NCBI GenBank assembly: GCA_027317185.1 | Contig: DAHVFB010000003.1 | Location: forward strand, 1 to 64,000 | Reading direction: 5' to 3' | From: Deltaproteobacteria bacterium | GTDB lineage: Bacteria > Desulfobacterota > Binatia > Binatales > Binataceae | DNA length: 64,000 bases | Shown: in pieces, positions 1-64,000 of the stretch | How the letters are laid out: each line of letters starts with the position of its first letter | How positions within the stretch are numbered: position 1 is the first letter of the stretch | Notes under the pieces: generated by a model | What the model was told of the DNA's origin: nothing | Seen by the model: only the letters and a program-made list of their open reading frames with translations | Databases searched by the model: none | Position numbers and translations under genes: made by a program

Positions 1-2
1 GC

Positions 3-557
3 ACCATCCCGCTGGTACTCGAATCGAAAGACTGGGTCCATGGCGTGATGATGGGTGCGACGATGGGATCAGAAACCACCGCCGCCGCCGCTGGCGCGGT
101 GGGCGTGCTGCGGCGCGATCCGATGGCGATGCTGCCGTTTTGCGGTTACAACATCGGCAATTATTTCGATCACTGGCTGAAGATGGGCCGCGCAATCAAA
201 CGTCCGCCGAAAATTTTTATGGTCAACTGGTTCCGCAAAGATGCCGAGGGCCGCTTCCTGTGGCCCGGCTATGGCGAGAACCTGCGCGTGCTTCGATGGA
301 TGATCGATCGAATAAATGGCCGCGCGCGCGGGGTCGATACTCCGGTCGGGATTGTGCCCGATTCCGCCGATCTGGATCTGGAACATCTGAATTTATCAAA
401 CGACGCGATTGCGCGGACGCTGAAGATCGAGCCTGGCGAATGGCGACGCGAAATCGACTCTGCGGACGAGTGTGTCGGGAAAATTGGCGCGACGCTGCCG
501 GCGGAGTTGGAGCATCGGCGCAAATCGATAGCCGCCGCGCTTAACCAGTGCAGCTAG
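3..557 (+). CDS. pckG: Phosphoenolpyruvate carboxykinase (GTP), C-terminal part; 5' end lies outside the window
   Basis: Frame is open from the window edge (TIPLVLESKDWVHGVMMGATMGSETTAAA...); contains MLPFCGYNIGNYFDHWL and FMVNWFRKDAEGRFLWPGYGENLRVLRWM, typical of GTP-PEPCK. Confidence 0.93.
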   Translation, partial: TIPLVLESKDWVHGVMMGATMGSETTAAAAGAVGVLRRDPMAMLPFCGYNIGNYFDHWLKMGRAIKRPPKIFMVNWFRKDAEGRFLWPGYGENLRVLRWMIDRINGRARGVDTPVGIVPDSADLDLEHLNLSNDAIARTLKIEPGEWRREIDSADECVGKIGATLPAELEHRRKSIAAALNQCS

Positions 558-581
558 GAAAACTCCATACCGGGCCCATCC

Positions 582-696
582 TGTCATGCTGAGCCCATTC
601 GCTCCGCTCAGGATAAACTCCGCATCCTTCGCCGAAGCCCTGAGCGCCTGGCGAAGGGGGAAAATTCCGGGATTCTTCGCTGCGCTCAAAATGACA
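582..696. repeat. REP/MITE-like intergenic palindromic element
   Basis: Imperfect terminal inverted repeats TGTCATgcTGAGC ... GCTCAaaATGACA, with internal CTCAGGAT / CTTCGC-type segments, in the gap after pckG. Confidence 0.55.
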
Positions 697-832
697 ACCG
701 GCTTGGCGCAGCAGTTCCTTGGGTCAGCTAACTAAACCAAATCGGCGAAACGAATATCCGCTGGTCTTTACGGATTGAATCCCGTCGTGTTCGATGGGTG
801 CATAGGCAGCCTGGCTGCATCGGAGGTGGTTG

Positions 833-1984
833 ATGGCCACGGTTAATCAGACCCGGCTTAAGGATCTTTTGCTCGAACTGGTTCAGATCGATTCGCTGTC
901 GCGCAAGGAGCGCAACGTCGCCATGCGTTTACAGCGCGAGATCGAAAGCGCCGGCGCCGTATGCCGTTACGATCGCGCGGGCGAAAAAGTTGGCGGCAAT
1001 ACCGGCAATCTTATAGGACGCATCGCCGCCACCGCGCCCGGAGTCGCCCCGCTCCTGCTCTGCGCGCATATGGATACCGTCGTTCCCGGCGAAGGCGTCA
1101 AGCCGATCGTCGAGGGCGATATCATCCGCACCGACGGCACCACGGTATTGGGCGGCGACGATAAATCAGGCTGCGCGGTGATCTGCGAGACGCTCCATCA
1201 ACTCAAGGCCCTGAACATCCCGCATGGACCGATCGACGTGGTGTTTACCATCTGCGAGGAGGTCGGTCTGCTCGGCGCGAAACATCTGGAAGTCGATCTG
1301 TTTGAAGCGCGTGAAGGACTGGTCTTCGATAGCGACGCGCCGGGATTGCTGTTCGTGCGCGCGCCCGGTGCGCAGTCGCTTTCGTTTACGGTGAAGGGCT
1401 ACGAGGCGCACGCCGGGATGGCGCCCGAGCGCGGCATTTCGGCGATCAAGATTGCCGCCGAAGCGGTCGCCGCGATGCGTCTGGGACGAGTCGACGACGA
1501 GACCACCGCGAATCTTGGAATTATTCAGGGCGGGCGCGCGGTCAATATCGTGCCGAACGAAGTGACTATTCGCGGGGAGGCCCGTTCGCGCGATTCCGGG
1601 AAGCTCACGGCGCAGGTCAATCACATGATCGAATGCTTCAAAAAGGCGGTCGCCAAAGCGTCAATTGCGGTTGACGGCAAGGCGATCATGGCCTCGTTCG
1701 ATTACTCAGCCGACGCCCAATACCAGGCGATGAACATTCCGGAGGACGCGCCGATCGTACGCAAGGTGGTGGAGGCCGCCAAACGCACCGGTCGCACCGT
1801 GTCCACCGCGGCTACCGGCGGCGGCTGCGATGCCAACATCTTCAATCAGCGCGGATTTACCGTCGCGAATCTCGGCACCGGCATGCGCGACATCCATACC
1901 GTGCGGGAATGGCTCGATATCAAGGATATGGTGGCCACCTCCGAAGTGACCGTCGAGCTGCTCAAACTGCACGCCGGGCAATAG
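833..1984 (+). CDS. M20 family metallopeptidase, tripeptidase T-like
   Basis: LLLCAHMDTVVPGEGVKP, GGDDKSGCAVICE, FTICEEVGLLGAKHL: M20 zinc-binding motifs. Confidence 0.85.
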   Translation: MATVNQTRLKDLLLELVQIDSLSRKERNVAMRLQREIESAGAVCRYDRAGEKVGGNTGNLIGRIAATAPGVAPLLLCAHMDTVVPGEGVKPIVEGDIIRTDGTTVLGGDDKSGCAVICETLHQLKALNIPHGPIDVVFTICEEVGLLGAKHLEVDLFEAREGLVFDSDAPGLLFVRAPGAQSLSFTVKGYEAHAGMAPERGISAIKIAAEAVAAMRLGRVDDETTANLGIIQGGRAVNIVPNEVTIRGEARSRDSGKLTAQVNHMIECFKKAVAKASIAVDGKAIMASFDYSADAQYQAMNIPEDAPIVRKVVEAAKRTGRTVSTAATGGGCDANIFNQRGFTVANLGTGMRDIHTVREWLDIKDMVATSEVTVELLKLHAGQ

Positions 1985-2171
1985 TCTCGATCAGCGTTTT
2001 TTTCAGCTTCTTCTGCTTGTGGAAAAGCTGTTGATTCCCTTGTCGCTCAAACTCCCGTTGCTTTAGCGCGTACCTGCCTTATAGTCTCGAAGACGCGCTT
2101 TATTCCCGCTCTTTGCCTTGTGGGTAAACGGGATCGTCAAGGGCTTCGCGATCGCTAAAGATTCCCCGCGA

Positions 2172-3086
2172 TCAAACAAAAGTGTTGATCAGGGTGCCGA
2201 TCCGCTCGATCCATAGCCGCACCGTATCGCCCGGCCGGATGAATTCATTGCGCGCCAGGCCAACCCCCGCCGGCGTTCCGGTTAGGATGATATCGCCGGG
2301 ATAGAGCGTCATCCGCGTCGATAAAAACTCGATCTGATCGGCGACCGTGAAAATCATCTTGCTGGTGTGCGAATCCTGTTTGATCACGTCGTTCACCCAC
2401 AGCCGGATTCCAAGCTGTTGAGGATCGGGAATCTCGCTGGCCGGTACAATCCAGGGACCGATCGGGCAGGCGGCGTCGAAGCATTTCTGACTGACCCAGT
2501 CGTAGCGAAACGGCGAGGTCGCCGCCATCTGCGGACGGGCGGTAAAATCGCGTGCCGATAAATCGTTTGCGATGGTATAACCGGCGACGTAGTCGAGCGC
2601 CCGGCTGCCCTCGACGTTCTTCGCTTTGCGGCCGATCACAACCGCCAGCTCGACCTCCCAATCCACCATTTTCGAATAGCCGGGAAGCTCGATCCGGGCC
2701 CCGCTCTCGACGATCGATCGCGCGGCCTTGATGAAATGCCAGGGCTTCAGTCCGCGGCTGCGTGGATCGGCTTCCAGCTCAAGATTCTGCACCCGCGCCA
2801 TTTCCTGCACGTGATCGACATAATTTGCGCCGGCGCAATAAATCGACGAGGGATACAATACCGGCGCCAGCAACTTGACAGACTTCAGCGGCTTTCCGGC
2901 GATGCGGGCGGTCGTTCGATTTTCGATCAGCGCATGGGCGCGATCCCAATCATCGAGCACGTCGGGCATCGTGCGATAAGGCGAACCTGCACCCAACTCA
3001 TCGAAGCCGAAAACCTGGCCGTCCGCCACCACCGCAGGACGCGGCCCCTGTTCCGATTCGTAAGTGACGAGTCTGTAATTTGGCAT
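2172..3086 (-). CDS. Fumarylacetoacetate hydrolase family protein
   Basis: MDWEVELAVVIGRKAKNV, GYTIANDLSARDFTAR, PGDIILTGTPAGVG motifs; start set at MPNYRLV, preceded by GGTCAGGAGC. Confidence 0.9.
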   Translation of the reverse strand: MPNYRLVTYESEQGPRPAVVADGQVFGFDELGAGSPYRTMPDVLDDWDRAHALIENRTTARIAGKPLKSVKLLAPVLYPSSIYCAGANYVDHVQEMARVQNLELEADPRSRGLKPWHFIKAARSIVESGARIELPGYSKMVDWEVELAVVIGRKAKNVEGSRALDYVAGYTIANDLSARDFTARPQMAATSPFRYDWVSQKCFDAACPIGPWIVPASEIPDPQQLGIRLWVNDVIKQDSHTSKMIFTVADQIEFLSTRMTLYPGDIILTGTPAGVGLARNEFIRPGDTVRLWIERIGTLINTFV

Positions 3087-3203
3087 GCTCCTGACCTCCC
3101 ACGGCACGATGACAATGACATTTCTCGCGGATAAACACCCGATCCGCGCCGGCCATCGTCCCCAGTGACCCGCCGGTCGAGCGGCATCGAACCGGGCTGG
3201 AAT

Positions 3204-3289
<86 letters not shown>

Positions 3290-3622
3290 ACTGGCGATCT
3301 CCACGGCAAATCCGTTCCGCGACCGCGAGCGAGTGTAACCAAATCTCCTCAGATTTGCGATTTTCGCGATGAATTCAGACGCGGTCAAAGCCGCTGGATG
3401 CGATAGGCGGATCGATCTGCGATGTGGCCTCGCGATGCAAACAGACCCCCTTGGCGGCAGGCTGCCCCCGCAGAAGAACCGTTAATGACCTGCCGTCATA
3501 TCGTCGCTAATTGGATTTTTCGCCGCATAATTTAACTGCAGCGATGCTAATCAGGAAGATTCACGCAAGAAAGTTCACGGTCACGATTTGACCTTGTCCG
3601 TACCGGACATTAAGGTGCGTGA

Positions 3623-3702
3623 AGCCCTGCCGCGCGGCCTACCCAGAGCGCATCGGGGAGGGGGAGTGCCCAAAGCTCCTGGTTTCCTCTCGCGGCAGGG
3701 CT
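3623..3702. ncRNA. Hairpin-forming repeat copy 1 (possible structured RNA or small mobile repeat)
   Basis: Perfect 12-bp inverted ends AGCCCTGCCGCG...CGCGGCAGGGCT enclosing CAGAGCGCATCGGGGAGGGGG; related copy about 230 bp downstream. Confidence 0.5.
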
Positions 3703-3930
3703 AGTCCAATACTTAATTCAAAATCTTTAATTTCAGTGACGTTAATTCCGAGAGTCTTTGTGATTTCCCTTTTGAAAAGAAAAGCCTCGCCTATCCATGT
3801 GGCTGAGCATTTCCTCGTCGTGTCGCCATCAAACTATATAAAAGCCGTTAGTGGCTAATTAAAAATGACTTTCCACCATTGGCAATCAGTTTTTAAGAAC
3901 AGAATGTGGCTTCTTCCCGGCTTCTAAGGC

Positions 3931-4006
3931 GCCCTGCCGGGCGGCTTGCACAGAGCGCATCGGGGAGGGGGATGCCCTCGCACTTGTGGATCCGACTCGG
4001 CAGGGC
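3931..4006. ncRNA. Hairpin-forming repeat copy 2 (possible structured RNA or small mobile repeat)
   Basis: GCCCTGCCG...CGGCAGGGC inverted ends enclosing CAGAGCGCATCGGGGAGGGGG; same architecture as copy 1. Confidence 0.5.
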
Positions 4007-4228
4007 CCGCCCAAGTCTCATATGTCCAATTATTTTTGCTGCAACCATCTATAAACGTCGATTGATAGGAGAGTGACGCAAGCAGCCTGCCAATCTGCTA
4101 CAACGATGCCCCGCTCCGGCAACTTGGCACGAAATCGATTCTTCGCCTCCGGTAAACTGCTTCCTTGATGATGCGCTGATGCAGGGATTGTAAATCTTAC
4201 TTCAGAACTTCAGATTTTTACGCTTCTT

Positions 4229-6601
4229 TCAAGCGACCGCGCGATGCCATTCAGGTGACTTTTCGAGCATCGCGAAAACCCTTCCGGGCGTGAGCGGGAA
4301 TTCGTTGATCGTGACCTCAAATGGCGCCAGCGCGTTCTCGACCGCCGCGACGATTGCCGCCGGCGCCGGAATCGTGCCGCCCTCCCCGGCTCCTTTGACG
4401 CCCAACGGATTGATTGGGGTGGGCGTATGCAGGTGTACGGTTTCGACCGCGGGCACCGCCGATGCGGTCGGCAGCGTGTAGTCGGCGAAATTCGCGGTGA
4501 GCGGCTGACCGGCGTCGTCATAGGCCATCAGCTCGAACAGTGCATTGCCGATTCCATGCGCCACCCCGCCTTGAATCTGCCCCTCGACGATCATCGGATT
4601 AATCACATTGCCGCAATCGTGAGCCACGATATAGCGCACGACGCGCACCGCCCCGGTGTAGATATCCACCTCGACCTCGGCCACATGCGCGCCATTGCAA
4701 AAGGTTGACGCACTGGGCACGAAATTAACGCTTGCCTCGAGGCCGGGGCTGATGCCGTGCGGCATCCATCCGCCCAACCGCCCGCCAGACAATGAGTTGG
4801 TGAACAACTCCTGCAGCGAAATACCCGCCTTCGGATCGCCCTTGAGATGAACCCGGCCGTTGGACAATTCGAGATCATCCTCGAGCGCCTCGAGCTCGTT
4901 CGCCGCGAGCTTAATCAGTTTGTTGCGAATCTCGATGGAGGCCATATGCACGGCCGATCCGGCATTGGCGCCCGACCGGCTCGAAATTGTCCCGACTCCC
5001 ATCGTGATCGCGCCGGTATCTCCGCAGGTAACCGAAACATCGTCGAGCTTCACGCCGAGCTGATCGGCGCAGACCTGGGCCAGAGTGGTCTGATGACCCT
5101 GGCCTTGTGGGCATGAGCCGGTATAGACCCGAATCTTGCCGCTTGGGAGCACGCGAACGATGGCCGACTCGAAGGGTCCGAGTCCGGTGCCTTCAACAAA
5201 ATTGGCGAGACCGATTCCGAGGTAACGCCCGTCCGCACGCGCGGCACGCTGGCGCTGCGCAAAGCCGGCATAGTCCGCCAGTTCGATCGCCTTGGCCTGG
5301 CATTGCGGATAATCGCCGCTGTCGTAAGTAAGCGTCTCGCCATGACGATAAGGAAGTCCCAGCGAATACGGCATCTGTTCCGGTTGAATGAAATTGCGGC
5401 GGCGCAGTTCGGCCGGATCGAGGCCCATCCCGGCGGCCGCTCGATCGAGCATCCGCTCCATCGCGAAAACGCCCTGTATCCGCCCGGCGCCGCGCACCAC
5501 GGTGTTGGGGACGGTGTTGGAAAAAGCCACCGTCACCTGCAGATTCAGATTCGGAATGATGTAGGGACCATGCATCGTGGCGGCGGCCGTATGCGGCGCG
5601 ATAATACCGATCGGCAGATATGCGCCGTTGTCGTGGACCATCGACCCGCGCACACCCAGAATCCTGCCGTTGGCGTCGAGCGCGATTTCCGTATCCCAGA
5701 ACTGGTCCCCCTCACGCGTGGTGGCCAGAAAGTGCTCGCGGCGATCTTCGATCCAGCGCACCGGCGCACCCAGCATCAAGGCCGCGATCGCGATCACGCC
5801 CTCTTCGGCATAAAACGGCGCCTTGGGTCCGAAACCGCCGCCGACGTCGGGGGCGACAACCCGAATCGTTTCGAGGCTGCGATCGAGCATCTGCGCCAGC
5901 ACGCGCTGATTGTTATGCGGCGCCTGACACGATGACCATACGGTGAGCAGGCCATCGACCGGATTCACCATCGCCGCCACCGCCCGCCCTTCCATCGAAC
6001 TGGCATTGCCGCGGTGGGTTCGCAGCGAAACGCTAAAGACGTGCGGCGCACTTCGGAAAGCGGCATCGGTGTCACCTTTAACCAGCGACAGGGTGCAGGC
6101 GATATTGGACGAGAGGGTTTGACGCACGCGCGGCGCATCGCTTTTCAGGCCGCTGCGCGCATCGCCAACCGGGACAGCTTCCTCGTATTCCACTTCGATC
6201 AGTTCGGCGGCGTCCTCGGCGATATAGCGGTTCTCGGCGATCACGACCGCGACTGCCTGGCCGACGTAGCAAACCTCGTCATGCGCCAGTAGTGATTGCG
6301 TTGCCTCCTGCTCCGACGGATAGGCGGTATTCACCACCCGCGGAATCACCGATCCCATCGGAATCGAAGTGCGGGCGCTCGGCGGAAGATCGTCGAAGAC
6401 GATCACCGCCCTGACCCCGGCAAGCGCTCGCGCGTGATGGGTATCGATCGAGCGAATAAAGGCATGCGCATAGGGGCTGCGCAGAAATGCGGCATGCAGT
6501 GTACCCGGCAGCCGCAGATCGCCGACGTAAGTCCCGCGGCCGGTCAGCAGCTTCAAATCTTCAGTCCGCTTTACCCGCGCGCCCAGTTCTTTCGCACCCA
6601 T
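4229..6601 (-). CDS. Xanthine dehydrogenase / aldehyde oxidase family molybdopterin-binding (CoxL-like) large subunit
   Basis: RTEDLKLLTGRGTYVGDL, PDVGGGFGPK, VVRGAGR, GQGHQTTLAQVCADQLG, GVKGAGEGGTIPAPAAIVAAVENAL. Confidence 0.92.
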   Translation of the reverse strand: MGAKELGARVKRTEDLKLLTGRGTYVGDLRLPGTLHAAFLRSPYAHAFIRSIDTHHARALAGVRAVIVFDDLPPSARTSIPMGSVIPRVVNTAYPSEQEATQSLLAHDEVCYVGQAVAVVIAENRYIAEDAAELIEVEYEEAVPVGDARSGLKSDAPRVRQTLSSNIACTLSLVKGDTDAAFRSAPHVFSVSLRTHRGNASSMEGRAVAAMVNPVDGLLTVWSSCQAPHNNQRVLAQMLDRSLETIRVVAPDVGGGFGPKAPFYAEEGVIAIAALMLGAPVRWIEDRREHFLATTREGDQFWDTEIALDANGRILGVRGSMVHDNGAYLPIGIIAPHTAAATMHGPYIIPNLNLQVTVAFSNTVPNTVVRGAGRIQGVFAMERMLDRAAAGMGLDPAELRRRNFIQPEQMPYSLGLPYRHGETLTYDSGDYPQCQAKAIELADYAGFAQRQRAARADGRYLGIGLANFVEGTGLGPFESAIVRVLPSGKIRVYTGSCPQGQGHQTTLAQVCADQLGVKLDDVSVTCGDTGAITMGVGTISSRSGANAGSAVHMASIEIRNKLIKLAANELEALEDDLELSNGRVHLKGDPKAGISLQELFTNSLSGGRLGGWMPHGISPGLEASVNFVPSASTFCNGAHVAEVEVDIYTGAVRVVRYIVAHDCGNVINPMIVEGQIQGGVAHGIGNALFELMAYDDAGQPLTANFADYTLPTASAVPAVETVHLHTPTPINPLGVKGAGEGGTIPAPAAIVAAVENALAPFEVTINEFPLTPGRVFAMLEKSPEWHRAVA

Positions 6602-6823
6602 AATCGATCCTCAATTGCGGCCATGAAACTGGAAACCGAAACATCGCCAGGGACCATATCAAGCATTCGCCAAAGGGTGAAAACGCCGATTTGTTCCGAT
6701 TAACAAAGTTTCCCCGGTTTGACGATTGTGCGGCAATTTGCGCGATCGCCGCCCAAGCCATTACAATTTGAGCTGGAAAAGATGAAGTACGGCGTCATCA
6801 TCACGAAAATGCAATTCCATCGT

Positions 6824-7489
6824 ATGAAGATCGCATCGTTTACGTTGACGGCAATAATTACCGCATTCGTGGGCGGATGCGCGGTGGCGCCCGCACCGTT
6901 GCCCGCGACACCCCACGTGGTCGCGACCCCGCAAAATGGGATGGTGAACGTAGCCGCGCAACCTTTGAAGCCGGTAGGCGATGTGCTGCCGGTGTACGTC
7001 TCGATCGCCAACGGCACCGAGATTCCGCGCATCGTCGCTCCCGACCAGGTGTTCGCGCTCAACGAAGGCGGTGAGCGCATCGCTCCAATACCGACGGGCG
7101 AAGCGGCGCGCCAGGCGGGCGGGGTCGGCGAGCTTAAGGCGGCGCTCGAAAGCGGCGCGATCAGCGGCGGGTTTGGGACCGGCATCGGCGCCGGACTTGG
7201 AGCGGCGGCCGGATCGGCTTTCGGCGCGGTCGGTTCCGGAGCGTTGCTGGGCGGCGCGATCGGGGGTGCGGAGGCGCTGTTCAGCGGCGTAAGCAGCGGC
7301 GTTAGATCGGCGCATCGGCAGGCGAATCAACAGATCGCCTCGGTGGCGCTCAAGCATGGCAAGGTCTATCGCGGTTTCACCCAAAGCGGTTATGTGTTTT
7401 TCCCCAAGGGTAATTACGCCAACCTTGAGTTCGTGCTGGTTAACCAGGAGACCGGCGACACGCAAGATATCAAGACGCCCTGGCGTTGA
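6824..7489 (+). CDS. Predicted lipoprotein with glycine-rich segment
   Basis: MKIASFTLTAIITAFVGGCAVAP signal peptide and lipobox; GGFGTGIGAGLGAAAGSAFGAVGSGALLGGAIGG segment. Confidence 0.65.
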   Translation: MKIASFTLTAIITAFVGGCAVAPAPLPATPHVVATPQNGMVNVAAQPLKPVGDVLPVYVSIANGTEIPRIVAPDQVFALNEGGERIAPIPTGEAARQAGGVGELKAALESGAISGGFGTGIGAGLGAAAGSAFGAVGSGALLGGAIGGAEALFSGVSSGVRSAHRQANQQIASVALKHGKVYRGFTQSGYVFFPKGNYANLEFVLVNQETGDTQDIKTPWR

Positions 7490-8565
7490 TCGTCCATGCG
7501 AGGTCCAGCGTGAAATTCGCTATCGCCGCGCCCTGCTACGTGGATTTCTACAAGGACGCGATCGAGCTTGAGCAGCTCGGGTTCGATGGCTTATGGCTGT
7601 TTGACTCGCCGGTGGTCTATTCCGATGTTTACGCAACGCTCGCACTGATCGCTACCAATACCAGCCGGCTGCGGATCGCTCCCGGCGTGGCGGTGGCGCG
7701 CAATCGGGTGGCGCCGGTGACCGCCCATTCGATCGCCACTATCAATCGGCTCGCACCGGGGCGGGTGGCATTGGGCTTCGCGACCGGCAATACCGCACGC
7801 CGTGCGATGGGCATGCCGCCGGTCTCGCTGCGCGAGTTCACTGCCGAGGCGATCACTATCCGCGCGCTGCTCGGCGGTGGGACTGCGCCGTATCGTGAGG
7901 GCGATCGCGAGACGCTGGTCAAGCTTGGCAGTCCCAGTCGCGGGTTCATCAGTCTCGAACCGCGGATTCCGCTGATTATGGCAGCGACGGCCCCCAAGGC
8001 GCTCAAGATCGCGGGCGAAGTCGGCGATGGCCTGATCACCTCGGGCTCCAATCCCGATCAGCTCAAATCGTGGATCGAGATCGCCAAAGCCGCGCGACCG
8101 TCGGAACGCGCGCGCGATCCGTTCGAAGTGGTCGCGATGGTCGGGGTCTATGTCACCGCACCTGGCGAGAGCGCCGATTCCGCCGGCCCGCGCGCGGCGC
8201 TGGGCCCGTGGATATTGGCGCATCTGGGTTTACGGCTCGACACCTTCAAGGGGCCGGCGGATAAAATGGACCCGGTGCTGGCTGACTTCGCGCGCGAAGT
8301 GGCGAGCCGGCCGCATCCGAAGCATCTGTGGATTTATGAGACTTATCAGACCGGGGTGCCCGAGGATCTGCGGCGATTCGTCACACCCGCGGCGATCCAT
8401 GCCACCTGCCTGTGCGGTCCACCGGATTTTATCGCCGATGGAATCGGAAAGGTCGTGGCCGCCGGCGCCGACGAGATAATTTTGCGTCCGCACGGCGACG
8501 GACGCATGCTGGTCAACTATCGCCGCTTCGCGGAAACCGTGATGCGTCCGCTGCGCGGTAGGTAG
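7486..8565 (+). CDS. LLM class (luciferase-like) flavin/F420-type oxidoreductase
   Basis: KFAIAAPCYVDFYKDAIELEQLGFDGLWLFDSP, RVALGFATGNTARRAMG, PLIMAATAPKALKIAGEVGDGLITSG; exact start uncertain. Confidence 0.85.
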   Translation: MIVHARSSVKFAIAAPCYVDFYKDAIELEQLGFDGLWLFDSPVVYSDVYATLALIATNTSRLRIAPGVAVARNRVAPVTAHSIATINRLAPGRVALGFATGNTARRAMGMPPVSLREFTAEAITIRALLGGGTAPYREGDRETLVKLGSPSRGFISLEPRIPLIMAATAPKALKIAGEVGDGLITSGSNPDQLKSWIEIAKAARPSERARDPFEVVAMVGVYVTAPGESADSAGPRAALGPWILAHLGLRLDTFKGPADKMDPVLADFAREVASRPHPKHLWIYETYQTGVPEDLRRFVTPAAIHATCLCGPPDFIADGIGKVVAAGADEIILRPHGDGRMLVNYRRFAETVMRPLRGR

Positions 8566-8696
8566 CGCCCTGAATTCCCGCCGCAAATCAGGACCACCAA
8601 GCTTCAGGCTGCTTGCAAAGATCAGGTAAGCGGCAGCACCGTCCATTTTAACCATGTTGCCGGCAGTCCGATGGGCGTATTTGTGGCATCAGCGCC

Positions 8697-8924
8697 CTAC
8701 TTCCGCTGCTTTGCGATCAATTCATCCAGCGCTTGATTGACGAAATATGCCTGCGCCGGATCCGACCGATCGAGCTGCTCCCGCGATCGCGCCACCCACT
8801 GCCCGATAGCGATCGTTGCGGCTTCTTCGACGCTCGGAACTCCGCACGCAGCAGCCAGCCGCCGCAGTTGTTCCGCGATTTCATCCGGCAATTCAATTTG
8901 AATCTTCATACTTTTGGTCTTCAT
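8697..8924 (-). CDS. Small ribbon-helix-helix-like protein
   Basis: MKIQIELPDEIAEQLRRLAAACGVPSVEEAATIAIGQWV resembles an RHH/CopG-type antitoxin N-terminus; no toxin-like ORF adjacent. Confidence 0.45.
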   Translation of the reverse strand: MKTKSMKIQIELPDEIAEQLRRLAAACGVPSVEEAATIAIGQWVARSREQLDRSDPAQAYFVNQALDELIAKQRK

Positions 8925-8977
8925 ATAGTGTTAGGCCGCGCGCGGCGTCAAAATGAGAGCGCCGGAATGGGAAAGCA

Positions 8978-10942
8978 ATGGCGAGCGGCAACTCGAAATA
9001 CCTCGGTACAATCGTCGAATATCTCGATCAGGGTAAGCTGCGTCCTGCCCTGGTGGTGCGTGAAGGTGACAAACGCCTGGTGGTGGTCGATGCGAGCGGG
9101 CGTGAAAAAGCGGTGGCGCCCGATCTGGTGCTGGTGCGGCATCACGAATGCCGGGCGGATTTGACCAATCTTCAACCGGTGCTGTCCGAGATCGAGGCGG
9201 AGCGAGCAAAACTCGCCGCCGACCTCGACCTTAACCTGCTGTGGGAAGTGGTGCATGAGCACAACCGCGCCTTTGACCCGCAGGAATTGGCGGAATTGTT
9301 CTTTGGCCGGCGCTCGCCAACCGCGGTCGCCGTGCTGCTCGAAAACCTGCTCGACGATCGGCTCTACTTCACCCGCCGCCATATGGAATTCGTCGCGCGC
9401 AGCAGCGAGCAGGTCGAACGCTTACGAGTTCAGCATAGCCGCGAACGTTTGAAGACCGAGGGCGCGCGCCGCACCCGTGCGCTGATCAAAGAGGTGCTCG
9501 ATGGTGGCGCGGCGCCAACGGAGGCCGAGCGCACTGAACTGGCCGCGGAGCTGACCGCCTATCTGAAGAATCCGTTCACCCGGCGTCAGGAATTAGAGGC
9601 CCTGCTAACCTATGCGGTGCCCGAGGTGCCGCCGGCAGAAATCGCAATCGAAGTGCTGGAATGGCTGGGCGTCACGCTCGATACCCCACGTTTTGCGCTG
9701 ATCGGTGGCCTGCCGCGATCGTTCAATGAGGCGGCGATTCGCGAATCGATCGAGGTGATCGCGCCCGATCGTCCACTGCCGGATGCCGAGATTTTCGCGA
9801 TCACTATCGATGACGAGGAAACCCGCGAGATCGACGACGCGCTGAGCTGTACGCCGGAGCCGGACGGAATCCTGCGCGTCAGCGTGCATATCGCCTTGCC
9901 GGCCGATTTCGTGCCGCGCGACGGCGCCATGGATCGGGAAGCTGCGATGCGGGCGGCGACCGTTTATCTGCCGGAAACGATCGTCCGGATGCTGCCCGAC
10001 GAAATCTCATGCCAGCGCGCGAGTTTGATCGCCGGGGAGTTGCGGCCCGTGCTCACGACCGAGGTCCGGCTGGGCGCCGGCGGCGAGCTTATGTCGCATT
10101 CGATCCGGCCCGGCCTGATCCGGATCGGGGAACGACTCGACTACAAGCGCGCCGATCTGATGCTGGCGCAGACCGGCAAGGCGGGCGCGGCCGCAGTTGC
10201 GCTCGGACATCTGCACGACGCGGCGATGAAGTTGCGCGAACGGCGGCGTCAGGCCGGGGCGATAATTTTTCATCGGCGCGAGACCAAGGTGCGGGTGCAT
10301 CAGGATCGGATCGAAATCGAGCTGATCGACAACAACTCGCCGAGCCGCAACCTGGTCGCTGAGTTCATGGTGCTGAGCAATTATATCGCGGCCAAGTATG
10401 CGGCCGACAATCGGCTGCCGATCATCTATCGAGTGCAGCCCAACGAAGGCGGCGACGCTATCATGCAACGCGCCCGCCTGTCGCTTTATCCTGAATATCA
10501 TGCCGGAATCGGGCTGGAGTGCTACGCGCAGTTGAGTTCACCGCTGCGGCGCTATGCCGACCTGGTTCTGCAACGGCAGTTGCTGGCGGCGCTGGGCGAT
10601 TCAGGCGCGCGCGCGTATGACGCCAATGAACTGCTGACCATCCTCGCCAAGGTCGAGAATGCCGAAGCCGAGTCCAAGGAACTCGAGCGCCGCGCCAAGC
10701 GTTACTGGATTCTGCGCTATCTTGAACGCCATGCGCGCGAACAGCCGCTGGCCGCGACCATGTTACGCGATGGCTACAGCGCCGAACTCAGCGATTATGC
10801 AATTCGCGGTTCGCTGCACGGAACTCCGTCGTTTCTTCAGGAAACGCAGATCGCAGTGCAAATCGATCGTATCGATCCGCTGCGTGGATTGCTCGCGCTA
10901 CGTTATGCCGGCCCGGCCAACGAATTACACGACGCTGGTTGA
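8978..10942 (+). CDS. RNB-domain exoribonuclease (RNase II/R family)
   Basis: EIFAITIDDEETREIDDALSCTPEPDGILRVSVHIA and YAQLSSPLRRYADLVLQRQL motifs. Confidence 0.92.
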   Translation: MASGNSKYLGTIVEYLDQGKLRPALVVREGDKRLVVVDASGREKAVAPDLVLVRHHECRADLTNLQPVLSEIEAERAKLAADLDLNLLWEVVHEHNRAFDPQELAELFFGRRSPTAVAVLLENLLDDRLYFTRRHMEFVARSSEQVERLRVQHSRERLKTEGARRTRALIKEVLDGGAAPTEAERTELAAELTAYLKNPFTRRQELEALLTYAVPEVPPAEIAIEVLEWLGVTLDTPRFALIGGLPRSFNEAAIRESIEVIAPDRPLPDAEIFAITIDDEETREIDDALSCTPEPDGILRVSVHIALPADFVPRDGAMDREAAMRAATVYLPETIVRMLPDEISCQRASLIAGELRPVLTTEVRLGAGGELMSHSIRPGLIRIGERLDYKRADLMLAQTGKAGAAAVALGHLHDAAMKLRERRRQAGAIIFHRRETKVRVHQDRIEIELIDNNSPSRNLVAEFMVLSNYIAAKYAADNRLPIIYRVQPNEGGDAIMQRARLSLYPEYHAGIGLECYAQLSSPLRRYADLVLQRQLLAALGDSGARAYDANELLTILAKVENAEAESKELERRAKRYWILRYLERHAREQPLAATMLRDGYSAELSDYAIRGSLHGTPSFLQETQIAVQIDRIDPLRGLLALRYAGPANELHDAG

Positions 10943-10970
10943 GCCGGCATAACTCCCCCTCCCCGGATCT

Positions 10971-11177
10971 TTAGTGCATCTGGCTGCCGAGCATCTCGGC
11001 CGCATCCTGCCCCAGCCGCCAGCGATCGATCGACTCGATATTGAACCGCCAATCACTGCCCACCTTGAAGGCCGGCAATCTGCCCCTTCTGAGCTGGCGA
11101 TAAATGGTCGATGGATGAACCTTGAGATAACCAGAGAGCTCTTTCACCGTCATTACTTTGCTTTCATCATAAGTCAT
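10971..11177 (-). CDS. Excisionase/BldC-type helix-turn-helix DNA-binding protein
   Basis: MTVKELSGYLKVHPSTIYRQLRRGRLPAFKVGSDWRFNIESIDRW. Confidence 0.85.
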   Translation of the reverse strand: MTYDESKVMTVKELSGYLKVHPSTIYRQLRRGRLPAFKVGSDWRFNIESIDRWRLGQDAAEMLGSQMH

Positions 11178-11527
11178 CGTTTTTTCCCGCCTCTCCTCTT
11201 CCGCATCCGGATTTCCCCCGGTCTGCTCTCGAAGTCCCCCGCAACTGAGCAAGGCTTATGCCGGAGCGACAGCAAAGACCGAATAAGACCAATCAGACTG
11301 CGCTTATCAAGCAGATCAGCGAGCTGCATTTGAATCCTGATGGGCGGCGCCAGCATGGCGTAAAGCTTTACGTTTCAGATATTTTCACGAGCAATAAACA
11401 TCTTTAAGCTACATTATACATCTTTTGGCGACACAGGGTTTCGATTGCCAGAGGAAGCAATTTGCGTTTGATTTTAGGGCTGCCGTTCTGAATGATGGCA
11501 TCGCAGGATCGAGGAGGAGGCGGGGCC

Positions 11528-12154
11528 ATGAGCAAGCGGCCGGACTTGCGCTACGAGCGGAGGCTGTGGCGATTAGGCAACGAGACTGTTGCTGGATTGG
11601 ATGAAGCGGGGGTCGGACCGATGGCGGGGCCGGTGATCGCAGCCGCGGTTATTTTCCCGCCGGAGAGCTTTGTCCGCGGCGTTCATGACTCAAAACAGCT
11701 TACCCCGGAAAAGCGCGAGGAGCTTTACCCCCTAATCTTCGAGCAGGCGCGCGCGGTGGGAGTCGGGATCGCTGAACCTGAGGAAATCGACCAGCTCAAT
11801 ATCTACTGGGCCACGATGCTCGCCAGCCGCAGGGCGCTGGCCGCATTAACCCTCAAACCGCAGCATGTGCTGGTGGACGGCAGGCGTATTCCGGAAATCG
11901 AATATCAACAGACCGTGCTGGTTGGTGGCGACCGCAGGAGCTTCTGTATCGCCGCCGCCTCGATTATCGCGAAAGTCACCCGCGACCGGATCATGTGCGA
12001 GTACGATCAGAATCATCCGGGCTACGGCTTCGGACGGCATAAAGGCTACTGCACCGCAGATCATTTCGAAGCGCTGCAGCGCCTCGGCCCCTGTCCGATT
12101 CATCGGCGATCGTTCGCACCGGTGTTCGAGGCGGCGCAAATTCGGCTGTTATAA
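11528..12154 (+). CDS. rnhB: Ribonuclease HII
   Basis: VAGLDEAGVGPMAGPVIAAAVI, HDSKQLTPEKREELY, AAASIIAKVTRDRIM, FGRHKGYCTADH; GAGGAGGCGGGGCC upstream of ATG. Confidence 0.95.
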   Translation: MSKRPDLRYERRLWRLGNETVAGLDEAGVGPMAGPVIAAAVIFPPESFVRGVHDSKQLTPEKREELYPLIFEQARAVGVGIAEPEEIDQLNIYWATMLASRRALAALTLKPQHVLVDGRRIPEIEYQQTVLVGGDRRSFCIAAASIIAKVTRDRIMCEYDQNHPGYGFGRHKGYCTADHFEALQRLGPCPIHRRSFAPVFEAAQIRLL

Positions 12155-12295
12155 GGCCGGCTCGATCGCGGATACGGGAGATAAAATGTTGGCAACTGTG
12201 CGTATCGCGCTTAGCGGTCGCATTTACCCTGCCGTACAGCTTAAGCTAAACTTCCAAGTTGATATCAGCCACGAGTGCGTGGGAGTAACATAATT

Positions 12296-13318
12296 ATGGC
12301 GCTGGAACGTGACAAACTTACTGCCGAGCGGGCGCTTTTAACGCTAGGCGAAAGTGAACTGCTCGAACTCTATCGGCGCATGACCCTGATCCGGCGCTTT
12401 GAAGATCGGACTGCTGAAATGTACGCGCGCGGCAAGATCACGGGCTTCTGCCACCTGTATGCCGGCGAGGAAGCGGTGGCGGCAGGATCGATCTATGCCC
12501 TTTATGACAAGGATTATGTGGTCTCGACCTATCGCGAGCACGGCCATTGCCTGGCCAAAGGCGCCCCGCCGCGCAACGTGATGGCCGAGTTGTTCGGTAA
12601 GGAGACTGGCATCTCAAAGGGCCGCGGCGGCTCGATGCATCTGTTCGATCCGAATATGCGCTTCATGGGCGGCTACGCGATCGTGGGCGGCGGGCTGCCG
12701 CTGGCGGTGGGACTCGGGCTTTCAATCGCCTACAAGGAAGAGCCGGAAGTGGTGTGCTGCTTCTTCGGCGATGGTGCGCTGCCGCAGGGCGCATTTCATG
12801 AATCGCTCAATATGGCCTCGCTGTGGAAATTGCCCGTCATCTTTATCTGCGAGAACAATTTCTACGGCATGGGCACGCTGGTTCAGAATGCCATCTGCCA
12901 GCAGGAACTTTACCGCTTCGCAGAGCCATACAAGATGCCCGGCGTACGCGTCGATGGCATGGATGTACTCGAAGTCTACCAGGCGACGCTCGAAGCGGCC
13001 GCGCGCGCGCGCGAAGGCGACGGACCGTCGCTGATCGAAGCGGTAACTTACCGCTTCCGCGGACATTCGATGTCGGACCCGGCCGAATATCGTTCCAAAC
13101 GCGAAGAGCGGATATGGCAGGAGCGCGACCCGATCAAAAATTTGCGACGGCGCTTGCTGCGTGAACGCCGCGTGCCGGAGAGCCGGCTCGAAGCGATCGA
13201 ACTCGAGGTCAACGCGGTTATCGACGAGGCCGTCCGGTTCGCCGACGAAAGCCCGGAACCGCCAATTTCCGAACTGACCAAGAATGTTTACGTTGAACAA
13301 TCGGAGCGGCAGGGCTGA
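12296..13318 (+). CDS. pdhA: Pyruvate dehydrogenase E1 component subunit alpha
   Basis: LIRRFEDRTAEMYARGKITGFCHLYAGEEAVAAG, SKGRGGSMHLF, GDGALPQGAFHESLNMA, FRGHSMSDPAEYRSKREE. Confidence 0.95.
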   Translation: MALERDKLTAERALLTLGESELLELYRRMTLIRRFEDRTAEMYARGKITGFCHLYAGEEAVAAGSIYALYDKDYVVSTYREHGHCLAKGAPPRNVMAELFGKETGISKGRGGSMHLFDPNMRFMGGYAIVGGGLPLAVGLGLSIAYKEEPEVVCCFFGDGALPQGAFHESLNMASLWKLPVIFICENNFYGMGTLVQNAICQQELYRFAEPYKMPGVRVDGMDVLEVYQATLEAAARAREGDGPSLIEAVTYRFRGHSMSDPAEYRSKREERIWQERDPIKNLRRRLLRERRVPESRLEAIELEVNAVIDEAVRFADESPEPPISELTKNVYVEQSERQG

Positions 13319-14289
13319 TGGCAAAGATCAGTTATCGTGAGGCGTTGAATCAGGCGCTCGTTGAAGAGATGACGCGTGATGATCGCGTCTTCATCATGGG
13401 CGAGGAAGTCGGCTATTTTGGCGGTGCCTTTAAGGTTACCGACGGACTGCTGGCGACCTTCGGCGAAAAGCGGGTGCGTGATACTCCGATTTCTGAACTG
13501 TCGATCGTCGGCGCTGGAATCGGCGCAGCGATGGCTGGGCTGAAGCCGGTGGTGGAGTTGATGACGGTTAACTTCGGCCTGCTGGCGATGGACCAGATCG
13601 TCAACCACGCCGCTAAGATTCATTACATGTTCGGCGGACAAGCCAAGGTGCCGATCGTGATTCGCGCGCCGCAAGGCGGCGGCCATCAGTTGGGCGCTCA
13701 GCATAGTCAAAGCCTCGAGTCTTATTTCCTCCACTGTCCCGGCCTGCGAGTGGTTATTCCGGCCACCGCGGCCGATGCCAAAGGGCTGCTCAAAACTGCG
13801 ATCCGCCAGGAGGATCCGGTGATCTTCCTCGAACATGAATCGCTGTACGGGATGAAGAGCGAGGTGCCCGAGGGCGAGCATCTGGTGCCCTTCGGCGTCG
13901 CCAATGTGGTGCGTCCCGGCAAAGACGTTACGATTATCACCTATGCCAAGTGCCTGTACGATTCGATGCGCGCGGCCGAAGCGCTCGAGAACGAAGGCAT
14001 CGACGCCGAGGTGATCGATCTTCGCACGCTTAATCCGCTCGACCTCAACAAGTGCGTCGAATCGGTCAAGAAAACCGGCAAGGCGATCATGGTTTACGAA
14101 GGCTGGCGCACGGGCGGAGCGGGCGCGGAAGTGGCGGCGCAATTATACGAAGCCTGCTTCGACGATCTCGATGCGCCGATCGAGCGTATCGCAACCAGAG
14201 ATACTCCGATGCCGTACAATGCGAAGCTCGAACGCGCGGCGCTGCCGAGTCCGTCGGATATCGTCAAGGTGGCCGAACGCCTGGTTTAG
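13318..14289 (+). CDS. pdhB: Pyruvate dehydrogenase E1 component subunit beta
   Basis: MAKISYREALNQALVEEMTRDDRVFIMGEEVGYFGGAFKVTDGL, PISELSIVGAGIGAA, EGWRTGGAGAEVAAQ. Confidence 0.95.
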   Translation: MAKISYREALNQALVEEMTRDDRVFIMGEEVGYFGGAFKVTDGLLATFGEKRVRDTPISELSIVGAGIGAAMAGLKPVVELMTVNFGLLAMDQIVNHAAKIHYMFGGQAKVPIVIRAPQGGGHQLGAQHSQSLESYFLHCPGLRVVIPATAADAKGLLKTAIRQEDPVIFLEHESLYGMKSEVPEGEHLVPFGVANVVRPGKDVTIITYAKCLYDSMRAAEALENEGIDAEVIDLRTLNPLDLNKCVESVKKTGKAIMVYEGWRTGGAGAEVAAQLYEACFDDLDAPIERIATRDTPMPYNAKLERAALPSPSDIVKVAERLV

Positions 14290-14467
14290 GAATTTCCTTT
14301 ACCGGTGTTCACCGCCCCCTCCGGGATCACGCGAAAGAGCCGTGACGGCATTTCCATTTTTGGCGCACAATGCTGGTATTGAGACCGTGCGCCGCGTAGC
14401 GTAAGCCACAATTACCGAAAGATTCGGAATCGCCACAAGGTTCGGAATCATCGAAAGGGTTCGATCA

Positions 14468-15916
14468 ATGAGCAACGAAATTACGATGCCGAAGCTCTCC
14501 GACACGATGGAAGAGGGCAAGATCATCCGCTGGCTTAAACGCGCGGGCGACTCGATCCGGCATGGCGAAGCGATCGCGGAAGTCGAAACCGACAAGGCCG
14601 ACATGGTGATGGAATCGTTCGACGAAGGCGTGATCGAGGAAATTCGCCTGCCCGAAGGACAAAGCGCGCATGTCGGCACTGTAATCGCGACCTTTCGCAA
14701 AGCGGGCGACCAGTCCGGCGCATCGGCCGAGCGGGAAGAGCCGGTCACGGCGATTCCAACCTCACGCGAGGAGGAGGACGAAGAGCCGGCCACCGCAATT
14801 CCGACCGCGCGCGAACCCGAGCAACCCGCGCGTTATCAACCGCAATCGGAATCTTTCGGCGAAGTGGCGCGCGAGCGTCAGCCATCGTCCGATTCTGAAG
14901 GCGATCGCGCCAACGGCCTCGCCACTCCCCCGCAGTTTCATCCGGCTCTGAGCGGTCATCCGTCCGCCGCACCGACCGGAATCGCGATGCCGCCGCCACG
15001 CCTGGTGCAGCCGGAACAGCGGCCGGCAGTTCGTCAGATCGAGTCCGGGGATGCCTCGAAGGTGAAGGCCTCGCCATTGGCCCGGCGCGCCGCCGAGGAA
15101 GCCGGTCTCGATTTGTCGGCTGTGCGCGGCACCGGCCCGGACAACCGGGTAACCAAGCGCGATATCGACAACTTCCTGCGCGAGCAGCAGATGTTCCGCT
15201 TCCGCCGCTTGATTGCGCCGCGTGAAGGCGCTCCCGGCACGCGCGAGGAACTGACCGCGATGCGCAAGACGATCGCCAACCGGATGGCGATCTCCAAGCG
15301 CGAGATTCCGCACTTCTACGTCACCATCGAAGTGGACATGGAAGAGGCGGTGCGCTTCAAGAACTCGCTGGAGGCGGTCGAGCTTTTCGACGAAGATATC
15401 TCCTACAACGACATCATCATCAAAGCCACCGCGCTGGCCCTGAGCCGCTTCACGCGGATGAACGCCGCGTTCGAGAACGAGGGCATCTCGATCTATCCGC
15501 ACATCAATATTGGCGTCGCGGTTGCGGTTGAAGATGGGCTTATCGTCCCGGTTATCCACGGCTGCGAGCGCAAGGCGCTGCCCGAAATCGCCCGTAGTGC
15601 TCATCGGCTGGTCTCGAAGGCCGCGCAGGGTGGCTTTACCGCCGAAGAACTGTCCGGCGGCACTTTCACCATTTCGAACATGGGCATGCTGGGGATCGAG
15701 CATTTTTCGGCGGTGATCGTGCCGGGTCAGGCGGCCATCCTCGCCGTGAGCGCAATCAAGGATCGTCCGGTCGTCCGCAATGGCCAGATCACGATCGGCA
15801 AAACCATGATGGTCACCGTGTCGTGCGACCATCGGGTAATCGATGGTGTGGTGGCGGGACGCTTCCTGCAGGATCTTAAACGCTTCCTGGAAAATCCCGC
15901 GAGCCTGCTGGTCTAA
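14468..15916 (+). CDS. pdhC: Dihydrolipoamide acetyltransferase (E2) of the pyruvate dehydrogenase complex
   Basis: Lipoyl domain EVETDKADMVMES, peripheral-subunit-binding domain ASPLARRAAEEAGLDLSAVRGTGPDNRVTKRDI, catalytic end MVTVSCDHRVIDGVVAGRFL. Confidence 0.95.
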   Translation: MSNEITMPKLSDTMEEGKIIRWLKRAGDSIRHGEAIAEVETDKADMVMESFDEGVIEEIRLPEGQSAHVGTVIATFRKAGDQSGASAEREEPVTAIPTSREEEDEEPATAIPTAREPEQPARYQPQSESFGEVARERQPSSDSEGDRANGLATPPQFHPALSGHPSAAPTGIAMPPPRLVQPEQRPAVRQIESGDASKVKASPLARRAAEEAGLDLSAVRGTGPDNRVTKRDIDNFLREQQMFRFRRLIAPREGAPGTREELTAMRKTIANRMAISKREIPHFYVTIEVDMEEAVRFKNSLEAVELFDEDISYNDIIIKATALALSRFTRMNAAFENEGISIYPHINIGVAVAVEDGLIVPVIHGCERKALPEIARSAHRLVSKAAQGGFTAEELSGGTFTISNMGMLGIEHFSAVIVPGQAAILAVSAIKDRPVVRNGQITIGKTMMVTVSCDHRVIDGVVAGRFLQDLKRFLENPASLLV

Positions 15917-15991
15917 CCGGAGCATCGGCGCGGCCGCTCACAACGATCGCAAAACGATCGCTCGCCTGTCCGCCGCCGGAAAGGATAAAAC

Positions 15992-17404
15992 TTGGCTAGC
16001 CAGCGATACGACCTGGTGGTAATCGGATCGGGCCCCGGCGGCTACGTCGCGGCGATCCGCGCGAGTCAGCTCGAGATGCGCGTCGCCGTGATCGAACGCG
16101 ATAATCCCGGCGGTGTGTGCCTGAACTGGGGTTGCATCCCCTCCAAGGCGCTACTGAATTCGGCCGAAACCATGGAGGCGATTCGCGGCGCCGCGAGCGA
16201 ACATGGGATCGAGGTGGGCGAAATCCGCTTCGATTTCAAACGCGTTATCGCACGTTCGCGCGAAGCTGCCGACAAGCTCTCGCGCGGCGTCCGCTATCTG
16301 CTGCGCAAAAACAATATCGATCTCTATGAAGCCGAAGGCGTTCTGACCGGACCGCACACTATCGCTTTGAAGCCGGTCGCCGGTAAGCCCACGCCCGCCG
16401 CACCATTGTTGGAAGCGGAGAAAATCCTGATCGCCACCGGCTCCGGTGAACGCTTGTTCCCCGGCATGGCGATCGGCGACGGCGTAATGACCAGTCATGA
16501 AGCGCTGATCAACGATCAGCTACCTAAATCGATTGTCGTGATTGGTGCGGGCGCGGTGGGACTTGAATTCGCCTATTTTTATCGCGCTTTCGGCGTCGAG
16601 GTGACTATCGTCGAACTGGAGCAACAGATGCTGCCCGGCTTCGACACCGAGGTCGCCGCGGAGTTGCATCGTTCATTCGTCAAACGCGGGATGAAAGTGC
16701 TCCTGGGCCATCGCTATAAATCGATGGAAAAGCGCGGCGGCAACTGGTCGATTGTGCTGGAAGCCGGCGGCGCCGCCAGCAGCGTCGAGGCGGAGGCGGT
16801 GCTGATCGCGGTCGGACGGGTGCCCCTGAGCAGTTTAATCGGGCTCGACAAGGTCGGGGTCGAGGCGGGGCGCGGCGGTTTTATCACAATCGACGATTCG
16901 TTCCGCACCACCTGCCCCAGTATCTATGCGATTGGCGATGTCGCCCGCACTCCCTTGCTGGCGCACAAGGCTTCGGCCGAGGGCGTCGCGGCGGTCGAAA
17001 TCATGGCGGGCGAACGCGAACCGGGATTCGATCTCGATACCATTGCGGGATGCATTTACTGCGAGCCCGAGGTTGCCACCGTGGGATTGACCGAGGCGCA
17101 GGCGCGCGCGCGGGGAATCGAGGTTAAGATCGGAAAGATTCCTTTCCGCGCAATCGGCAAGGCGGTAGCGGTCAATCAGACCGAAGGGTTCGTCAAGCTG
17201 GTAGCGAGCAAAAAATACGGCGAAGTGCTCGGATGCCAGATTATAGGCCATCGCGCCACCGACTTGATTTCGGAAGTGGTGCTGGGCCGTACGCTGGAAA
17301 CCACCACCGCCGAAATCGGCAAGACCGCCCATCCGCATCCCACGCTCTCGGAAGCTATAATGGAAGCCGCGCTCGCCGCCGAAGGCGAGGCCATCAACTA
17401 TTGA
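15992..17404 (+). CDS. lpdA: Dihydrolipoyl dehydrogenase (E3)
   Basis: VIGSGPGGYVAAIRASQLEM, GGVCLNWGCIPSKALLNSAE, YAIGDVARTPLLAHKASAEG, ACTERMINAL HPHPTLSEAIMEAAL (TTG start). Confidence 0.95.
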   Translation: MASQRYDLVVIGSGPGGYVAAIRASQLEMRVAVIERDNPGGVCLNWGCIPSKALLNSAETMEAIRGAASEHGIEVGEIRFDFKRVIARSREAADKLSRGVRYLLRKNNIDLYEAEGVLTGPHTIALKPVAGKPTPAAPLLEAEKILIATGSGERLFPGMAIGDGVMTSHEALINDQLPKSIVVIGAGAVGLEFAYFYRAFGVEVTIVELEQQMLPGFDTEVAAELHRSFVKRGMKVLLGHRYKSMEKRGGNWSIVLEAGGAASSVEAEAVLIAVGRVPLSSLIGLDKVGVEAGRGGFITIDDSFRTTCPSIYAIGDVARTPLLAHKASAEGVAAVEIMAGEREPGFDLDTIAGCIYCEPEVATVGLTEAQARARGIEVKIGKIPFRAIGKAVAVNQTEGFVKLVASKKYGEVLGCQIIGHRATDLISEVVLGRTLETTTAEIGKTAHPHPTLSEAIMEAALAAEGEAINY

Positions 17405-17411
17405 CGCACGG

Positions 17412-18128
17412 ATGAACGGCGGCCGCAAACTCAGCCTTGCACGACTCGGAACAGTCGAGTATCAGCCCGCGTTGCGGCTGCAGGAAGCGATTGTGCGCGC
17501 GCGCCTGGACAATCGCATCGCCGACACCTTGCTGATGCTCGAGCATCCGCACGTCTTCACGCTTGGGCGCGGCGGTGACGATCGTTTTCTGATTGATCGC
17601 CCCGAGATGGTGCCGATCCATCGAGTGTCGCGGGGCGGGCAGATTACCTATCACGGACCCGGTCAACTGATTGGCTATCCGATTCTGAAGCTTGAGGGCG
17701 CGGGGCGCGATATCGCGCTCTATCTGCGCAAGCTCGAGGCGGCGATGATCGACGCGCTGGGGCGGATCGGAATTGCGGCAAACCGGCGCGATGGTCTTAC
17801 CGGGGTATGGGTCGGTGACAGGAAAATCGCCTCGATCGGCGTCGGCTTGCGGCGCTGGGTAACCTACCATGGTATGGCGCTGAACGTGGCGAGCGATCTG
17901 CGATTTTTTGACGCCATCGTGCCGTGCGGAATCGCCGGCTGCCAGATGACCTCGATCGCCGCACTCGGTTATCCGGGGGTCTCGCAAGTTCACTTCGCGC
18001 GGATAATGGAAGAAAGCTTCGCCTCGCGGTTCGGATACGATTTTATCGAACCCGCCGATCCGGCTGCGCTGTGGGACCTGATTGACGCGCCAACCTCCGC
18101 TTGCGAAGCTCAACCTGAGCACAGATGA
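17412..18128 (+). CDS. lipB: Lipoyl(octanoyl) transferase
   Basis: RGGQITYHGPGQLIGYPIL, LTGVWVGDRKIASIGVGLRRWVTYHGMALNV, PCGIAGCQMTS. Confidence 0.95.
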   Translation: MNGGRKLSLARLGTVEYQPALRLQEAIVRARLDNRIADTLLMLEHPHVFTLGRGGDDRFLIDRPEMVPIHRVSRGGQITYHGPGQLIGYPILKLEGAGRDIALYLRKLEAAMIDALGRIGIAANRRDGLTGVWVGDRKIASIGVGLRRWVTYHGMALNVASDLRFFDAIVPCGIAGCQMTSIAALGYPGVSQVHFARIMEESFASRFGYDFIEPADPAALWDLIDAPTSACEAQPEHR

Positions 18129-18142
18129 CCGGCTGAGCAAAG

Positions 18143-19039
18143 ATGACCGAGCGTAAACATCCCGACTGGATCAAGGTGCGCGCCCCGGTATCGCCCGAAT
18201 ACTTCCGCACCAGGGCGATACTCGGCGAACTGCGGCTTCATACCGTATGCCAGGAGGCGGCCTGCCCCAATATCGGTGAGTGTTTCTCCCATCGCACCGC
18301 GACTTTCATGCTGATGGGCGACGTATGTACGCGAAATTGCCCATATTGCGCGGTGACTCACGGCAGGGTGCGCCCGCTCGATCCGGATGAACCGCGGCGT
18401 ATCGCCGAGGCGGCAGCGCGTCTCGACCTGAAACATGTGGTGGTCACTTCGGTCGATCGCGACGATCTGCCCGATGGTGGCGCGGCGCATTTCGCGGCGA
18501 CCGCGCGGGCGATCAAACAACTTCAGCCTACCGCGCGCGTCGAGGTGCTGGTGCCGGACTTCAAGGGCGACCATCGCAGCGTCGAAACCGTGGTGGACTC
18601 GCCGATCGACATCTACAACCACAATATCGAAACCGTTCCGCGGCTGTATCGGACCGCGCGCCCGGGAGGCCATTACGAGCTCTCACTTGACGTGCTGGAT
18701 CATGCGCGTAAGCTGCCGGCTGTCGCTTCGCGGGTTCTACTGACCAAGGCCGGTGTGATGCTCGGACTGGGCGAGGAAATCGACGAAGTGATCGGCGTGA
18801 TGCGCGATCTACGGGCGGTGCAGTGCGACATTCTGACGCTCGGGCAATACCTGCGGCCGTCTTCAGATCATCTGCCGGTCGCCCGCTATGTCAATCCAGC
18901 GGAATTTGCCGATTTGCGCAGAATTGGACTGGGCTTGGGCTTCATGCACGTGGAATCCGGGCCGCTGGTGCGCAGCTCCTATCATGCGTGGGAACACGTC
19001 ACGCCTAACCCGCCTGCTCACGCGACCGTTCAGGAATAA
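18143..19039 (+). CDS. lipA: Lipoyl synthase (radical SAM)
   Basis: VCQEAACPNIGECF, GDVCTRNCPYCAVTHG, NHNIETVPRLYRTARPGG, LTLGQYLRPSSDHLPVARYV. Confidence 0.96.
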   Translation: MTERKHPDWIKVRAPVSPEYFRTRAILGELRLHTVCQEAACPNIGECFSHRTATFMLMGDVCTRNCPYCAVTHGRVRPLDPDEPRRIAEAAARLDLKHVVVTSVDRDDLPDGGAAHFAATARAIKQLQPTARVEVLVPDFKGDHRSVETVVDSPIDIYNHNIETVPRLYRTARPGGHYELSLDVLDHARKLPAVASRVLLTKAGVMLGLGEEIDEVIGVMRDLRAVQCDILTLGQYLRPSSDHLPVARYVNPAEFADLRRIGLGLGFMHVESGPLVRSSYHAWEHVTPNPPAHATVQE

Positions 19040-19047
19040 GCAAAAAT

Positions 19048-19085
19048 CGTTGCAGTTCCGCCAGGGGCGGCTCATTGCTGCAACG
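19048..19085 (+). terminator. Extended hairpin just downstream of lipA (terminator or 3' structure; no clear U-tract)
   Basis: CGTTGCAG/CTGCAACG outer stem with inner CCGCC agg GGCGG stem. Confidence 0.4.
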
Positions 19086-19323
19086 CAGCGGCGGCCTGGT
19101 CGCTTACCGGCACTCGAAACGGGCGAATCGGGACGATCTAGTATGCTAAAAGCAGCTATCGGCTGTATTTGACGCTGACTTAATCAATTCTACCTTCTTA
19201 CTCATCGAAGATACCGGGGCGAATGATTTTCTCGAAGGCCGTCAGCGGGCTGTCTGCCGCCATCCCAGGATTGGAACACCTATTGCTTCACCAACCACTG
19301 AGAATACGCGGTGGGGGTGGAGA

Positions 19324-20073
19324 ATGAACTTGAAACTTGACGAACTGCGAAAATTACTGCTCCAGCCTGAACCGCCAACGATGAACGTGCAGGAACGACG
19401 CAGTGGAAGCCTCGGAGCGTTCCCATCGAGCCGGAACCGCGAGGCGGAGGATGATGACGACCTGCCAAATACAACGGGGGAGAATAGTTCCATGCCGAAT
19501 TCGCTAGCCAGCGAAGTGCTCCAGTACGTTTCCGCTGCCGGTCCGCAGGAATCCGACGGAAAACCACATTATCAACTGGCGCACGCAGTGGCCAAAGTAT
19601 TCGAGCCGACGCGAACTTTTCACGAGTCGCTCGCCCGCTTAAGCAAGTCGTTTGAACAGGTCGATATTTTGGGGCAGAGCGCGGCTCGCGCGCTGGCGCC
19701 GATGAAGGCGTTTCAGGATCAGGTTGCGCAAATCTCGCAGAACTTCGGACCGATGAAGGCCTTCCAGGATCAGCTCGCTCAATTGGCGCAGAACTTCGAA
19801 CCGATGAAGGGTCTGCACGAGCAGCTCTCGCAGATCGGGCATGCGTTCCATGACCATCTACTTGAATTGTCGCGCACGCTGGAGCCTGCCAAAAAGCTTC
19901 AGCACAAGGTGGCGGAACTGGCGCACAGCCTGGAGTCTGTCAGTGCGCTGCAGGAGGATTTCCTCCGCCTAGCCGACAGCTTCAAGGTGCCACCCGCCCC
20001 GGTCACTGGTGCGGGAGAGGCTCTATCCAGTGATGCCAATGGTTACCCATCCGGAGCTTCCCGCGCCGCCTGA
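19324..20073 (+). CDS. Uncharacterised amphipathic repeat protein (coiled-coil or phasin-like)
   Basis: Tandem ~17-residue units (APMKAFQDQVAQISQN, FGPMKAFQDQLAQLAQN, FEPMKGLHEQLSQIGHA, LEPAKKLQHKVAELAHS); GGTGGAGA precedes ATG. Confidence 0.7.
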   Translation: MNLKLDELRKLLLQPEPPTMNVQERRSGSLGAFPSSRNREAEDDDDLPNTTGENSSMPNSLASEVLQYVSAAGPQESDGKPHYQLAHAVAKVFEPTRTFHESLARLSKSFEQVDILGQSAARALAPMKAFQDQVAQISQNFGPMKAFQDQLAQLAQNFEPMKGLHEQLSQIGHAFHDHLLELSRTLEPAKKLQHKVAELAHSLESVSALQEDFLRLADSFKVPPAPVTGAGEALSSDANGYPSGASRAA

Positions 20074-20094
20074 GTCGGCGGCTCCATATCGCCC

Positions 20095-20136
20095 AAAAAA
20101 GACCGCCCGCCCAGGTTACCTGAGCGGGCGGTTTCA
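20095..20136. terminator. Probable bidirectional intrinsic terminator between convergent genes
   Basis: AAAAAAG-ACCGCCCGCcCAGG-tta-CCTGaGCGGGCGGT-TTC: long GC-rich stem between the repeat protein (+) and mlaA (-). Confidence 0.85.
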
Positions 20137-20161
20137 TCTTCGCTTCTATGCCATCGACGAA

Positions 20162-20983
20162 CTACTCTCCAAATAATGTCCCTTCATCAACTTTTTTCAG
20201 TTGGTTGGCCCGCCGCTGCAGGTAGCCGTCCTGCACCGCGCCGTACATATCGATCGCGTAGCGATCGACGTCCGCGAAAAGATTCAGGTGCAACGAACGA
20301 TAATTGATCGCGGAAACCGCATCCTGGGTGGCATTCGTTGGGATGTAAATGTACCACGGCACAAAATAATCGAGCGGATTCATCGCGCCGTCCGCGAACA
20401 AGCCGGCCGTATCGCGGATCGATGAGGGTCCAAAGAACGGCAGCACCAGATAAGGTCCGGTTGGAACTCCATAATGGCCGAGCGTCAGGCCAAAATCATC
20501 GGGATGTTCCTTTAAGCCGAACCATTTGTCGGCCACGTCGAACAAACCCGCCACGCCGAGGGTGCTGTTGATGCCAAAGCGTGCCACTTCGGTGCCCGCC
20601 CGGGTGAAATGAAGCTGGAACAGATTGTTCGCGAAGCGGGGGACGACGCCTACGTTATTGAGAAAATTGCCCACGCTTTCGCGCGCCGGCTGCGGAACTG
20701 CCGACGCATAGGCCTTGGCGATCGGGAAGACCACGTAATGATCGAGATGGAGGTTGAAGTTCAACATCGAATTGTTGAACGGCTCCAGCGGATCGCTATA
20801 AGGCTGATCGTTGTTGGGACCGGCAGGCGGACCCGAGTCCTGTGGCGGCACCGAAACCGCCCCGCTCTCACCCGCCATTGCGGGTGAAACGCACAACAAC
20901 CCCGTCATCAGGAGCGACGCCAAAATCGCGAGCGGCACTGCGATCGGCAGCCACGCGTGTGCTCCGCTTCTCATCTTTAGCAT
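20162..20983 (-). CDS. mlaA: MlaA (VacJ) family lipoprotein
   Basis: YSDPLEPFNNSMLNFNLHLDHYVVFPIAKAY, VPRFANNLFQLHFTRAGTEVARFGINSTLGVAGLFDVA, FGLTLGHYGVPTGPYLVLPFFGPSSIRD. Confidence 0.93.
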   Translation of the reverse strand: MLKMRSGAHAWLPIAVPLAILASLLMTGLLCVSPAMAGESGAVSVPPQDSGPPAGPNNDQPYSDPLEPFNNSMLNFNLHLDHYVVFPIAKAYASAVPQPARESVGNFLNNVGVVPRFANNLFQLHFTRAGTEVARFGINSTLGVAGLFDVADKWFGLKEHPDDFGLTLGHYGVPTGPYLVLPFFGPSSIRDTAGLFADGAMNPLDYFVPWYIYIPTNATQDAVSAINYRSLHLNLFADVDRYAIDMYGAVQDGYLQRRANQLKKVDEGTLFGE

Positions 20984-21075
20984 TACCTCTTCTACCCAAC
21001 TAAACTCTAGTAGTCTAAACGTATCACGGATGGCAATATAGCCACTAGTTCTCAAAATTACGTACGCGACTCGCT

Positions 21076-21750
21076 TCAGTTGCCGCTGCGTGGCTGTCCC
21101 AACGAATCCGCCAATTGCTGGCTCTTGGCGCGCAGGTCGGCCAGCAGGGTCGGGAATCCCCGATCGTTGATCACGCGGTTAAACTGATTGCGATAGTTGG
21201 CCACGATACTGATCGCATCCACCGTCACATCATATATTTTCCACTGATCGTTTTCCTGTTTGAGCAAGTAGTTAAGTACGATCGGCCGCCCCCCATTGGG
21301 CGAGGTAACATGGCTGCCGACCTGAACATAGCCCGGCGAAAGCTGGCTCTGTCCGGTAAAATGGACGGCCTGTCCCCGGTAATCGGAAATCTTGCTCAAA
21401 TATGAATCTTCGATGAAGGTGGTGAACACGTTGGTGAATTCGGTGCGCTGATTCGCCGACAGGGTCCGCCAGTGAATACCGAGCGCCGAACGCGACATTT
21501 CCGCAAAGTCGAAATTGTTCGCTACCAGATTCCGCAGCGTCTCCTGCTTTTGCTTGAGCGGTAGCTGATTGTTACGCAAGGTCGAGAGCGCCTGGTCAAC
21601 CACGTTTTTCACCACCGCCGCCGGATCACCCGCCGCGCGCGATGGAGCCGCCGCGATCACAATCGCAAACAAGGCTGCGGCAATAAGTCCACCCGCGACG
21701 CCAATGCGCCGCGATCTCGAGGTAACAAGCTCTAAATTCCTGTGTTTCAT
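21076..21750 (-). CDS. mlaC: MlaC/Ttg2D family phospholipid-binding ABC transporter protein
   Basis: FDFAEMSRSALGIHWRTLSANQRTEFTNVFTTFIEDSYLSKI, WKIYDVTVDAISIVANYRNQFNRVI. Confidence 0.93.
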   Translation of the reverse strand: MKHRNLELVTSRSRRIGVAGGLIAAALFAIVIAAAPSRAAGDPAAVVKNVVDQALSTLRNNQLPLKQKQETLRNLVANNFDFAEMSRSALGIHWRTLSANQRTEFTNVFTTFIEDSYLSKISDYRGQAVHFTGQSQLSPGYVQVGSHVTSPNGGRPIVLNYLLKQENDQWKIYDVTVDAISIVANYRNQFNRVINDRGFPTLLADLRAKSQQLADSLGQPRSGN

Positions 21751-21759
21751 ATAGACTAA

Positions 21760-22356
21760 CTACTTATCCTTCCCTCTGTTGATGCCCGCGCCGGGACCAG
21801 GTTGGCTGGGCATGATGCTCGGAAATTTGCTCGCCGCGCTCGAACCGCCGGCGCTCGAATTGTTCGGCGCTGAATTGTTTGCGCCTGAGCTACCGGATCC
21901 GCCATTCGGACCCGAGTTATTAATTAGCTGACCAATTGCATCTTCCAGCACGAAAGCCGATTGGGTCTGCACGATCACGCCATCATTGGCCAGCATCTTT
22001 TCGCCCGCTCCGGGCTGAATCGCGACGTACTTATCGCCAATTATTCCGCTGGTTTTAATTGACGCGATCGCCTCGTCATCGACCTTAACCCCGGTTTTGA
22101 CGAACAATCCGACGTGCGCCCGGTAATTCTCCTCATTCAGCGCGATCGAACTGACATGGCCGATCGGAACCCCGGCCACCTCGATCCGATCGTTAGTTTT
22201 GAGTCCCGCGATATTATCGAAATCGGCGTACAACGTATATCCGGTGCGCTGAAACAGATCGACGCGCCCGAGCCGCAGAGACAAAAAGGCCAGCGCGGCG
22301 ATTCCCACGATCGCGAACAGCCCGACAATTAATTGCGTGGTCCGTGTAGCGTACAT
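21760..22356 (-). CDS. mlaD: MCE-domain protein MlaD
   Basis: YTLYADFDNIAGLKTNDRIEVAGVPIGHVSSI, SIKTSGIIGDKYVAIQPG. Confidence 0.93.
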   Translation of the reverse strand: MYATRTTQLIVGLFAIVGIAALAFLSLRLGRVDLFQRTGYTLYADFDNIAGLKTNDRIEVAGVPIGHVSSIALNEENYRAHVGLFVKTGVKVDDEAIASIKTSGIIGDKYVAIQPGAGEKMLANDGVIVQTQSAFVLEDAIGQLINNSGPNGGSGSSGANNSAPNNSSAGGSSAASKFPSIMPSQPGPGAGINRGKDK

Positions 22357-22364
22357 TTTAAACT

Positions 22365-23159
22365 TTATCCGGCCGCCGCCGGGCTTTCCTCCCCTGATGC
22401 TTTGCCTGCCAGAAAACGTTCAAAAAGCTCGTCATGCGCTGAGGTCACTTCCGCTACCGTTCCATAAACACGGATTTTACCTTCATGCATGAAGGCCACA
22501 TGGTCGGAAATCTCGAACACCGCCGGCACATCGTGACTGACCAGCGCGGCGGTTAAACCGAAGCGCTGCTGGGTCTGGCGCACCAAAGCATGAATCGCTC
22601 TCGTTCGCGATGGATCTAGTCCGGTGGTCGGCTCATCGAGCATGAGGATGCTGGGACGCCGAATCAAAGCCCGCGCCAGCGCCGCCCGTTTTTGCATTCC
22701 GCCGCTCAATTCCGATGGGTACTTATCGTCCATCCCTTCAAGCCCCACCGCCGCCAGCGTCTCGCGCACCCGGCTGGCTATCTCATCGCGGCTGAGCCTG
22801 GTCTTCTCCACCAGCGGAAAGGCGACGTTGTCGAACACCGGCATGGAGTCAAACAACGCGCCGGCCTGGAACAGCATGCCGAACTTCTCTCGCACCGCGT
22901 CGAGCCCGCCTCGGCTAACCGATGTCACATCGATACCATCAATAACGATCTTCCCTGAGTCAGGACGCAGCAAAGTGTTCAGATGCTTGAGAAATACCGT
23001 CTTGCCACATCCGCTGGGCCCCACGATGGTGGTGACTTTACCGCGCGGAAAATCGATGTTGACGCCGCGTAATACCTCCTGATGGCCAAAACTCCGCCGC
23101 AGATCGCGGATGCTAATCGAAATCGGAGAGGCTTTGCCGGCGGAGGTCGCGTTGGTCAT
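22365..23159 (-). CDS. mlaF: ABC transporter ATP-binding protein MlaF
   Basis: VGPSGCGKTVFLKHLNTLLRPDSG, PSELSGGMQKRAALARALIRRPSILMLDEPTTGLDP. Confidence 0.93.
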   Translation of the reverse strand: MTNATSAGKASPISISIRDLRRSFGHQEVLRGVNIDFPRGKVTTIVGPSGCGKTVFLKHLNTLLRPDSGKIVIDGIDVTSVSRGGLDAVREKFGMLFQAGALFDSMPVFDNVAFPLVEKTRLSRDEIASRVRETLAAVGLEGMDDKYPSELSGGMQKRAALARALIRRPSILMLDEPTTGLDPSRTRAIHALVRQTQQRFGLTAALVSHDVPAVFEISDHVAFMHEGKIRVYGTVAEVTSAHDELFERFLAGKASGEESPAAAG

Positions 23160-23175
23160 TTCAGGTAAAAGATCG

Positions 23176-23952
23176 TTACAGAAGAACAGATGTGAGGAAA
23201 TAGTCCCAAAGCAGGATAAGTATGCTCGACATAACCACGGCCTCGGTGGTCGCGCGGCTCACGCCGGTCGCCATACGTTGCGCGTGATAGCCTTTATAAC
23301 AGCAGATCCACATTACCACGATTCCAAAAACGATTGACTTGTAGAGTCCGGTCATAATGTCGTGCGCGGTAAGGTTCTGGCTGATGCCATTCATGTAACT
23401 TGATCCCGGCGCGCCCATCAAATCGACCCCGATCACATAGCCACCGATAATCCCAATCGAATCGAACATTCCGGTCAGCAGGGGAAAGCTGATTAGACCG
23501 GCCAGTATCCGTGGCGATACCAGGTACTGCACCGGATTGATCGCCATCACCGTAAGCGCGTCGATCTGCTCGGTCGCCTGCATGGAACCCAGTTCCGCGG
23601 CCATCGCCGAACCGGCCCGCGCCGCGATCATCAGCGCCGCCAATACCGGTCCCAACTCGCGCACCAGCGTCAGCGCTACAACCGATCCCAGCGCCCCCTC
23701 CGAAGCGAAGCGGCTCAAGGTATTGTAGCCCTGCAGACCCAGCACCATCCCCGTGAACGCACCAATCAGCAGAATCAGGAAACTGGAGTCGGCCCCAATG
23801 GACCGCAACTGCCGGATCGCGAGCCGCGGCTTGTAGGGCGGCATCACGATGTAAAACACAGCGGTAAAGAGAAAAAAAACAAAGTTACCCAGGGTCTCGA
23901 TCTGGTCTATAATCCACGCCCCCAGGCGCTCGATTGATCGCACCATCTTCAT
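23176..23952 (-). CDS. mlaE: ABC transporter permease MlaE
   Basis: LVRELGPVLAALMIAARAGSAMAAELGSMQATEQIDALTVMAINPVQYLVSPRILA. Confidence 0.94.
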   Translation of the reverse strand: MKMVRSIERLGAWIIDQIETLGNFVFFLFTAVFYIVMPPYKPRLAIRQLRSIGADSSFLILLIGAFTGMVLGLQGYNTLSRFASEGALGSVVALTLVRELGPVLAALMIAARAGSAMAAELGSMQATEQIDALTVMAINPVQYLVSPRILAGLISFPLLTGMFDSIGIIGGYVIGVDLMGAPGSSYMNGISQNLTAHDIMTGLYKSIVFGIVVMWICCYKGYHAQRMATGVSRATTEAVVMSSILILLWDYFLTSVLL

Positions 23953-23962
23953 CGAGCTTGAC

Positions 23963-24607
23963 TCAGGCTGGAGTGAGTCCGAGGCGCGACAGGTGATTGA
24001 AGGTATGAGTTGAACTTGGAATGCGCACGAAATCGGCCAGATCGCTCATCAAATCCAGATCCATCGCCGGACCCGCCAACCGCACCAACTGGCATCGCAA
24101 TCCAGCCTGTTCGCAACTTTCGAGATGCCGCATAAGACTTTGACGTCCAAATCGTGTCGGTATCGCATCGGGCGGCATCCGCGCAATCATATTGGTTCCG
24201 GAAAGCTCACGCGAGGGAACCATCGCCACCCCTTTTTCATTTGAGAGCGCGGCGAAGACTGTATCGATATCCGAACCTCTGATCAGAGGTATATCGGACA
24301 ACGCCACGCAGACGGCTTCGGCCCCCTGCGCGATCAGGAGTTCGGTGCCGAGCCGGACCGCGGCGTTCAAGCCGCGAGGAAACTGCTCATCGATTGTGAT
24401 CGCTCCTGCCCCTCGCGCGATCGCGAGCAGGCGTTCATCCGAACTGACCAACGCCACCTGGTCGGGGGTCCGCGCCGCAATCGCAGCCGCCAGCACATCA
24501 CGAAACATCGCTTCCGCGAGCAACTGGCGCTCGGCCGCCGGCATCGCCGGACCGAGGCGCGTCTTCGCGAACTCAAGTTGCTTGGCGGCTATCAGTGCAA
24601 CACGCAC
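23963..24607 (-). CDS. cofC: 2-phospho-L-lactate guanylyltransferase-like (F420 biosynthesis)
   Basis: MRVALIAAKQLEFAKTRLGPAMPAAERQLLAEAMFRDVL, VCVALSDIPLIRGSDID. Confidence 0.85.
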   Translation of the reverse strand: MRVALIAAKQLEFAKTRLGPAMPAAERQLLAEAMFRDVLAAAIAARTPDQVALVSSDERLLAIARGAGAITIDEQFPRGLNAAVRLGTELLIAQGAEAVCVALSDIPLIRGSDIDTVFAALSNEKGVAMVPSRELSGTNMIARMPPDAIPTRFGRQSLMRHLESCEQAGLRCQLVRLAGPAMDLDLMSDLADFVRIPSSTHTFNHLSRLGLTPA

Positions 24608-24773
24608 GGCGTTCTCTTATAACTTAAGCTTCATATCGCGCCAAGGCGTCAACGTTTTTTTAATGGATTCGGATTTCATTCCGGCTCCCGGCATTAACCG
24701 GCAGGCCATGATCGAGTATTGTGGCCGAAGCGCCTTCGAGATACGACGAAATTCAGCAAAAAGGAGTATGGGC

Positions 24774-25646
24774 ATGCGCGATTCGCGGGGATGGCGGTGG
24801 ACTGCGGCGGTGATGACGGTCGGTGTAATGGCGGTCGGCCTCGCGGGCTGCGGCCATAAATCGGCGGATGACTACCTGAAATCCGGCGATCAGGCGATGC
24901 AAGCGTCGCAATTCGCACAAGCCGACGCCGATTATCAACAGGCGATCAATATCGCGCCCAACGATCCGCGAACCCACATCGCGCTGGCCAATGCCTGCAT
25001 GGCGGAAAAAAAGCCCGACCAGGCGCGCTCCGAATTGATGAGGGCGCTCGACCTCGATCCACGCAATTCGCAAGCGCATGCGGCGCTGGGCGACCTGTAT
25101 CTGAGCGGATCGGAATTCGGGGCGGCCGAGGAGCAGTATCGCGCGGCGGTGGTGTTGCGCCCGGCCGATACCGCCTATCGGATCAAGCTGGCGCAGGTGT
25201 TGACCCGCGCCAATAAGCTCGGTGCGGCCGAAGTCGAATTACGCACCGCAATCGGGTTGCAGCCGCGCAATGCCGCCGCCCACTATGCGCTGGCCTCGAT
25301 GCTATTCACTGAACTCAATCGCCAGGACGAAGCGCGCACCGAGATGGCCGAGGCCCAGGCGCTGAACCCAAGTCTCGCCACCCCAACCCCGGCAGCGACA
25401 CCAGCCCCCGGATCGGGTTTCTCCGCGATGCCTTCGGCGCCGGCGGTCAGGGTCAGGCCGCTGAACAAGCATTTTCAGTTAACCAAGAATTCGCCGGTCT
25501 TTCAGAACCCGGATCAGAACAGCGCTGTGGTCGGTCAGGTCCATCGCCGCAGATGGGTGAACGTGACCGGCATCGCCGGCAACTGGCTTCAGATCAGATT
25601 GCGTAACGGCACCGTCGGTTTCATCCCGACCGCGGCCGCCGAGTAA
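24774..25646 (+). CDS. TPR-repeat lipoprotein with C-terminal SH3-like domain
   Basis: Lipobox GLAGCGHKS, several TPR units (ADADYQQAINIAPNDPRTHIALANACM...), C-terminal NSPVFQNPDQNSAVVGQVHRRRWVNVTGIAGNWLQIRLRNGTVGFIP; AAGGAG upstream. Confidence 0.8.
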   Translation: MRDSRGWRWTAAVMTVGVMAVGLAGCGHKSADDYLKSGDQAMQASQFAQADADYQQAINIAPNDPRTHIALANACMAEKKPDQARSELMRALDLDPRNSQAHAALGDLYLSGSEFGAAEEQYRAAVVLRPADTAYRIKLAQVLTRANKLGAAEVELRTAIGLQPRNAAAHYALASMLFTELNRQDEARTEMAEAQALNPSLATPTPAATPAPGSGFSAMPSAPAVRVRPLNKHFQLTKNSPVFQNPDQNSAVVGQVHRRRWVNVTGIAGNWLQIRLRNGTVGFIPTAAAE

Positions 25647-25677
25647 GTCGTTAAAGATCAGCCGGAGACGGCCGCCA

Positions 25678-27582
25678 CTAGTCAATCGTCGCAGCGGTGG
25701 CCGCCTCCGGCCCCAGCGCAATACGCGCAAGCGCATCGGCCGTGACGAACGGGCCGCTGAGGTAAACCAGATGGCCTTCGCGCGGTTCGCGCTCGCGCAG
25801 CCATCGCGCGACGATCGTCATCTCTTCCAATTCTTCACGCGCCACCGGCCGCGCCTTGAATCGCTCATAATTGTTGGTGACGAACTGCGCGATCTCCCCG
25901 GCCACTCCGCTTGAATCGAAATTGCGCGTAAGCACCAGCCGTCCGCTGAGCACGACGTAGGCGGCGCGATCGTTTTCGACCCCGGTGACGATAATCAGGT
26001 TGTTCTCGGTCACCGCCTGCGACAGCCGCGCGACCCGCGAGGTGAGCGTCACCAATGATTCGAGTTCGCGATGATGCCGTTTGGCTTCCTCATAACGCAT
26101 CGCGGATGACGCCTGATCGCGCGCCCTGGCTAACTCACCCAGCATCGGACCGCTTTTGCCGCGCAGGAATTCGAGCGCCTTGCGCACGCGCTCGCCATAG
26201 CGTTCCTCGTCTTCACTCTCGTTGCAGGGCATCGCGCAGCGGCCCATCTGACCGTAAATGCACGGCGAAAATTCCGGATCGGGACGGAGCTTGCCGGCGC
26301 ATACGCGCAAGCCCAGCATCCGCGACAGCGCCCGCACTGAGCGTTCGAGGCCCCCGCGCCCGACGAATGGCCCGAGCTGCATCACGCTGCGCCGGTTAGT
26401 CAATTTCGTGGTCGCGACGACACGCGGAAACGGATCCGCTAAATCGATTTTGAGGAAATGCGCGTTCGGCCCGCTTTTCAACATCCGGTTGTACGGCGGT
26501 TTGAGCTCGCGAATCAGGCGCGCTTCGAGCAGCGCGGCTTCAAGCGTCGAGCGGGTGTCGCGGGTTTCGATCGCATGGACATGGCTGACCAGTTCCGCCA
26601 CTTTCGGCTTGGTGCCCATCCCGCCGTTGAAATACGATCCGACGCGATCGCGCAGGCGGCGCGCTTTGCCGATATAAAGCAACTCGCCGCGTTCATTGCG
26701 CATCAGATAAACGCCGGGAGTCCGCGGCAGCGCCGCAACCACCTCGGGCGCCACATGACGCTCAAGCCGCTGGCCGGCCGGTCCACGGCTATGGAGATCG
26801 AGCAAACGATCGAGCCGCGCCACGCCGGACTGGGTGGACATCTCGAGAAAAATCGCGAGTAGCTCGGCCGCCATCCGGGCATCGCCCAATCCGCGATGAC
26901 GGCCGGCGGTCGAGAGCCCGAAATGATCCGCCAGCGCATCGAGCCGCCGGCGCTTGACCGACGGCAGCATCCGCCGCGACATCCGCAAGGTGCACAACAC
27001 CGGATTGGTCAGTCCGATTCCGAAAATCCGGCGGAACTCGAAATCGAGAAAAGCAAAATCGAACTGCGCATTATGCGCGACGAACACCGCATCGCCCAGG
27101 AAATCGCGAAAGGCAGGCAGCACTTCCTCGATCGGCGGCGCACCGGCCGCCATCTCATCGGTGATCGAGGTCAGGCGCGTTACAAATCGCGGAATCGGAG
27201 TTTTGGGCCGCACCAAAGTTTGGAACGAATCGAGGATTTTCGGCCCGCTCATACGATAGGCGCCGATGTCTATGATTGCGCCGGGACCGGCGCGGCCGCC
27301 GGTGGTCTCCAGATCGACCACCACGAACGGCGCCGCATCGAGGGCGATCTTGAGCGCAGGGCGCTCGCGCAGCGACCACATCCCGGTCGCCGCTTCAAAA
27401 GTAAAATGCGGATCGCTGCCGATTAAGTTACTGAGGATGCGCGGGCCGATTTCCGGATCGGAGCCGATACCGCGGAACAGCAGGCCGAGGATTTCGTCGG
27501 ATCGCGCACCGCCGGGCCGTGCGGCAAGAAAGGCATGGATTCGCTCGCGTGCGGTACCGCCCGAAGTCTCGCCCTCAATCAT
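25678..27582 (-). CDS. DEDDh exonuclease (DnaQ-like) fused to UvrC-like GIY-YIG nuclease module
   Basis: FVVVDLETTGGRAGPGAIIDIGAYRM and HNAQFDFAFLDFEF (exonuclease); LPRTPGVYLMRNERGELLYIGKARRLRDRVGSYFN and EEAKRHHRELESL (UvrC-like). Confidence 0.9.
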   Translation of the reverse strand: MIEGETSGGTARERIHAFLAARPGGARSDEILGLLFRGIGSDPEIGPRILSNLIGSDPHFTFEAATGMWSLRERPALKIALDAAPFVVVDLETTGGRAGPGAIIDIGAYRMSGPKILDSFQTLVRPKTPIPRFVTRLTSITDEMAAGAPPIEEVLPAFRDFLGDAVFVAHNAQFDFAFLDFEFRRIFGIGLTNPVLCTLRMSRRMLPSVKRRRLDALADHFGLSTAGRHRGLGDARMAAELLAIFLEMSTQSGVARLDRLLDLHSRGPAGQRLERHVAPEVVAALPRTPGVYLMRNERGELLYIGKARRLRDRVGSYFNGGMGTKPKVAELVSHVHAIETRDTRSTLEAALLEARLIRELKPPYNRMLKSGPNAHFLKIDLADPFPRVVATTKLTNRRSVMQLGPFVGRGGLERSVRALSRMLGLRVCAGKLRPDPEFSPCIYGQMGRCAMPCNESEDEERYGERVRKALEFLRGKSGPMLGELARARDQASSAMRYEEAKRHHRELESLVTLTSRVARLSQAVTENNLIIVTGVENDRAAYVVLSGRLVLTRNFDSSGVAGEIAQFVTNNYERFKARPVAREELEEMTIVARWLREREPREGHLVYLSGPFVTADALARIALGPEAATAATID

Positions 27583-27717
27583 CTACCGCCCCCACCACCC
27601 ATCGGCTTCACCCGGTTTCCGCTTTAACAGACCGCTGGCAGTATCTGCAAGGAACCAATTCACCATCTGGTTTTCAGGTTCGGTGACGCGATACAATCCA
27701 GGCACAGGTTAAAATAT

Positions 27718-28248
27718 ATGGAACGAATTGAATTGGCGCGCGACTGCGAAGCCACGCAGGTGCCGGCGGGCGATCGCACGGTACTCGAAAAGGGCTGTGA
27801 AGTGTTTATCACGCAGTCGCTCGGCGGCACTTTCACAGTACAGGTTCCCGCTTACAACGGTTTGTTCCGGATCGCGGGCAAAGATGCTGACGCGCTGGGC
27901 CGCAAGCCCGAAGAAGCGGTTTCGGAGATCAGCAGCGGCGACATGGAATCGATGGTCTGGGAGTCGCTCAAGACCTGTTACGATCCTGAAATTCCGGTGA
28001 ATATTGTCGATCTGGGTCTGGTCTATGGGATGGACATCCATCCGGAGACTCAAGGTAACCGGGTCGAGGTCAAGATGACGTTGACCGCGCAGGGCTGCGG
28101 GATGGGCGCGTCGATCGCGCTCGATGCGCGGCAAAAGCTGATGATGCTGCCGGGCGTGAACGAGGCCAACGTCGAGCTGGTCTGGGATCCGCCATGGAAT
28201 CCGCAAATGATTTCGCCCGAAGGCCGCGAACGTCTGGGGCTGGATTAA
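27718..28248 (+). CDS. sufT: SufT-like Fe-S cluster assembly protein (MIP18/DUF59 family)
   Basis: ELARDCEATQVPAGDRTVLEKGCEVFITQSLGGTFTV, ESLKTCYDPEIPVNIVDLGLVYGMDI. Confidence 0.88.
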   Translation: MERIELARDCEATQVPAGDRTVLEKGCEVFITQSLGGTFTVQVPAYNGLFRIAGKDADALGRKPEEAVSEISSGDMESMVWESLKTCYDPEIPVNIVDLGLVYGMDIHPETQGNRVEVKMTLTAQGCGMGASIALDARQKLMMLPGVNEANVELVWDPPWNPQMISPEGRERLGLD

Positions 28249-28316
28249 ATTGCGTCCGCGATTGACATTGACTTGGAGCATTCTGTCCGTTATTTAAGTG
28301 GGTTCCGGTTGAAAAC

Positions 28317-28634
28317 ATGTTTGCAATCTTAAAGACTGGCGGAAAACAGTACCGCGTTGCGGTAGGTGGCCAGATTATCGTCGAGCGGATCGCGGGCGAG
28401 GTCGGCAGCCAGGTCGAGTTGTCCGAGGTGCTTGCGTTGGGCGATACCGAAGCTCCGGTAATCGGCACCCCGACCGTGACGGGCAGCTCGGTGCGCGCCA
28501 CGATCGTGCAGCAACCGCGCAGCACCAAGGTGATCGTCTTCAAAAAGAAGCGGCGTAAGAATTATCGCCGCAAGCATGGCCATCGACAGGAATTGACGGT
28601 CCTCAAAATCGAGGAGATCAGCCGTGGCGCATAA
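28317..28634 (+). CDS. rplU: 50S ribosomal protein L21
   Basis: [45 protein letters not shown]. Confidence 0.97.
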
Positions 28635-28920
28635 GAAAGGGCAAGGTTCGACGCGCAACGGACGCGATAGTCCGGGGCAACATCGGGGCATCAAGATTTA
28701 CGCCGGCCAGCGCGTGAAGGCCGGAAATATCATCGTGCGCCAACTCGGCACTCTGATTCATCCGGGCCGCAATGTCGGCATGGGCCGCGACTATACGATC
28801 TACGCCCGGATCGCCGGAATCGTGAAATACGAACCCTATCGCGGCGGACGCCGGCAGGTCAGCGTCGAGGCTATCGCGCAGCCGGTCGCCGTCAGCGAAC
28901 TGGCTGCCGCCGGGGGCTGA
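28624..28920 (+). CDS. rpmA: 50S ribosomal protein L27
   Basis: [42 protein letters not shown]. Confidence 0.97.
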
Positions 28921-28947
28921 CCGCGGATTTTTCATCACCGATTAGAG

Positions 28948-28978
28948 AAAGCCTCGTGGACATCCACGGGGCTTTTTT
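28948..28978 (+). terminator. Rho-independent terminator after rpmA
   Basis: AAAGCCtCGTGGA-ca-TCCACGgGGCTTTTTT. Confidence 0.92.
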
Positions 28979-29014
28979 GTATCTGCAATAATACGCCACC
29001 GCAGGAGGTGTCCG

Positions 29015-30043
<1,029 letters not shown>

Positions 30044-30103
30044 GCGGGCAAGCTTCGCCAGCAAGCGGTACGGATTGGCAGCCTGCTGCTATAATGCCGG
30101 GCT

Positions 30104-31123
30104 GTGGCGCGCTTCATCGATGAAACTCGTGTATTTGTCCGGGCCGGCAATGGCGGCGACGGCGCGATTGCGTTCCTGCGCGAAAAGTATCGCCCCTTCG
30201 GCGGACCTTCGGGCGGCGACGGCGGACGCGGCGGCGATGTGATCCTCGAAGTCGATGAGGGCCTCATGACCCTGCTCGATTTCAAGTACAAGCCGCGGTT
30301 GATCGCGGGCAACGGCGAACCCGGGCGCGGCAAGCATCAAAACGGCCACGGCGGCGCAGATCTGATCGTGCGGGTACCGCCGGGAACCCTCGCCTTCGAC
30401 GAAGACAGCGGGGAATTGCTCGCCGACCTGGTGCTGCCCGGTGCGCGGCAGATAATCGCGCCTGGCGGCGGCGGTGGCAGCGGCAATATGCATTTCGTCA
30501 CCTCCACTCGCCGCGCGCCGCGAATCGCAACCCCCGGCGGCGCGGGCGTGCAGCGCACGGTGCGGCTCGAATTGCGATTGGTGGCGGAGGTCGGCCTGAT
30601 CGGATTGCCCAATGCCGGCAAATCGACTCTGCTGGCCGCGATGACCGCCGCGCATCCGAAGATCGCGCCCTACCCTTTCACCACCCTGACGCCCAACCTC
30701 GGCCGCGTCATCACCGGTATCGGCGAGCACAGCTTTTCGATCGCCGATATTCCCGGCCTGATAGAGGGCGCTCATGTCGGTCACGGGCTTGGAATCCGCT
30801 TCCTGCGCCATCTGTCGCGCACACGCCTGCTGCTGTACGTGCTTGATCTGAGCGGCGACCCGGAAAAGGATTTCACCATCGTGCGCAATGAAATCGGCGC
30901 CTTCGACGCCAACCTGATCGAGCGGCCCGCCATGATCGCGCTCAACAAAATCGATCTGCTCTCGAATTCCGACGCCGCCGCTGCTGCGCGCACGCTCGGC
31001 GCCCACACCGGCTTACCCGTCTTCGAAATTTCCGCGATGAAGCGTACCGGCCTGGAGCCGCTGCTCGCGGAGCTTGAGCGGATGCTCGGGCTCGGCGCAC
31101 CAGTCCTCGAATGTCGCAACTGA
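30104..31123 (+). CDS. obg: GTPase Obg/CgtA
   Basis: FIDETRVFVRAGNGGDGAIAFLREKYRPFGGPSGGDGGRGGDVIL, GLPNAGKSTLL, YPFTTLTPNLG; GTG start. Confidence 0.96.
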   Translation: MARFIDETRVFVRAGNGGDGAIAFLREKYRPFGGPSGGDGGRGGDVILEVDEGLMTLLDFKYKPRLIAGNGEPGRGKHQNGHGGADLIVRVPPGTLAFDEDSGELLADLVLPGARQIIAPGGGGGSGNMHFVTSTRRAPRIATPGGAGVQRTVRLELRLVAEVGLIGLPNAGKSTLLAAMTAAHPKIAPYPFTTLTPNLGRVITGIGEHSFSIADIPGLIEGAHVGHGLGIRFLRHLSRTRLLLYVLDLSGDPEKDFTIVRNEIGAFDANLIERPAMIALNKIDLLSNSDAAAAARTLGAHTGLPVFEISAMKRTGLEPLLAELERMLGLGAPVLECRN

Positions 31124-32250
31124 ACTACAAACCGGCCCTGCTCGATCGCGCCCGCCGTATCGTGGTGAAGGTGGGCAGCGCGGTGCTGTCCGACGGCAGT
31201 GGCTTGAAAAGCGGCGTAATCGACGATCTCGCCGCGCAAATCGATAGCGCAATCAGCGGTGGACGCGAGGTGGTGCTGGTCACCTCGGGCGCGATCGCCG
31301 CCGGTCGCGCACGGCTCGGAAAGCTCGGCGGCGCTACTATCGCGGCGCGCCAGGCCGCCGCGGCGGCCGGACAGATCGAACTGATGGCATCGTGGGCGAA
31401 AGCCTTTACCGCGCGCGGACGCACGATCGCTCAGCTTTTGCTGACGCATCAGGATCTGGCGGAACGGCGGCGGCGCAACAACGCGCGGCAAACGTTTCAG
31501 ACCCTGATCGCCGCTGGCGTGATTCCGATCGTCAACGAGAACGACACCATTTCGGTCGACGAAATCCGGCTGGGCGACAATGACATGCTCTCGTCGCTGG
31601 TGGCGACGATGGTCGGCGCGCAGCTCTTGATTATCCTGACCGACGTCGCCGGCGTGCTGTCCGGCGATCCGCGCAAGCGGCCCGATGCGCGGCTGATTCC
31701 ACTGATCGCCGACGTCGAAGCACCGATGCGTGGACTGGTGGCCGAGAGCGCAGGACCGCTCGGCAGCGGCGGGATGGCCACCAAGATCAAGGCCGCGCGT
31801 CAGGCGGTTCGCTCCGGCATTACGACCGTTATCACTGCGGGCCACGGTCCAGCGAGCATCACCTCGGTGCTCGATCCTGCGCTCGACACCGGCACTTTGA
31901 TCCTGCCGGCGGCGGCGCGGCTTAAGAGCCGCAAGCATTGGATCGCCTACGCACTGCGGCCGGCCGGTGCGATTACAATCGACAAGGGCGCGACCGAGGC
32001 GCTGCGCAATGCGGGTCGCAGCCTGCTGGCGTCGGGCATCCGCGAAGTCAGCGGTGAGTTTGCCGGCGGCGATTGCGTCAGCCTGATGGACCCCGAGGGC
32101 GTGGAGTTCGGGCGCGGAATCGTCAATTACCCCGCCGCCGATGTGCTAAAGGTTAAGGGACGCCATTCCTATGAGATTCCGCGTCTGCTCGGGTACAAGG
32201 TGGCGGATGAGATTATCCATCGCGATAACCTGGTGCTGTTGAGAAATTGA
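31111..32250 (+). CDS. proB: Glutamate 5-kinase
   Basis: RRIVVKVGSAVLSD, VLVTSGAIAAGRARLG, PIVNENDTISVDEIRLGDNDMLSSLVA, C-terminal PUA domain. Confidence 0.95.
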   Translation: MSQLNYKPALLDRARRIVVKVGSAVLSDGSGLKSGVIDDLAAQIDSAISGGREVVLVTSGAIAAGRARLGKLGGATIAARQAAAAAGQIELMASWAKAFTARGRTIAQLLLTHQDLAERRRRNNARQTFQTLIAAGVIPIVNENDTISVDEIRLGDNDMLSSLVATMVGAQLLIILTDVAGVLSGDPRKRPDARLIPLIADVEAPMRGLVAESAGPLGSGGMATKIKAARQAVRSGITTVITAGHGPASITSVLDPALDTGTLILPAAARLKSRKHWIAYALRPAGAITIDKGATEALRNAGRSLLASGIREVSGEFAGGDCVSLMDPEGVEFGRGIVNYPAADVLKVKGRHSYEIPRLLGYKVADEIIHRDNLVLLRN

Positions 32251-33503
32251 CTACGCTCGAGAATGAAATCGTCGCGCAACTGAGTCAGACCCGCGCCGCG
32301 GCCCGGCGGCTGGCGCTGGTTCCGACGTCACGCAAGAACGCGATGCTGCTCGCGCTGGCCGATGCAATCCGCGTCTCGGCCGCCGGCATTATCGAGGCGA
32401 ACCGTCAGGACCTCGAAACCGCTGAGCAGGCGGGCCGTGGCGGCGCATTCATCGAGCGTCTGACGCTGAACCAGGCTCGCATCGACGCGATGGCGCGCAG
32501 TGTCGAGGAAGTGGCGGCGCTGCCTGACCCGGTCGGTGAAGCGATCGAGCGCTGGACGCGGCCCAATGGACTCGAAATCAACAAAATACGGGTGCCGCTC
32601 GGTGTGATTGCGATCATTTACGAGTCGCGGCCCAACGTCACGATCGATGCGGCGGCGCTCACCTTGAAATCCGGCAACGCGGTGGTGCTGCGTGGCGGGC
32701 GCGAAGCGATCGCGGCCAACAGTTTTCTGGCGGGGCTGATCAATCAATCGCTGGAACGCGCGGAGTTGCCAACCGCGGCAGCCTGGTTGGTTGCGAATCC
32801 CGATCGCGAGGCGGTGCAAATCCTCAAGCGCCATCCCGAGTTTATCGATCTGATAATCCCGCGCGGCGGCAATGCGCTCAAGCAGGCCTTGGCCGGATCG
32901 GCGGTCGCGATTCTGCCGCATTTCGACGGCATCTGTCATACCTATGTCGATCGCGCCGCCGACCTCCAGATGGCCGAAGAGATATGTTTCAACGCCAAGT
33001 GCAGCCGTCCGTCGGTCTGCAATGCGATGGAGAATCTGCTGGTGCATGCCGGAATCGCCAACACTTTCCTGCCCGCCCTCGCCCGGCGGATGGCGGCCGC
33101 CGGGGTTGAACTACGCGGCGACGAGCGCGTGCGCGCGATCGTCCCCGGAGCAAAGCCGGCTTCGGCCGAGGATTGGGATACCGAATATCTTGACCTGATT
33201 CTGTCGATCAAAATCGTCGATTCGATCGATGAAGCGATCGAATTTATCGCGCGTCACGGATCGCAGCTCGCCGATGCAATCGTAACCGGCGATCGCGAAG
33301 CGGCCCTGCGCTTTGAACGCGAGGTCGATTCGGCTACGGTTTACGTTAATGCCTCAACCCGTTTCACCGACGGTTTCGAGTTCGGCTTCGGTGCCGAGAC
33401 CGGTATCTCGACTAATCGCCTGCACGCCCGGGGTCCGATGGGATTACGGGAACTGACCACCTACAAGTACGTGATCGATGGCCACGGACAGGTACGTAAC
33501 TGA
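32247..33503 (+). CDS. proA: Gamma-glutamyl phosphate reductase
   Basis: RVPLGVIAIIYESRPNVTIDAAALTLKSGNAVVLRGG, HFDGICHTYVDRAAD, NASTRFTDGFEFGFGAETGISTNRLHARGPMGL. Confidence 0.96.
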   Translation: MTTLENEIVAQLSQTRAAARRLALVPTSRKNAMLLALADAIRVSAAGIIEANRQDLETAEQAGRGGAFIERLTLNQARIDAMARSVEEVAALPDPVGEAIERWTRPNGLEINKIRVPLGVIAIIYESRPNVTIDAAALTLKSGNAVVLRGGREAIAANSFLAGLINQSLERAELPTAAAWLVANPDREAVQILKRHPEFIDLIIPRGGNALKQALAGSAVAILPHFDGICHTYVDRAADLQMAEEICFNAKCSRPSVCNAMENLLVHAGIANTFLPALARRMAAAGVELRGDERVRAIVPGAKPASAEDWDTEYLDLILSIKIVDSIDEAIEFIARHGSQLADAIVTGDREAALRFEREVDSATVYVNASTRFTDGFEFGFGAETGISTNRLHARGPMGLRELTTYKYVIDGHGQVRN

Positions 33504-33536
33504 TCCGGACTGTGCGGACCGGAGGCTGGTGGCGCG

Positions 33537-34175
33537 ATGCGGGTAGGACTGTTCGGCGGCAGTTTCAACCCGATCCACTTCGGCCATTTGCGATCGGCCG
33601 AAGAGGATCGCGAGGCGCTCAAGCTCGATCTGGTGTACTTCGTCCCGGCCGCGTCGCCGCCGCATAAGGCGGAAGGCGAACTCGCCCCGGCCGAGCATCG
33701 GCTCCAGTTGGTACGGCTCGCCACCAAAGGCAACCGTCATTTCATGGTCTCCGATGTCGAGGTGCGGCGCGTCGGGCGATCTTACACGATCGATACGGCT
33801 CGCCATTTCCTCCAGACCCTGCGCCAGCCCGCGACCTTGTTCCTGATCATGGGGGCGGACGCGTTCGCCGATCTCGAAACCTGGAAGGAAGCCGATGCGC
33901 TGGTTACGCTGTGCAGCTTGGTAGTGCATGCACGGTTGGACGAACGCGAATTTACTCACGGTGGCGGTCCGGTTGCCGTGCTCCAACGGTTTGGCTACAG
34001 TAAAGTTCAAGACCATTACGTGCATCCAAGCGGCCAAACGCTGTCGTTCCTGCAAACCACGATTTTGCCCATCTCCGCCACCAGTATCCGAGAGAAGTTG
34101 CGTCGCAAGGAATCGATCCGTTATCTGATGCCGGGCGATGCCGAGGATTACATCGAACGTCATTCACTCTATTAG
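33537..34175 (+). CDS. nadD: Nicotinate-nucleotide adenylyltransferase
   Basis: MRVGLFGGSFNPIHFGHLRSAEE, FVPAASPPHK, LFLIMGADAF, ISATSIREKLRRKESIRYLMP. Confidence 0.95.
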   Translation: MRVGLFGGSFNPIHFGHLRSAEEDREALKLDLVYFVPAASPPHKAEGELAPAEHRLQLVRLATKGNRHFMVSDVEVRRVGRSYTIDTARHFLQTLRQPATLFLIMGADAFADLETWKEADALVTLCSLVVHARLDEREFTHGGGPVAVLQRFGYSKVQDHYVHPSGQTLSFLQTTILPISATSIREKLRRKESIRYLMPGDAEDYIERHSLY

Positions 34176-34207
34176 GCGCACTCTATTAAGCGGTTGTCAT
34201 TGAGATA

Positions 34208-34603
34208 GTGAATTCCCTGGAGAAGGCATTTGCGTCCGCCGAGGCGGCGCTCGACAAGAAAGCGTACGACCTGGTCGTGCTCGAAGTCGAGCATCTAAAC
34301 TCGATCGCGGACTATTTTATCGTCGCAACCGGGCGTTCGGACGTACAGGTACAGGCGATCGCGCGCGGTATCGAAGAACGGCTGCGCGGCGACAATGCGC
34401 GCCCGCTCGCGGTCGAAGGTTTCAACGTCGGGCATTGGGTGGTGCTCGATTACGACGACGTGGTGGTGCATATCTTCTTCGAGCCGACGCGGGAATTTTA
34501 CCGGCTGGAGAAGAACTGGCTCGACGCGCGCGAGATCACGCTGCCCGAGCCCTGGCGCACGCAAGCCCGCGATCTGCGACTAAGCACTGCGGTCCGCGCC
34601 TGA
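34208..34603 (+). CDS. rsfS: Ribosome silencing factor RsfS
   Basis: DLVVLEVEHLNSIADYFIVATGRSDVQVQAIARGIEERLR, WVVLDYDDVVVHIFFEPTREFYRLEKNW; GTG start. Confidence 0.94.
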   Translation: MNSLEKAFASAEAALDKKAYDLVVLEVEHLNSIADYFIVATGRSDVQVQAIARGIEERLRGDNARPLAVEGFNVGHWVVLDYDDVVVHIFFEPTREFYRLEKNWLDAREITLPEPWRTQARDLRLSTAVRA

Positions 34604-35800
34604 TTTAGCGATCGCCGACCATACGTATATTTCGGCATAGGTGCCGAGAATTTCCACCTTGATAATGTGATCGGGCGCGATTTTTCTTGCCGCGGTCAAT
34701 TCGCGCATCAGGGCGCGCTCGCCCGTGAGCATCACCGCTTTGCCGCCCGGCGCCATCACGCGATTTAATTCCGAAATGAAGCGCGGATACGCATGCCGGT
34801 TATCGCTATGCGATCCGAAGCGTATTCCCCACGGCAGATTGGTGACGACTTTTGTCACGCTGCGATCCGGTAGCGGCAATTCGGCGGCGTCCCAGGGCCG
34901 CAACTCGATAGGTTTGTAGCGTGGGCCCACATTGATTCGCGCCACTGCGAGCGCTTCGGGATCGTTATCGCCGCCGAGCAGCATCGCATAGCGGCCCAGG
35001 TGCGCGCGTTCGATCAGCGTCGTCGCGGTTCCACAAAACGGGTCGAGCACCACATCGCCGGGATTCGGATCGGACAGCCATGCCAGCGCAGCCGCCACCG
35101 CCGGACGCAACGAACCGGGCCGGTCGGCGTGTTTGTATCCGCGCTGACGCATCAGATCGTCGCTCAGCCGGATCATCATGATGAACTCGCTGTCGAGCAG
35201 CGTGACCCAGACCTCGACTTCGGGATGCTCTTCATCGAGCCGCCAGTTACGATCCTCACGTTCGACCAGGGCCTGCTCGACGGCGCGCTTGAAATCGACG
35301 CGGCGAAACTCGTGCTCGCCGGTCATGCGCGCGATCACGCGAAAATGCATTCGCCGGCCCGCCTTGCTTCCCGGCATCAGGCGAACCCGCGCATCCAGCG
35401 CCCAATCGATATGACGAGTTCCGCGCACCGCCGCGCTTATCTTCTCGAGCGACGGATCGGGTGCGGCATGATAGCCGATGACCGCGAACAGATCTTCCGC
35501 GCATCGCAGTTTCATCAATGCCGGCGCGGCGGGGGCGGTGAAAATGCCGATGCCCGATCGCTCGCGAATCACCCGTGATCCAAGCACCCGCGCCTGCGCA
35601 CGTTTAGCCGCTTCGTCGAGCGCGATCTGCTCGAAGCCGGGCTGCGTTTGCAGGGCGTAGAGATTCGCGCCGAGCCTGAGCGGCCGCAGCGGAAGCGTGA
35701 ATTCTTCACGCGGCTGAGATTTCTGGTTTTTGGACAAGGACCGCTGCGGCCCTCGTTCGGTACGCGCAGGCAGTTTACTTCGCCCGTCCCGCGTACTCAT
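34580..35800 (-). CDS. THUMP-domain SAM-dependent RNA methyltransferase
   Basis: DVVLDPFCGTATTLIERAHLGRYAMLLGGDNDPEALAVARINV and VTNLPWGIRFGSH (NLPW motif). Confidence 0.85.
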   Translation of the reverse strand: MSTRDGRSKLPARTERGPQRSLSKNQKSQPREEFTLPLRPLRLGANLYALQTQPGFEQIALDEAAKRAQARVLGSRVIRERSGIGIFTAPAAPALMKLRCAEDLFAVIGYHAAPDPSLEKISAAVRGTRHIDWALDARVRLMPGSKAGRRMHFRVIARMTGEHEFRRVDFKRAVEQALVEREDRNWRLDEEHPEVEVWVTLLDSEFIMMIRLSDDLMRQRGYKHADRPGSLRPAVAAALAWLSDPNPGDVVLDPFCGTATTLIERAHLGRYAMLLGGDNDPEALAVARINVGPRYKPIELRPWDAAELPLPDRSVTKVVTNLPWGIRFGSHSDNRHAYPRFISELNRVMAPGGKAVMLTGERALMRELTAARKIAPDHIIKVEILGTYAEIYVWSAIAKSGADRSA

Positions 35801-36338
35801 GCGATTCAGTGTTGATCGCGATTACGTCGCCTTCCGAAACGAAGTGCGGAACCTGCACCACCAGGCCGGTCTCCATCGTGGCCGGCTTGAGCGAGTTGGT
35901 CACCGCCGCGGTTTTGATCCCGGGGTCGGTCTGAGCCACCCGCAGATGGACCGTTTTAGGCAGCCTGACGTTGAGCGGAGTGGTCTCATATGACTCGACT
36001 TCGACCTTCATGTTCGGGGTCAGGAACTTCGCGACATCCTCGATCAGTTCGGCCTGTATCGCGATCTGATCGAAGGTCTCCGTATTCATGAAGTGGTACT
36101 GGTCGCCGTCGGCGTACAGGAATTCCATCTCCGCCTGATTGAGAATCGTGCGCTCGACGCGATCTTCTGAACGGAAGCGGTTTTCGGTCTGCGAGCCGGT
36201 CTTGAGGTTGCGCAGCTTGGTTTGCACCATTCCGCGCCAGTTCCCGGGCGTGACATGATTGACCAACATCACGCGCCAAAGGTCTTTGTTATGCTCGATT
36301 ACCATCCCGGGACGAATCTGGGTTGCCTGGATTAACAT
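35775..36338 (-). CDS. efp: Translation elongation factor P
   Basis: TQIRPGMVIEHNKDLWRVM, MVQTKLRNLKTGSQTENRFRSEDRVERTIL, LRVAQTDPGIKTAAVTNSLKPATMETGLVVQVPHFVSEGD. Confidence 0.94.
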   Translation of the reverse strand: MLIQATQIRPGMVIEHNKDLWRVMLVNHVTPGNWRGMVQTKLRNLKTGSQTENRFRSEDRVERTILNQAEMEFLYADGDQYHFMNTETFDQIAIQAELIEDVAKFLTPNMKVEVESYETTPLNVRLPKTVHLRVAQTDPGIKTAAVTNSLKPATMETGLVVQVPHFVSEGDVIAINTESHEYAGRAK

Positions 36339-36409
36339 ATGTAGATTTCTTTTCGGAAAGCAGTTGAGAATTCATGAACTTAACCGAGTGGCGCGATGCG
36401 AGCAAGCTG

Positions 36410-37879
36410 CTATGGCATCAAACGCTGCCACCACGGCGCATTCATCGCAGGGTTACCGTAACCATTTCCGTACGGGCTTCCATACGGTGCGGCGCCATAT
36501 CCATATGGATTAGGCCGATAGCCGTAAGGACTGCCGTAGGGACTCCCGGCGTATGGATTCGCGCCATAGCCGTATGGGTTTGCGCCATATGGACTGACGT
36601 AGGGGTTTGCGCCGTACGCATAAGGATTGACCACCATCGGACCGGAGTACATCGGCATATTCGAAGTGCCGAGGTTCACCGCCGTTTCGACGAAGTTTCC
36701 GCCCAATCCGTAGGCCCGGATGGTAGCCCCGCCGCCCATCATCTGAAACGTGGTGTCGAAGTTGTTAATGCCTGCCCCGTTGGTAATCGAGATGGGCGAC
36801 ACTAACCGTCCATTCACGTATATTCCCGCCCGTCTGACGCCGGGACCACTGATCTGGCCGGTCACTTCGTACTGACCGGGGATCGATTGGTTGACGCTGA
36901 TCACGTTGATCCTGACGCCGGTCAATGTCCCCCCGCCCAAACGATTATGCGGTCTGCTACGCGAGCTGTAGCTCGGAATCTCGGCCGTATTGCCGGAGCC
37001 GGACTCGCCGCCTTCCGGGCCGCCGGATTCGGGCGCGGATGTCATACGATCGCCGCGCGTCACCTCGACCCCCGATGACGCCATGCGCGATCCCGATTCC
37101 AGTGGTGCTTCCGAAGTATCGCCGTTGCCGGTGATGATCCGCAGCGTCATGCCGGGCCGCACACCGGATAGCTTGAGATCGAAATTAACCCGCTGCAGGC
37201 CGGTTATCCGATCAACGTGGATCGCTTCGAGCCGCTGGGCACCGTCGTAGATGCCCGCCGAGCTGATATCGTTGCCTTCAAAAAATCCTTTGACGCGCAG
37301 CTCACCACCGCGGCGGGATCGCGAATTGATCACCACGCGCGGCGCACCGGATGGCGGCGCTCCGGCCGGCTCGGCAAGGCCCGTTGGAGCCGCGCCAGCG
37401 ACCGAGCCGGCATCCGAACCGAGAGCCGAAGCTGGTGGCGGCGGCGAGCCGGCCGCTGGCGCCGATCCAGGTTTCACGTAACTGGCGAGCGTATTGAGCT
37501 GATTCTTGAGCGCGGCCCAGCCTGCAGCTTGAGCTGGATCCGGATGGGCCCGCAAAGCCGAGTCGACGGCCGTGCGATCGGCCTGCAACGAAGCCATCGC
37601 ACCGGCCGCGCCCTGATTGTCGCCATGTTTCAGCGCACTGGCGAGCGTTTGGGCATCGCCTGCGAAACCCGCCACCGGTCCGATCAGAGGATTGTTCGCC
37701 CCGCCGCTGCCGGTGATCGCATTGAGGAAAGTGAAAGACTGGTCGCTCAGGCGGCCCGCTTCAGCGGCGGGATCGGCAGCCCGCGCCGCGATGGCATAGA
37801 GTCCCAGCATCAGCAACGCGATCGCAATCCATTTTGGCGCGGGCCGATTCGCGGCATGCGCATGCCGGAACTCTTCCAT
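36410..37879 (-). CDS. Membrane-anchored or secreted protein with duplicated beta domain and a Tyr/Pro/Gly/Asn-rich C-terminal tail
   Basis: N-terminal hydrophobic segment; C-terminal PYGANPYGYGANPYAGSPYGSPYGYRPNPYGYGAAPYGSPYGNGYGNP. Confidence 0.7.
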   Translation of the reverse strand: MEEFRHAHAANRPAPKWIAIALLMLGLYAIAARAADPAAEAGRLSDQSFTFLNAITGSGGANNPLIGPVAGFAGDAQTLASALKHGDNQGAAGAMASLQADRTAVDSALRAHPDPAQAAGWAALKNQLNTLASYVKPGSAPAAGSPPPPASALGSDAGSVAGAAPTGLAEPAGAPPSGAPRVVINSRSRRGGELRVKGFFEGNDISSAGIYDGAQRLEAIHVDRITGLQRVNFDLKLSGVRPGMTLRIITGNGDTSEAPLESGSRMASSGVEVTRGDRMTSAPESGGPEGGESGSGNTAEIPSYSSRSRPHNRLGGGTLTGVRINVISVNQSIPGQYEVTGQISGPGVRRAGIYVNGRLVSPISITNGAGINNFDTTFQMMGGGATIRAYGLGGNFVETAVNLGTSNMPMYSGPMVVNPYAYGANPYVSPYGANPYGYGANPYAGSPYGSPYGYRPNPYGYGAAPYGSPYGNGYGNPAMNAPWWQRLMP

Positions 37880-37888
37880 AATCAGGCT

Positions 37889-38041
37889 TCAGCTTAGCCC
37901 CGTGCGCTGAGGCTCCTTATAGCGGGTCACAACCGATTTGATTTGACGCGCGAGCTTAAGAAAAACTTCACCTTCATCGTAGATGAAGAGCATCACGGTG
38001 AGTGCGATGCCGATGATCAACCCAATAACAAAGGCTCCCAT
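37889..38041 (-). CDS. Small single-TM protein
   Basis: MGAFVIGLIIGIALTVMLFIYDEGEVFLKLARQIKSVVTRYKEPQ. Confidence 0.5.
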   Translation of the reverse strand: MGAFVIGLIIGIALTVMLFIYDEGEVFLKLARQIKSVVTRYKEPQRTGLS

Positions 38042-38175
38042 AAGGCGCGGCCCTCCCTGCCATTGTTCAGTATATGAAAATTCGATGGCGGATAGAACAA
38101 CGGCGAAAGGCGGGGGCGAACAAATGAACAAATACCGCGCGGCATTGTGGTGCCAGTCGTTAGTTTGTTAATTTT

Positions 38176-39198
38176 ATGCGGCTACCTTTCTGTCCGCGTC
38201 GCAAAATGGAAAGCATTGAAATGAACGAAATTGCCGATCGCGTTCCATCGCCCGATTCTGCGTACGGAGCCGTACGCGGTCGCGTCGCATGGCGAATGGT
38301 GAACGATCGGGTGCTGATTCGCGTTTTCGGCGCTGATCGGATTTCGTTTCTGCATGGCATGTGCAGCAACGATATCCGCGCGATGAAAACCGGTGAGGTC
38401 GCGCCCACGCTGCTGCTGACCGATCATGCGCACGTGGTGGCGGATATGTTCATCTACGCCGATGCGGACGCCTTCCTGATTGAGATCGAACGTTCGGCGT
38501 GGGATCGCGCGCGCGCCCATCTCGATCGCTTTCTGGTGGCTGACGAGGTCGAATTCGAGCAACTGGAAGAGCTTGCGATGCTCGATTTGGAAGGACCGCG
38601 CGCGGCGGAACTGATCGCCGGCCTGATTTCGCAATTCAACGAGCTGCCGCCCTGGCGCTTCGCTATCGCTGGCGGTCTCCGGATCGCTAATCTGCCGCGC
38701 TTAGATTGGCCGGCTCTGACAATCATCGGCAGCCAGCAGGAAATCACGGAATTGGTCCGGCAACTTAAGGATCGCGGGGAAATCGAGGCTAGCGACGAGA
38801 CGCTGGAGGCTGTCCGCATCGAGCAAGGCGTGGCGCGGGCCGGAATCGATACCGGCGAACGGACCCTGGCGCTCGAAGTACGCCTGGAGCGCGCGATTTC
38901 ACTCAACAAGGGTTGTTATATCGGACAGGAGACGCTGGAACGCGCGACGGCCCACGGCGCACTGAAGAAGAAGCTGTACGGCTTGCGCTTGCCAGCGGGA
39001 CAGATTCCGCCAATCGGCGCTCCGGTAAAGCTCGCGGGGCGCGAGGTGGGCAGAATCACCAGCACCGCCCAGTCGCCGGCACGCGGCGGAATCGCGCTGG
39101 CGATTCTGCATCACGACGCGTGGACGCCCGGCACCGCGGTGACGGTCGGGGAAGATGGCGGACTGGCGGCCGCGGTAACTGATCTTCCTTTCGAGTAA
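38176..39198 (+). CDS. ygfZ: YgfZ/GcvT-fold folate-binding protein
   Basis: LLLTDHAHVVADMFIY and the hallmark KGCYIGQETLERA; start may be internal (38221). Confidence 0.85.
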   Translation: MRLPFCPRRKMESIEMNEIADRVPSPDSAYGAVRGRVAWRMVNDRVLIRVFGADRISFLHGMCSNDIRAMKTGEVAPTLLLTDHAHVVADMFIYADADAFLIEIERSAWDRARAHLDRFLVADEVEFEQLEELAMLDLEGPRAAELIAGLISQFNELPPWRFAIAGGLRIANLPRLDWPALTIIGSQQEITELVRQLKDRGEIEASDETLEAVRIEQGVARAGIDTGERTLALEVRLERAISLNKGCYIGQETLERATAHGALKKKLYGLRLPAGQIPPIGAPVKLAGREVGRITSTAQSPARGGIALAILHHDAWTPGTAVTVGEDGGLAAAVTDLPFE

Positions 39199-39225
39199 TA
39201 CTTTAAGGAAATGAGAGGAAATTGA

Positions 39226-39369
39226 ATGCCTAACGCATTGGGGAAGCGCTATCAGTGCGACAAGTGCGGCACCGAAGTGCTCTGCAACAAGGCCGGCGAT
39301 GGGCTGGTTGAATGCTGCGATACGCCGATGAAACTCAAGGAAGTGAAGCCTTTGCCCTCCTCCGACTAG
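39226..39369 (+). CDS. Mini desulforedoxin-like Fe(Cys)4 protein, 47 aa
   Basis: MPNALGKRYQCDKCGTEVLCNKAGDGLVECCDTPMKLKEVKPLPSSD: CxxC...CC pattern of desulforedoxin / desulfoferrodoxin N-domain; absent from the ORF track. Confidence 0.8.
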   Translation: MPNALGKRYQCDKCGTEVLCNKAGDGLVECCDTPMKLKEVKPLPSSD

Positions 39370-39418
39370 TTCATTTTTCACTTGAACTCTGTGCTTTGCT
39401 GCGGGACGGGCTAAAAAA

Positions 39419-40963
39419 ATGGAAAAGGCTGATCTGGTCCTGCATGAAGGACGGATCCTGGAACACCCGGAAAGCGATTCGGTCGCGGTGGCGGCAGGTT
39501 CGATCGTCGCGCTCGGCCCCTTTAACGAACTGAAGGCGCTGGTCGGGCCGCGGACTCATCTTGTCCGTCTCGCCGGACGCACCGTCGCCCCCGGCTTCAT
39601 CGATTCGCACCTGCACTATCTGGAAGCGGCCGCTGCCTCTTCTGGAGTCTCGCTATGGCGCTGCCATACGATCGCCGACCTGCTGGCCGAACTACGGGTC
39701 GCGGCCAGCAAGACTCCGCCGGGAAACTGGTTGCGCGCGTTCGGCTGCGATGAGACCCTGCTGCGTGAAGGCCGCGGTCCGACGCTGGCGGAGCTTGATC
39801 GGACGGTGCCGCGCAACCCATTGCGGCTGCGGCATCAGACGCTTCATGCCTCATGGCTCAACTCGCGCGCGATTAAACAATTCAGGTTCGACAATCCGGA
39901 TTTCAAACCTCCCGCGGGCGGCTTTATCGAACGCGACGAGGCCGGCCGGCCCACCGGATTTTGCGCCGCGATGGAAGAACTGATCGGCGCGGGGTTGCCG
40001 CTGGTGACCGCGGCCGAGCTCGAATCGCGCGCACGATTTTTCAGCCGCGAACTGGCCGCTGCCGGCATCACCGCGTTTACCGATGCGACCGTTCGCAACG
40101 GCCCCGATGACGTGCAGCTTTTCGCGAAGCTGGTGAGCAGCGGCGCGATCAGCCAGCGGGTTGGACTGATGGCGGGCGCGCGCTATCTGGAAGCGATCGA
40201 TCAGATGGCGGCTGCGGCGCATCCAGGTGGCATCCGGATCGCGGGCGTCAAGTTCATGCCGAACGCCGCTCACGGCTCCGGTTCTCTGCCGCGGCGGGTG
40301 GCGACCGCGTTGTCCAAGGGACTGGACTGCGCCTTCCATGTCACCGAAGTCGAGGAACTTGAGTGGGCTCTCAGCGCGATCGAGGAAGCGCGCGGCAACT
40401 TTGGCGATCCCGGCACGGCGATCTGCCGGATTGAGCACGGCGGCCTGATACCTTCCGATTACATTGAAAGAATTGCCGCGGCCGGCGCGTGGGTGGTGAC
40501 CAATCCCGGATTCATCCACTATCGTGGGAGCAAATATGCGGGCGAACCTGGGCTGCTGCCTTCGACCTACCGCGCGCGCAGCCTGGCGGCGGCAGGCATT
40601 AACCTGGCCGGCGCCAGCGACGCGCCGGTCACTCCCGCGCGTCCACTGACCGCGATCGCGGCCGCTATCTCACGCACCTCGGTCGAAGGCTACGAACTTG
40701 CCCCCGCTGAAGGCCTCGACCCGCACGATGCCTTCGCATTGTTCACCAGCGACGCAGCCCGGCTGGCGCGGCTTGAGGCGGGCCGGATCGCTACCGGCTG
40801 TCTGGCCGATCTGATCGTGCTGGCCAAAGATCCGGCCGGACTAAATGCGGCCGAGTTGATGAATCTGCCGGTTGATATCACGATCATCGGCGGTCGCGTG
40901 GTATATGAGCGCGGACGTCCAGCGCTGGCCAGCAGCGCCAGTGCGGAACTTCACTCGACCTGA
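39419..40963 (+). CDS. Amidohydrolase family protein (YtcJ-like)
   Basis: GRTVAPGFIDSHLHYLEAA, NLAGASDAPVTPARPLTAIAAAISR, GCLADLIVLAKDP. Confidence 0.88.
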   Translation: MEKADLVLHEGRILEHPESDSVAVAAGSIVALGPFNELKALVGPRTHLVRLAGRTVAPGFIDSHLHYLEAAAASSGVSLWRCHTIADLLAELRVAASKTPPGNWLRAFGCDETLLREGRGPTLAELDRTVPRNPLRLRHQTLHASWLNSRAIKQFRFDNPDFKPPAGGFIERDEAGRPTGFCAAMEELIGAGLPLVTAAELESRARFFSRELAAAGITAFTDATVRNGPDDVQLFAKLVSSGAISQRVGLMAGARYLEAIDQMAAAAHPGGIRIAGVKFMPNAAHGSGSLPRRVATALSKGLDCAFHVTEVEELEWALSAIEEARGNFGDPGTAICRIEHGGLIPSDYIERIAAAGAWVVTNPGFIHYRGSKYAGEPGLLPSTYRARSLAAAGINLAGASDAPVTPARPLTAIAAAISRTSVEGYELAPAEGLDPHDAFALFTSDAARLARLEAGRIATGCLADLIVLAKDPAGLNAAELMNLPVDITIIGGRVVYERGRPALASSASAELHST

Positions 40964-41694
40964 TGGCGGAAACCTTCCCCACGGTGCGTTTTGAGAAGCG
41001 GGGCGCGATCGCGTGGGTTATTCTCAATCGGCCGGAATTTCTCAACGCTTACAACCTTGCGATGCGCGACGACCTCGACCAGGTCCTGAGCGCAATTCAC
41101 GACGACCGCGAAATCCGCGCGATGATTCTGACCGGCGCCGGACGCGCCTTCGCGACGGGCGGCGACCTGACCGAGTTCGGCTCGGCGCCTTCGCCGTTAA
41201 CTGCACGATGGGTTCGATTCCGGCGCGACGTATGGGGCAAGCTGCTCGCGCTGCCGATTCCGACGGTGGCGGCCGTGCATGGTTTCACGGTCGGCGGAGG
41301 ACTCGAGATGGCGCTGCTGTGCGACCTGGTGATCGCGGCGGACAACACCCGAGTCTGTCTGCCTGAAACCGGCCTCGGTATGATTCCAGGCGTCGGCGGA
41401 ACGCAGACCTTGAGCCGGCGGGCCGGAATCGGGCGGGCGCTCGATCTATGCATCAGCGGACGCTGGATTGACGCGCGCGAGTCCCTGCTTATAGGACTGT
41501 TCGATAAATTGGTGGCGAAGAGCCGGCTTTTGCGATCGTCCGAGCAGATCGCAGAGGCGCTCGCCACCGCGCCGCGTGCGATGGTTGCGATGATCAAAAC
41601 CGCCGTTCACGATGGCCTCGATATGACCATGCGCGAAGGGCTCGCGCTGGAGCGGCGGCTGGCCGCGATAAGACAACCAACGGAAGCGAATTGA
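40963..41694 (+). CDS. Enoyl-CoA hydratase/isomerase family protein
   Basis: AWVILNRPEFLNAYNLAMRDDLDQVL, GAGRAFATGGDLTEF, ETGLGMIPGVGGTQTLSRRAG. Confidence 0.93.
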   Translation: MAETFPTVRFEKRGAIAWVILNRPEFLNAYNLAMRDDLDQVLSAIHDDREIRAMILTGAGRAFATGGDLTEFGSAPSPLTARWVRFRRDVWGKLLALPIPTVAAVHGFTVGGGLEMALLCDLVIAADNTRVCLPETGLGMIPGVGGTQTLSRRAGIGRALDLCISGRWIDARESLLIGLFDKLVAKSRLLRSSEQIAEALATAPRAMVAMIKTAVHDGLDMTMREGLALERRLAAIRQPTEAN

Positions 41695-43235
41695 ATACCG
41701 TCAACTTCATATCCATTCCAGGCTCGATCGTACCTGAACAGGAAATCGTGGTGTTCGGTGGCGTCCGGCTTACATACGCGCAGCTCAATAGCATGATGGC
41801 CCGCCTCGCGGCCGGCCTGCACGCGATCGGACTGCGGCCAGGCGACGTGCTCGCGGCACTCGATACCAATTCCCATCTGTATGTCGCCGCATACTACGCC
41901 GCGGCGCGCGCCGGGCTCACCTTCCTGCCGCTGAATTATCGCGCGCGCGAACCCGAGCTCGAGTACATGATTAATTCGGCGCGGGCGCGGGTGCTGCTGG
42001 TCGGTGATCGCTATCTTGAATTGGCGGCGCGTCTGCGTCCTCAACTGAAGCTACAGGAAGTGATCGCGCTGGGTGCGGGCATCGGCGAGATCCGTCCGCT
42101 CAGCTCAATCATGGCGCCGGTGGCGGCCGAGGATAGCGAGGCCGAGGTTGAGGTTGACGACGAGGAAACTTCGGTCCTGATGTATACCAGCGGGACCACC
42201 TCGCGTCCCAAGGGCGTGATGCTGACGCATCGCGATTTCACCGCCTACGTCACGGCCAACATCGAAATGGCCGACGGCAGCGATCGCGGCGTCGCGCTGG
42301 TGTGCGTGCCCTTTTATCACATCGCGGGGATGACCGCCCTGATGACCAACCTGTGGACCGGCCGCAAGATGGTCGTGATGCCGCAGTTCGAGGCGGGCGA
42401 ATGGCTGAGGCTGGTGGCGAGCGAGCGGATCACGCATGCTTTTGTCGTACCCACCATGATGAAGCAGTTGCTCGACCATCCCGGTTTTACCCGGACCGAT
42501 CTGTCGAGTCTGCGCAATCTCGCCTACGGCGGCGCGCCGATGCCGTTCGCTGTTATCCGCCGTGCGATCGAAAGTTTTCCCGCCCATGTCGGCTTCGTCA
42601 ACGCCTACGGTCAGACCGAAACCACATCTTCGCTGACGGTGCTCGGCCCGGATGACCATCGCCTTGAAGGTAGCGCCGAACAGATTCAGCTTAAGCTCAA
42701 GCGGCTTAATTCAATTGGCCGTCCTCTGCCCGATGTCGAAGTGCGCGTCCGCGATGATAACGGTGAATGGCTGGGCAACGACAAAGTCGGCGAAATCGTG
42801 ATTCGCACCGCCCGAATCATGAAAGGTTATGCGGGCCGCGATGACGACGCGGCGCTGGGCGACGGCTGGCGGGCGACCGGCGATCTCGGCTGGATCGATG
42901 GCGACGGTTACATCTTCTTTGCCGGACGCAAGGACGACATGATAATCCGCGGTGGCGAGAATATCGCTCCGGCTGAAGTTGAAACTGTTTTGATGAGTCA
43001 TCCTGGGGTTGACGAGGCCGCGGTGGTTGGCGTGCCATCGCTCGAATGGGGACAGACGATTAAAGCTTTCGTGGTGATTCGCCCGCAAACGCCCGTCACC
43101 ATCGAAGATCTGATCAGCTTCTGCGGCACCCGTCTGGCCAGCTTCAAACGCCCGGAGCAGATCGAATTCGTCGCCGAATTGCCAAAGAATGCGCTCGGCA
43201 AGATCTTACGCCAGAGCTTGCGGCAAGGGGCCTGA
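41691..43235 (+). CDS. AMP-dependent acyl-CoA synthetase/ligase
   Basis: SVLMYTSGTTSRPKGVMLTHRDF, NAYGQTETTSSLTVL, GDGWRATGDLGWIDGDGYIFFAGRKDDMIIRGGENIAPAEVE. Confidence 0.94.
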   Translation: MNTVNFISIPGSIVPEQEIVVFGGVRLTYAQLNSMMARLAAGLHAIGLRPGDVLAALDTNSHLYVAAYYAAARAGLTFLPLNYRAREPELEYMINSARARVLLVGDRYLELAARLRPQLKLQEVIALGAGIGEIRPLSSIMAPVAAEDSEAEVEVDDEETSVLMYTSGTTSRPKGVMLTHRDFTAYVTANIEMADGSDRGVALVCVPFYHIAGMTALMTNLWTGRKMVVMPQFEAGEWLRLVASERITHAFVVPTMMKQLLDHPGFTRTDLSSLRNLAYGGAPMPFAVIRRAIESFPAHVGFVNAYGQTETTSSLTVLGPDDHRLEGSAEQIQLKLKRLNSIGRPLPDVEVRVRDDNGEWLGNDKVGEIVIRTARIMKGYAGRDDDAALGDGWRATGDLGWIDGDGYIFFAGRKDDMIIRGGENIAPAEVETVLMSHPGVDEAAVVGVPSLEWGQTIKAFVVIRPQTPVTIEDLISFCGTRLASFKRPEQIEFVAELPKNALGKILRQSLRQGA

Positions 43236-43239
43236 TGCG

Positions 43240-44025
43240 GTGCAGCATGCAAGAGCGCAGACATCACCCCGGATTCGCGTGCCGCGCAGATTGAAAGCGC
43301 CAGACGCCGCCGGAGTGATTATCCAACGGCGCGACCGCTGCGTCACGGCGATTCTTGGCCATCCGCGAATCAGCGCCGCCGTCGCGCGAAAGCTAATCGA
43401 ACTGATCGAAGAGATCGAAGACGACGACGCCATCCTGATGCTCGCCATCACCAGCGCCGGTTCGACCTTCTGCACCGGCTTCGATCGCGAGGTCGATCCG
43501 AACCTGGTTGAAACTATCGCGGCGCTGGCCAAGCCTACGCTTGCAATCATCAATGGTGATGCCTTCGATGAAGGACTTGAACTGGCGCTGGCGCTCGACC
43601 TGCGAATCGCCGCCGGGAGCGCACGCTTCGCAATCACGCAGCCGCGGCGCGGCCTGATGCCGCACTTCGGCGGCACGCAACGCCTGCCGCGTATCGTGGG
43701 TGCGCCGGCCGCGCTCACGATGCTGCTCACCGGTGAACCGATCAACGCACGCGAGGCTGTTCGGCTCGGGCTGGTTACGCGCAGCGCACGAACCGCAGCT
43801 GAATTTCGGCGCCTCGCCGATCGGACAAAAAAGGAAATTCTAAGCCGTGGCCCGCTCTCAGCCCTGATGGTAAAGGAAGCGGTGCTGAAGGGCTACGATA
43901 TGACGCTCGCGCAAGGTATAAGGCTGGAGGAAGATCTCTACGCGCTCCTGCAGACCACGGCTGACCGCAGCGCGGGAATCGACGCATTTTTGAACAAGCG
44001 CAAACCGTTGTTCAAAGGCGTCTGA
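43240..44025 (+). CDS. Enoyl-CoA hydratase/isomerase family protein
   Basis: AGSARFAITQPRRGLMPHFGGTQRLPRIVGAPAALTMLLTGEPINAREAVRLGLV; start uncertain. Confidence 0.85.
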   Translation: MQHARAQTSPRIRVPRRLKAPDAAGVIIQRRDRCVTAILGHPRISAAVARKLIELIEEIEDDDAILMLAITSAGSTFCTGFDREVDPNLVETIAALAKPTLAIINGDAFDEGLELALALDLRIAAGSARFAITQPRRGLMPHFGGTQRLPRIVGAPAALTMLLTGEPINAREAVRLGLVTRSARTAAEFRRLADRTKKEILSRGPLSALMVKEAVLKGYDMTLAQGIRLEEDLYALLQTTADRSAGIDAFLNKRKPLFKGV

Positions 44026-44049
44026 GAGACGATGGAGAACTGAATCAGG

Positions 44050-44166
44050 ATGGCAAACCAGCTCGGCAAGATTTACGAGTGCGTCAAGTGCGGCTCGCGT
44101 GTGATCGTAACCAAGGGCGGCACCGGCGCGCTGAAATGCTGCGGCGAAGCGATGCAACAGAAATGA
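44050..44166 (+). CDS. Mini desulforedoxin-like Fe(Cys)4 protein, 38 aa
   Basis: MANQLGKIYECVKCGSRVIVTKGGTGALKCCGEAMQQK: CxxC...CC; paralogous to 39226..39369; absent from the ORF track. Confidence 0.78.
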   Translation: MANQLGKIYECVKCGSRVIVTKGGTGALKCCGEAMQQK

Positions 44167-44187
44167 CATGCGCCATATGCGATCGCA

Positions 44188-45087
44188 TCAGATGGCGTTG
44201 AAACCTGCGCGGCTGAACAGCACGCGATCGCGGCCGAGTTGTTGGCGCAGTGCATCCATTAGTTCCGCTTCCGCGCCGGGTTGGAACCACCCCTCGTAGC
44301 CCAGCCGCTGATACAGATCGCCCAGCTTGAGCGCGCGGGATCGGCGACCGTTGGCCCCATCGCCATCGAAGTAGGTATCCACAATTACCCGATCAGCCGC
44401 CCCGTCCAGCATCGCGGCGAATCTTTCAGCGTGATTCGGCATCATCGGGGCAACCGCGATCTGCACGAACAGGCCCGCGGCTCTCATCCGGCGGGCGCAG
44501 GCCAGCCGCCGCTCGACCGACGGCGAGGTTGGCGTGATCGCGCGCCGCACGGAATCGTCATCGGTTTCCAGCGTAATCGAGATGATAACCCTGGTGCCGA
44601 GCTGGCCGAACAAATCGAGGTCGCGTTCGATCAGGGGACTGCGCGTCTGCATCAGGATGCGTCGTGGCGGATAGTCGATAAACCGCTCCAGCGCGGCGCG
44701 CGTGATTCGCATCCGCCGCTCGATTCCCTGGTAGGGGTCGGTCGCACTGGCCATGAAAATGGTCGTTTGATCGAGCCGTCCTTGGCCGGCCAGGGCCCGC
44801 AGTTCGCGTTCGAGTAACTCGGCCAGGTTGCGCTTTACGATCACCCAGTTCCCCCATGGACCATCAGCCGCGCGCGCAACCGGCAGCGCGCGCACGTAGC
44901 AGAAAGGACAGCCGCCACTGTCACCGAAGGCGCATCCGATGTAGGGATTCAGGCTGAATCCGAACCCCCTAAGAAAGCCGCCGGTGGGCGTCAAGGCTCG
45001 CGAAACATCCCGGACGATGTAACGCCGTGGGTCCTTGGATGCGGCGGGCCGGGTATCGTCCGGCAGGGTTTTACGCCCATGATTCAT
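44188..45087 (-). CDS. Radical SAM protein (SplB-like / PA0069 family)
   Basis: FGFSLNPYIGCAFGDSGGCPFCYVRALPVA, FMASATDPYQGIERRMRITRAALE, LMQTRSPLIERDLDLF. Confidence 0.88.
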   Translation of the reverse strand: MNHGRKTLPDDTRPAASKDPRRYIVRDVSRALTPTGGFLRGFGFSLNPYIGCAFGDSGGCPFCYVRALPVARAADGPWGNWVIVKRNLAELLERELRALAGQGRLDQTTIFMASATDPYQGIERRMRITRAALERFIDYPPRRILMQTRSPLIERDLDLFGQLGTRVIISITLETDDDSVRRAITPTSPSVERRLACARRMRAAGLFVQIAVAPMMPNHAERFAAMLDGAADRVIVDTYFDGDGANGRRSRALKLGDLYQRLGYEGWFQPGAEAELMDALRQQLGRDRVLFSRAGFNAI

Positions 45088-45194
45088 GATAAATTTTCCG
45101 GTCTATTGTACGCGTCTGGATGGCGGACCGATGCCATAGTCGAATCGACCAGTCGAGCTTGACTTCGCGGCGCGGCCACACCAAAGTTAAGCGT

Positions 45195-45620
45195 ATGCGG
45201 CGCGTGGCTATTGGTTTGAGTTTGGCCTTGATCCTCGGTTTTTCGCCGATCGTACATGCGCAATATCACGAGAATCAGCAGAATCCGGCCGATTACAACG
45301 AAGATGATTCGCAGCCCTTGAAAATCGCATCCTACTTTATCGCGCCAATTGGGTTCGCGCTGGAATGGACGGTCGCGCGTCCGCTGAATTATCTCGCCAA
45401 TCGCACGCCGCTCGCTCCCGCTCTCAATCCCGACGCCGATCAATTATACAAGCCGCCGAAGATGGCCGATCTGCCGCCCCCCGATGAGTTTCCGCCCGAG
45501 CCATATGAAAAGAATCCGTCCGAGGCGAGCGTCCCGGTCGTCGGCACCCCGATGCACAGTTCAAGTATCCAGTCCGGTTCGCACAATTCGCATGATTCGA
45601 ATCAGACGGCGATGCATTGA
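45195..45620 (+). CDS. Hypothetical secreted protein
   Basis: Signal peptide MRRVAIGLSLALILGFSPIVHAQ; proline/acid-rich mature region. Confidence 0.6.
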   Translation: MRRVAIGLSLALILGFSPIVHAQYHENQQNPADYNEDDSQPLKIASYFIAPIGFALEWTVARPLNYLANRTPLAPALNPDADQLYKPPKMADLPPPDEFPPEPYEKNPSEASVPVVGTPMHSSSIQSGSHNSHDSNQTAMH

Positions 45621-45718
45621 ATCGGCGGTTCGCCCGGTCATTGTAAACTTGATCGTTCGCGCTGGACTGATCGCCAGCGCCTAACGACGTCCGCCTAACC
45701 ACTCCTGCCGGGAGCACC

Positions 45719-46522
45719 ATGCCGAAAATCAAGGCCGGAAATATCAATTTGAGCTATCAGACTTTCGGCAGCGGCGATCCCCTGCTGCTGATTATGGGAT
45801 TTGGGATGCCGGGAATCGCATGGACGCCTGCCCTGCCCTTCCTGAGCAGCTTCAAATGTATCTATTACGACAATCGGGGCACCGGAAATTCCGATCGGCC
45901 CGAAGGGGCTTACACGATCAACGCGATGGCGGAGGATGCGGCCGCACTGCTTGACGCGCTGGAGATTCCCAAAGCCCGGGTTTACGGCATCTCGATGGGC
46001 GGAATGATCGCGCAGGAGTTGGCTTTACGTTACCCGAATCGGGTCGAGAAGCTGGTTCTCGGCTGCACTGCGGCGGGTGGATCCTCAGCTAAGATGGCGC
46101 CGCTCGAGGTGCTCGAAAAGCTGATCGCTAGCGTAAAATTGATGGCGTCGAAACCGGAAGAAGCACTCGAGGTGCTGGTACCGCTGCTTTATCCGGCCGA
46201 ATTCATCGAAAAGCATCCGGAGATAAAGCCCCTGATGCTGGCAGGTCTTAAAATGGCTCCGCCGACGCCGCCGGAAACCGCCGACCGCACGATCGCGGGT
46301 TTAATCCAGTTCAATACTCACGATCGGCTGCCTCAGATCAAGTGCCCTGTGCTGATTGTGCATGGCGACAAGGACCTGCTCATCCCACCGGTTAATGCAG
46401 ATATTATGAAAGCCCGGCTGCCGCAGGCGGAATTGATGACGATCGCCGATGCGGGTCATGGCTATTGGGCCGCCGACCCGATCGGAATCCATCAGAAAAT
46501 TTCAAACTGGCTTAAAACGTAA
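45719..46522 (+). CDS. Alpha/beta hydrolase
   Basis: RGTGNSDRPEGAYTINAMAEDAAALLDALEIPKARVYGISMGGMIAQELALRYP; catalytic DAGHGYW. Confidence 0.92.
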   Translation: MPKIKAGNINLSYQTFGSGDPLLLIMGFGMPGIAWTPALPFLSSFKCIYYDNRGTGNSDRPEGAYTINAMAEDAAALLDALEIPKARVYGISMGGMIAQELALRYPNRVEKLVLGCTAAGGSSAKMAPLEVLEKLIASVKLMASKPEEALEVLVPLLYPAEFIEKHPEIKPLMLAGLKMAPPTPPETADRTIAGLIQFNTHDRLPQIKCPVLIVHGDKDLLIPPVNADIMKARLPQAELMTIADAGHGYWAADPIGIHQKISNWLKT

Positions 46523-46594
46523 GCGAGATCGGGGTCTCATCAAACCGACGTACGCGATTATCGACGAGCGTACACTCTATATTTTGCGCCAGGT

Positions 46595-47026
46595 TTAAGC
46601 CTGATGCGCACGCCGACTATCACGCCGAACGCGGATGCTGATTTTTCCATTGCGCACCACCGGTGAACGACGCGCCAATCGCCGAGTTGCGATACCGCGA
46701 AGCTGTTCTTCGCGCCATTGGCGTAATCCACCACGCAGATATTGCGGTTCTATTCCGAGGGTCTCGCAGACCGTATTGAACGAAAACGGACCGTCGCTTT
46801 CGTCGGCGCACAACCATTCCTCGGCCTCGGCAAAAAGCCGCTGTCGTGGGCCGCTGCGAGTGGCGCTGTTATTCTGGAAGCATCGCAACGCATCCTCCAG
46901 CACCGCCATCATCAAGCGCTTGACCGGACGGAGCGCACTGTCGTCGCGCCGCTCGTCATAATATTGTTCGGGAGTCAAAACCTCGGGCGTGAACAGCGCG
47001 CCTAGTACTCCACTTTCCCAGTCCAT
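46595..47026 (-). CDS. Conserved-looking protein of unknown function with HTH-like C-terminal half
   Basis: VKRLMMAVLEDALRCFQN...AEEWLCADESDGPFSFNTVCETLGIEPQYLRGGLRQW. Confidence 0.6.
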   Translation of the reverse strand: MDWESGVLGALFTPEVLTPEQYYDERRDDSALRPVKRLMMAVLEDALRCFQNNSATRSGPRQRLFAEAEEWLCADESDGPFSFNTVCETLGIEPQYLRGGLRQWREEQLRGIATRRLARRSPVVRNGKISIRVRRDSRRAHQA

Positions 47027-47623
47027 GTGAGCCTATCCTCTTCGCCTTGCCGTAGTTTGGCCATGTCGAGGCGTCAACCGCACGCCGTTAACCAAAGCCT
47101 GATCAGGTCAGGGAGCAATGCGCGTGCCGCAAGTGCGAGAGTAGCGAAGCGGCACTTAATCGGTTGAAATCGAGTGCGATTCGATGGCCCGCTTCGAGTC
47201 AGGCGGATTTCGCACGAGATTAGCCGGAAAGGATGTATGAACGGGACAAAACCGGGGACAATCAGGGTTTTGCAATCGCGAGCCTAGGTGATTTCTACGG
47301 TTTTAGCCCAAATTAACCGTACCTTAGTTCACTAATCGATCGCACATAAAGACTGCCTGACGATCGAAAAATTTGCGGTCTTATGCTCTCTTTAGCCGAA
47401 GTAGGACCGTCAGGCTATGGTGTAAAAGTTACACCTGTGTTGCATATTTGCATCGTTCCGCGAGCCGGAGGGACGTTTTCGGGTCAACACAGCGTGAACC
47501 CTAAGGTGACAACGGTTCGGCATACGTACAATTTTGAGACACTGATTTTTGGTCGCAGCGCCGGAATTTCTGACATCTGCAGTAAATTCCGCCAGCGCTT
47601 AATTCTTAGATAGGCGGCGCCGT

Positions 47624-48274
47624 TTACTGCATCACACGGCCGCCAGGACCATTGGGTCCCAGCTTCCGTTCTTCGATCTTGAAAGTCAGAATGTCGATCA
47701 GACATCCAATTCGTTCTGCCCGCGACTCTAACAGGGTCTGTTTTTCGATCGGCGCAACATCAAGATGGAAACACAGAAAATTGACCAGCGACGCGCCGGT
47801 CAATCCGCGTTCCTCGACCAGCGTGTTCCAGGCCTGCTCGGCCGGCTCGGTACCGAGGTAGTTGAATAACAGTTCGCGCAAAGTTTCCATCATTTCGGGA
47901 TCGGTCACCAGCGCGGGAGCGCTGACCGGAGTCCACTCTACATCCGCCCGCCGGTACATCCGGTCGCGAAGTTCACGGACCACGCGGAACTCGGCGGTGC
48001 CCTCGAGAATCAAGTTGAAGCGGCCATCGGGCAGCTTTTCAATTTCCTCAATTTTGCCGGCGCATCCAATTTCGAAAATGTCGGGACGCGTTTCGTAATC
48101 CTCCTCCCAATCCTCCTTGAGCAGGACCATTCCGATCACTCCGTCGGTCTGCTCGATGTCGGCGATCATCTGACGATAACGTGGCTCGAAGATATGCAGC
48201 GGGACCCGCAAGCCGGGAAACATCACGAGGTTCGGCAGCGGAAAGAGCGGAATTATTTTGGGCAAATCAGGCAC
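47624..48274 (-). CDS. Lon N-terminal substrate-binding domain protein
   Basis: IIPLFPLPNLVMFPGLRVPLHIFEPRYRQMIADIEQTDGVIGMVLL, VGCAGKIEEIEKLPDGRFNLILEGTAEFRV-type pattern. Confidence 0.9.
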   Translation of the reverse strand: MPDLPKIIPLFPLPNLVMFPGLRVPLHIFEPRYRQMIADIEQTDGVIGMVLLKEDWEEDYETRPDIFEIGCAGKIEEIEKLPDGRFNLILEGTAEFRVVRELRDRMYRRADVEWTPVSAPALVTDPEMMETLRELLFNYLGTEPAEQAWNTLVEERGLTGASLVNFLCFHLDVAPIEKQTLLESRAERIGCLIDILTFKIEERKLGPNGPGGRVMQ

Positions 48275-48458
48275 GATGAGGCGGCTCCGAGGTTACGGGT
48301 CGGCCATCAGCCGACAGGTTACGAGCGATCTCGAATATCGTCAAGGCGCTCACAGTGGATGCACGAAGTTCATTCGGGAAATCGATTCGATCGAGTAGCC
48401 GTCAACTTCACCATGTGCAACCCTACCAGACCTTCGGCAAGGGTAAAGAGCGGGGATA

Positions 48459-49667
48459 ATGGCTAATCCACCAGCATCTGATTTCCTTGGCAAGCGGGCG
48501 CTGCTGCTTCAACCTTTACGCGACGTGAAGGCTTCCGCGCATCTCGATGCCCTGCGCGGGATCGCGGCAATCGCGGTGCTGGGTTTTCATTTTAGAGGAA
48601 CTTTTTTTGTCGACCTCGATCCTGCACGTGCCGGATGGCTATTGCGATTGTTCTACTTCATGACCGATCTCGGTCATCAGGCGGTCATGATTTTTTTCGT
48701 TTTGAGCGGGTACCTGATCGGCGCCAGCGTTTTACGGAACTTTCACGAGCAGCGGTGGAGCTGGCAGCCATACCTGATCAATCGTCTATCCCGGCTGTGG
48801 ACCGTGCTGATTCCCGCTCTGGTGCTGGGTGCGCTTTGGGATCGGGGTGGGATGTTTTGGTTCGGAACCGGGGGAATTTACGGCGGCAAAGTTGTAAATG
48901 CATCGATAAGCGCTCCGATACTTCCGGCTTCAAACGCGATAACGATGCTGGGAAATGCGCTTTTCCTTCAGCGCGTCCTGGTGCCGACGTTCGGCTCGAA
49001 CGGTCCGCTTTGGAGCCTGACCTATGAGTTCTGGTACTACATTCTGTTTCCGTTGTTGCTGCTGATGGTTTGGCCGGGAAATCGAAAGGACAGCCGGATA
49101 GCCGGATTGGCCGGTTTCAGCATCGTCGTGGTTGGATTGGGTTCGACAATCAGCCGAGCTTTCGCGATTTGGCTCATGGGCGCGGGACTAAATTTTCTTC
49201 CCACAATTGAAAAGCTGAATCGCAAAACGATTCGGCTCGGAACGCTGGCGCTGTTTTTCCCCGCGCTGGTGCCTTCCGCTCATCACGCGCCGTTTCTGCG
49301 CTACTCGCTGCTCAACGATTTATGGGTTGGAGGGTTTACCACCCTTCTGATCTACATATTGCTGCAGGATCGCCGCACGAGCGTTGGCGGGCGCTATCCT
49401 GACTTGGACGCGCGCGTGGCTGGCTTTTCCTACACGCTCTATTTGGTACATCTTCCACTACTGGTTTTTCTGAAGGCGCTGATCCTGCCCCATAGCAGAT
49501 GGCAGATGGATGTGTGGTCTATTCTTACCGGCGGAATCATAATCGCTGCGATACTCGGCTATGCGCTTGCCGTCGCCAGCCAAACTGAAGCGCGAACCTC
49601 CGAAGTGCGGGGTATGGTTATGAAAGTGCTTGGCAGGCGGCTGGCGCCCGGCGGCTCAATCGCCTGA
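48459..49667 (+). CDS. Acyltransferase 3 family membrane protein
   Basis: HLDALRGIAAIAVLGFHFRGTFF, VMIFFVLSGYLIGASVLR, GPLWSLTYEFWYYILFPLLL. Confidence 0.9.
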   Translation: MANPPASDFLGKRALLLQPLRDVKASAHLDALRGIAAIAVLGFHFRGTFFVDLDPARAGWLLRLFYFMTDLGHQAVMIFFVLSGYLIGASVLRNFHEQRWSWQPYLINRLSRLWTVLIPALVLGALWDRGGMFWFGTGGIYGGKVVNASISAPILPASNAITMLGNALFLQRVLVPTFGSNGPLWSLTYEFWYYILFPLLLLMVWPGNRKDSRIAGLAGFSIVVVGLGSTISRAFAIWLMGAGLNFLPTIEKLNRKTIRLGTLALFFPALVPSAHHAPFLRYSLLNDLWVGGFTTLLIYILLQDRRTSVGGRYPDLDARVAGFSYTLYLVHLPLLVFLKALILPHSRWQMDVWSILTGGIIIAAILGYALAVASQTEARTSEVRGMVMKVLGRRLAPGGSIA

Positions 49668-49995
49668 AATCGGCCAACTCTGGCCGAGCGAACGCAGTCG
49701 CCATCTTTCGATTGCGCCGAAACCCTGACCGTTGCGGCCAAAGGATGCAGGTGGCTGCTGGACATGGAGTGCGGCGTGCAGTGCTATCGCCGGCCATCAG
49801 CTATGATACGAGCGATTTTGCTTTGGTGATCAGATAAAGTGGCAAGTGCCTTAGCGGACAATACAAATTTCAAACCGTCGGCTGGCGCGTGAAAGCGTTT
49901 TTGCGGCGGGCGGATTGACTCCGGGCGAGACGGCGCAAGGCGAAGAATTTCTGCCTTGACGCGCTATCCCGATATCACACAAACGGATTAGTTGA

Positions 49996-50646
49996 ATGGC
50001 ACGATTGCGCAAGGCGGGGCGCGTATGGCGGGACGCGACCGCGCGCGCGGACGCCGAGCGGATACTGATCGGCGACGCGGCTGCATCGGCGCTGACGATC
50101 GATCTTCCGGCGCTGTTTCCTTCGAAGGCGCTGCTCGAGGTCGAATTGGGCGCGGGACGCGGCGATTTTATCATGGCGCGGGCGATGGCCTGTCCCGACC
50201 GCAATTTTCTCGCCGTGGAACTGGCCGCCTCGGTCGCGCGGGTGTTTGCGGCTCGCGCGGGACGGCGCGGCTTGAATAATTTAAGAATCATCCGGGCGGA
50301 TGCGCGGACCCTGGTGAATCTGTTGCTTCCCGATGGAAGCGTCAGCGTCTATCACATCTACTTCCCTGACCCGTGGCCCAAAGCGCGGCACGAAAAACAT
50401 CGGATGGTATCGCCGTCGATGGTTGCCGCACTGGCGCGGACGCTGGCGACGGCTGGGCTGATTCATGTCGCGAGCGACGTCGAGCCCTGGGCGCGCCAGA
50501 TGTTCTCGATGCTGACGGCGGGTGGTTTCAGCGAAAGTCCGGCGGAAGTTCCCGGCGCGCGGTTTTCCGGCTTCGGGCGCAAGTACCTTGCGGCGGGCCG
50601 GCCGATTTTCGCTAGCAGTTTTAGGCGCCCTGATCTGACAGAATAA
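49996..50646 (+). CDS. trmB: tRNA (guanine-N7-)-methyltransferase
   Basis: LEVELGAGRGDFIMARAMACPDRNFLAVEL, VYHIYFPDPWPKARHEKHRMVSP. Confidence 0.94.
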   Translation: MARLRKAGRVWRDATARADAERILIGDAAASALTIDLPALFPSKALLEVELGAGRGDFIMARAMACPDRNFLAVELAASVARVFAARAGRRGLNNLRIIRADARTLVNLLLPDGSVSVYHIYFPDPWPKARHEKHRMVSPSMVAALARTLATAGLIHVASDVEPWARQMFSMLTAGGFSESPAEVPGARFSGFGRKYLAAGRPIFASSFRRPDLTE

Positions 50647-50714
50647 CCGTGCGCTGGCGCAAGAGATGATAGCTTGCGCTGCTGGATTTGGATGTTTAAC
50701 CTGATCAGAATTCG

Positions 50715-52184
50715 ATGAAACGTGCTCTGTTTATAAGCTGGACGCTGGTTTTGGTGTATGCCTGCGCGGGATGCAGTACGCGCAAAATTCCCACCGGTCA
50801 GGATTACTATAGTCAGGCCCAAGCTTACTATTCGATGGGTGAATATCGCGGCGCGATCGATAATTACCAGCATCTTATCGATCAGTATCCGTTCAGCCCG
50901 TACGCCGAAGACGCCGAACTGCGTATCGGTCTCGCTTACTACAAGATGGGCGAGTATGCGCAGGCGGTTCAGTCGCTCAACGATTTTCAGCGGATGCATC
51001 CGACCAGCAAGAATCTGGCGCTGGCCACTTATTACCTCGGCATGACCTACTATAACCGGACTGGCGAGCCGGACCGTGACCAAAGCAACACGACGCTGGC
51101 GCTGCGGCAATTTGATCTGATCGAGCAACGTTTTCCCGAGAGCGAATTCGGTGAACTGGCGCGGCAGCGGATTGTCATCTGCCGAGAACTGCTCGCGCGC
51201 AACGAGCTGTACATCGGCGACTACTATTCCTCGATCGCCAATTACCGGGCCAGCGAGTCGCGAATGGCCGAGCTGATGGAGAAGTATCCGGACTCGCCGG
51301 TCGCGCCCGAGGCGTTATACAAGCTGGGCGTCGCGCTTTCCAAAGAGGGCAAGAAGTACTCGGCGGCGCAGGCCTTCACCGCGCTGACGATGCATTATCC
51401 TAAAAGCAAATACGCTGCGCCGGCCAAACAGGCGCTTGCCAAGCTGAATCAGCCGGTCGATACCGAAGACGACCCGCTGCGGATGGTGCTGGCCGAAAGC
51501 GGGTTCAATCCGGATCAGAGTTCGGCGTTCGATCGGCAGGTGGTAAAAGCCCGCATGGCTTCGGCCGCCAATATGGCCGAGGGCGCTGCCTATGGAAGCG
51601 ACGGCCTGCCCAATCTGAATCGCGCGGCCTCGGCAACCCATGTGCAGATCGCATCGGCGGGATACGGAAAAACGCCGGTGACGCTGCGAACTATCCGGCT
51701 TTCGTCCGCCGACCCACCCCTGTCGGTAATTTTCGACCTGAGCGGACCGGTGATGTATTCAAAGGAATTCCAGGCCAGTTCGAATTCCGACACCCTAACG
51801 ATAATGCTTAAGAACACCTCCCCCGGTACCCATCTCGATCAGCATCTGGTGTTCGACAAGTCGATTTTCCGCGACGTACAGGTAAGCCCGCAGGGAAACG
51901 ATACCGAGGTAACCGTAAATACGACTGCGATCTCCCGTTTTGCGATTGTGCCATTGGAGGAGCCGGCCCGCTTGCTGGTCACCTTCACACCGCCTGATAA
52001 CGACTCGAGTACTACCACATCGGATATGGAAACCCCGCCGCCGCAGATGCCCGAAGCTCCGCCGGATGCGGGGGTGACCAATTCACCGGATACCGGAGAT
52101 GACAGCGCACCACCCGCCGCGGCAGCGGGTGCCGATGAAGGCGCCCCGCAGTTACCGCCGGGCAGTCCACCGCCGGTGCTCTGA
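50715..52184 (+). CDS. bamD: BamD-like outer membrane assembly lipoprotein with AMIN-like C-terminal extension
   Basis: Lipobox CAGCSTRK; TPR region YYSQAQAYYSMGEYRGAIDNYQHLIDQYPFSPYAEDAELRIGLAYYKMGEYAQAVQSLNDFQRMHP; C-terminal PLSVIFDLSGPVMYSKEF...DTLTIMLKNT...RLLVTFTPP. Confidence 0.85.
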   Translation: MKRALFISWTLVLVYACAGCSTRKIPTGQDYYSQAQAYYSMGEYRGAIDNYQHLIDQYPFSPYAEDAELRIGLAYYKMGEYAQAVQSLNDFQRMHPTSKNLALATYYLGMTYYNRTGEPDRDQSNTTLALRQFDLIEQRFPESEFGELARQRIVICRELLARNELYIGDYYSSIANYRASESRMAELMEKYPDSPVAPEALYKLGVALSKEGKKYSAAQAFTALTMHYPKSKYAAPAKQALAKLNQPVDTEDDPLRMVLAESGFNPDQSSAFDRQVVKARMASAANMAEGAAYGSDGLPNLNRAASATHVQIASAGYGKTPVTLRTIRLSSADPPLSVIFDLSGPVMYSKEFQASSNSDTLTIMLKNTSPGTHLDQHLVFDKSIFRDVQVSPQGNDTEVTVNTTAISRFAIVPLEEPARLLVTFTPPDNDSSTTTSDMETPPPQMPEAPPDAGVTNSPDTGDDSAPPAAAAGADEGAPQLPPGSPPPVL

Positions 52185-52199
52185 GTTCCAATCTTTCAG

Positions 52200-53483
52200 T
52201 TATTCGAACACCGAATCGAATTCGAGGCCGAGGAAGTTCAGCACCACTTCCGCGTACAGCCGCAGACCCCAATAAAATCCGTCGATTGGCAGCCGTTCGT
52301 CATTGCCATGATAAAGCGATCCGAACGGCGTCATCGGGCCAAGTTTGACCGGCGAAAAGCCGTAACAGACCGCTCCCAGCCGCGCGAAAAACTTGCTATC
52401 GGTGGCGCCCGGCAACATCCAGGGTATCGCCGCCGCGCCGGGGTCGGCGGCCGCGATGTTCTCGGCGATCAGCCGGTATAGAGGCGTATCGGTGCTCGAC
52501 TCAGCCGGCGGCGCGCTCTTGATCACTTCGAGGGCCGGCTCGGGACCGACGATCGTGCGCAACTCGGCAATGAAGCTGGCGACATCCTCCCCCGGCAGCG
52601 TGCGCCCATCAATTACCACCGAAGCCTCGCCCGGTATTACATTATCCTTATAACCGGCGCTGACGATGGTCGGGGTCGCCGTGTTCGATAGCATCGGACG
52701 GAACAATGGCGGCGCGGTTTCGCGGCTGAGACCGAGGGCGGCGAACGTCTGGCTGACCGGCCGGGTGATACGAATTCGCATTTGCGCATTGGCGATTCGG
52801 GTGATCAATTCCGCCAGACGGGTTATCGCCGTGACCGGACGGGGAATCGATCCATGGCCCGGCGCGGCGGATACCGTCAAGCGCACCGTGACAAAACCTT
52901 TTTCGGCCACCTGGATCGGATAGAACCGGCGGCCGCCCATATACATAGTAAAGCCGCCCACTTCGTTGAGCACGAAGCCGGCCCGCACCAAATCGGGATG
53001 GCGTTCGACCAGGAACTGCGCGCCGAAGCGGGATCCTGATTCTTCGTCCGCGGTCGCCGCTACAATCAAGTCGCGATTGGGGATTATCCCGGCCCGCACC
53101 AGCGCCACCGCGATCGCAAGGTCCATCGCGCACTTCGATTTCATGTCGATCGCGCCGCGGCCCCACACGTATCCCTCGGCTATCTCCGCGCCAAAGGGAT
53201 CGCGGGTCCAGTGTTGCGGCTCCGCCGGAACCACGTCGGTATGCGACGCCAGCATCAGGGGGGCCTCGCTCGACCGGCTGCCGCGAATTCGTGCGATTAA
53301 ATTGGTCCGATCCGGCGCGGCCTCCAGACTCACGGTCTCGATGCCGTTGGCGGCGTAAACGCCGGCCAGGTACTCGGCGGCAATCCGCTCATTGCCCGGC
53401 GGACTGGTGGTATCGAGGCGAACCAGGTCACGAAACCAGGACAGCGTCTGACGCTCGCAAGCGTCCCATGGGGTACGCATCAA
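52200..53483 (-). CDS. M20 family peptidase (ArgE/DapE-like)
   Basis: LMLASHTDVVPAEPQHWTRDPFGAEIAEGYVWGRGAIDMKSKCAMDLAIA, ATADEESGSRFGAQFL. Confidence 0.92.
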   Translation of the reverse strand: MMRTPWDACERQTLSWFRDLVRLDTTSPPGNERIAAEYLAGVYAANGIETVSLEAAPDRTNLIARIRGSRSSEAPLMLASHTDVVPAEPQHWTRDPFGAEIAEGYVWGRGAIDMKSKCAMDLAIAVALVRAGIIPNRDLIVAATADEESGSRFGAQFLVERHPDLVRAGFVLNEVGGFTMYMGGRRFYPIQVAEKGFVTVRLTVSAAPGHGSIPRPVTAITRLAELITRIANAQMRIRITRPVSQTFAALGLSRETAPPLFRPMLSNTATPTIVSAGYKDNVIPGEASVVIDGRTLPGEDVASFIAELRTIVGPEPALEVIKSAPPAESSTDTPLYRLIAENIAAADPGAAAIPWMLPGATDSKFFARLGAVCYGFSPVKLGPMTPFGSLYHGNDERLPIDGFYWGLRLYAEVVLNFLGLEFDSVFE

Positions 53484-53516
53484 ATTAGCATTCCAGCCAC
53501 CGTCAGCTGCGGACGA

Positions 53517-54197
53517 TCAGGGTTCAAGCGCAGCCTGAAAGATGCGGCTGGGCGCCGCCTCTTCCGTCACCACCCGGTTCAGCGCCGTCAGCATGATTTG
53601 GGGGTCCTGCGCACCGGAGAGCGCATAGCGACCGTTGAGGATGAAGAACGGGACACCGCTGATGCCCAGACCGCGGGCCAGTTCCGCTTCCGCGCGCACT
53701 TCCGCAACGCCCTTTTCACTTTCGAGAAACAGTTCAGCTTCGCTCGCGTCAATCCCGGCCACGCCCGCGATGGCGGCAAGCGCCGCGCGATCGCCGAGAT
53801 CCTTGCCCTCGATGAAATAACCGTGGAACAGCGCCTCCGCCAGCGCATTCTGATCGCCTTCACATTGCGCCATCCAGAGCAGCCGATGCGCATCGAAGGT
53901 GTTGGGGGTCTTCTCGATTAGATCGTAGCGGAACGCGATGCCCTCCGCCGCGCCGGTCTGCGTCATGCGATCATAAATCTCTTTGGCGCGCTCGGGTCCG
54001 CCGAATTTCGCCGCCACATAGCGATCGCGATCCATCCCGCCGCGCGGCAGATCGGGATTCAGCTCGAAGGGACGCCAGATGATATGGACCCGATGGCCCT
54101 TGAACAGCGTCAGCGCCTTTTCAAGCCGGCGCTTGCCGATAAAGCACCACGGGCAGACCACATCGGATACGATGTCGATACTGATATCCATCGCCAT
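53517..54197 (-). CDS. DsbA family (FrnE-like) oxidoreductase
   Basis: IDIVSDVVCPWCFIGKRRLEKAL, GISGVPFFILNGRYALSGAQ. Confidence 0.93.
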   Translation of the reverse strand: MAMDISIDIVSDVVCPWCFIGKRRLEKALTLFKGHRVHIIWRPFELNPDLPRGGMDRDRYVAAKFGGPERAKEIYDRMTQTGAAEGIAFRYDLIEKTPNTFDAHRLLWMAQCEGDQNALAEALFHGYFIEGKDLGDRAALAAIAGVAGIDASEAELFLESEKGVAEVRAEAELARGLGISGVPFFILNGRYALSGAQDPQIMLTALNRVVTEEAAPSRIFQAALEP

Positions 54198-54280
54198 CTC
54201 CTTTGAAAATCAGCCTACCGCTTCACGCTCTTCTATTGTACCGCAGACCCGCGCTCGTCATTGAAGATGCCGCCGTCGGG

Positions 54281-54862
54281 CTACTGCTTGCGCGCGGCGA
54301 GCGGAATCGGGCCGAGGTAGCCGTCCGCGTTCGAGGTCAGCACGCGCATCTTCAATACCGCCGCGGCGAGCGCTTTCAGATCGCTCCGCGCATTCTCCGC
54401 CGGTTCGCCCTGCTCGAAATCCGACGAGGCGAGATACACGCTGGTGGGCGCGGTCAGCGCCCCGAACCAGGTCAGCACATCGCGCAAATGCCATTCCGCG
54501 CCGAGGTAATGATGCAGCGTCGCGCCCATCGCAACAATCCCGCATGGCTTGCCCATCAAGGCTTCGATCGGAAGCTGGTCGAGCAAATTTTTTAAGGCTC
54601 CGGTCATTGAGCCGCGGTAAACCGGGGTCGCGATCACCACCGCGTCGGCGGCCATCACGCGAGCGACCACACTGGCGGTGTCGTCGCCGTAGTCTTGCGG
54701 TGCGCGACCGTCGGCGAACGCCACTTTGCAATCGGCGAGATTAATCAGGTCGGTTTCGACCCCGGCTTCGGCCTCGCTCGCAAGCTCGCACATCCGGGTC
54801 ATCGCCTTGTTCAGCCGTCCGGGTTTGGTAACGGCTCCGAGTATCACAACGAACCTTGCCAT
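54281..54862 (-). CDS. NAD(P)H-dependent FMN reductase family protein
   Basis: AVVIATPVYRGSMTGALKNLLDQLPIEALMGKPCGIVAMGATLHHYLG; start MARFVVILGAVTKPGRL. Confidence 0.85.
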   Translation of the reverse strand: MARFVVILGAVTKPGRLNKAMTRMCELASEAEAGVETDLINLADCKVAFADGRAPQDYGDDTASVVARVMAADAVVIATPVYRGSMTGALKNLLDQLPIEALMGKPCGIVAMGATLHHYLGAEWHLRDVLTWFGALTAPTSVYLASSDFEQGEPAENARSDLKALAAAVLKMRVLTSNADGYLGPIPLAARKQ

Positions 54863-55044
54863 CGACGCACCTTTTTCGTTCAAGTTATGCCGCGCGATTA
54901 TCCTTGCGGTCATGGACCGCGGTCAAGCGCGCGGCAGTTGCCGTCAAGCTGTGCTTATGAACGATAGGTGGGCAGTTAAGCGCGTACTTGTATAAGTTCG
55001 CGGCATTAGTTAGTAGTCGCCTATATACCTAGCGAGGTGCTTGA

Positions 55045-56259
55045 ATGAAATTTGTGTTCCATATTCTCCCGGCTTATCCGGCCACTCCGGAGGAACGTCA
55101 GCGGTTGGCGCCGATTGCGCACCGGACCGACAAAACCCAGGAAATGCTCGACGAGATGCTCGACATCACGCAGCATTGCGAAAATCTGGGCTTCGACGTT
55201 GTGACGTTCTCCGAGCATCACTTCTATACTGAAGGATGCGAAGCCGGGGCGACTCCCACACCGCATCTGATTCGTCTGCTGCAGAACACGAAAAGAATCA
55301 AAATTGGACCTTTGGGATTTGTACTGCCGACGTGGGATCCGATCCGGCTGGCGCTCGACGTCGCCTGGGCCGATCAGATGAGCCAGGGACGCGTGATTTG
55401 CGGTCTCGCGCGCGGCGTATTTCCGCGCTGGGTCAACGTGCTCGGCCAGCATTATGGAGTCAAGCTTGGCGGGTCAGGCACGGAAGCCGACGACCACAAT
55501 CGCGAGGTGTTCGAGGAACTGTTCCAGGTCATCAAGCTGGCATGGAAAGATGAACCGTTCTCGTTCAACGGCAAGTACTACAAGGTTCCCAACCCTCCCG
55601 AGGGTCACTTCTGGGCGCCGCATGAGGCCACCAAGCGTTTTGGCGCAGCGGGCGAGTTGACGGGCGACCAGCTAACCAAGCTCTCCGCGGTTCCCAAGCC
55701 CTATCAGAAGCCGCATCCGGAAGTCTGGCAGGCGTTCACCGCCAGCGACAAAACCATCCGATGGGACGCTCGTCAAGGCGTCGCGCCAATGGTGTTTGCG
55801 CCCTTCCCCGACGGTACGCTCAAGGCCTTCCGCGCCTATCAGGAGGAAGCCGAGAAGGCGGGTCGCTCCCTGAAGCTTGGTCAGGGCATCGGCACCTGCC
55901 AGTTCGTCTATATTGCGAACGATCGTACCGAGGCGCGGCGTCTGATGGACAGCGGGTCGTACTTTGTCTTCGAGAATTTTCATAGCAAGGTCGACAAGAA
56001 CATCCCGCCAAAAGCGGAAGCGCTGCTCGGTCTGAAGATGGCGGTAGCCGGAACCGTGGATGATGTGCGGCGGCGCCTGGCGGAGATTCAGGAAACGCTC
56101 AATCCCGAGTACTTTCTGTGGCTCGGCGATCAGGGCTACCTGACCCGCGATGAGATGAAGCGCGAACTCGAATTGTTCGCCACCAAGGTGATGCCGGAGT
56201 TCCAGGAGCGGGAAACTCCGCGGTCAGCATCGCTGGAGCAGGCGGGCGCGAGCAAGTAA
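55045..56259 (+). CDS. LLM class (bacterial luciferase-like) oxidoreductase
   Basis: GFDVVTFSEHHFYTEGCEAGATPTPHLIRLLQNTKRIKIGPLGFVLPTWDPIRLALDVAWADQMSQGRVICGLARG. Confidence 0.92.
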   Translation: MKFVFHILPAYPATPEERQRLAPIAHRTDKTQEMLDEMLDITQHCENLGFDVVTFSEHHFYTEGCEAGATPTPHLIRLLQNTKRIKIGPLGFVLPTWDPIRLALDVAWADQMSQGRVICGLARGVFPRWVNVLGQHYGVKLGGSGTEADDHNREVFEELFQVIKLAWKDEPFSFNGKYYKVPNPPEGHFWAPHEATKRFGAAGELTGDQLTKLSAVPKPYQKPHPEVWQAFTASDKTIRWDARQGVAPMVFAPFPDGTLKAFRAYQEEAEKAGRSLKLGQGIGTCQFVYIANDRTEARRLMDSGSYFVFENFHSKVDKNIPPKAEALLGLKMAVAGTVDDVRRRLAEIQETLNPEYFLWLGDQGYLTRDEMKRELELFATKVMPEFQERETPRSASLEQAGASK

Positions 56260-56335
56260 TCCAGGCCACTGGCCGGTCGAGCGGGTTATCCCCTCGGCCG
56301 GCCGGTGGATCGATTGGGAATCGGCCGAGATCACC

Positions 56336-56381
56336 TTTGAGCGAAATTCTCAGTCAAATTTGAGCGAAATTCTCAGTCAAA
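56336..56381. repeat. Perfect 23-bp tandem direct repeat (x2) upstream of grdB; candidate operator
   Basis: TTTGAGCGAAATTCTCAGTCAAA repeated head-to-tail at 56336-56358 and 56359-56381, 21 bp before the grdB ATG. Confidence 0.8.
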
Positions 56382-56402
56382 GCCGAACGAGTTCAGATCC
56401 AT

Positions 56403-57704
56403 ATGGAACCGATCAGAATCGTTCACTATCTCAATCAGTTCTTCGGTCAACTCGGCGGCGAGGAGTTGGCCGGGATCAAACCTCAAATCAAATCCGAAGC
56501 GATCGGGCCCGGCCGCGTTTTGCAAGCGCGGCTCGGCGCGAGCTTCGAGGTGGTGGCCACCGCGATTTGCGGCGACAACACCTTTGCCGATAATCCAGAA
56601 GCCGCTGCCGAAGACCTTACCGCACTGATTTCCGAATTTCGTCCGCAAATCTTAATCGCCGGGCCGGCGTTCAATTCAGGCCGTTACGGACAAGCCTGCG
56701 GCCAGCTTTGCGCTTCAATCCAGGAGAAGCTCGCGATCCCGGCGATCACCGGGATGTACCAGGAGAATCCTGCCGTCGATCAGTTCCGCAACCGGGTCTT
56801 GATTGTGCGAACCGGCCCCACCGCCCGCACGATGGGCGAGGCGATAGACCAGATCGTGTCGCTGGTCAAACGGATCGCGGCCGGCGATCCGCTCGATCGT
56901 CCGGCGGAGCTCGGATGCTTCCCGCATGGAATGAAACGTCCGGTTGTGCGCGAACAGATCGCCGCGCGGCGCGCGATCGATATGCTGCTCAGCAAGCTCA
57001 CCGGTCAGCCTTTCACCACCGAAATGAGCGTGCCGGTCTTCGATCGCGTCGAGCCAACCAGGCTCAAGCTTCCATTGTCCGAGGCCACCGTCGCGCTGGT
57101 CACCGACGGCGGTCTGGTAGCCAAAGGCAATCCAGAGCGGATGCCTAATGGCTATACCGATCGCATCACCGCTATCCCGATTCATGGACTCGACCGATTC
57201 ACGACCGATATCGTCGAGGCTCACCACGGTGGCTACGATACGCAGTTCGTCAATCAGGATCTCAATCGGCTGACGCCATTGGACGCCGCCCGCGAACTTG
57301 AGCGCAACGGTGTGATCGGCAAGCTGCACGAGACGGTTTACGCCACCGCCGGACTCGGCATGTCGATCTCAAACGCAAAAAAAGTTGGACGGGAAATTGG
57401 ACGGCGACTGCTGGATCAAGGTGTTCAGGCGGTCATCCTCACCTCGACGTGAGGAACCAGCACGCGCTGCGGAGCGGCGCTGGCAAAGGAAATCGAGCGG
57501 ATGGGAATCGCGACTGCGCAAATCTGCTCGATGAAGCAGGTAGCCGCGATGGTCGGTTCGCCGCGTATCGTGACCGGCCGCAGCGTGCTGCATCCAACCG
57601 GAGATCCGGCGCTCGCTCCGGAAGCGGAGCAGATGCTCAGGCGCGGGATCGTTGCCGATGCGATCCGGGCGCTGGCCGCCGACGGCATCCCACATGCGGC
57701 TTGA
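56403..57704 (+). CDS. grdB: Selenoprotein B of glycine/sarcosine/betaine reductase-like complex; in-frame UGA at 57450-57452 read as selenocysteine
   Basis: ORF 56403..57452 and the downstream in-frame ORF (57501..57704 track entry) join across TGA: ...QAVILTST-U-GTSTRCGAALAKEIERMGIATAQICSMKQVAAMVGSPRIVTGRSVLHPTGDPALAPEAEQMLRRGIVADAI...; matches the GrdB Sec context; 433 aa is GrdB-like length. Confidence 0.9.
57457..57483 (+). promoter_or_regulatory. Candidate bSECIS hairpin immediately 3' of the grdB UGA
   Basis: CCAGC-ACG-CGCT-GCGG-AGCG-GC-GCTGG; apical loop about 17 nt after the UGA. Confidence 0.5.
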
Positions 57705-58965
57705 GATTAGAGCCGCTGCGGTCAATCGCGCCGTTTTCGGCATCAGCACCAACCTGAACGACCGCACGCTGACTGTCGCGCGCGACGAACTAGCTCGCCT
57801 GCTCGGGGCTGACTCGCGTCTGACCGAAATACAAATCGAATTGGCGAATCCCGGCGAGGATTGCCGGATAACCGGCATCTTCGATGTCTTCGAGCCGCGC
57901 TACAAAGCGACCGGGCCAAATTTCCCAGGCGTGATCGATCGCATCGGGCCCGTGGGCGATGGCGTCACGGCGGTGGCGCGCGGCGCCGCCATAATGGTTA
58001 TGAACGCGCTGCCCGATCGGCATAAGCTCACCGTCGATATGACCGGACCGGCCGCGGAATTCTCGCCCTACTCGCATACCGCCAATATCTGCGTGCGGGC
58101 TCAGCCGGCCGCCGGCGTCGAGCGCCCAGCCTATTACCGGGCGCTCAAGGAGATCGGCGTGAAGGCGTCGGGTTACCTCGGCGAGGCGGCCAATCGCGCG
58201 CAGGCCGATTCGGTCGAGGTGCTGGAGCTTCCCCATCAGTCGGATGATACCGGCAGACCGCGCGTCGCCTACATCTATATGCTGGCCTCGCAGCAGATGC
58301 CGACTGAGGCCGACGAACCCATCCTGTATGGCGATAACGTCCGCACGCTGCTACCGACAGTGATTCATCCGAACGAAATTCTCGACGGCGCCATTGTCGC
58401 GCCCTATTGGAATTTCGGCGGCGACACCTATGCGATCCAGAACCATCCGATGATTTGCGAGCTTTATCGCCGCCATCGCAACGATCTGGCCTTCGCCGGC
58501 GTGATCGCAATTATCGCAGCCGAAACCGAGGCCGGGCGAACGCGCACCGCAATCATGGCGGCGAACCTGGCCCGCGAGACGTTGCGCGCTGACGCGGTGG
58601 TGCTGACCAAGTACGGCGGCGGAATTCCGGAATCCGCCGCGATGGAAACCTACGACGCCTGCGAGGCGCTCGGAATGAAGGGTGCGATGGTGCTATGGAC
58701 GCATGGCGGCGACGGGCGAATTGAAGGATCGCTGACCTTCATGTCGCCGCGCGCCGACGCCGTCGTCACTTGCGGAATCAACGAACAGGCGATCGACTTG
58801 CCGCCCGTCTCCCGCGTGATCGGCAGTTCCACGATCGGGCCATTGATTATGGAATCGGAAGACGATGTTCGTCCCGCGAACGGTCCGCTTCATCTTCGTT
58901 TTCTGTTTCTGGCGGGCGCGGCCGATCAGCTCGGCGGTGGCCGCCGCTCAATCGAGGAATACTAG
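57694..58965 (+). CDS. grdE: Glycine/sarcosine/betaine reductase component B alpha/beta precursor-like (GrdE family)
   Basis: ATG overlaps the grdB stop; LPTVIHPNEILDGAIV, QNHPMICELYRRHRNDLAFAGVI, AVVLTKYGGGIPES. Confidence 0.85.
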   Translation: MRLEIRAAAVNRAVFGISTNLNDRTLTVARDELARLLGADSRLTEIQIELANPGEDCRITGIFDVFEPRYKATGPNFPGVIDRIGPVGDGVTAVARGAAIMVMNALPDRHKLTVDMTGPAAEFSPYSHTANICVRAQPAAGVERPAYYRALKEIGVKASGYLGEAANRAQADSVEVLELPHQSDDTGRPRVAYIYMLASQQMPTEADEPILYGDNVRTLLPTVIHPNEILDGAIVAPYWNFGGDTYAIQNHPMICELYRRHRNDLAFAGVIAIIAAETEAGRTRTAIMAANLARETLRADAVVLTKYGGGIPESAAMETYDACEALGMKGAMVLWTHGGDGRIEGSLTFMSPRADAVVTCGINEQAIDLPPVSRVIGSSTIGPLIMESEDDVRPANGPLHLRFLFLAGAADQLGGGRRSIEEY

Positions 58966-59014
58966 CTTTCCGCGGCTCGATTCCAGGTCATAGTCGGACG
59001 GATCCGAACGAAAG

Positions 59015-60439
59015 ATGGCGAAACCGGTATTGATTGCGGCGGCCGCGGCGCTGGCCCACGCGCCCGGCCTGATCGCGCTGGGATCGAAACCGGCGCGCGA
59101 GATTGCGCGCGATCCAAGCGTGGCCGCGCGAATCCACGCCAATTTGCGCGGCTTCGATGCCGCAGTCGGTTACGCCCCCAATCAGGCATTTATCGGCAGC
59201 GTTCATCCGCGCGCGATGGGTCCGCGGCCGCATTTCAATCGTATCCTCGACGGCGGACAGCGTTTCGGACCCGATGGCGAAATCATGCCGGAAACTGAGT
59301 TTCTCGGCCTGATGGCGCTGGCCGATCAATTCAAGCTGATTCGGCTATCGCCACAACTTGCGCAAAGCTCGGCCGAGGCTTTGATGCGGCATCCGCTGCA
59401 TGATTTTTTCGATCCGGGCAAATTGCGCAGTGCGATCGGAGACCCGCAGGTGGAAGTGTCCAGGGGTGCGATTCCTCTGCACGTAACCGATACCGGAATC
59501 GCCGGCTCGCTCGCCGCCGGTCATCACGAGGACACCAATCTGATGGCCCATGTGCTGGCGGAAAATCTGGCCTGCAAAGCCAGCGGCGCGTTGGCGCTCG
59601 CCCATCTGCTGAAGCTGCACGACCTTGACCCGGCGAGTATCGATTATGTGATTGGATGCTCCGAAGAGGCGGTCGGCGATCGTTATCAGCGCGGCGGCGG
59701 CAACCTGGGCAAGGCGATCGCGGAGATGGCCGGTTGCGTGGAAGCCTCGGGCGCCGACGTCAAGAATTTCTGCGCGGCGCCAGTACCGGCGATAGTAATC
59801 GCCGCGAGCCTGGTGGCGGCCGGCGTTTTTCGCCGGGTAGCGGTGGTCGGCGGCGGCTCGTTACCGAAGCTGGGGATGAAGTTTGAAGGTCATTTGAAAA
59901 ACTCGATGCCTATTTTGGAGGACTCGCTGGGCGCGGTCGCGGCGCTGATCGGCGAGGATGACGGCCGCTCGCCGGTGATCCGACTCGATGCCATCGGGCG
60001 TCATCGCGTGAAATCGGGATCGTCGGCCGAAGCGATCATGGACGCACTGGTCACCGCGCCGCTCGATCAAATTGGCCTGAAAATCACCAGCATCGACGAC
60101 TATGCGACCGAATTGCACAATCCCGAACTGACCGAACCGCAGGGCAGCGGCAATGTGCCGGAACGTAATTACCGGATGCTGGCGGCGATGGCGGTGCGGC
60201 AGAAACTGATCGCGCGCGAAGAGATCGGCCGCTTCGTGGCCGATCACGGGATGCCCGGCTTCGCGCCTACGCAAGGCCACGTCGCCTCGGCCTTCTGCTA
60301 TCTCGCGCATGCCCGGCGCGGCCTGACCGACGGTGGCGCAGATCGAATCATGATGATGGCCAAGGGCTCGCTGTTCCTGGGTATGATGACGGGACAATCC
60401 GACGGCATGTCGTTTATACTGGAGCGCAACCGCGGCTGA
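59015..60439 (+). CDS. grdC: Glycine reductase component C beta-like (GrdC family, thiolase/FabH-like fold)
   Basis: [127 protein letters not shown]. Confidence 0.85.
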
Positions 60440-60470
60440 AGTCCGCGTCACAGGAAGGGAAAAACAATCG

Positions 60471-60935
60471 ATGTTCGCGGGTAAAAAAATAATTGTAATC
60501 GGCGAGCGCGACGGCGTCGCCAGTCCGGCAATCGCGGCCTGCCTGGCAGCCACTGGCTGCGAGGTCGTTCTGATGGCGACCGAGTGCTTCGTCTGAACCG
60601 CCGCAGGTGCAATGGATCCGCATACGCAGCAAACGATCCTCGACGCGGTGCAACAGCACGGCAAGGAAAATCTGATCGTGATGCTGGGCACGCCGAGCCC
60701 GGAAGCCGCCGCGATCGCGGCGGAAACCGTGACCACCGGCGATCCAACTTATGCGGGACCATTGGCCGAGACCCGGTTGGGTCTCACCGTCTATCATATT
60801 CTCGAGGAGCAGGTTCGCGCGGCGATTGATCCGGAACTCTACGATCAGCAGGTAGGTCTGATGGCGGATACGCTCGATGGTCCGGCCATCGCGGCGGCCG
60901 TCGCGCAAGCACGCGCCGCCTTGGCGTCCGAATAA
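60471..60935 (+). CDS. grdA: Glycine reductase complex selenoprotein A; in-frame UGA at 60594-60596 read as selenocysteine
   Basis: [131 protein letters not shown]...; conserved CxxU and TAAGAMD context; ORF track shows only the part after the UGA. Confidence 0.95.
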
Positions 60936-60974
60936 GGGATCACCTCGCGCTGTGAACCCGAAAGTTACCGAGCC

Positions 60975-61733
60975 TCAAACCGCTTCGTGCGGATAATTGT
61001 CGGTCAGCGCCGGCCGGGTGAGCCCAAGCTGTTCGAGACGCCGCTCGATCATCGCGAGGTAAAGATCCGCCAATTCCTGATTGTCGCGGGATTTCAGACC
61101 GAATGTCAGGCAATCGAAAGTGAAGCCGCTGCCCGGCGGTCCAAAAAAGTTTACCGCCCGCGGCAGCCAGGTCCGGAGCGCGGCCTGCACGCGATCGGGG
61201 CCAAATCGATCGACAATCCAGCCGAGCGCCTCGAGACCGAAGCTTTCGTGCTCGGCCTCGTCATCGAGAATCGATTCCGCCGCCCGGGCATGCGGCCCAT
61301 AGCTCGAATCGCGATAGTTGATACCGATCATCAGCATCCCGGTCGCATCCAGACTGATGCTGCCCATCACCAGGTCGATTTCATCATCCACGCGATCGGC
61401 GAAACCGCGCGGGGCCGCAAACGAGGGGCCCTTGGCGGCCGAGACCATCAGCCGATCGGCTTGCGCTTCGCTGATTCCGATTTCCGCGAGGGCGGCGTAA
61501 ATCATCCGGGCGTGCCGGCGTTCCTCAGCCGCATTTTTCTCGATGGTCGATCGCAGCCGCGGACCTTCGATCGTCATCAACGCCTGCTGATAGCCCACGG
61601 CGGTCAACTTTTCGGCCAACGCGTGCGCCGCCATCAACCGCGCCAGCACTTTCGCATAGCGCGGTTCCACCCGTCCGGCACTGATGTCCTCGAGTTCCAG
61701 GCTGGCCGGCGCAAATCGTCGCCGCACAGGCAT
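60975..61733 (-). CDS. Ferritin-like di-iron protein (PaaA/PaaC phenylacetyl-CoA oxygenase-like)
   Basis: EKNAAEERRHARMIYAAL and ESILDDEAEHESFGLEALGWIVDRFGPDRVQ di-iron motifs. Confidence 0.7.
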   Translation of the reverse strand: MPVRRRFAPASLELEDISAGRVEPRYAKVLARLMAAHALAEKLTAVGYQQALMTIEGPRLRSTIEKNAAEERRHARMIYAALAEIGISEAQADRLMVSAAKGPSFAAPRGFADRVDDEIDLVMGSISLDATGMLMIGINYRDSSYGPHARAAESILDDEAEHESFGLEALGWIVDRFGPDRVQAALRTWLPRAVNFFGPPGSGFTFDCLTFGLKSRDNQELADLYLAMIERRLEQLGLTRPALTDNYPHEAV

Positions 61734-61742
61734 CGGGAAACC

Positions 61743-62180
61743 TCAGGCGCTTTGGCGCGAGGGCAACGCCACCGTCGCCGAGCCGGGGGTGGTCTTGTCG
61801 CCCTTTTCGTTTTCGATCCAAACTTCGCAGTCGATTAGATGCTCGCCGTTTTCGACGTACTTCTTCGTCACCCTGCCCTTGGCGAGCAGTTTGGCTCCCG
61901 GCATGTCCATCGCGCGATATTGCACCGACAGCTTGCGCAGCCATCCTGCGTCACCGGCGAAATCGGTCATCAACTGTCCGAGAAATGCGTTCTTCAGCGC
62001 GCCGTGCAGAATTACGCCAGACAGCTTATTGGCCAGGGCGAAGTCTTTATCGTAGTGGATTTGATAGAAGTCCCCGGATGCGCCAGCGTACTTGACCAAC
62101 TGCTGCGTGGTCGGATTTTTCTCGAGCGGAGCGATCTCGTATCCGACCTCTAGATCCTCAAAATAAAACTGCTGCGCCAT
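61743..62180 (-). CDS. MaoC-like hotdog-fold dehydratase
   Basis: YFEDLEVGYEIAPLEKNPTTQQLVKYAGASGDFYQIHYDKDFALANKLSGVILHGALKNAFLGQLM. Confidence 0.9.
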   Translation of the reverse strand: MAQQFYFEDLEVGYEIAPLEKNPTTQQLVKYAGASGDFYQIHYDKDFALANKLSGVILHGALKNAFLGQLMTDFAGDAGWLRKLSVQYRAMDMPGAKLLAKGRVTKKYVENGEHLIDCEVWIENEKGDKTTPGSATVALPSRQSA

Positions 62181-62194
62181 GATATTCCTTCATT

Positions 62195-62644
62195 TTAGTA
62201 GCGGATCACGGTTGAGCGCTGCGTTACGCAGATCTGAGCGAATTGATTGGAGTAGCTGGTTTCAACCACGATGAAAACCATCGGACCGAGCCGTCCGGCC
62301 GTTTCGCGGATATCTGCGATTTTCGATTGCACGGTAATGCGATCGCCGGCGCGAATCGGTTTGAAATATTCCCAGTCCGATCCGCCGTCGAGGGCGCGAA
62401 AACCGGGCAGATCAAGCGCTACCTGCGGAATCGCGCTGCCCATCGAACGGCAAAAGGTTGGCGGCGCGATCATCCCGCCGAAGCGCGTCTCACGCGCAGC
62501 CGCTTCATCGTTAAAAATCGGATTAAGATCTCCAATCGCCTCGGCGAAACGGCGAATCGCGCCGCGTTCGACATCGTAAACGCGGGGCTCGCCCTGCTTC
62601 CCGACGTTCGCCCGCACCTCGTCAGTTACCACCTTGTTCGCCAT
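62195..62644 (-). CDS. MaoC N-terminal/FAS1-type hotdog dehydratase subunit
   Basis: VERGAIRRFAEAIGDLNPIFNDEAAARETRFGGMIAPPTFCRSM, DGGSDWEYFKPIRAGDRITVQSKIADI. Confidence 0.9.
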   Translation of the reverse strand: MANKVVTDEVRANVGKQGEPRVYDVERGAIRRFAEAIGDLNPIFNDEAAARETRFGGMIAPPTFCRSMGSAIPQVALDLPGFRALDGGSDWEYFKPIRAGDRITVQSKIADIRETAGRLGPMVFIVVETSYSNQFAQICVTQRSTVIRY

Positions 62645-62786
62645 CGGTTTTCCCTTTCGCCTCTAATCTCTAGCCTTTGACATAGCATATGCGGGTTGCC
62701 GGGCAATGGCGCGCCCTGCAAACCCGGCACACATGGATTAGAATGCAAAGCAGCGTTGCGAACTGAATTCCGGAGGCAATGCCATC

Positions 62787-63080
62787 ATGGCCAGACTCAG
62801 CGAATCGGAAATCATTACGCGCCTTGCAACCCTGCCCGGATGGAGTTTCAGTAACAACTCCATCAACAAGCTATTTCGCTTCAAGGCTTTTATGGCGGGA
62901 ATCGATTTCGTCAACCGGATCGCGCCGATCGCCGAGGCGGCCGACCATCATCCGGACATCCTGATCAATTACTCGCGTATAACGTTTTCATGCACCACTC
63001 ACAGCCAGGGCGGCGTGACCGAAAAAGATTTTGCGCTGGCCAACCAGATTGAAAAAGAATTCACCGCGGGCGGCGCTTAG
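62787..63080 (+). CDS. phhB: Pterin-4a-carbinolamine dehydratase
   Basis: LATLPGWSFSNNSINKLFRFKAFMAGIDFVNRIAPIAEAADHHPDILINYSRITFSCTTHSQGGVTEKDFALANQIE. Confidence 0.94.
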   Translation: MARLSESEIITRLATLPGWSFSNNSINKLFRFKAFMAGIDFVNRIAPIAEAADHHPDILINYSRITFSCTTHSQGGVTEKDFALANQIEKEFTAGGA

Positions 63081-63097
63081 CAATACCACACCGCGTC

Positions 63098-64000
63098 TCA
63101 GGGCTCGTCGGGATGAGCGAACAGCCACTCGACCAGCGGAGTTAACTCCCGCTCGGATGGCGCACTACCCCCGAACTTGCGCATGATCGAGCGCATCTCG
63201 GTTCCGGACCCGCCCGCCCGGGCGAGAATGAACGGAATATGACTGTCCTGCTCGCAGGCGCTTCCATGCCACGAATAATGCGTCATCGCGGCGAAGTAGA
63301 AGCGTTTATTGAGCGGCAACTTCATGCAAGCCCGCGACAGCAGCAAAATATCGCCAGCGCGATTTCCGTACGGTCCGGCCGAGAGCCAGTTCATCCTTTG
63401 TTCAAGATTGACCAGTTCGGGGCGCGGGTGATCCATCAGATAATCGTGAATCGAAATCAGATCGGTGCCATCGAAAATCTTGTATGGCCCGGGCGGTTTG
63501 CCGGGGCGGGCCGGTCGGCGCGAAAAAATGAGATCGATTTTACCCTTCAATCCCGGCACCGGATGGCCCCATCGATTGGAACGATACAGCGCCCTGAGTA
63601 CCGGCTTTACATCGTGTTTATAGCGTGGCGGTTTCGCCCAGTTGCATCGTTGATGTTCGTACGGGCAGGTCGATCGAGTGGGTAGATAGATATAGGCCAT
63701 GAAGCCCTGATAGGCGAGCACAGCCTGATAATCCCGATCGAGATCGGGCAGAAACAGCATCGGCTTGCGCACCCTGAAACCCGCGTAGTGTACCGCCGCG
63801 AAGGGCGAATCTTGCTTACCGGTACCCAGCTCGTTGCTTTCTTTATCGAGCGTGGGGATGTGTGAATGGTCGGAAATAAAAATTACGTAGGTGTCCTGCA
63901 GGACATTTTTCTTGCGGTACTCCTCGAGAATTCTACCCACGGTCGGATCGGTAACGTGCTCGAGGTAATGGGTTTGCTTCTCGAGCGGGGGATTGGCCTC
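63098..64000 (-). CDS. Sulfatase/alkaline-phosphatase superfamily protein, C-terminal part (5' end beyond the window)
   Basis: Frame stays open to the window edge (EANPPLEKQTHYLEHVTDPTVGRILEEYRKKNVLQDTYVIFISDHSHIPTLDKESNELG...). Confidence 0.65.
   Translation of the reverse strand, partial: EANPPLEKQTHYLEHVTDPTVGRILEEYRKKNVLQDTYVIFISDHSHIPTLDKESNELGTGKQDSPFAAVHYAGFRVRKPMLFLPDLDRDYQAVLAYQGFMAYIYLPTRSTCPYEHQRCNWAKPPRYKHDVKPVLRALYRSNRWGHPVPGLKGKIDLIFSRRPARPGKPPGPYKIFDGTDLISIHDYLMDHPRPELVNLEQRMNWLSAGPYGNRAGDILLLSRACMKLPLNKRFYFAAMTHYSWHGSACEQDSHIPFILARAGGSGTEMRSIMRKFGGSAPSERELTPLVEWLFAHPDEP

Follow-up and report, generated by a model that had tools for sequence, protein, structure and literature searches.

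A four-copy family of intergenic hairpins with a G-rich core in a Binataceae genome, tentatively read as a dispersed repeat

Among the described systems closest to the sequences analysed here, the REP super-families GTAG and CGTC carry their tetranucleotide at one end of a palindrome of 20-40 bp (PMC3733652), MITE-like small mobile sequences combine terminal inverted repeats and a more variable interior with a lack of coding capacity and a presence at several intergenic sites (PMC2229807), and the alpha-r14/cuckoo RNAs have several hairpins per short transcript, each with an identical CCUCCUCCC loop (PMC3927594, PMC10746234). We analysed a 64,000-nucleotide stretch of a Binataceae draft genome (hereafter the window), in which a sequence-only reading had pointed to two copies of an unrecognised hairpin element. 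The hairpins belong to what looks like a previously uncatalogued family of four copies of ~80 bases, ordinary in kind and with an unusually well-preserved G-rich centre.

The family resembles REPs and REPINs in that its copies are short, able to form hairpins, intergenic, dispersed and patchy between close relatives. However, they exceed the 20-40 bp of a REP two- to fourfold in length, they number four compared to the high copy number of REPs, and they end in AGCCC/GGGCT and variants, with neither GTAG nor CGTC at an end. GTAG REPs are also associated with an IS200/IS605-like RAYT, whereas a search for the Y1/RAYT transposase (PF01797; positive in 5 of 14 genomes as a control) gave no match in the 93% complete genome studied here. 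Judged from sequence, the family is not REP as defined by the GTAG/CGTC tags. It shares with MITE-like sequences the more variable interior, the lack of coding capacity and the location at several intergenic sites, and its terminal inverted repeats may correspond to theirs. It differs in that no target-site duplication accompanies the copies, no parent insertion sequence was returned by BLAST against the own genome, one copy has a different stem and the family has an invariant internal core. The likeness to alpha-r14/cuckoo RNAs lies in a conserved pyrimidine-rich motif (CCCCCUCCCC on the minus strand), variable stems and more than one hairpin per locus. The defining CCUCCUCCC is absent here, however, and the hairpins differ further in lying 307 nt apart, in their long 12-bp closing stem and in having neither terminator nor Rfam match.

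The features of the window, followed by the two copies found on other contigs (C178 and C249), were as follows; R1 is a covariance model built from three copies, with the C249 copy, whose core the aligner set one base out of register, left out.

3203..3290, minus strand: tRNA-Leu (anticodon taa), left neighbour of the gap
3291..4228: intergenic gap with both copies, 938 bp, GC 51.6% (39% between the copies)
3623..3702, plus strand: hairpin copy 1, 80 nt, closed by a perfect 12-bp stem, 99.4 bits with R1
3623..3634, plus strand: stem of copy 1, 5' arm, AGCCCTGCCGCG, with the same sequence in the C178 copy
3644..3671, plus strand: core of copy 1, CAGAGCGCATCGGGGAGGGGGAGTGCCC, containing GGGGAGGGGG (3655-3664) and then GCCC
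3691..3702, plus strand: stem of copy 1, 3' arm, CGCGGCAGGGCT
3930..4007, plus strand: hairpin copy 2, model length 78 nt, 82.4 bits with R1
3931-3939 / 3998-4006: paired ends of copy 2, 9 bp
3951..3977, plus strand: core of copy 2, CAGAGCGCATCGGGGAGGGGGATGCCC
4229..6601, minus strand: molybdenum-hydroxylase large-subunit-like gene, right neighbour of the gap, 790 aa, named by a reading of its sequence
Contig C178, 4952-5028, plus strand: C178 copy, 12-nt arms the same as those of copy 1
Contig C249, ~52305-52390, minus strand: C249 copy, stem related but different

Both hairpins in the window are placed antisense, past the 3' end of the molybdenum-hydroxylase-like gene. Re-reading the DNA reproduced their coordinates and sequences as first described, and the surroundings had rightly been called AT-richer, given the 60.2% GC of the window compared to 51.6% in the gap and 39% between the copies. 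The arms of copy 1, reported as perfect, are complementary at 12 of 12 positions (100%), and nowhere else do the 64 kb of the window hold an inverted repeat of 12 nt or more within a span of 150 nt or less; an inverted repeat as long was present in 12 of 1000 first-order Markov sequences of gap composition. The near-identical core proved to include an exact 22-nt word common to copies 1 and 2, the longest exact direct repeat of the gap, compared to a maximum of 14 nt in 1000 Markov sequences of the same composition, and the 21-nt core had exactly two matches in the window with none expected. The paired ends of copy 2 can be lengthened by one G-U pair, at the position of a C-G pair in copy 1, a change that was noted earlier and is present in the sequence. 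Copies 1, 2 and C249 have TAAGG 1-7 nt before the stem and YCCAA a few nt after it (3604-3622, 3703-3709, 3925-3929 and 4008-4014 in the window), and the repeat unit may thus be slightly longer than the hairpin. A third GGGGAGGGGG lies at 10955-10964 on the minus strand, just past the 3' end of a small helix-turn-helix-like gene; it was rejected as a copy of the element, as GCCC and stem are absent.

The genome is a fragmented draft (249 contigs, 4.1 Mb, 93% complete, ~5% estimated contamination). A genome-wide search, one of the checks proposed with the first description, was carried out with BLAST and R1 and added two dispersed copies to make four in all, both of them diverged and intergenic. 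The four copies (~77-87 nt) occupy three loci, namely C183 twice, C178 and C249, and all lie between genes. By names read from translations, the C178 copy lies between divergently transcribed genes for a sensor kinase and an outer-membrane efflux component, and the C249 copy between an exonuclease III-like gene and a convergent histidine-phosphatase-like gene. BLAST of copy 1 and C249 against the own genome returned only the four copies plus short chance matches. The neighbouring genes differ among loci, and the lack of a consistent neighbour fits dispersal better than a cis-regulatory RNA.

All four copies read GGGGAGGGGG-N0-2-YGCCC, with GGGGAGGGGG and GCCC invariant in an alignment made by hand, while both loop strands outside the core vary. 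The core was conserved above the rest of the loop in six of six copy pairs (P = 0.011 to 0.00011), a conservation that is partly ascertained as the C178 and C249 copies were found via their resemblance to copy 1. Between copy 1 and C178, 24 of 24 arm columns were identical compared to 17 of 37 other loop columns (P = 3e-6), which indicates that the ends were kept rather than the whole unit, as in small inverted-repeat elements. The terminal repeats comprise 12 of 12 bp in copy 1 and C178 and 9 bp in copy 2, and are different in C249. With one A bulged, the C249 stem has G-C for C-G at pair 3 and U-G for C-G at pair 8; such two-sided changes at two stem positions, in four sequences in all, are suggestive of covariation among copies too few for a test.

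Taken together, these observations are best explained, tentatively and at a little under an even chance, by a dispersed family of intergenic hairpin repeats with few copies and a distribution restricted to this lineage, most likely of non-autonomous element origin. The main rival, a multi-copy family of small structured RNAs, is possible but not likely. Read on the plus strand, such an RNA would expose the G-rich core GGGGAGGGGG, a strong Shine-Dalgarno-like or GGA motif; on the minus strand, CCCCCUCCCC could pair with ribosome-binding sites by analogy with the anti-Shine-Dalgarno loops of alpha-r14/cuckoo RNAs. An invariant core in four of four copies, with variable stems and other loop strands, is the fixed-core pattern described for SmelA075/NfeR1 hairpins (PMC3927594, PMC10746234). 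Copies 1, 2 and C178 also folded more stably than shuffled sequence (z of -2.0 to -2.9, holding on either strand for copies 1 and 2), although the C249 copy was not convincing (z of -1.3), and the consensus fold, compared to column shuffles, had a z of about -4, to which the conserved closing stem contributed most. Against an RNA, no consistent promoter and no U-run terminator was found at any of the four copies, a scan of the gap gave no more promoters or terminators than shuffled sequence, and copies 1 and 2, 307 nt apart, do not form one compact transcript. Trans-acting RNAs are usually kept in close relatives, and the element is absent from the 40 other family genomes examined, the one same-genus relative among them. 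A new structured small RNA family of this single lineage, presenting an unchanging G-rich loop (C-rich and pairing with ribosome-binding sites if read from the opposite strand) on freely varying stems in several genomic copies, is a doubtful proposition. A hairpin recognised through its fold and an RNA whose loop is functional would both be equally compatible with a constant core on stems that vary.

The same core raised the question of translation, as all four copies have the SD-like GGAGG followed 3-8 nt on, a plausible spacing for a start codon, by GTG or ATG (copy 1 GTG, 12 codons; copy 2 ATG; C178 ATG, 12 codons; C249 GTG). It is nevertheless highly improbable that the element carries a tiny leader or toxin-like peptide: the copies are homologous, so that their start codons are not independent evidence, the peptides differ in length and frame and have little in common, and the longer ORFs have neither a Pfam match nor a plasmid tblastn match. 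The short frames after GGAGG in the window span 3658-3703 and 3965-4079 on the plus strand and share no peptide. The one ORF overlapping copy 1 could be assigned to no gene family.

Another reading is a duplex DNA site, in which a chromosome-organising or regulatory protein would bind the palindrome and its G-rich centre. Such a site would account for dispersed, intergenic copies with an asymmetric core of conserved sequence, and the position of the C178 copy between a divergent sensor kinase and efflux operon would suit it. We consider this unlikely, since a 12-bp stem with a 56-nt separation is an unusual operator geometry, four sites next to unrelated genes do not point to a regulon, and the C249 stem differs in sequence.

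The motif GGGGAGGGGGN0-3GCCC occurred four times in the own genome, each time inside an element, and twice in the 40 other genomes of the family, both times without stems; the single same-genus relative had no match (the order-level sample consists of the same 41 genomes as the family-level one). R1 at E <= 0.005 had no match in the 395 other genomes of the phylum (396 sampled, with strict filters set for the search), and its matches at E of 0.02-1 in family genomes (L084-L092, L094) lack the exact core and were set aside as chance. The Infernal/Rfam check proposed with the first description returned no family at either threshold: at the gathering threshold only the tRNA was found in the window, and a relaxed search of the gap gave Corio-PBP as its best hit with 16.3 bits compared to a cut-off of 63.5. 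Phages and plasmids gave short matches only, with E above 0.1. Among viral contigs (IMG/VR), the two-arm and extended-core patterns had no match, the core-plus-arm pattern had three matches from which the element's stem is absent, and the core pattern had two, one inside a portal-like gene and one of 13.8 bits. With no Rfam fit and nothing convincing in phages, plasmids or IMG/VR, the description of the element as unrecognised stands.

Other genomes of the class held ~40 matches to the core, and R1 found no convincing relative among the 27 such loci that were fetched. At two of the class loci (L115, L116), a GGGGAGGGGG-RCTGCCCC hairpin adjoins a repeated GTTTTTCCTGGTCAGAATTTTTCAAACTGA that resembles an insertion-sequence end, and TCCTGGT is found after the copy 1 core as well, which would fit hairpins left over from the terminal inverted repeats of some larger insertion sequence. 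This origin is improbable, however. R1 gives the two loci no score and their remaining sequence differs, and they were rejected as relatives and regarded as a separate repeat; within the BLAST-matched stretches of the own genome, AGCCCTGCCGCG with an inverted partner occurs only in the elements, bar one loose match at window position 56507; and ~40 chance core matches in the class make one resemblance unremarkable. As a separate observation, GTTTTTCCTGGTCAGAATTTTTCAAACTGAGACACTACC is repeated in two genomes from a different family of this class, on the minus strand near 4902 and 2504 of L141 (G434 C1) and near 692 and 829 of L142 (G430 C140), with one occurrence upstream of a TonB-receptor-like gene; it resembles the end of an insertion sequence or an operator common to these loci.

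The corresponding locus was compared in Proteobacteria bacterium Centralia_MAG_294 (L021), where the hydroxylase is 78% identical and is likewise adjacent to tRNA-Leu. The gap of ~900 bp there holds a lipoprotein-like gene (~230 codons, L021:8371-9360) and no element. As this gene is missing from the window, the comparison shows the hydroxylase-tRNA-Leu gap to be a variable spot, and L021 does not demonstrate a clean insertion. Empty-site comparisons in the genome G001 were also rejected, as synteny is lost downstream at the exoIII locus and the C178 kinase has no match there above 51% identity, giving no clean empty site.

Four copies lie between genes and share a stem and a core, and no exact core with a stem occurs in the relatives examined. 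Scattering over unrelated sites between genes, lack of copies in these relatives and preservation of the ends favour a hairpin repeat copied in trans. Such a family is probably non-autonomous: an enzyme supplied in trans would have copied a small element from one intergenic site to another, and may have recognised the folded hairpin, single-stranded or as a cruciform, with stem and core as the parts recognised. The copies would have diverged after copying, and the enzyme would since have been lost or be absent. A transcribed copy would fold into a hairpin and could putatively influence RNA stability nearby. Against the repeat reading, none of the four copies is flanked by an adjoining direct repeat as a target-site duplication would be, the PF01797 search of the genome gave no Y1/RAYT transposase, a clean empty site was not obtained, and with only four copies, no two of them near-identical, there is no sign of recent movement. 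The largely different stem of C249 would also present other ends to a transposase that reads the end sequence. Of the two possibilities raised by the sequence-only reading, tandem structured RNAs and a non-autonomous mobile repeat, both survive, and the dispersed C178 and C249 copies favour a repeat over a purely local tandem RNA.

Beyond that first description, the C178 and C249 copies and the four-copy core motif are new. If the family encodes small RNAs, it would represent a multi-copy regulator from beyond the groups in which anti-Shine-Dalgarno loop RNAs were studied, with a clear core motif that is easily tested. If it is a dispersed hairpin repeat, it would be one more lineage-specific family of a well-known kind, and a marker of the clade.
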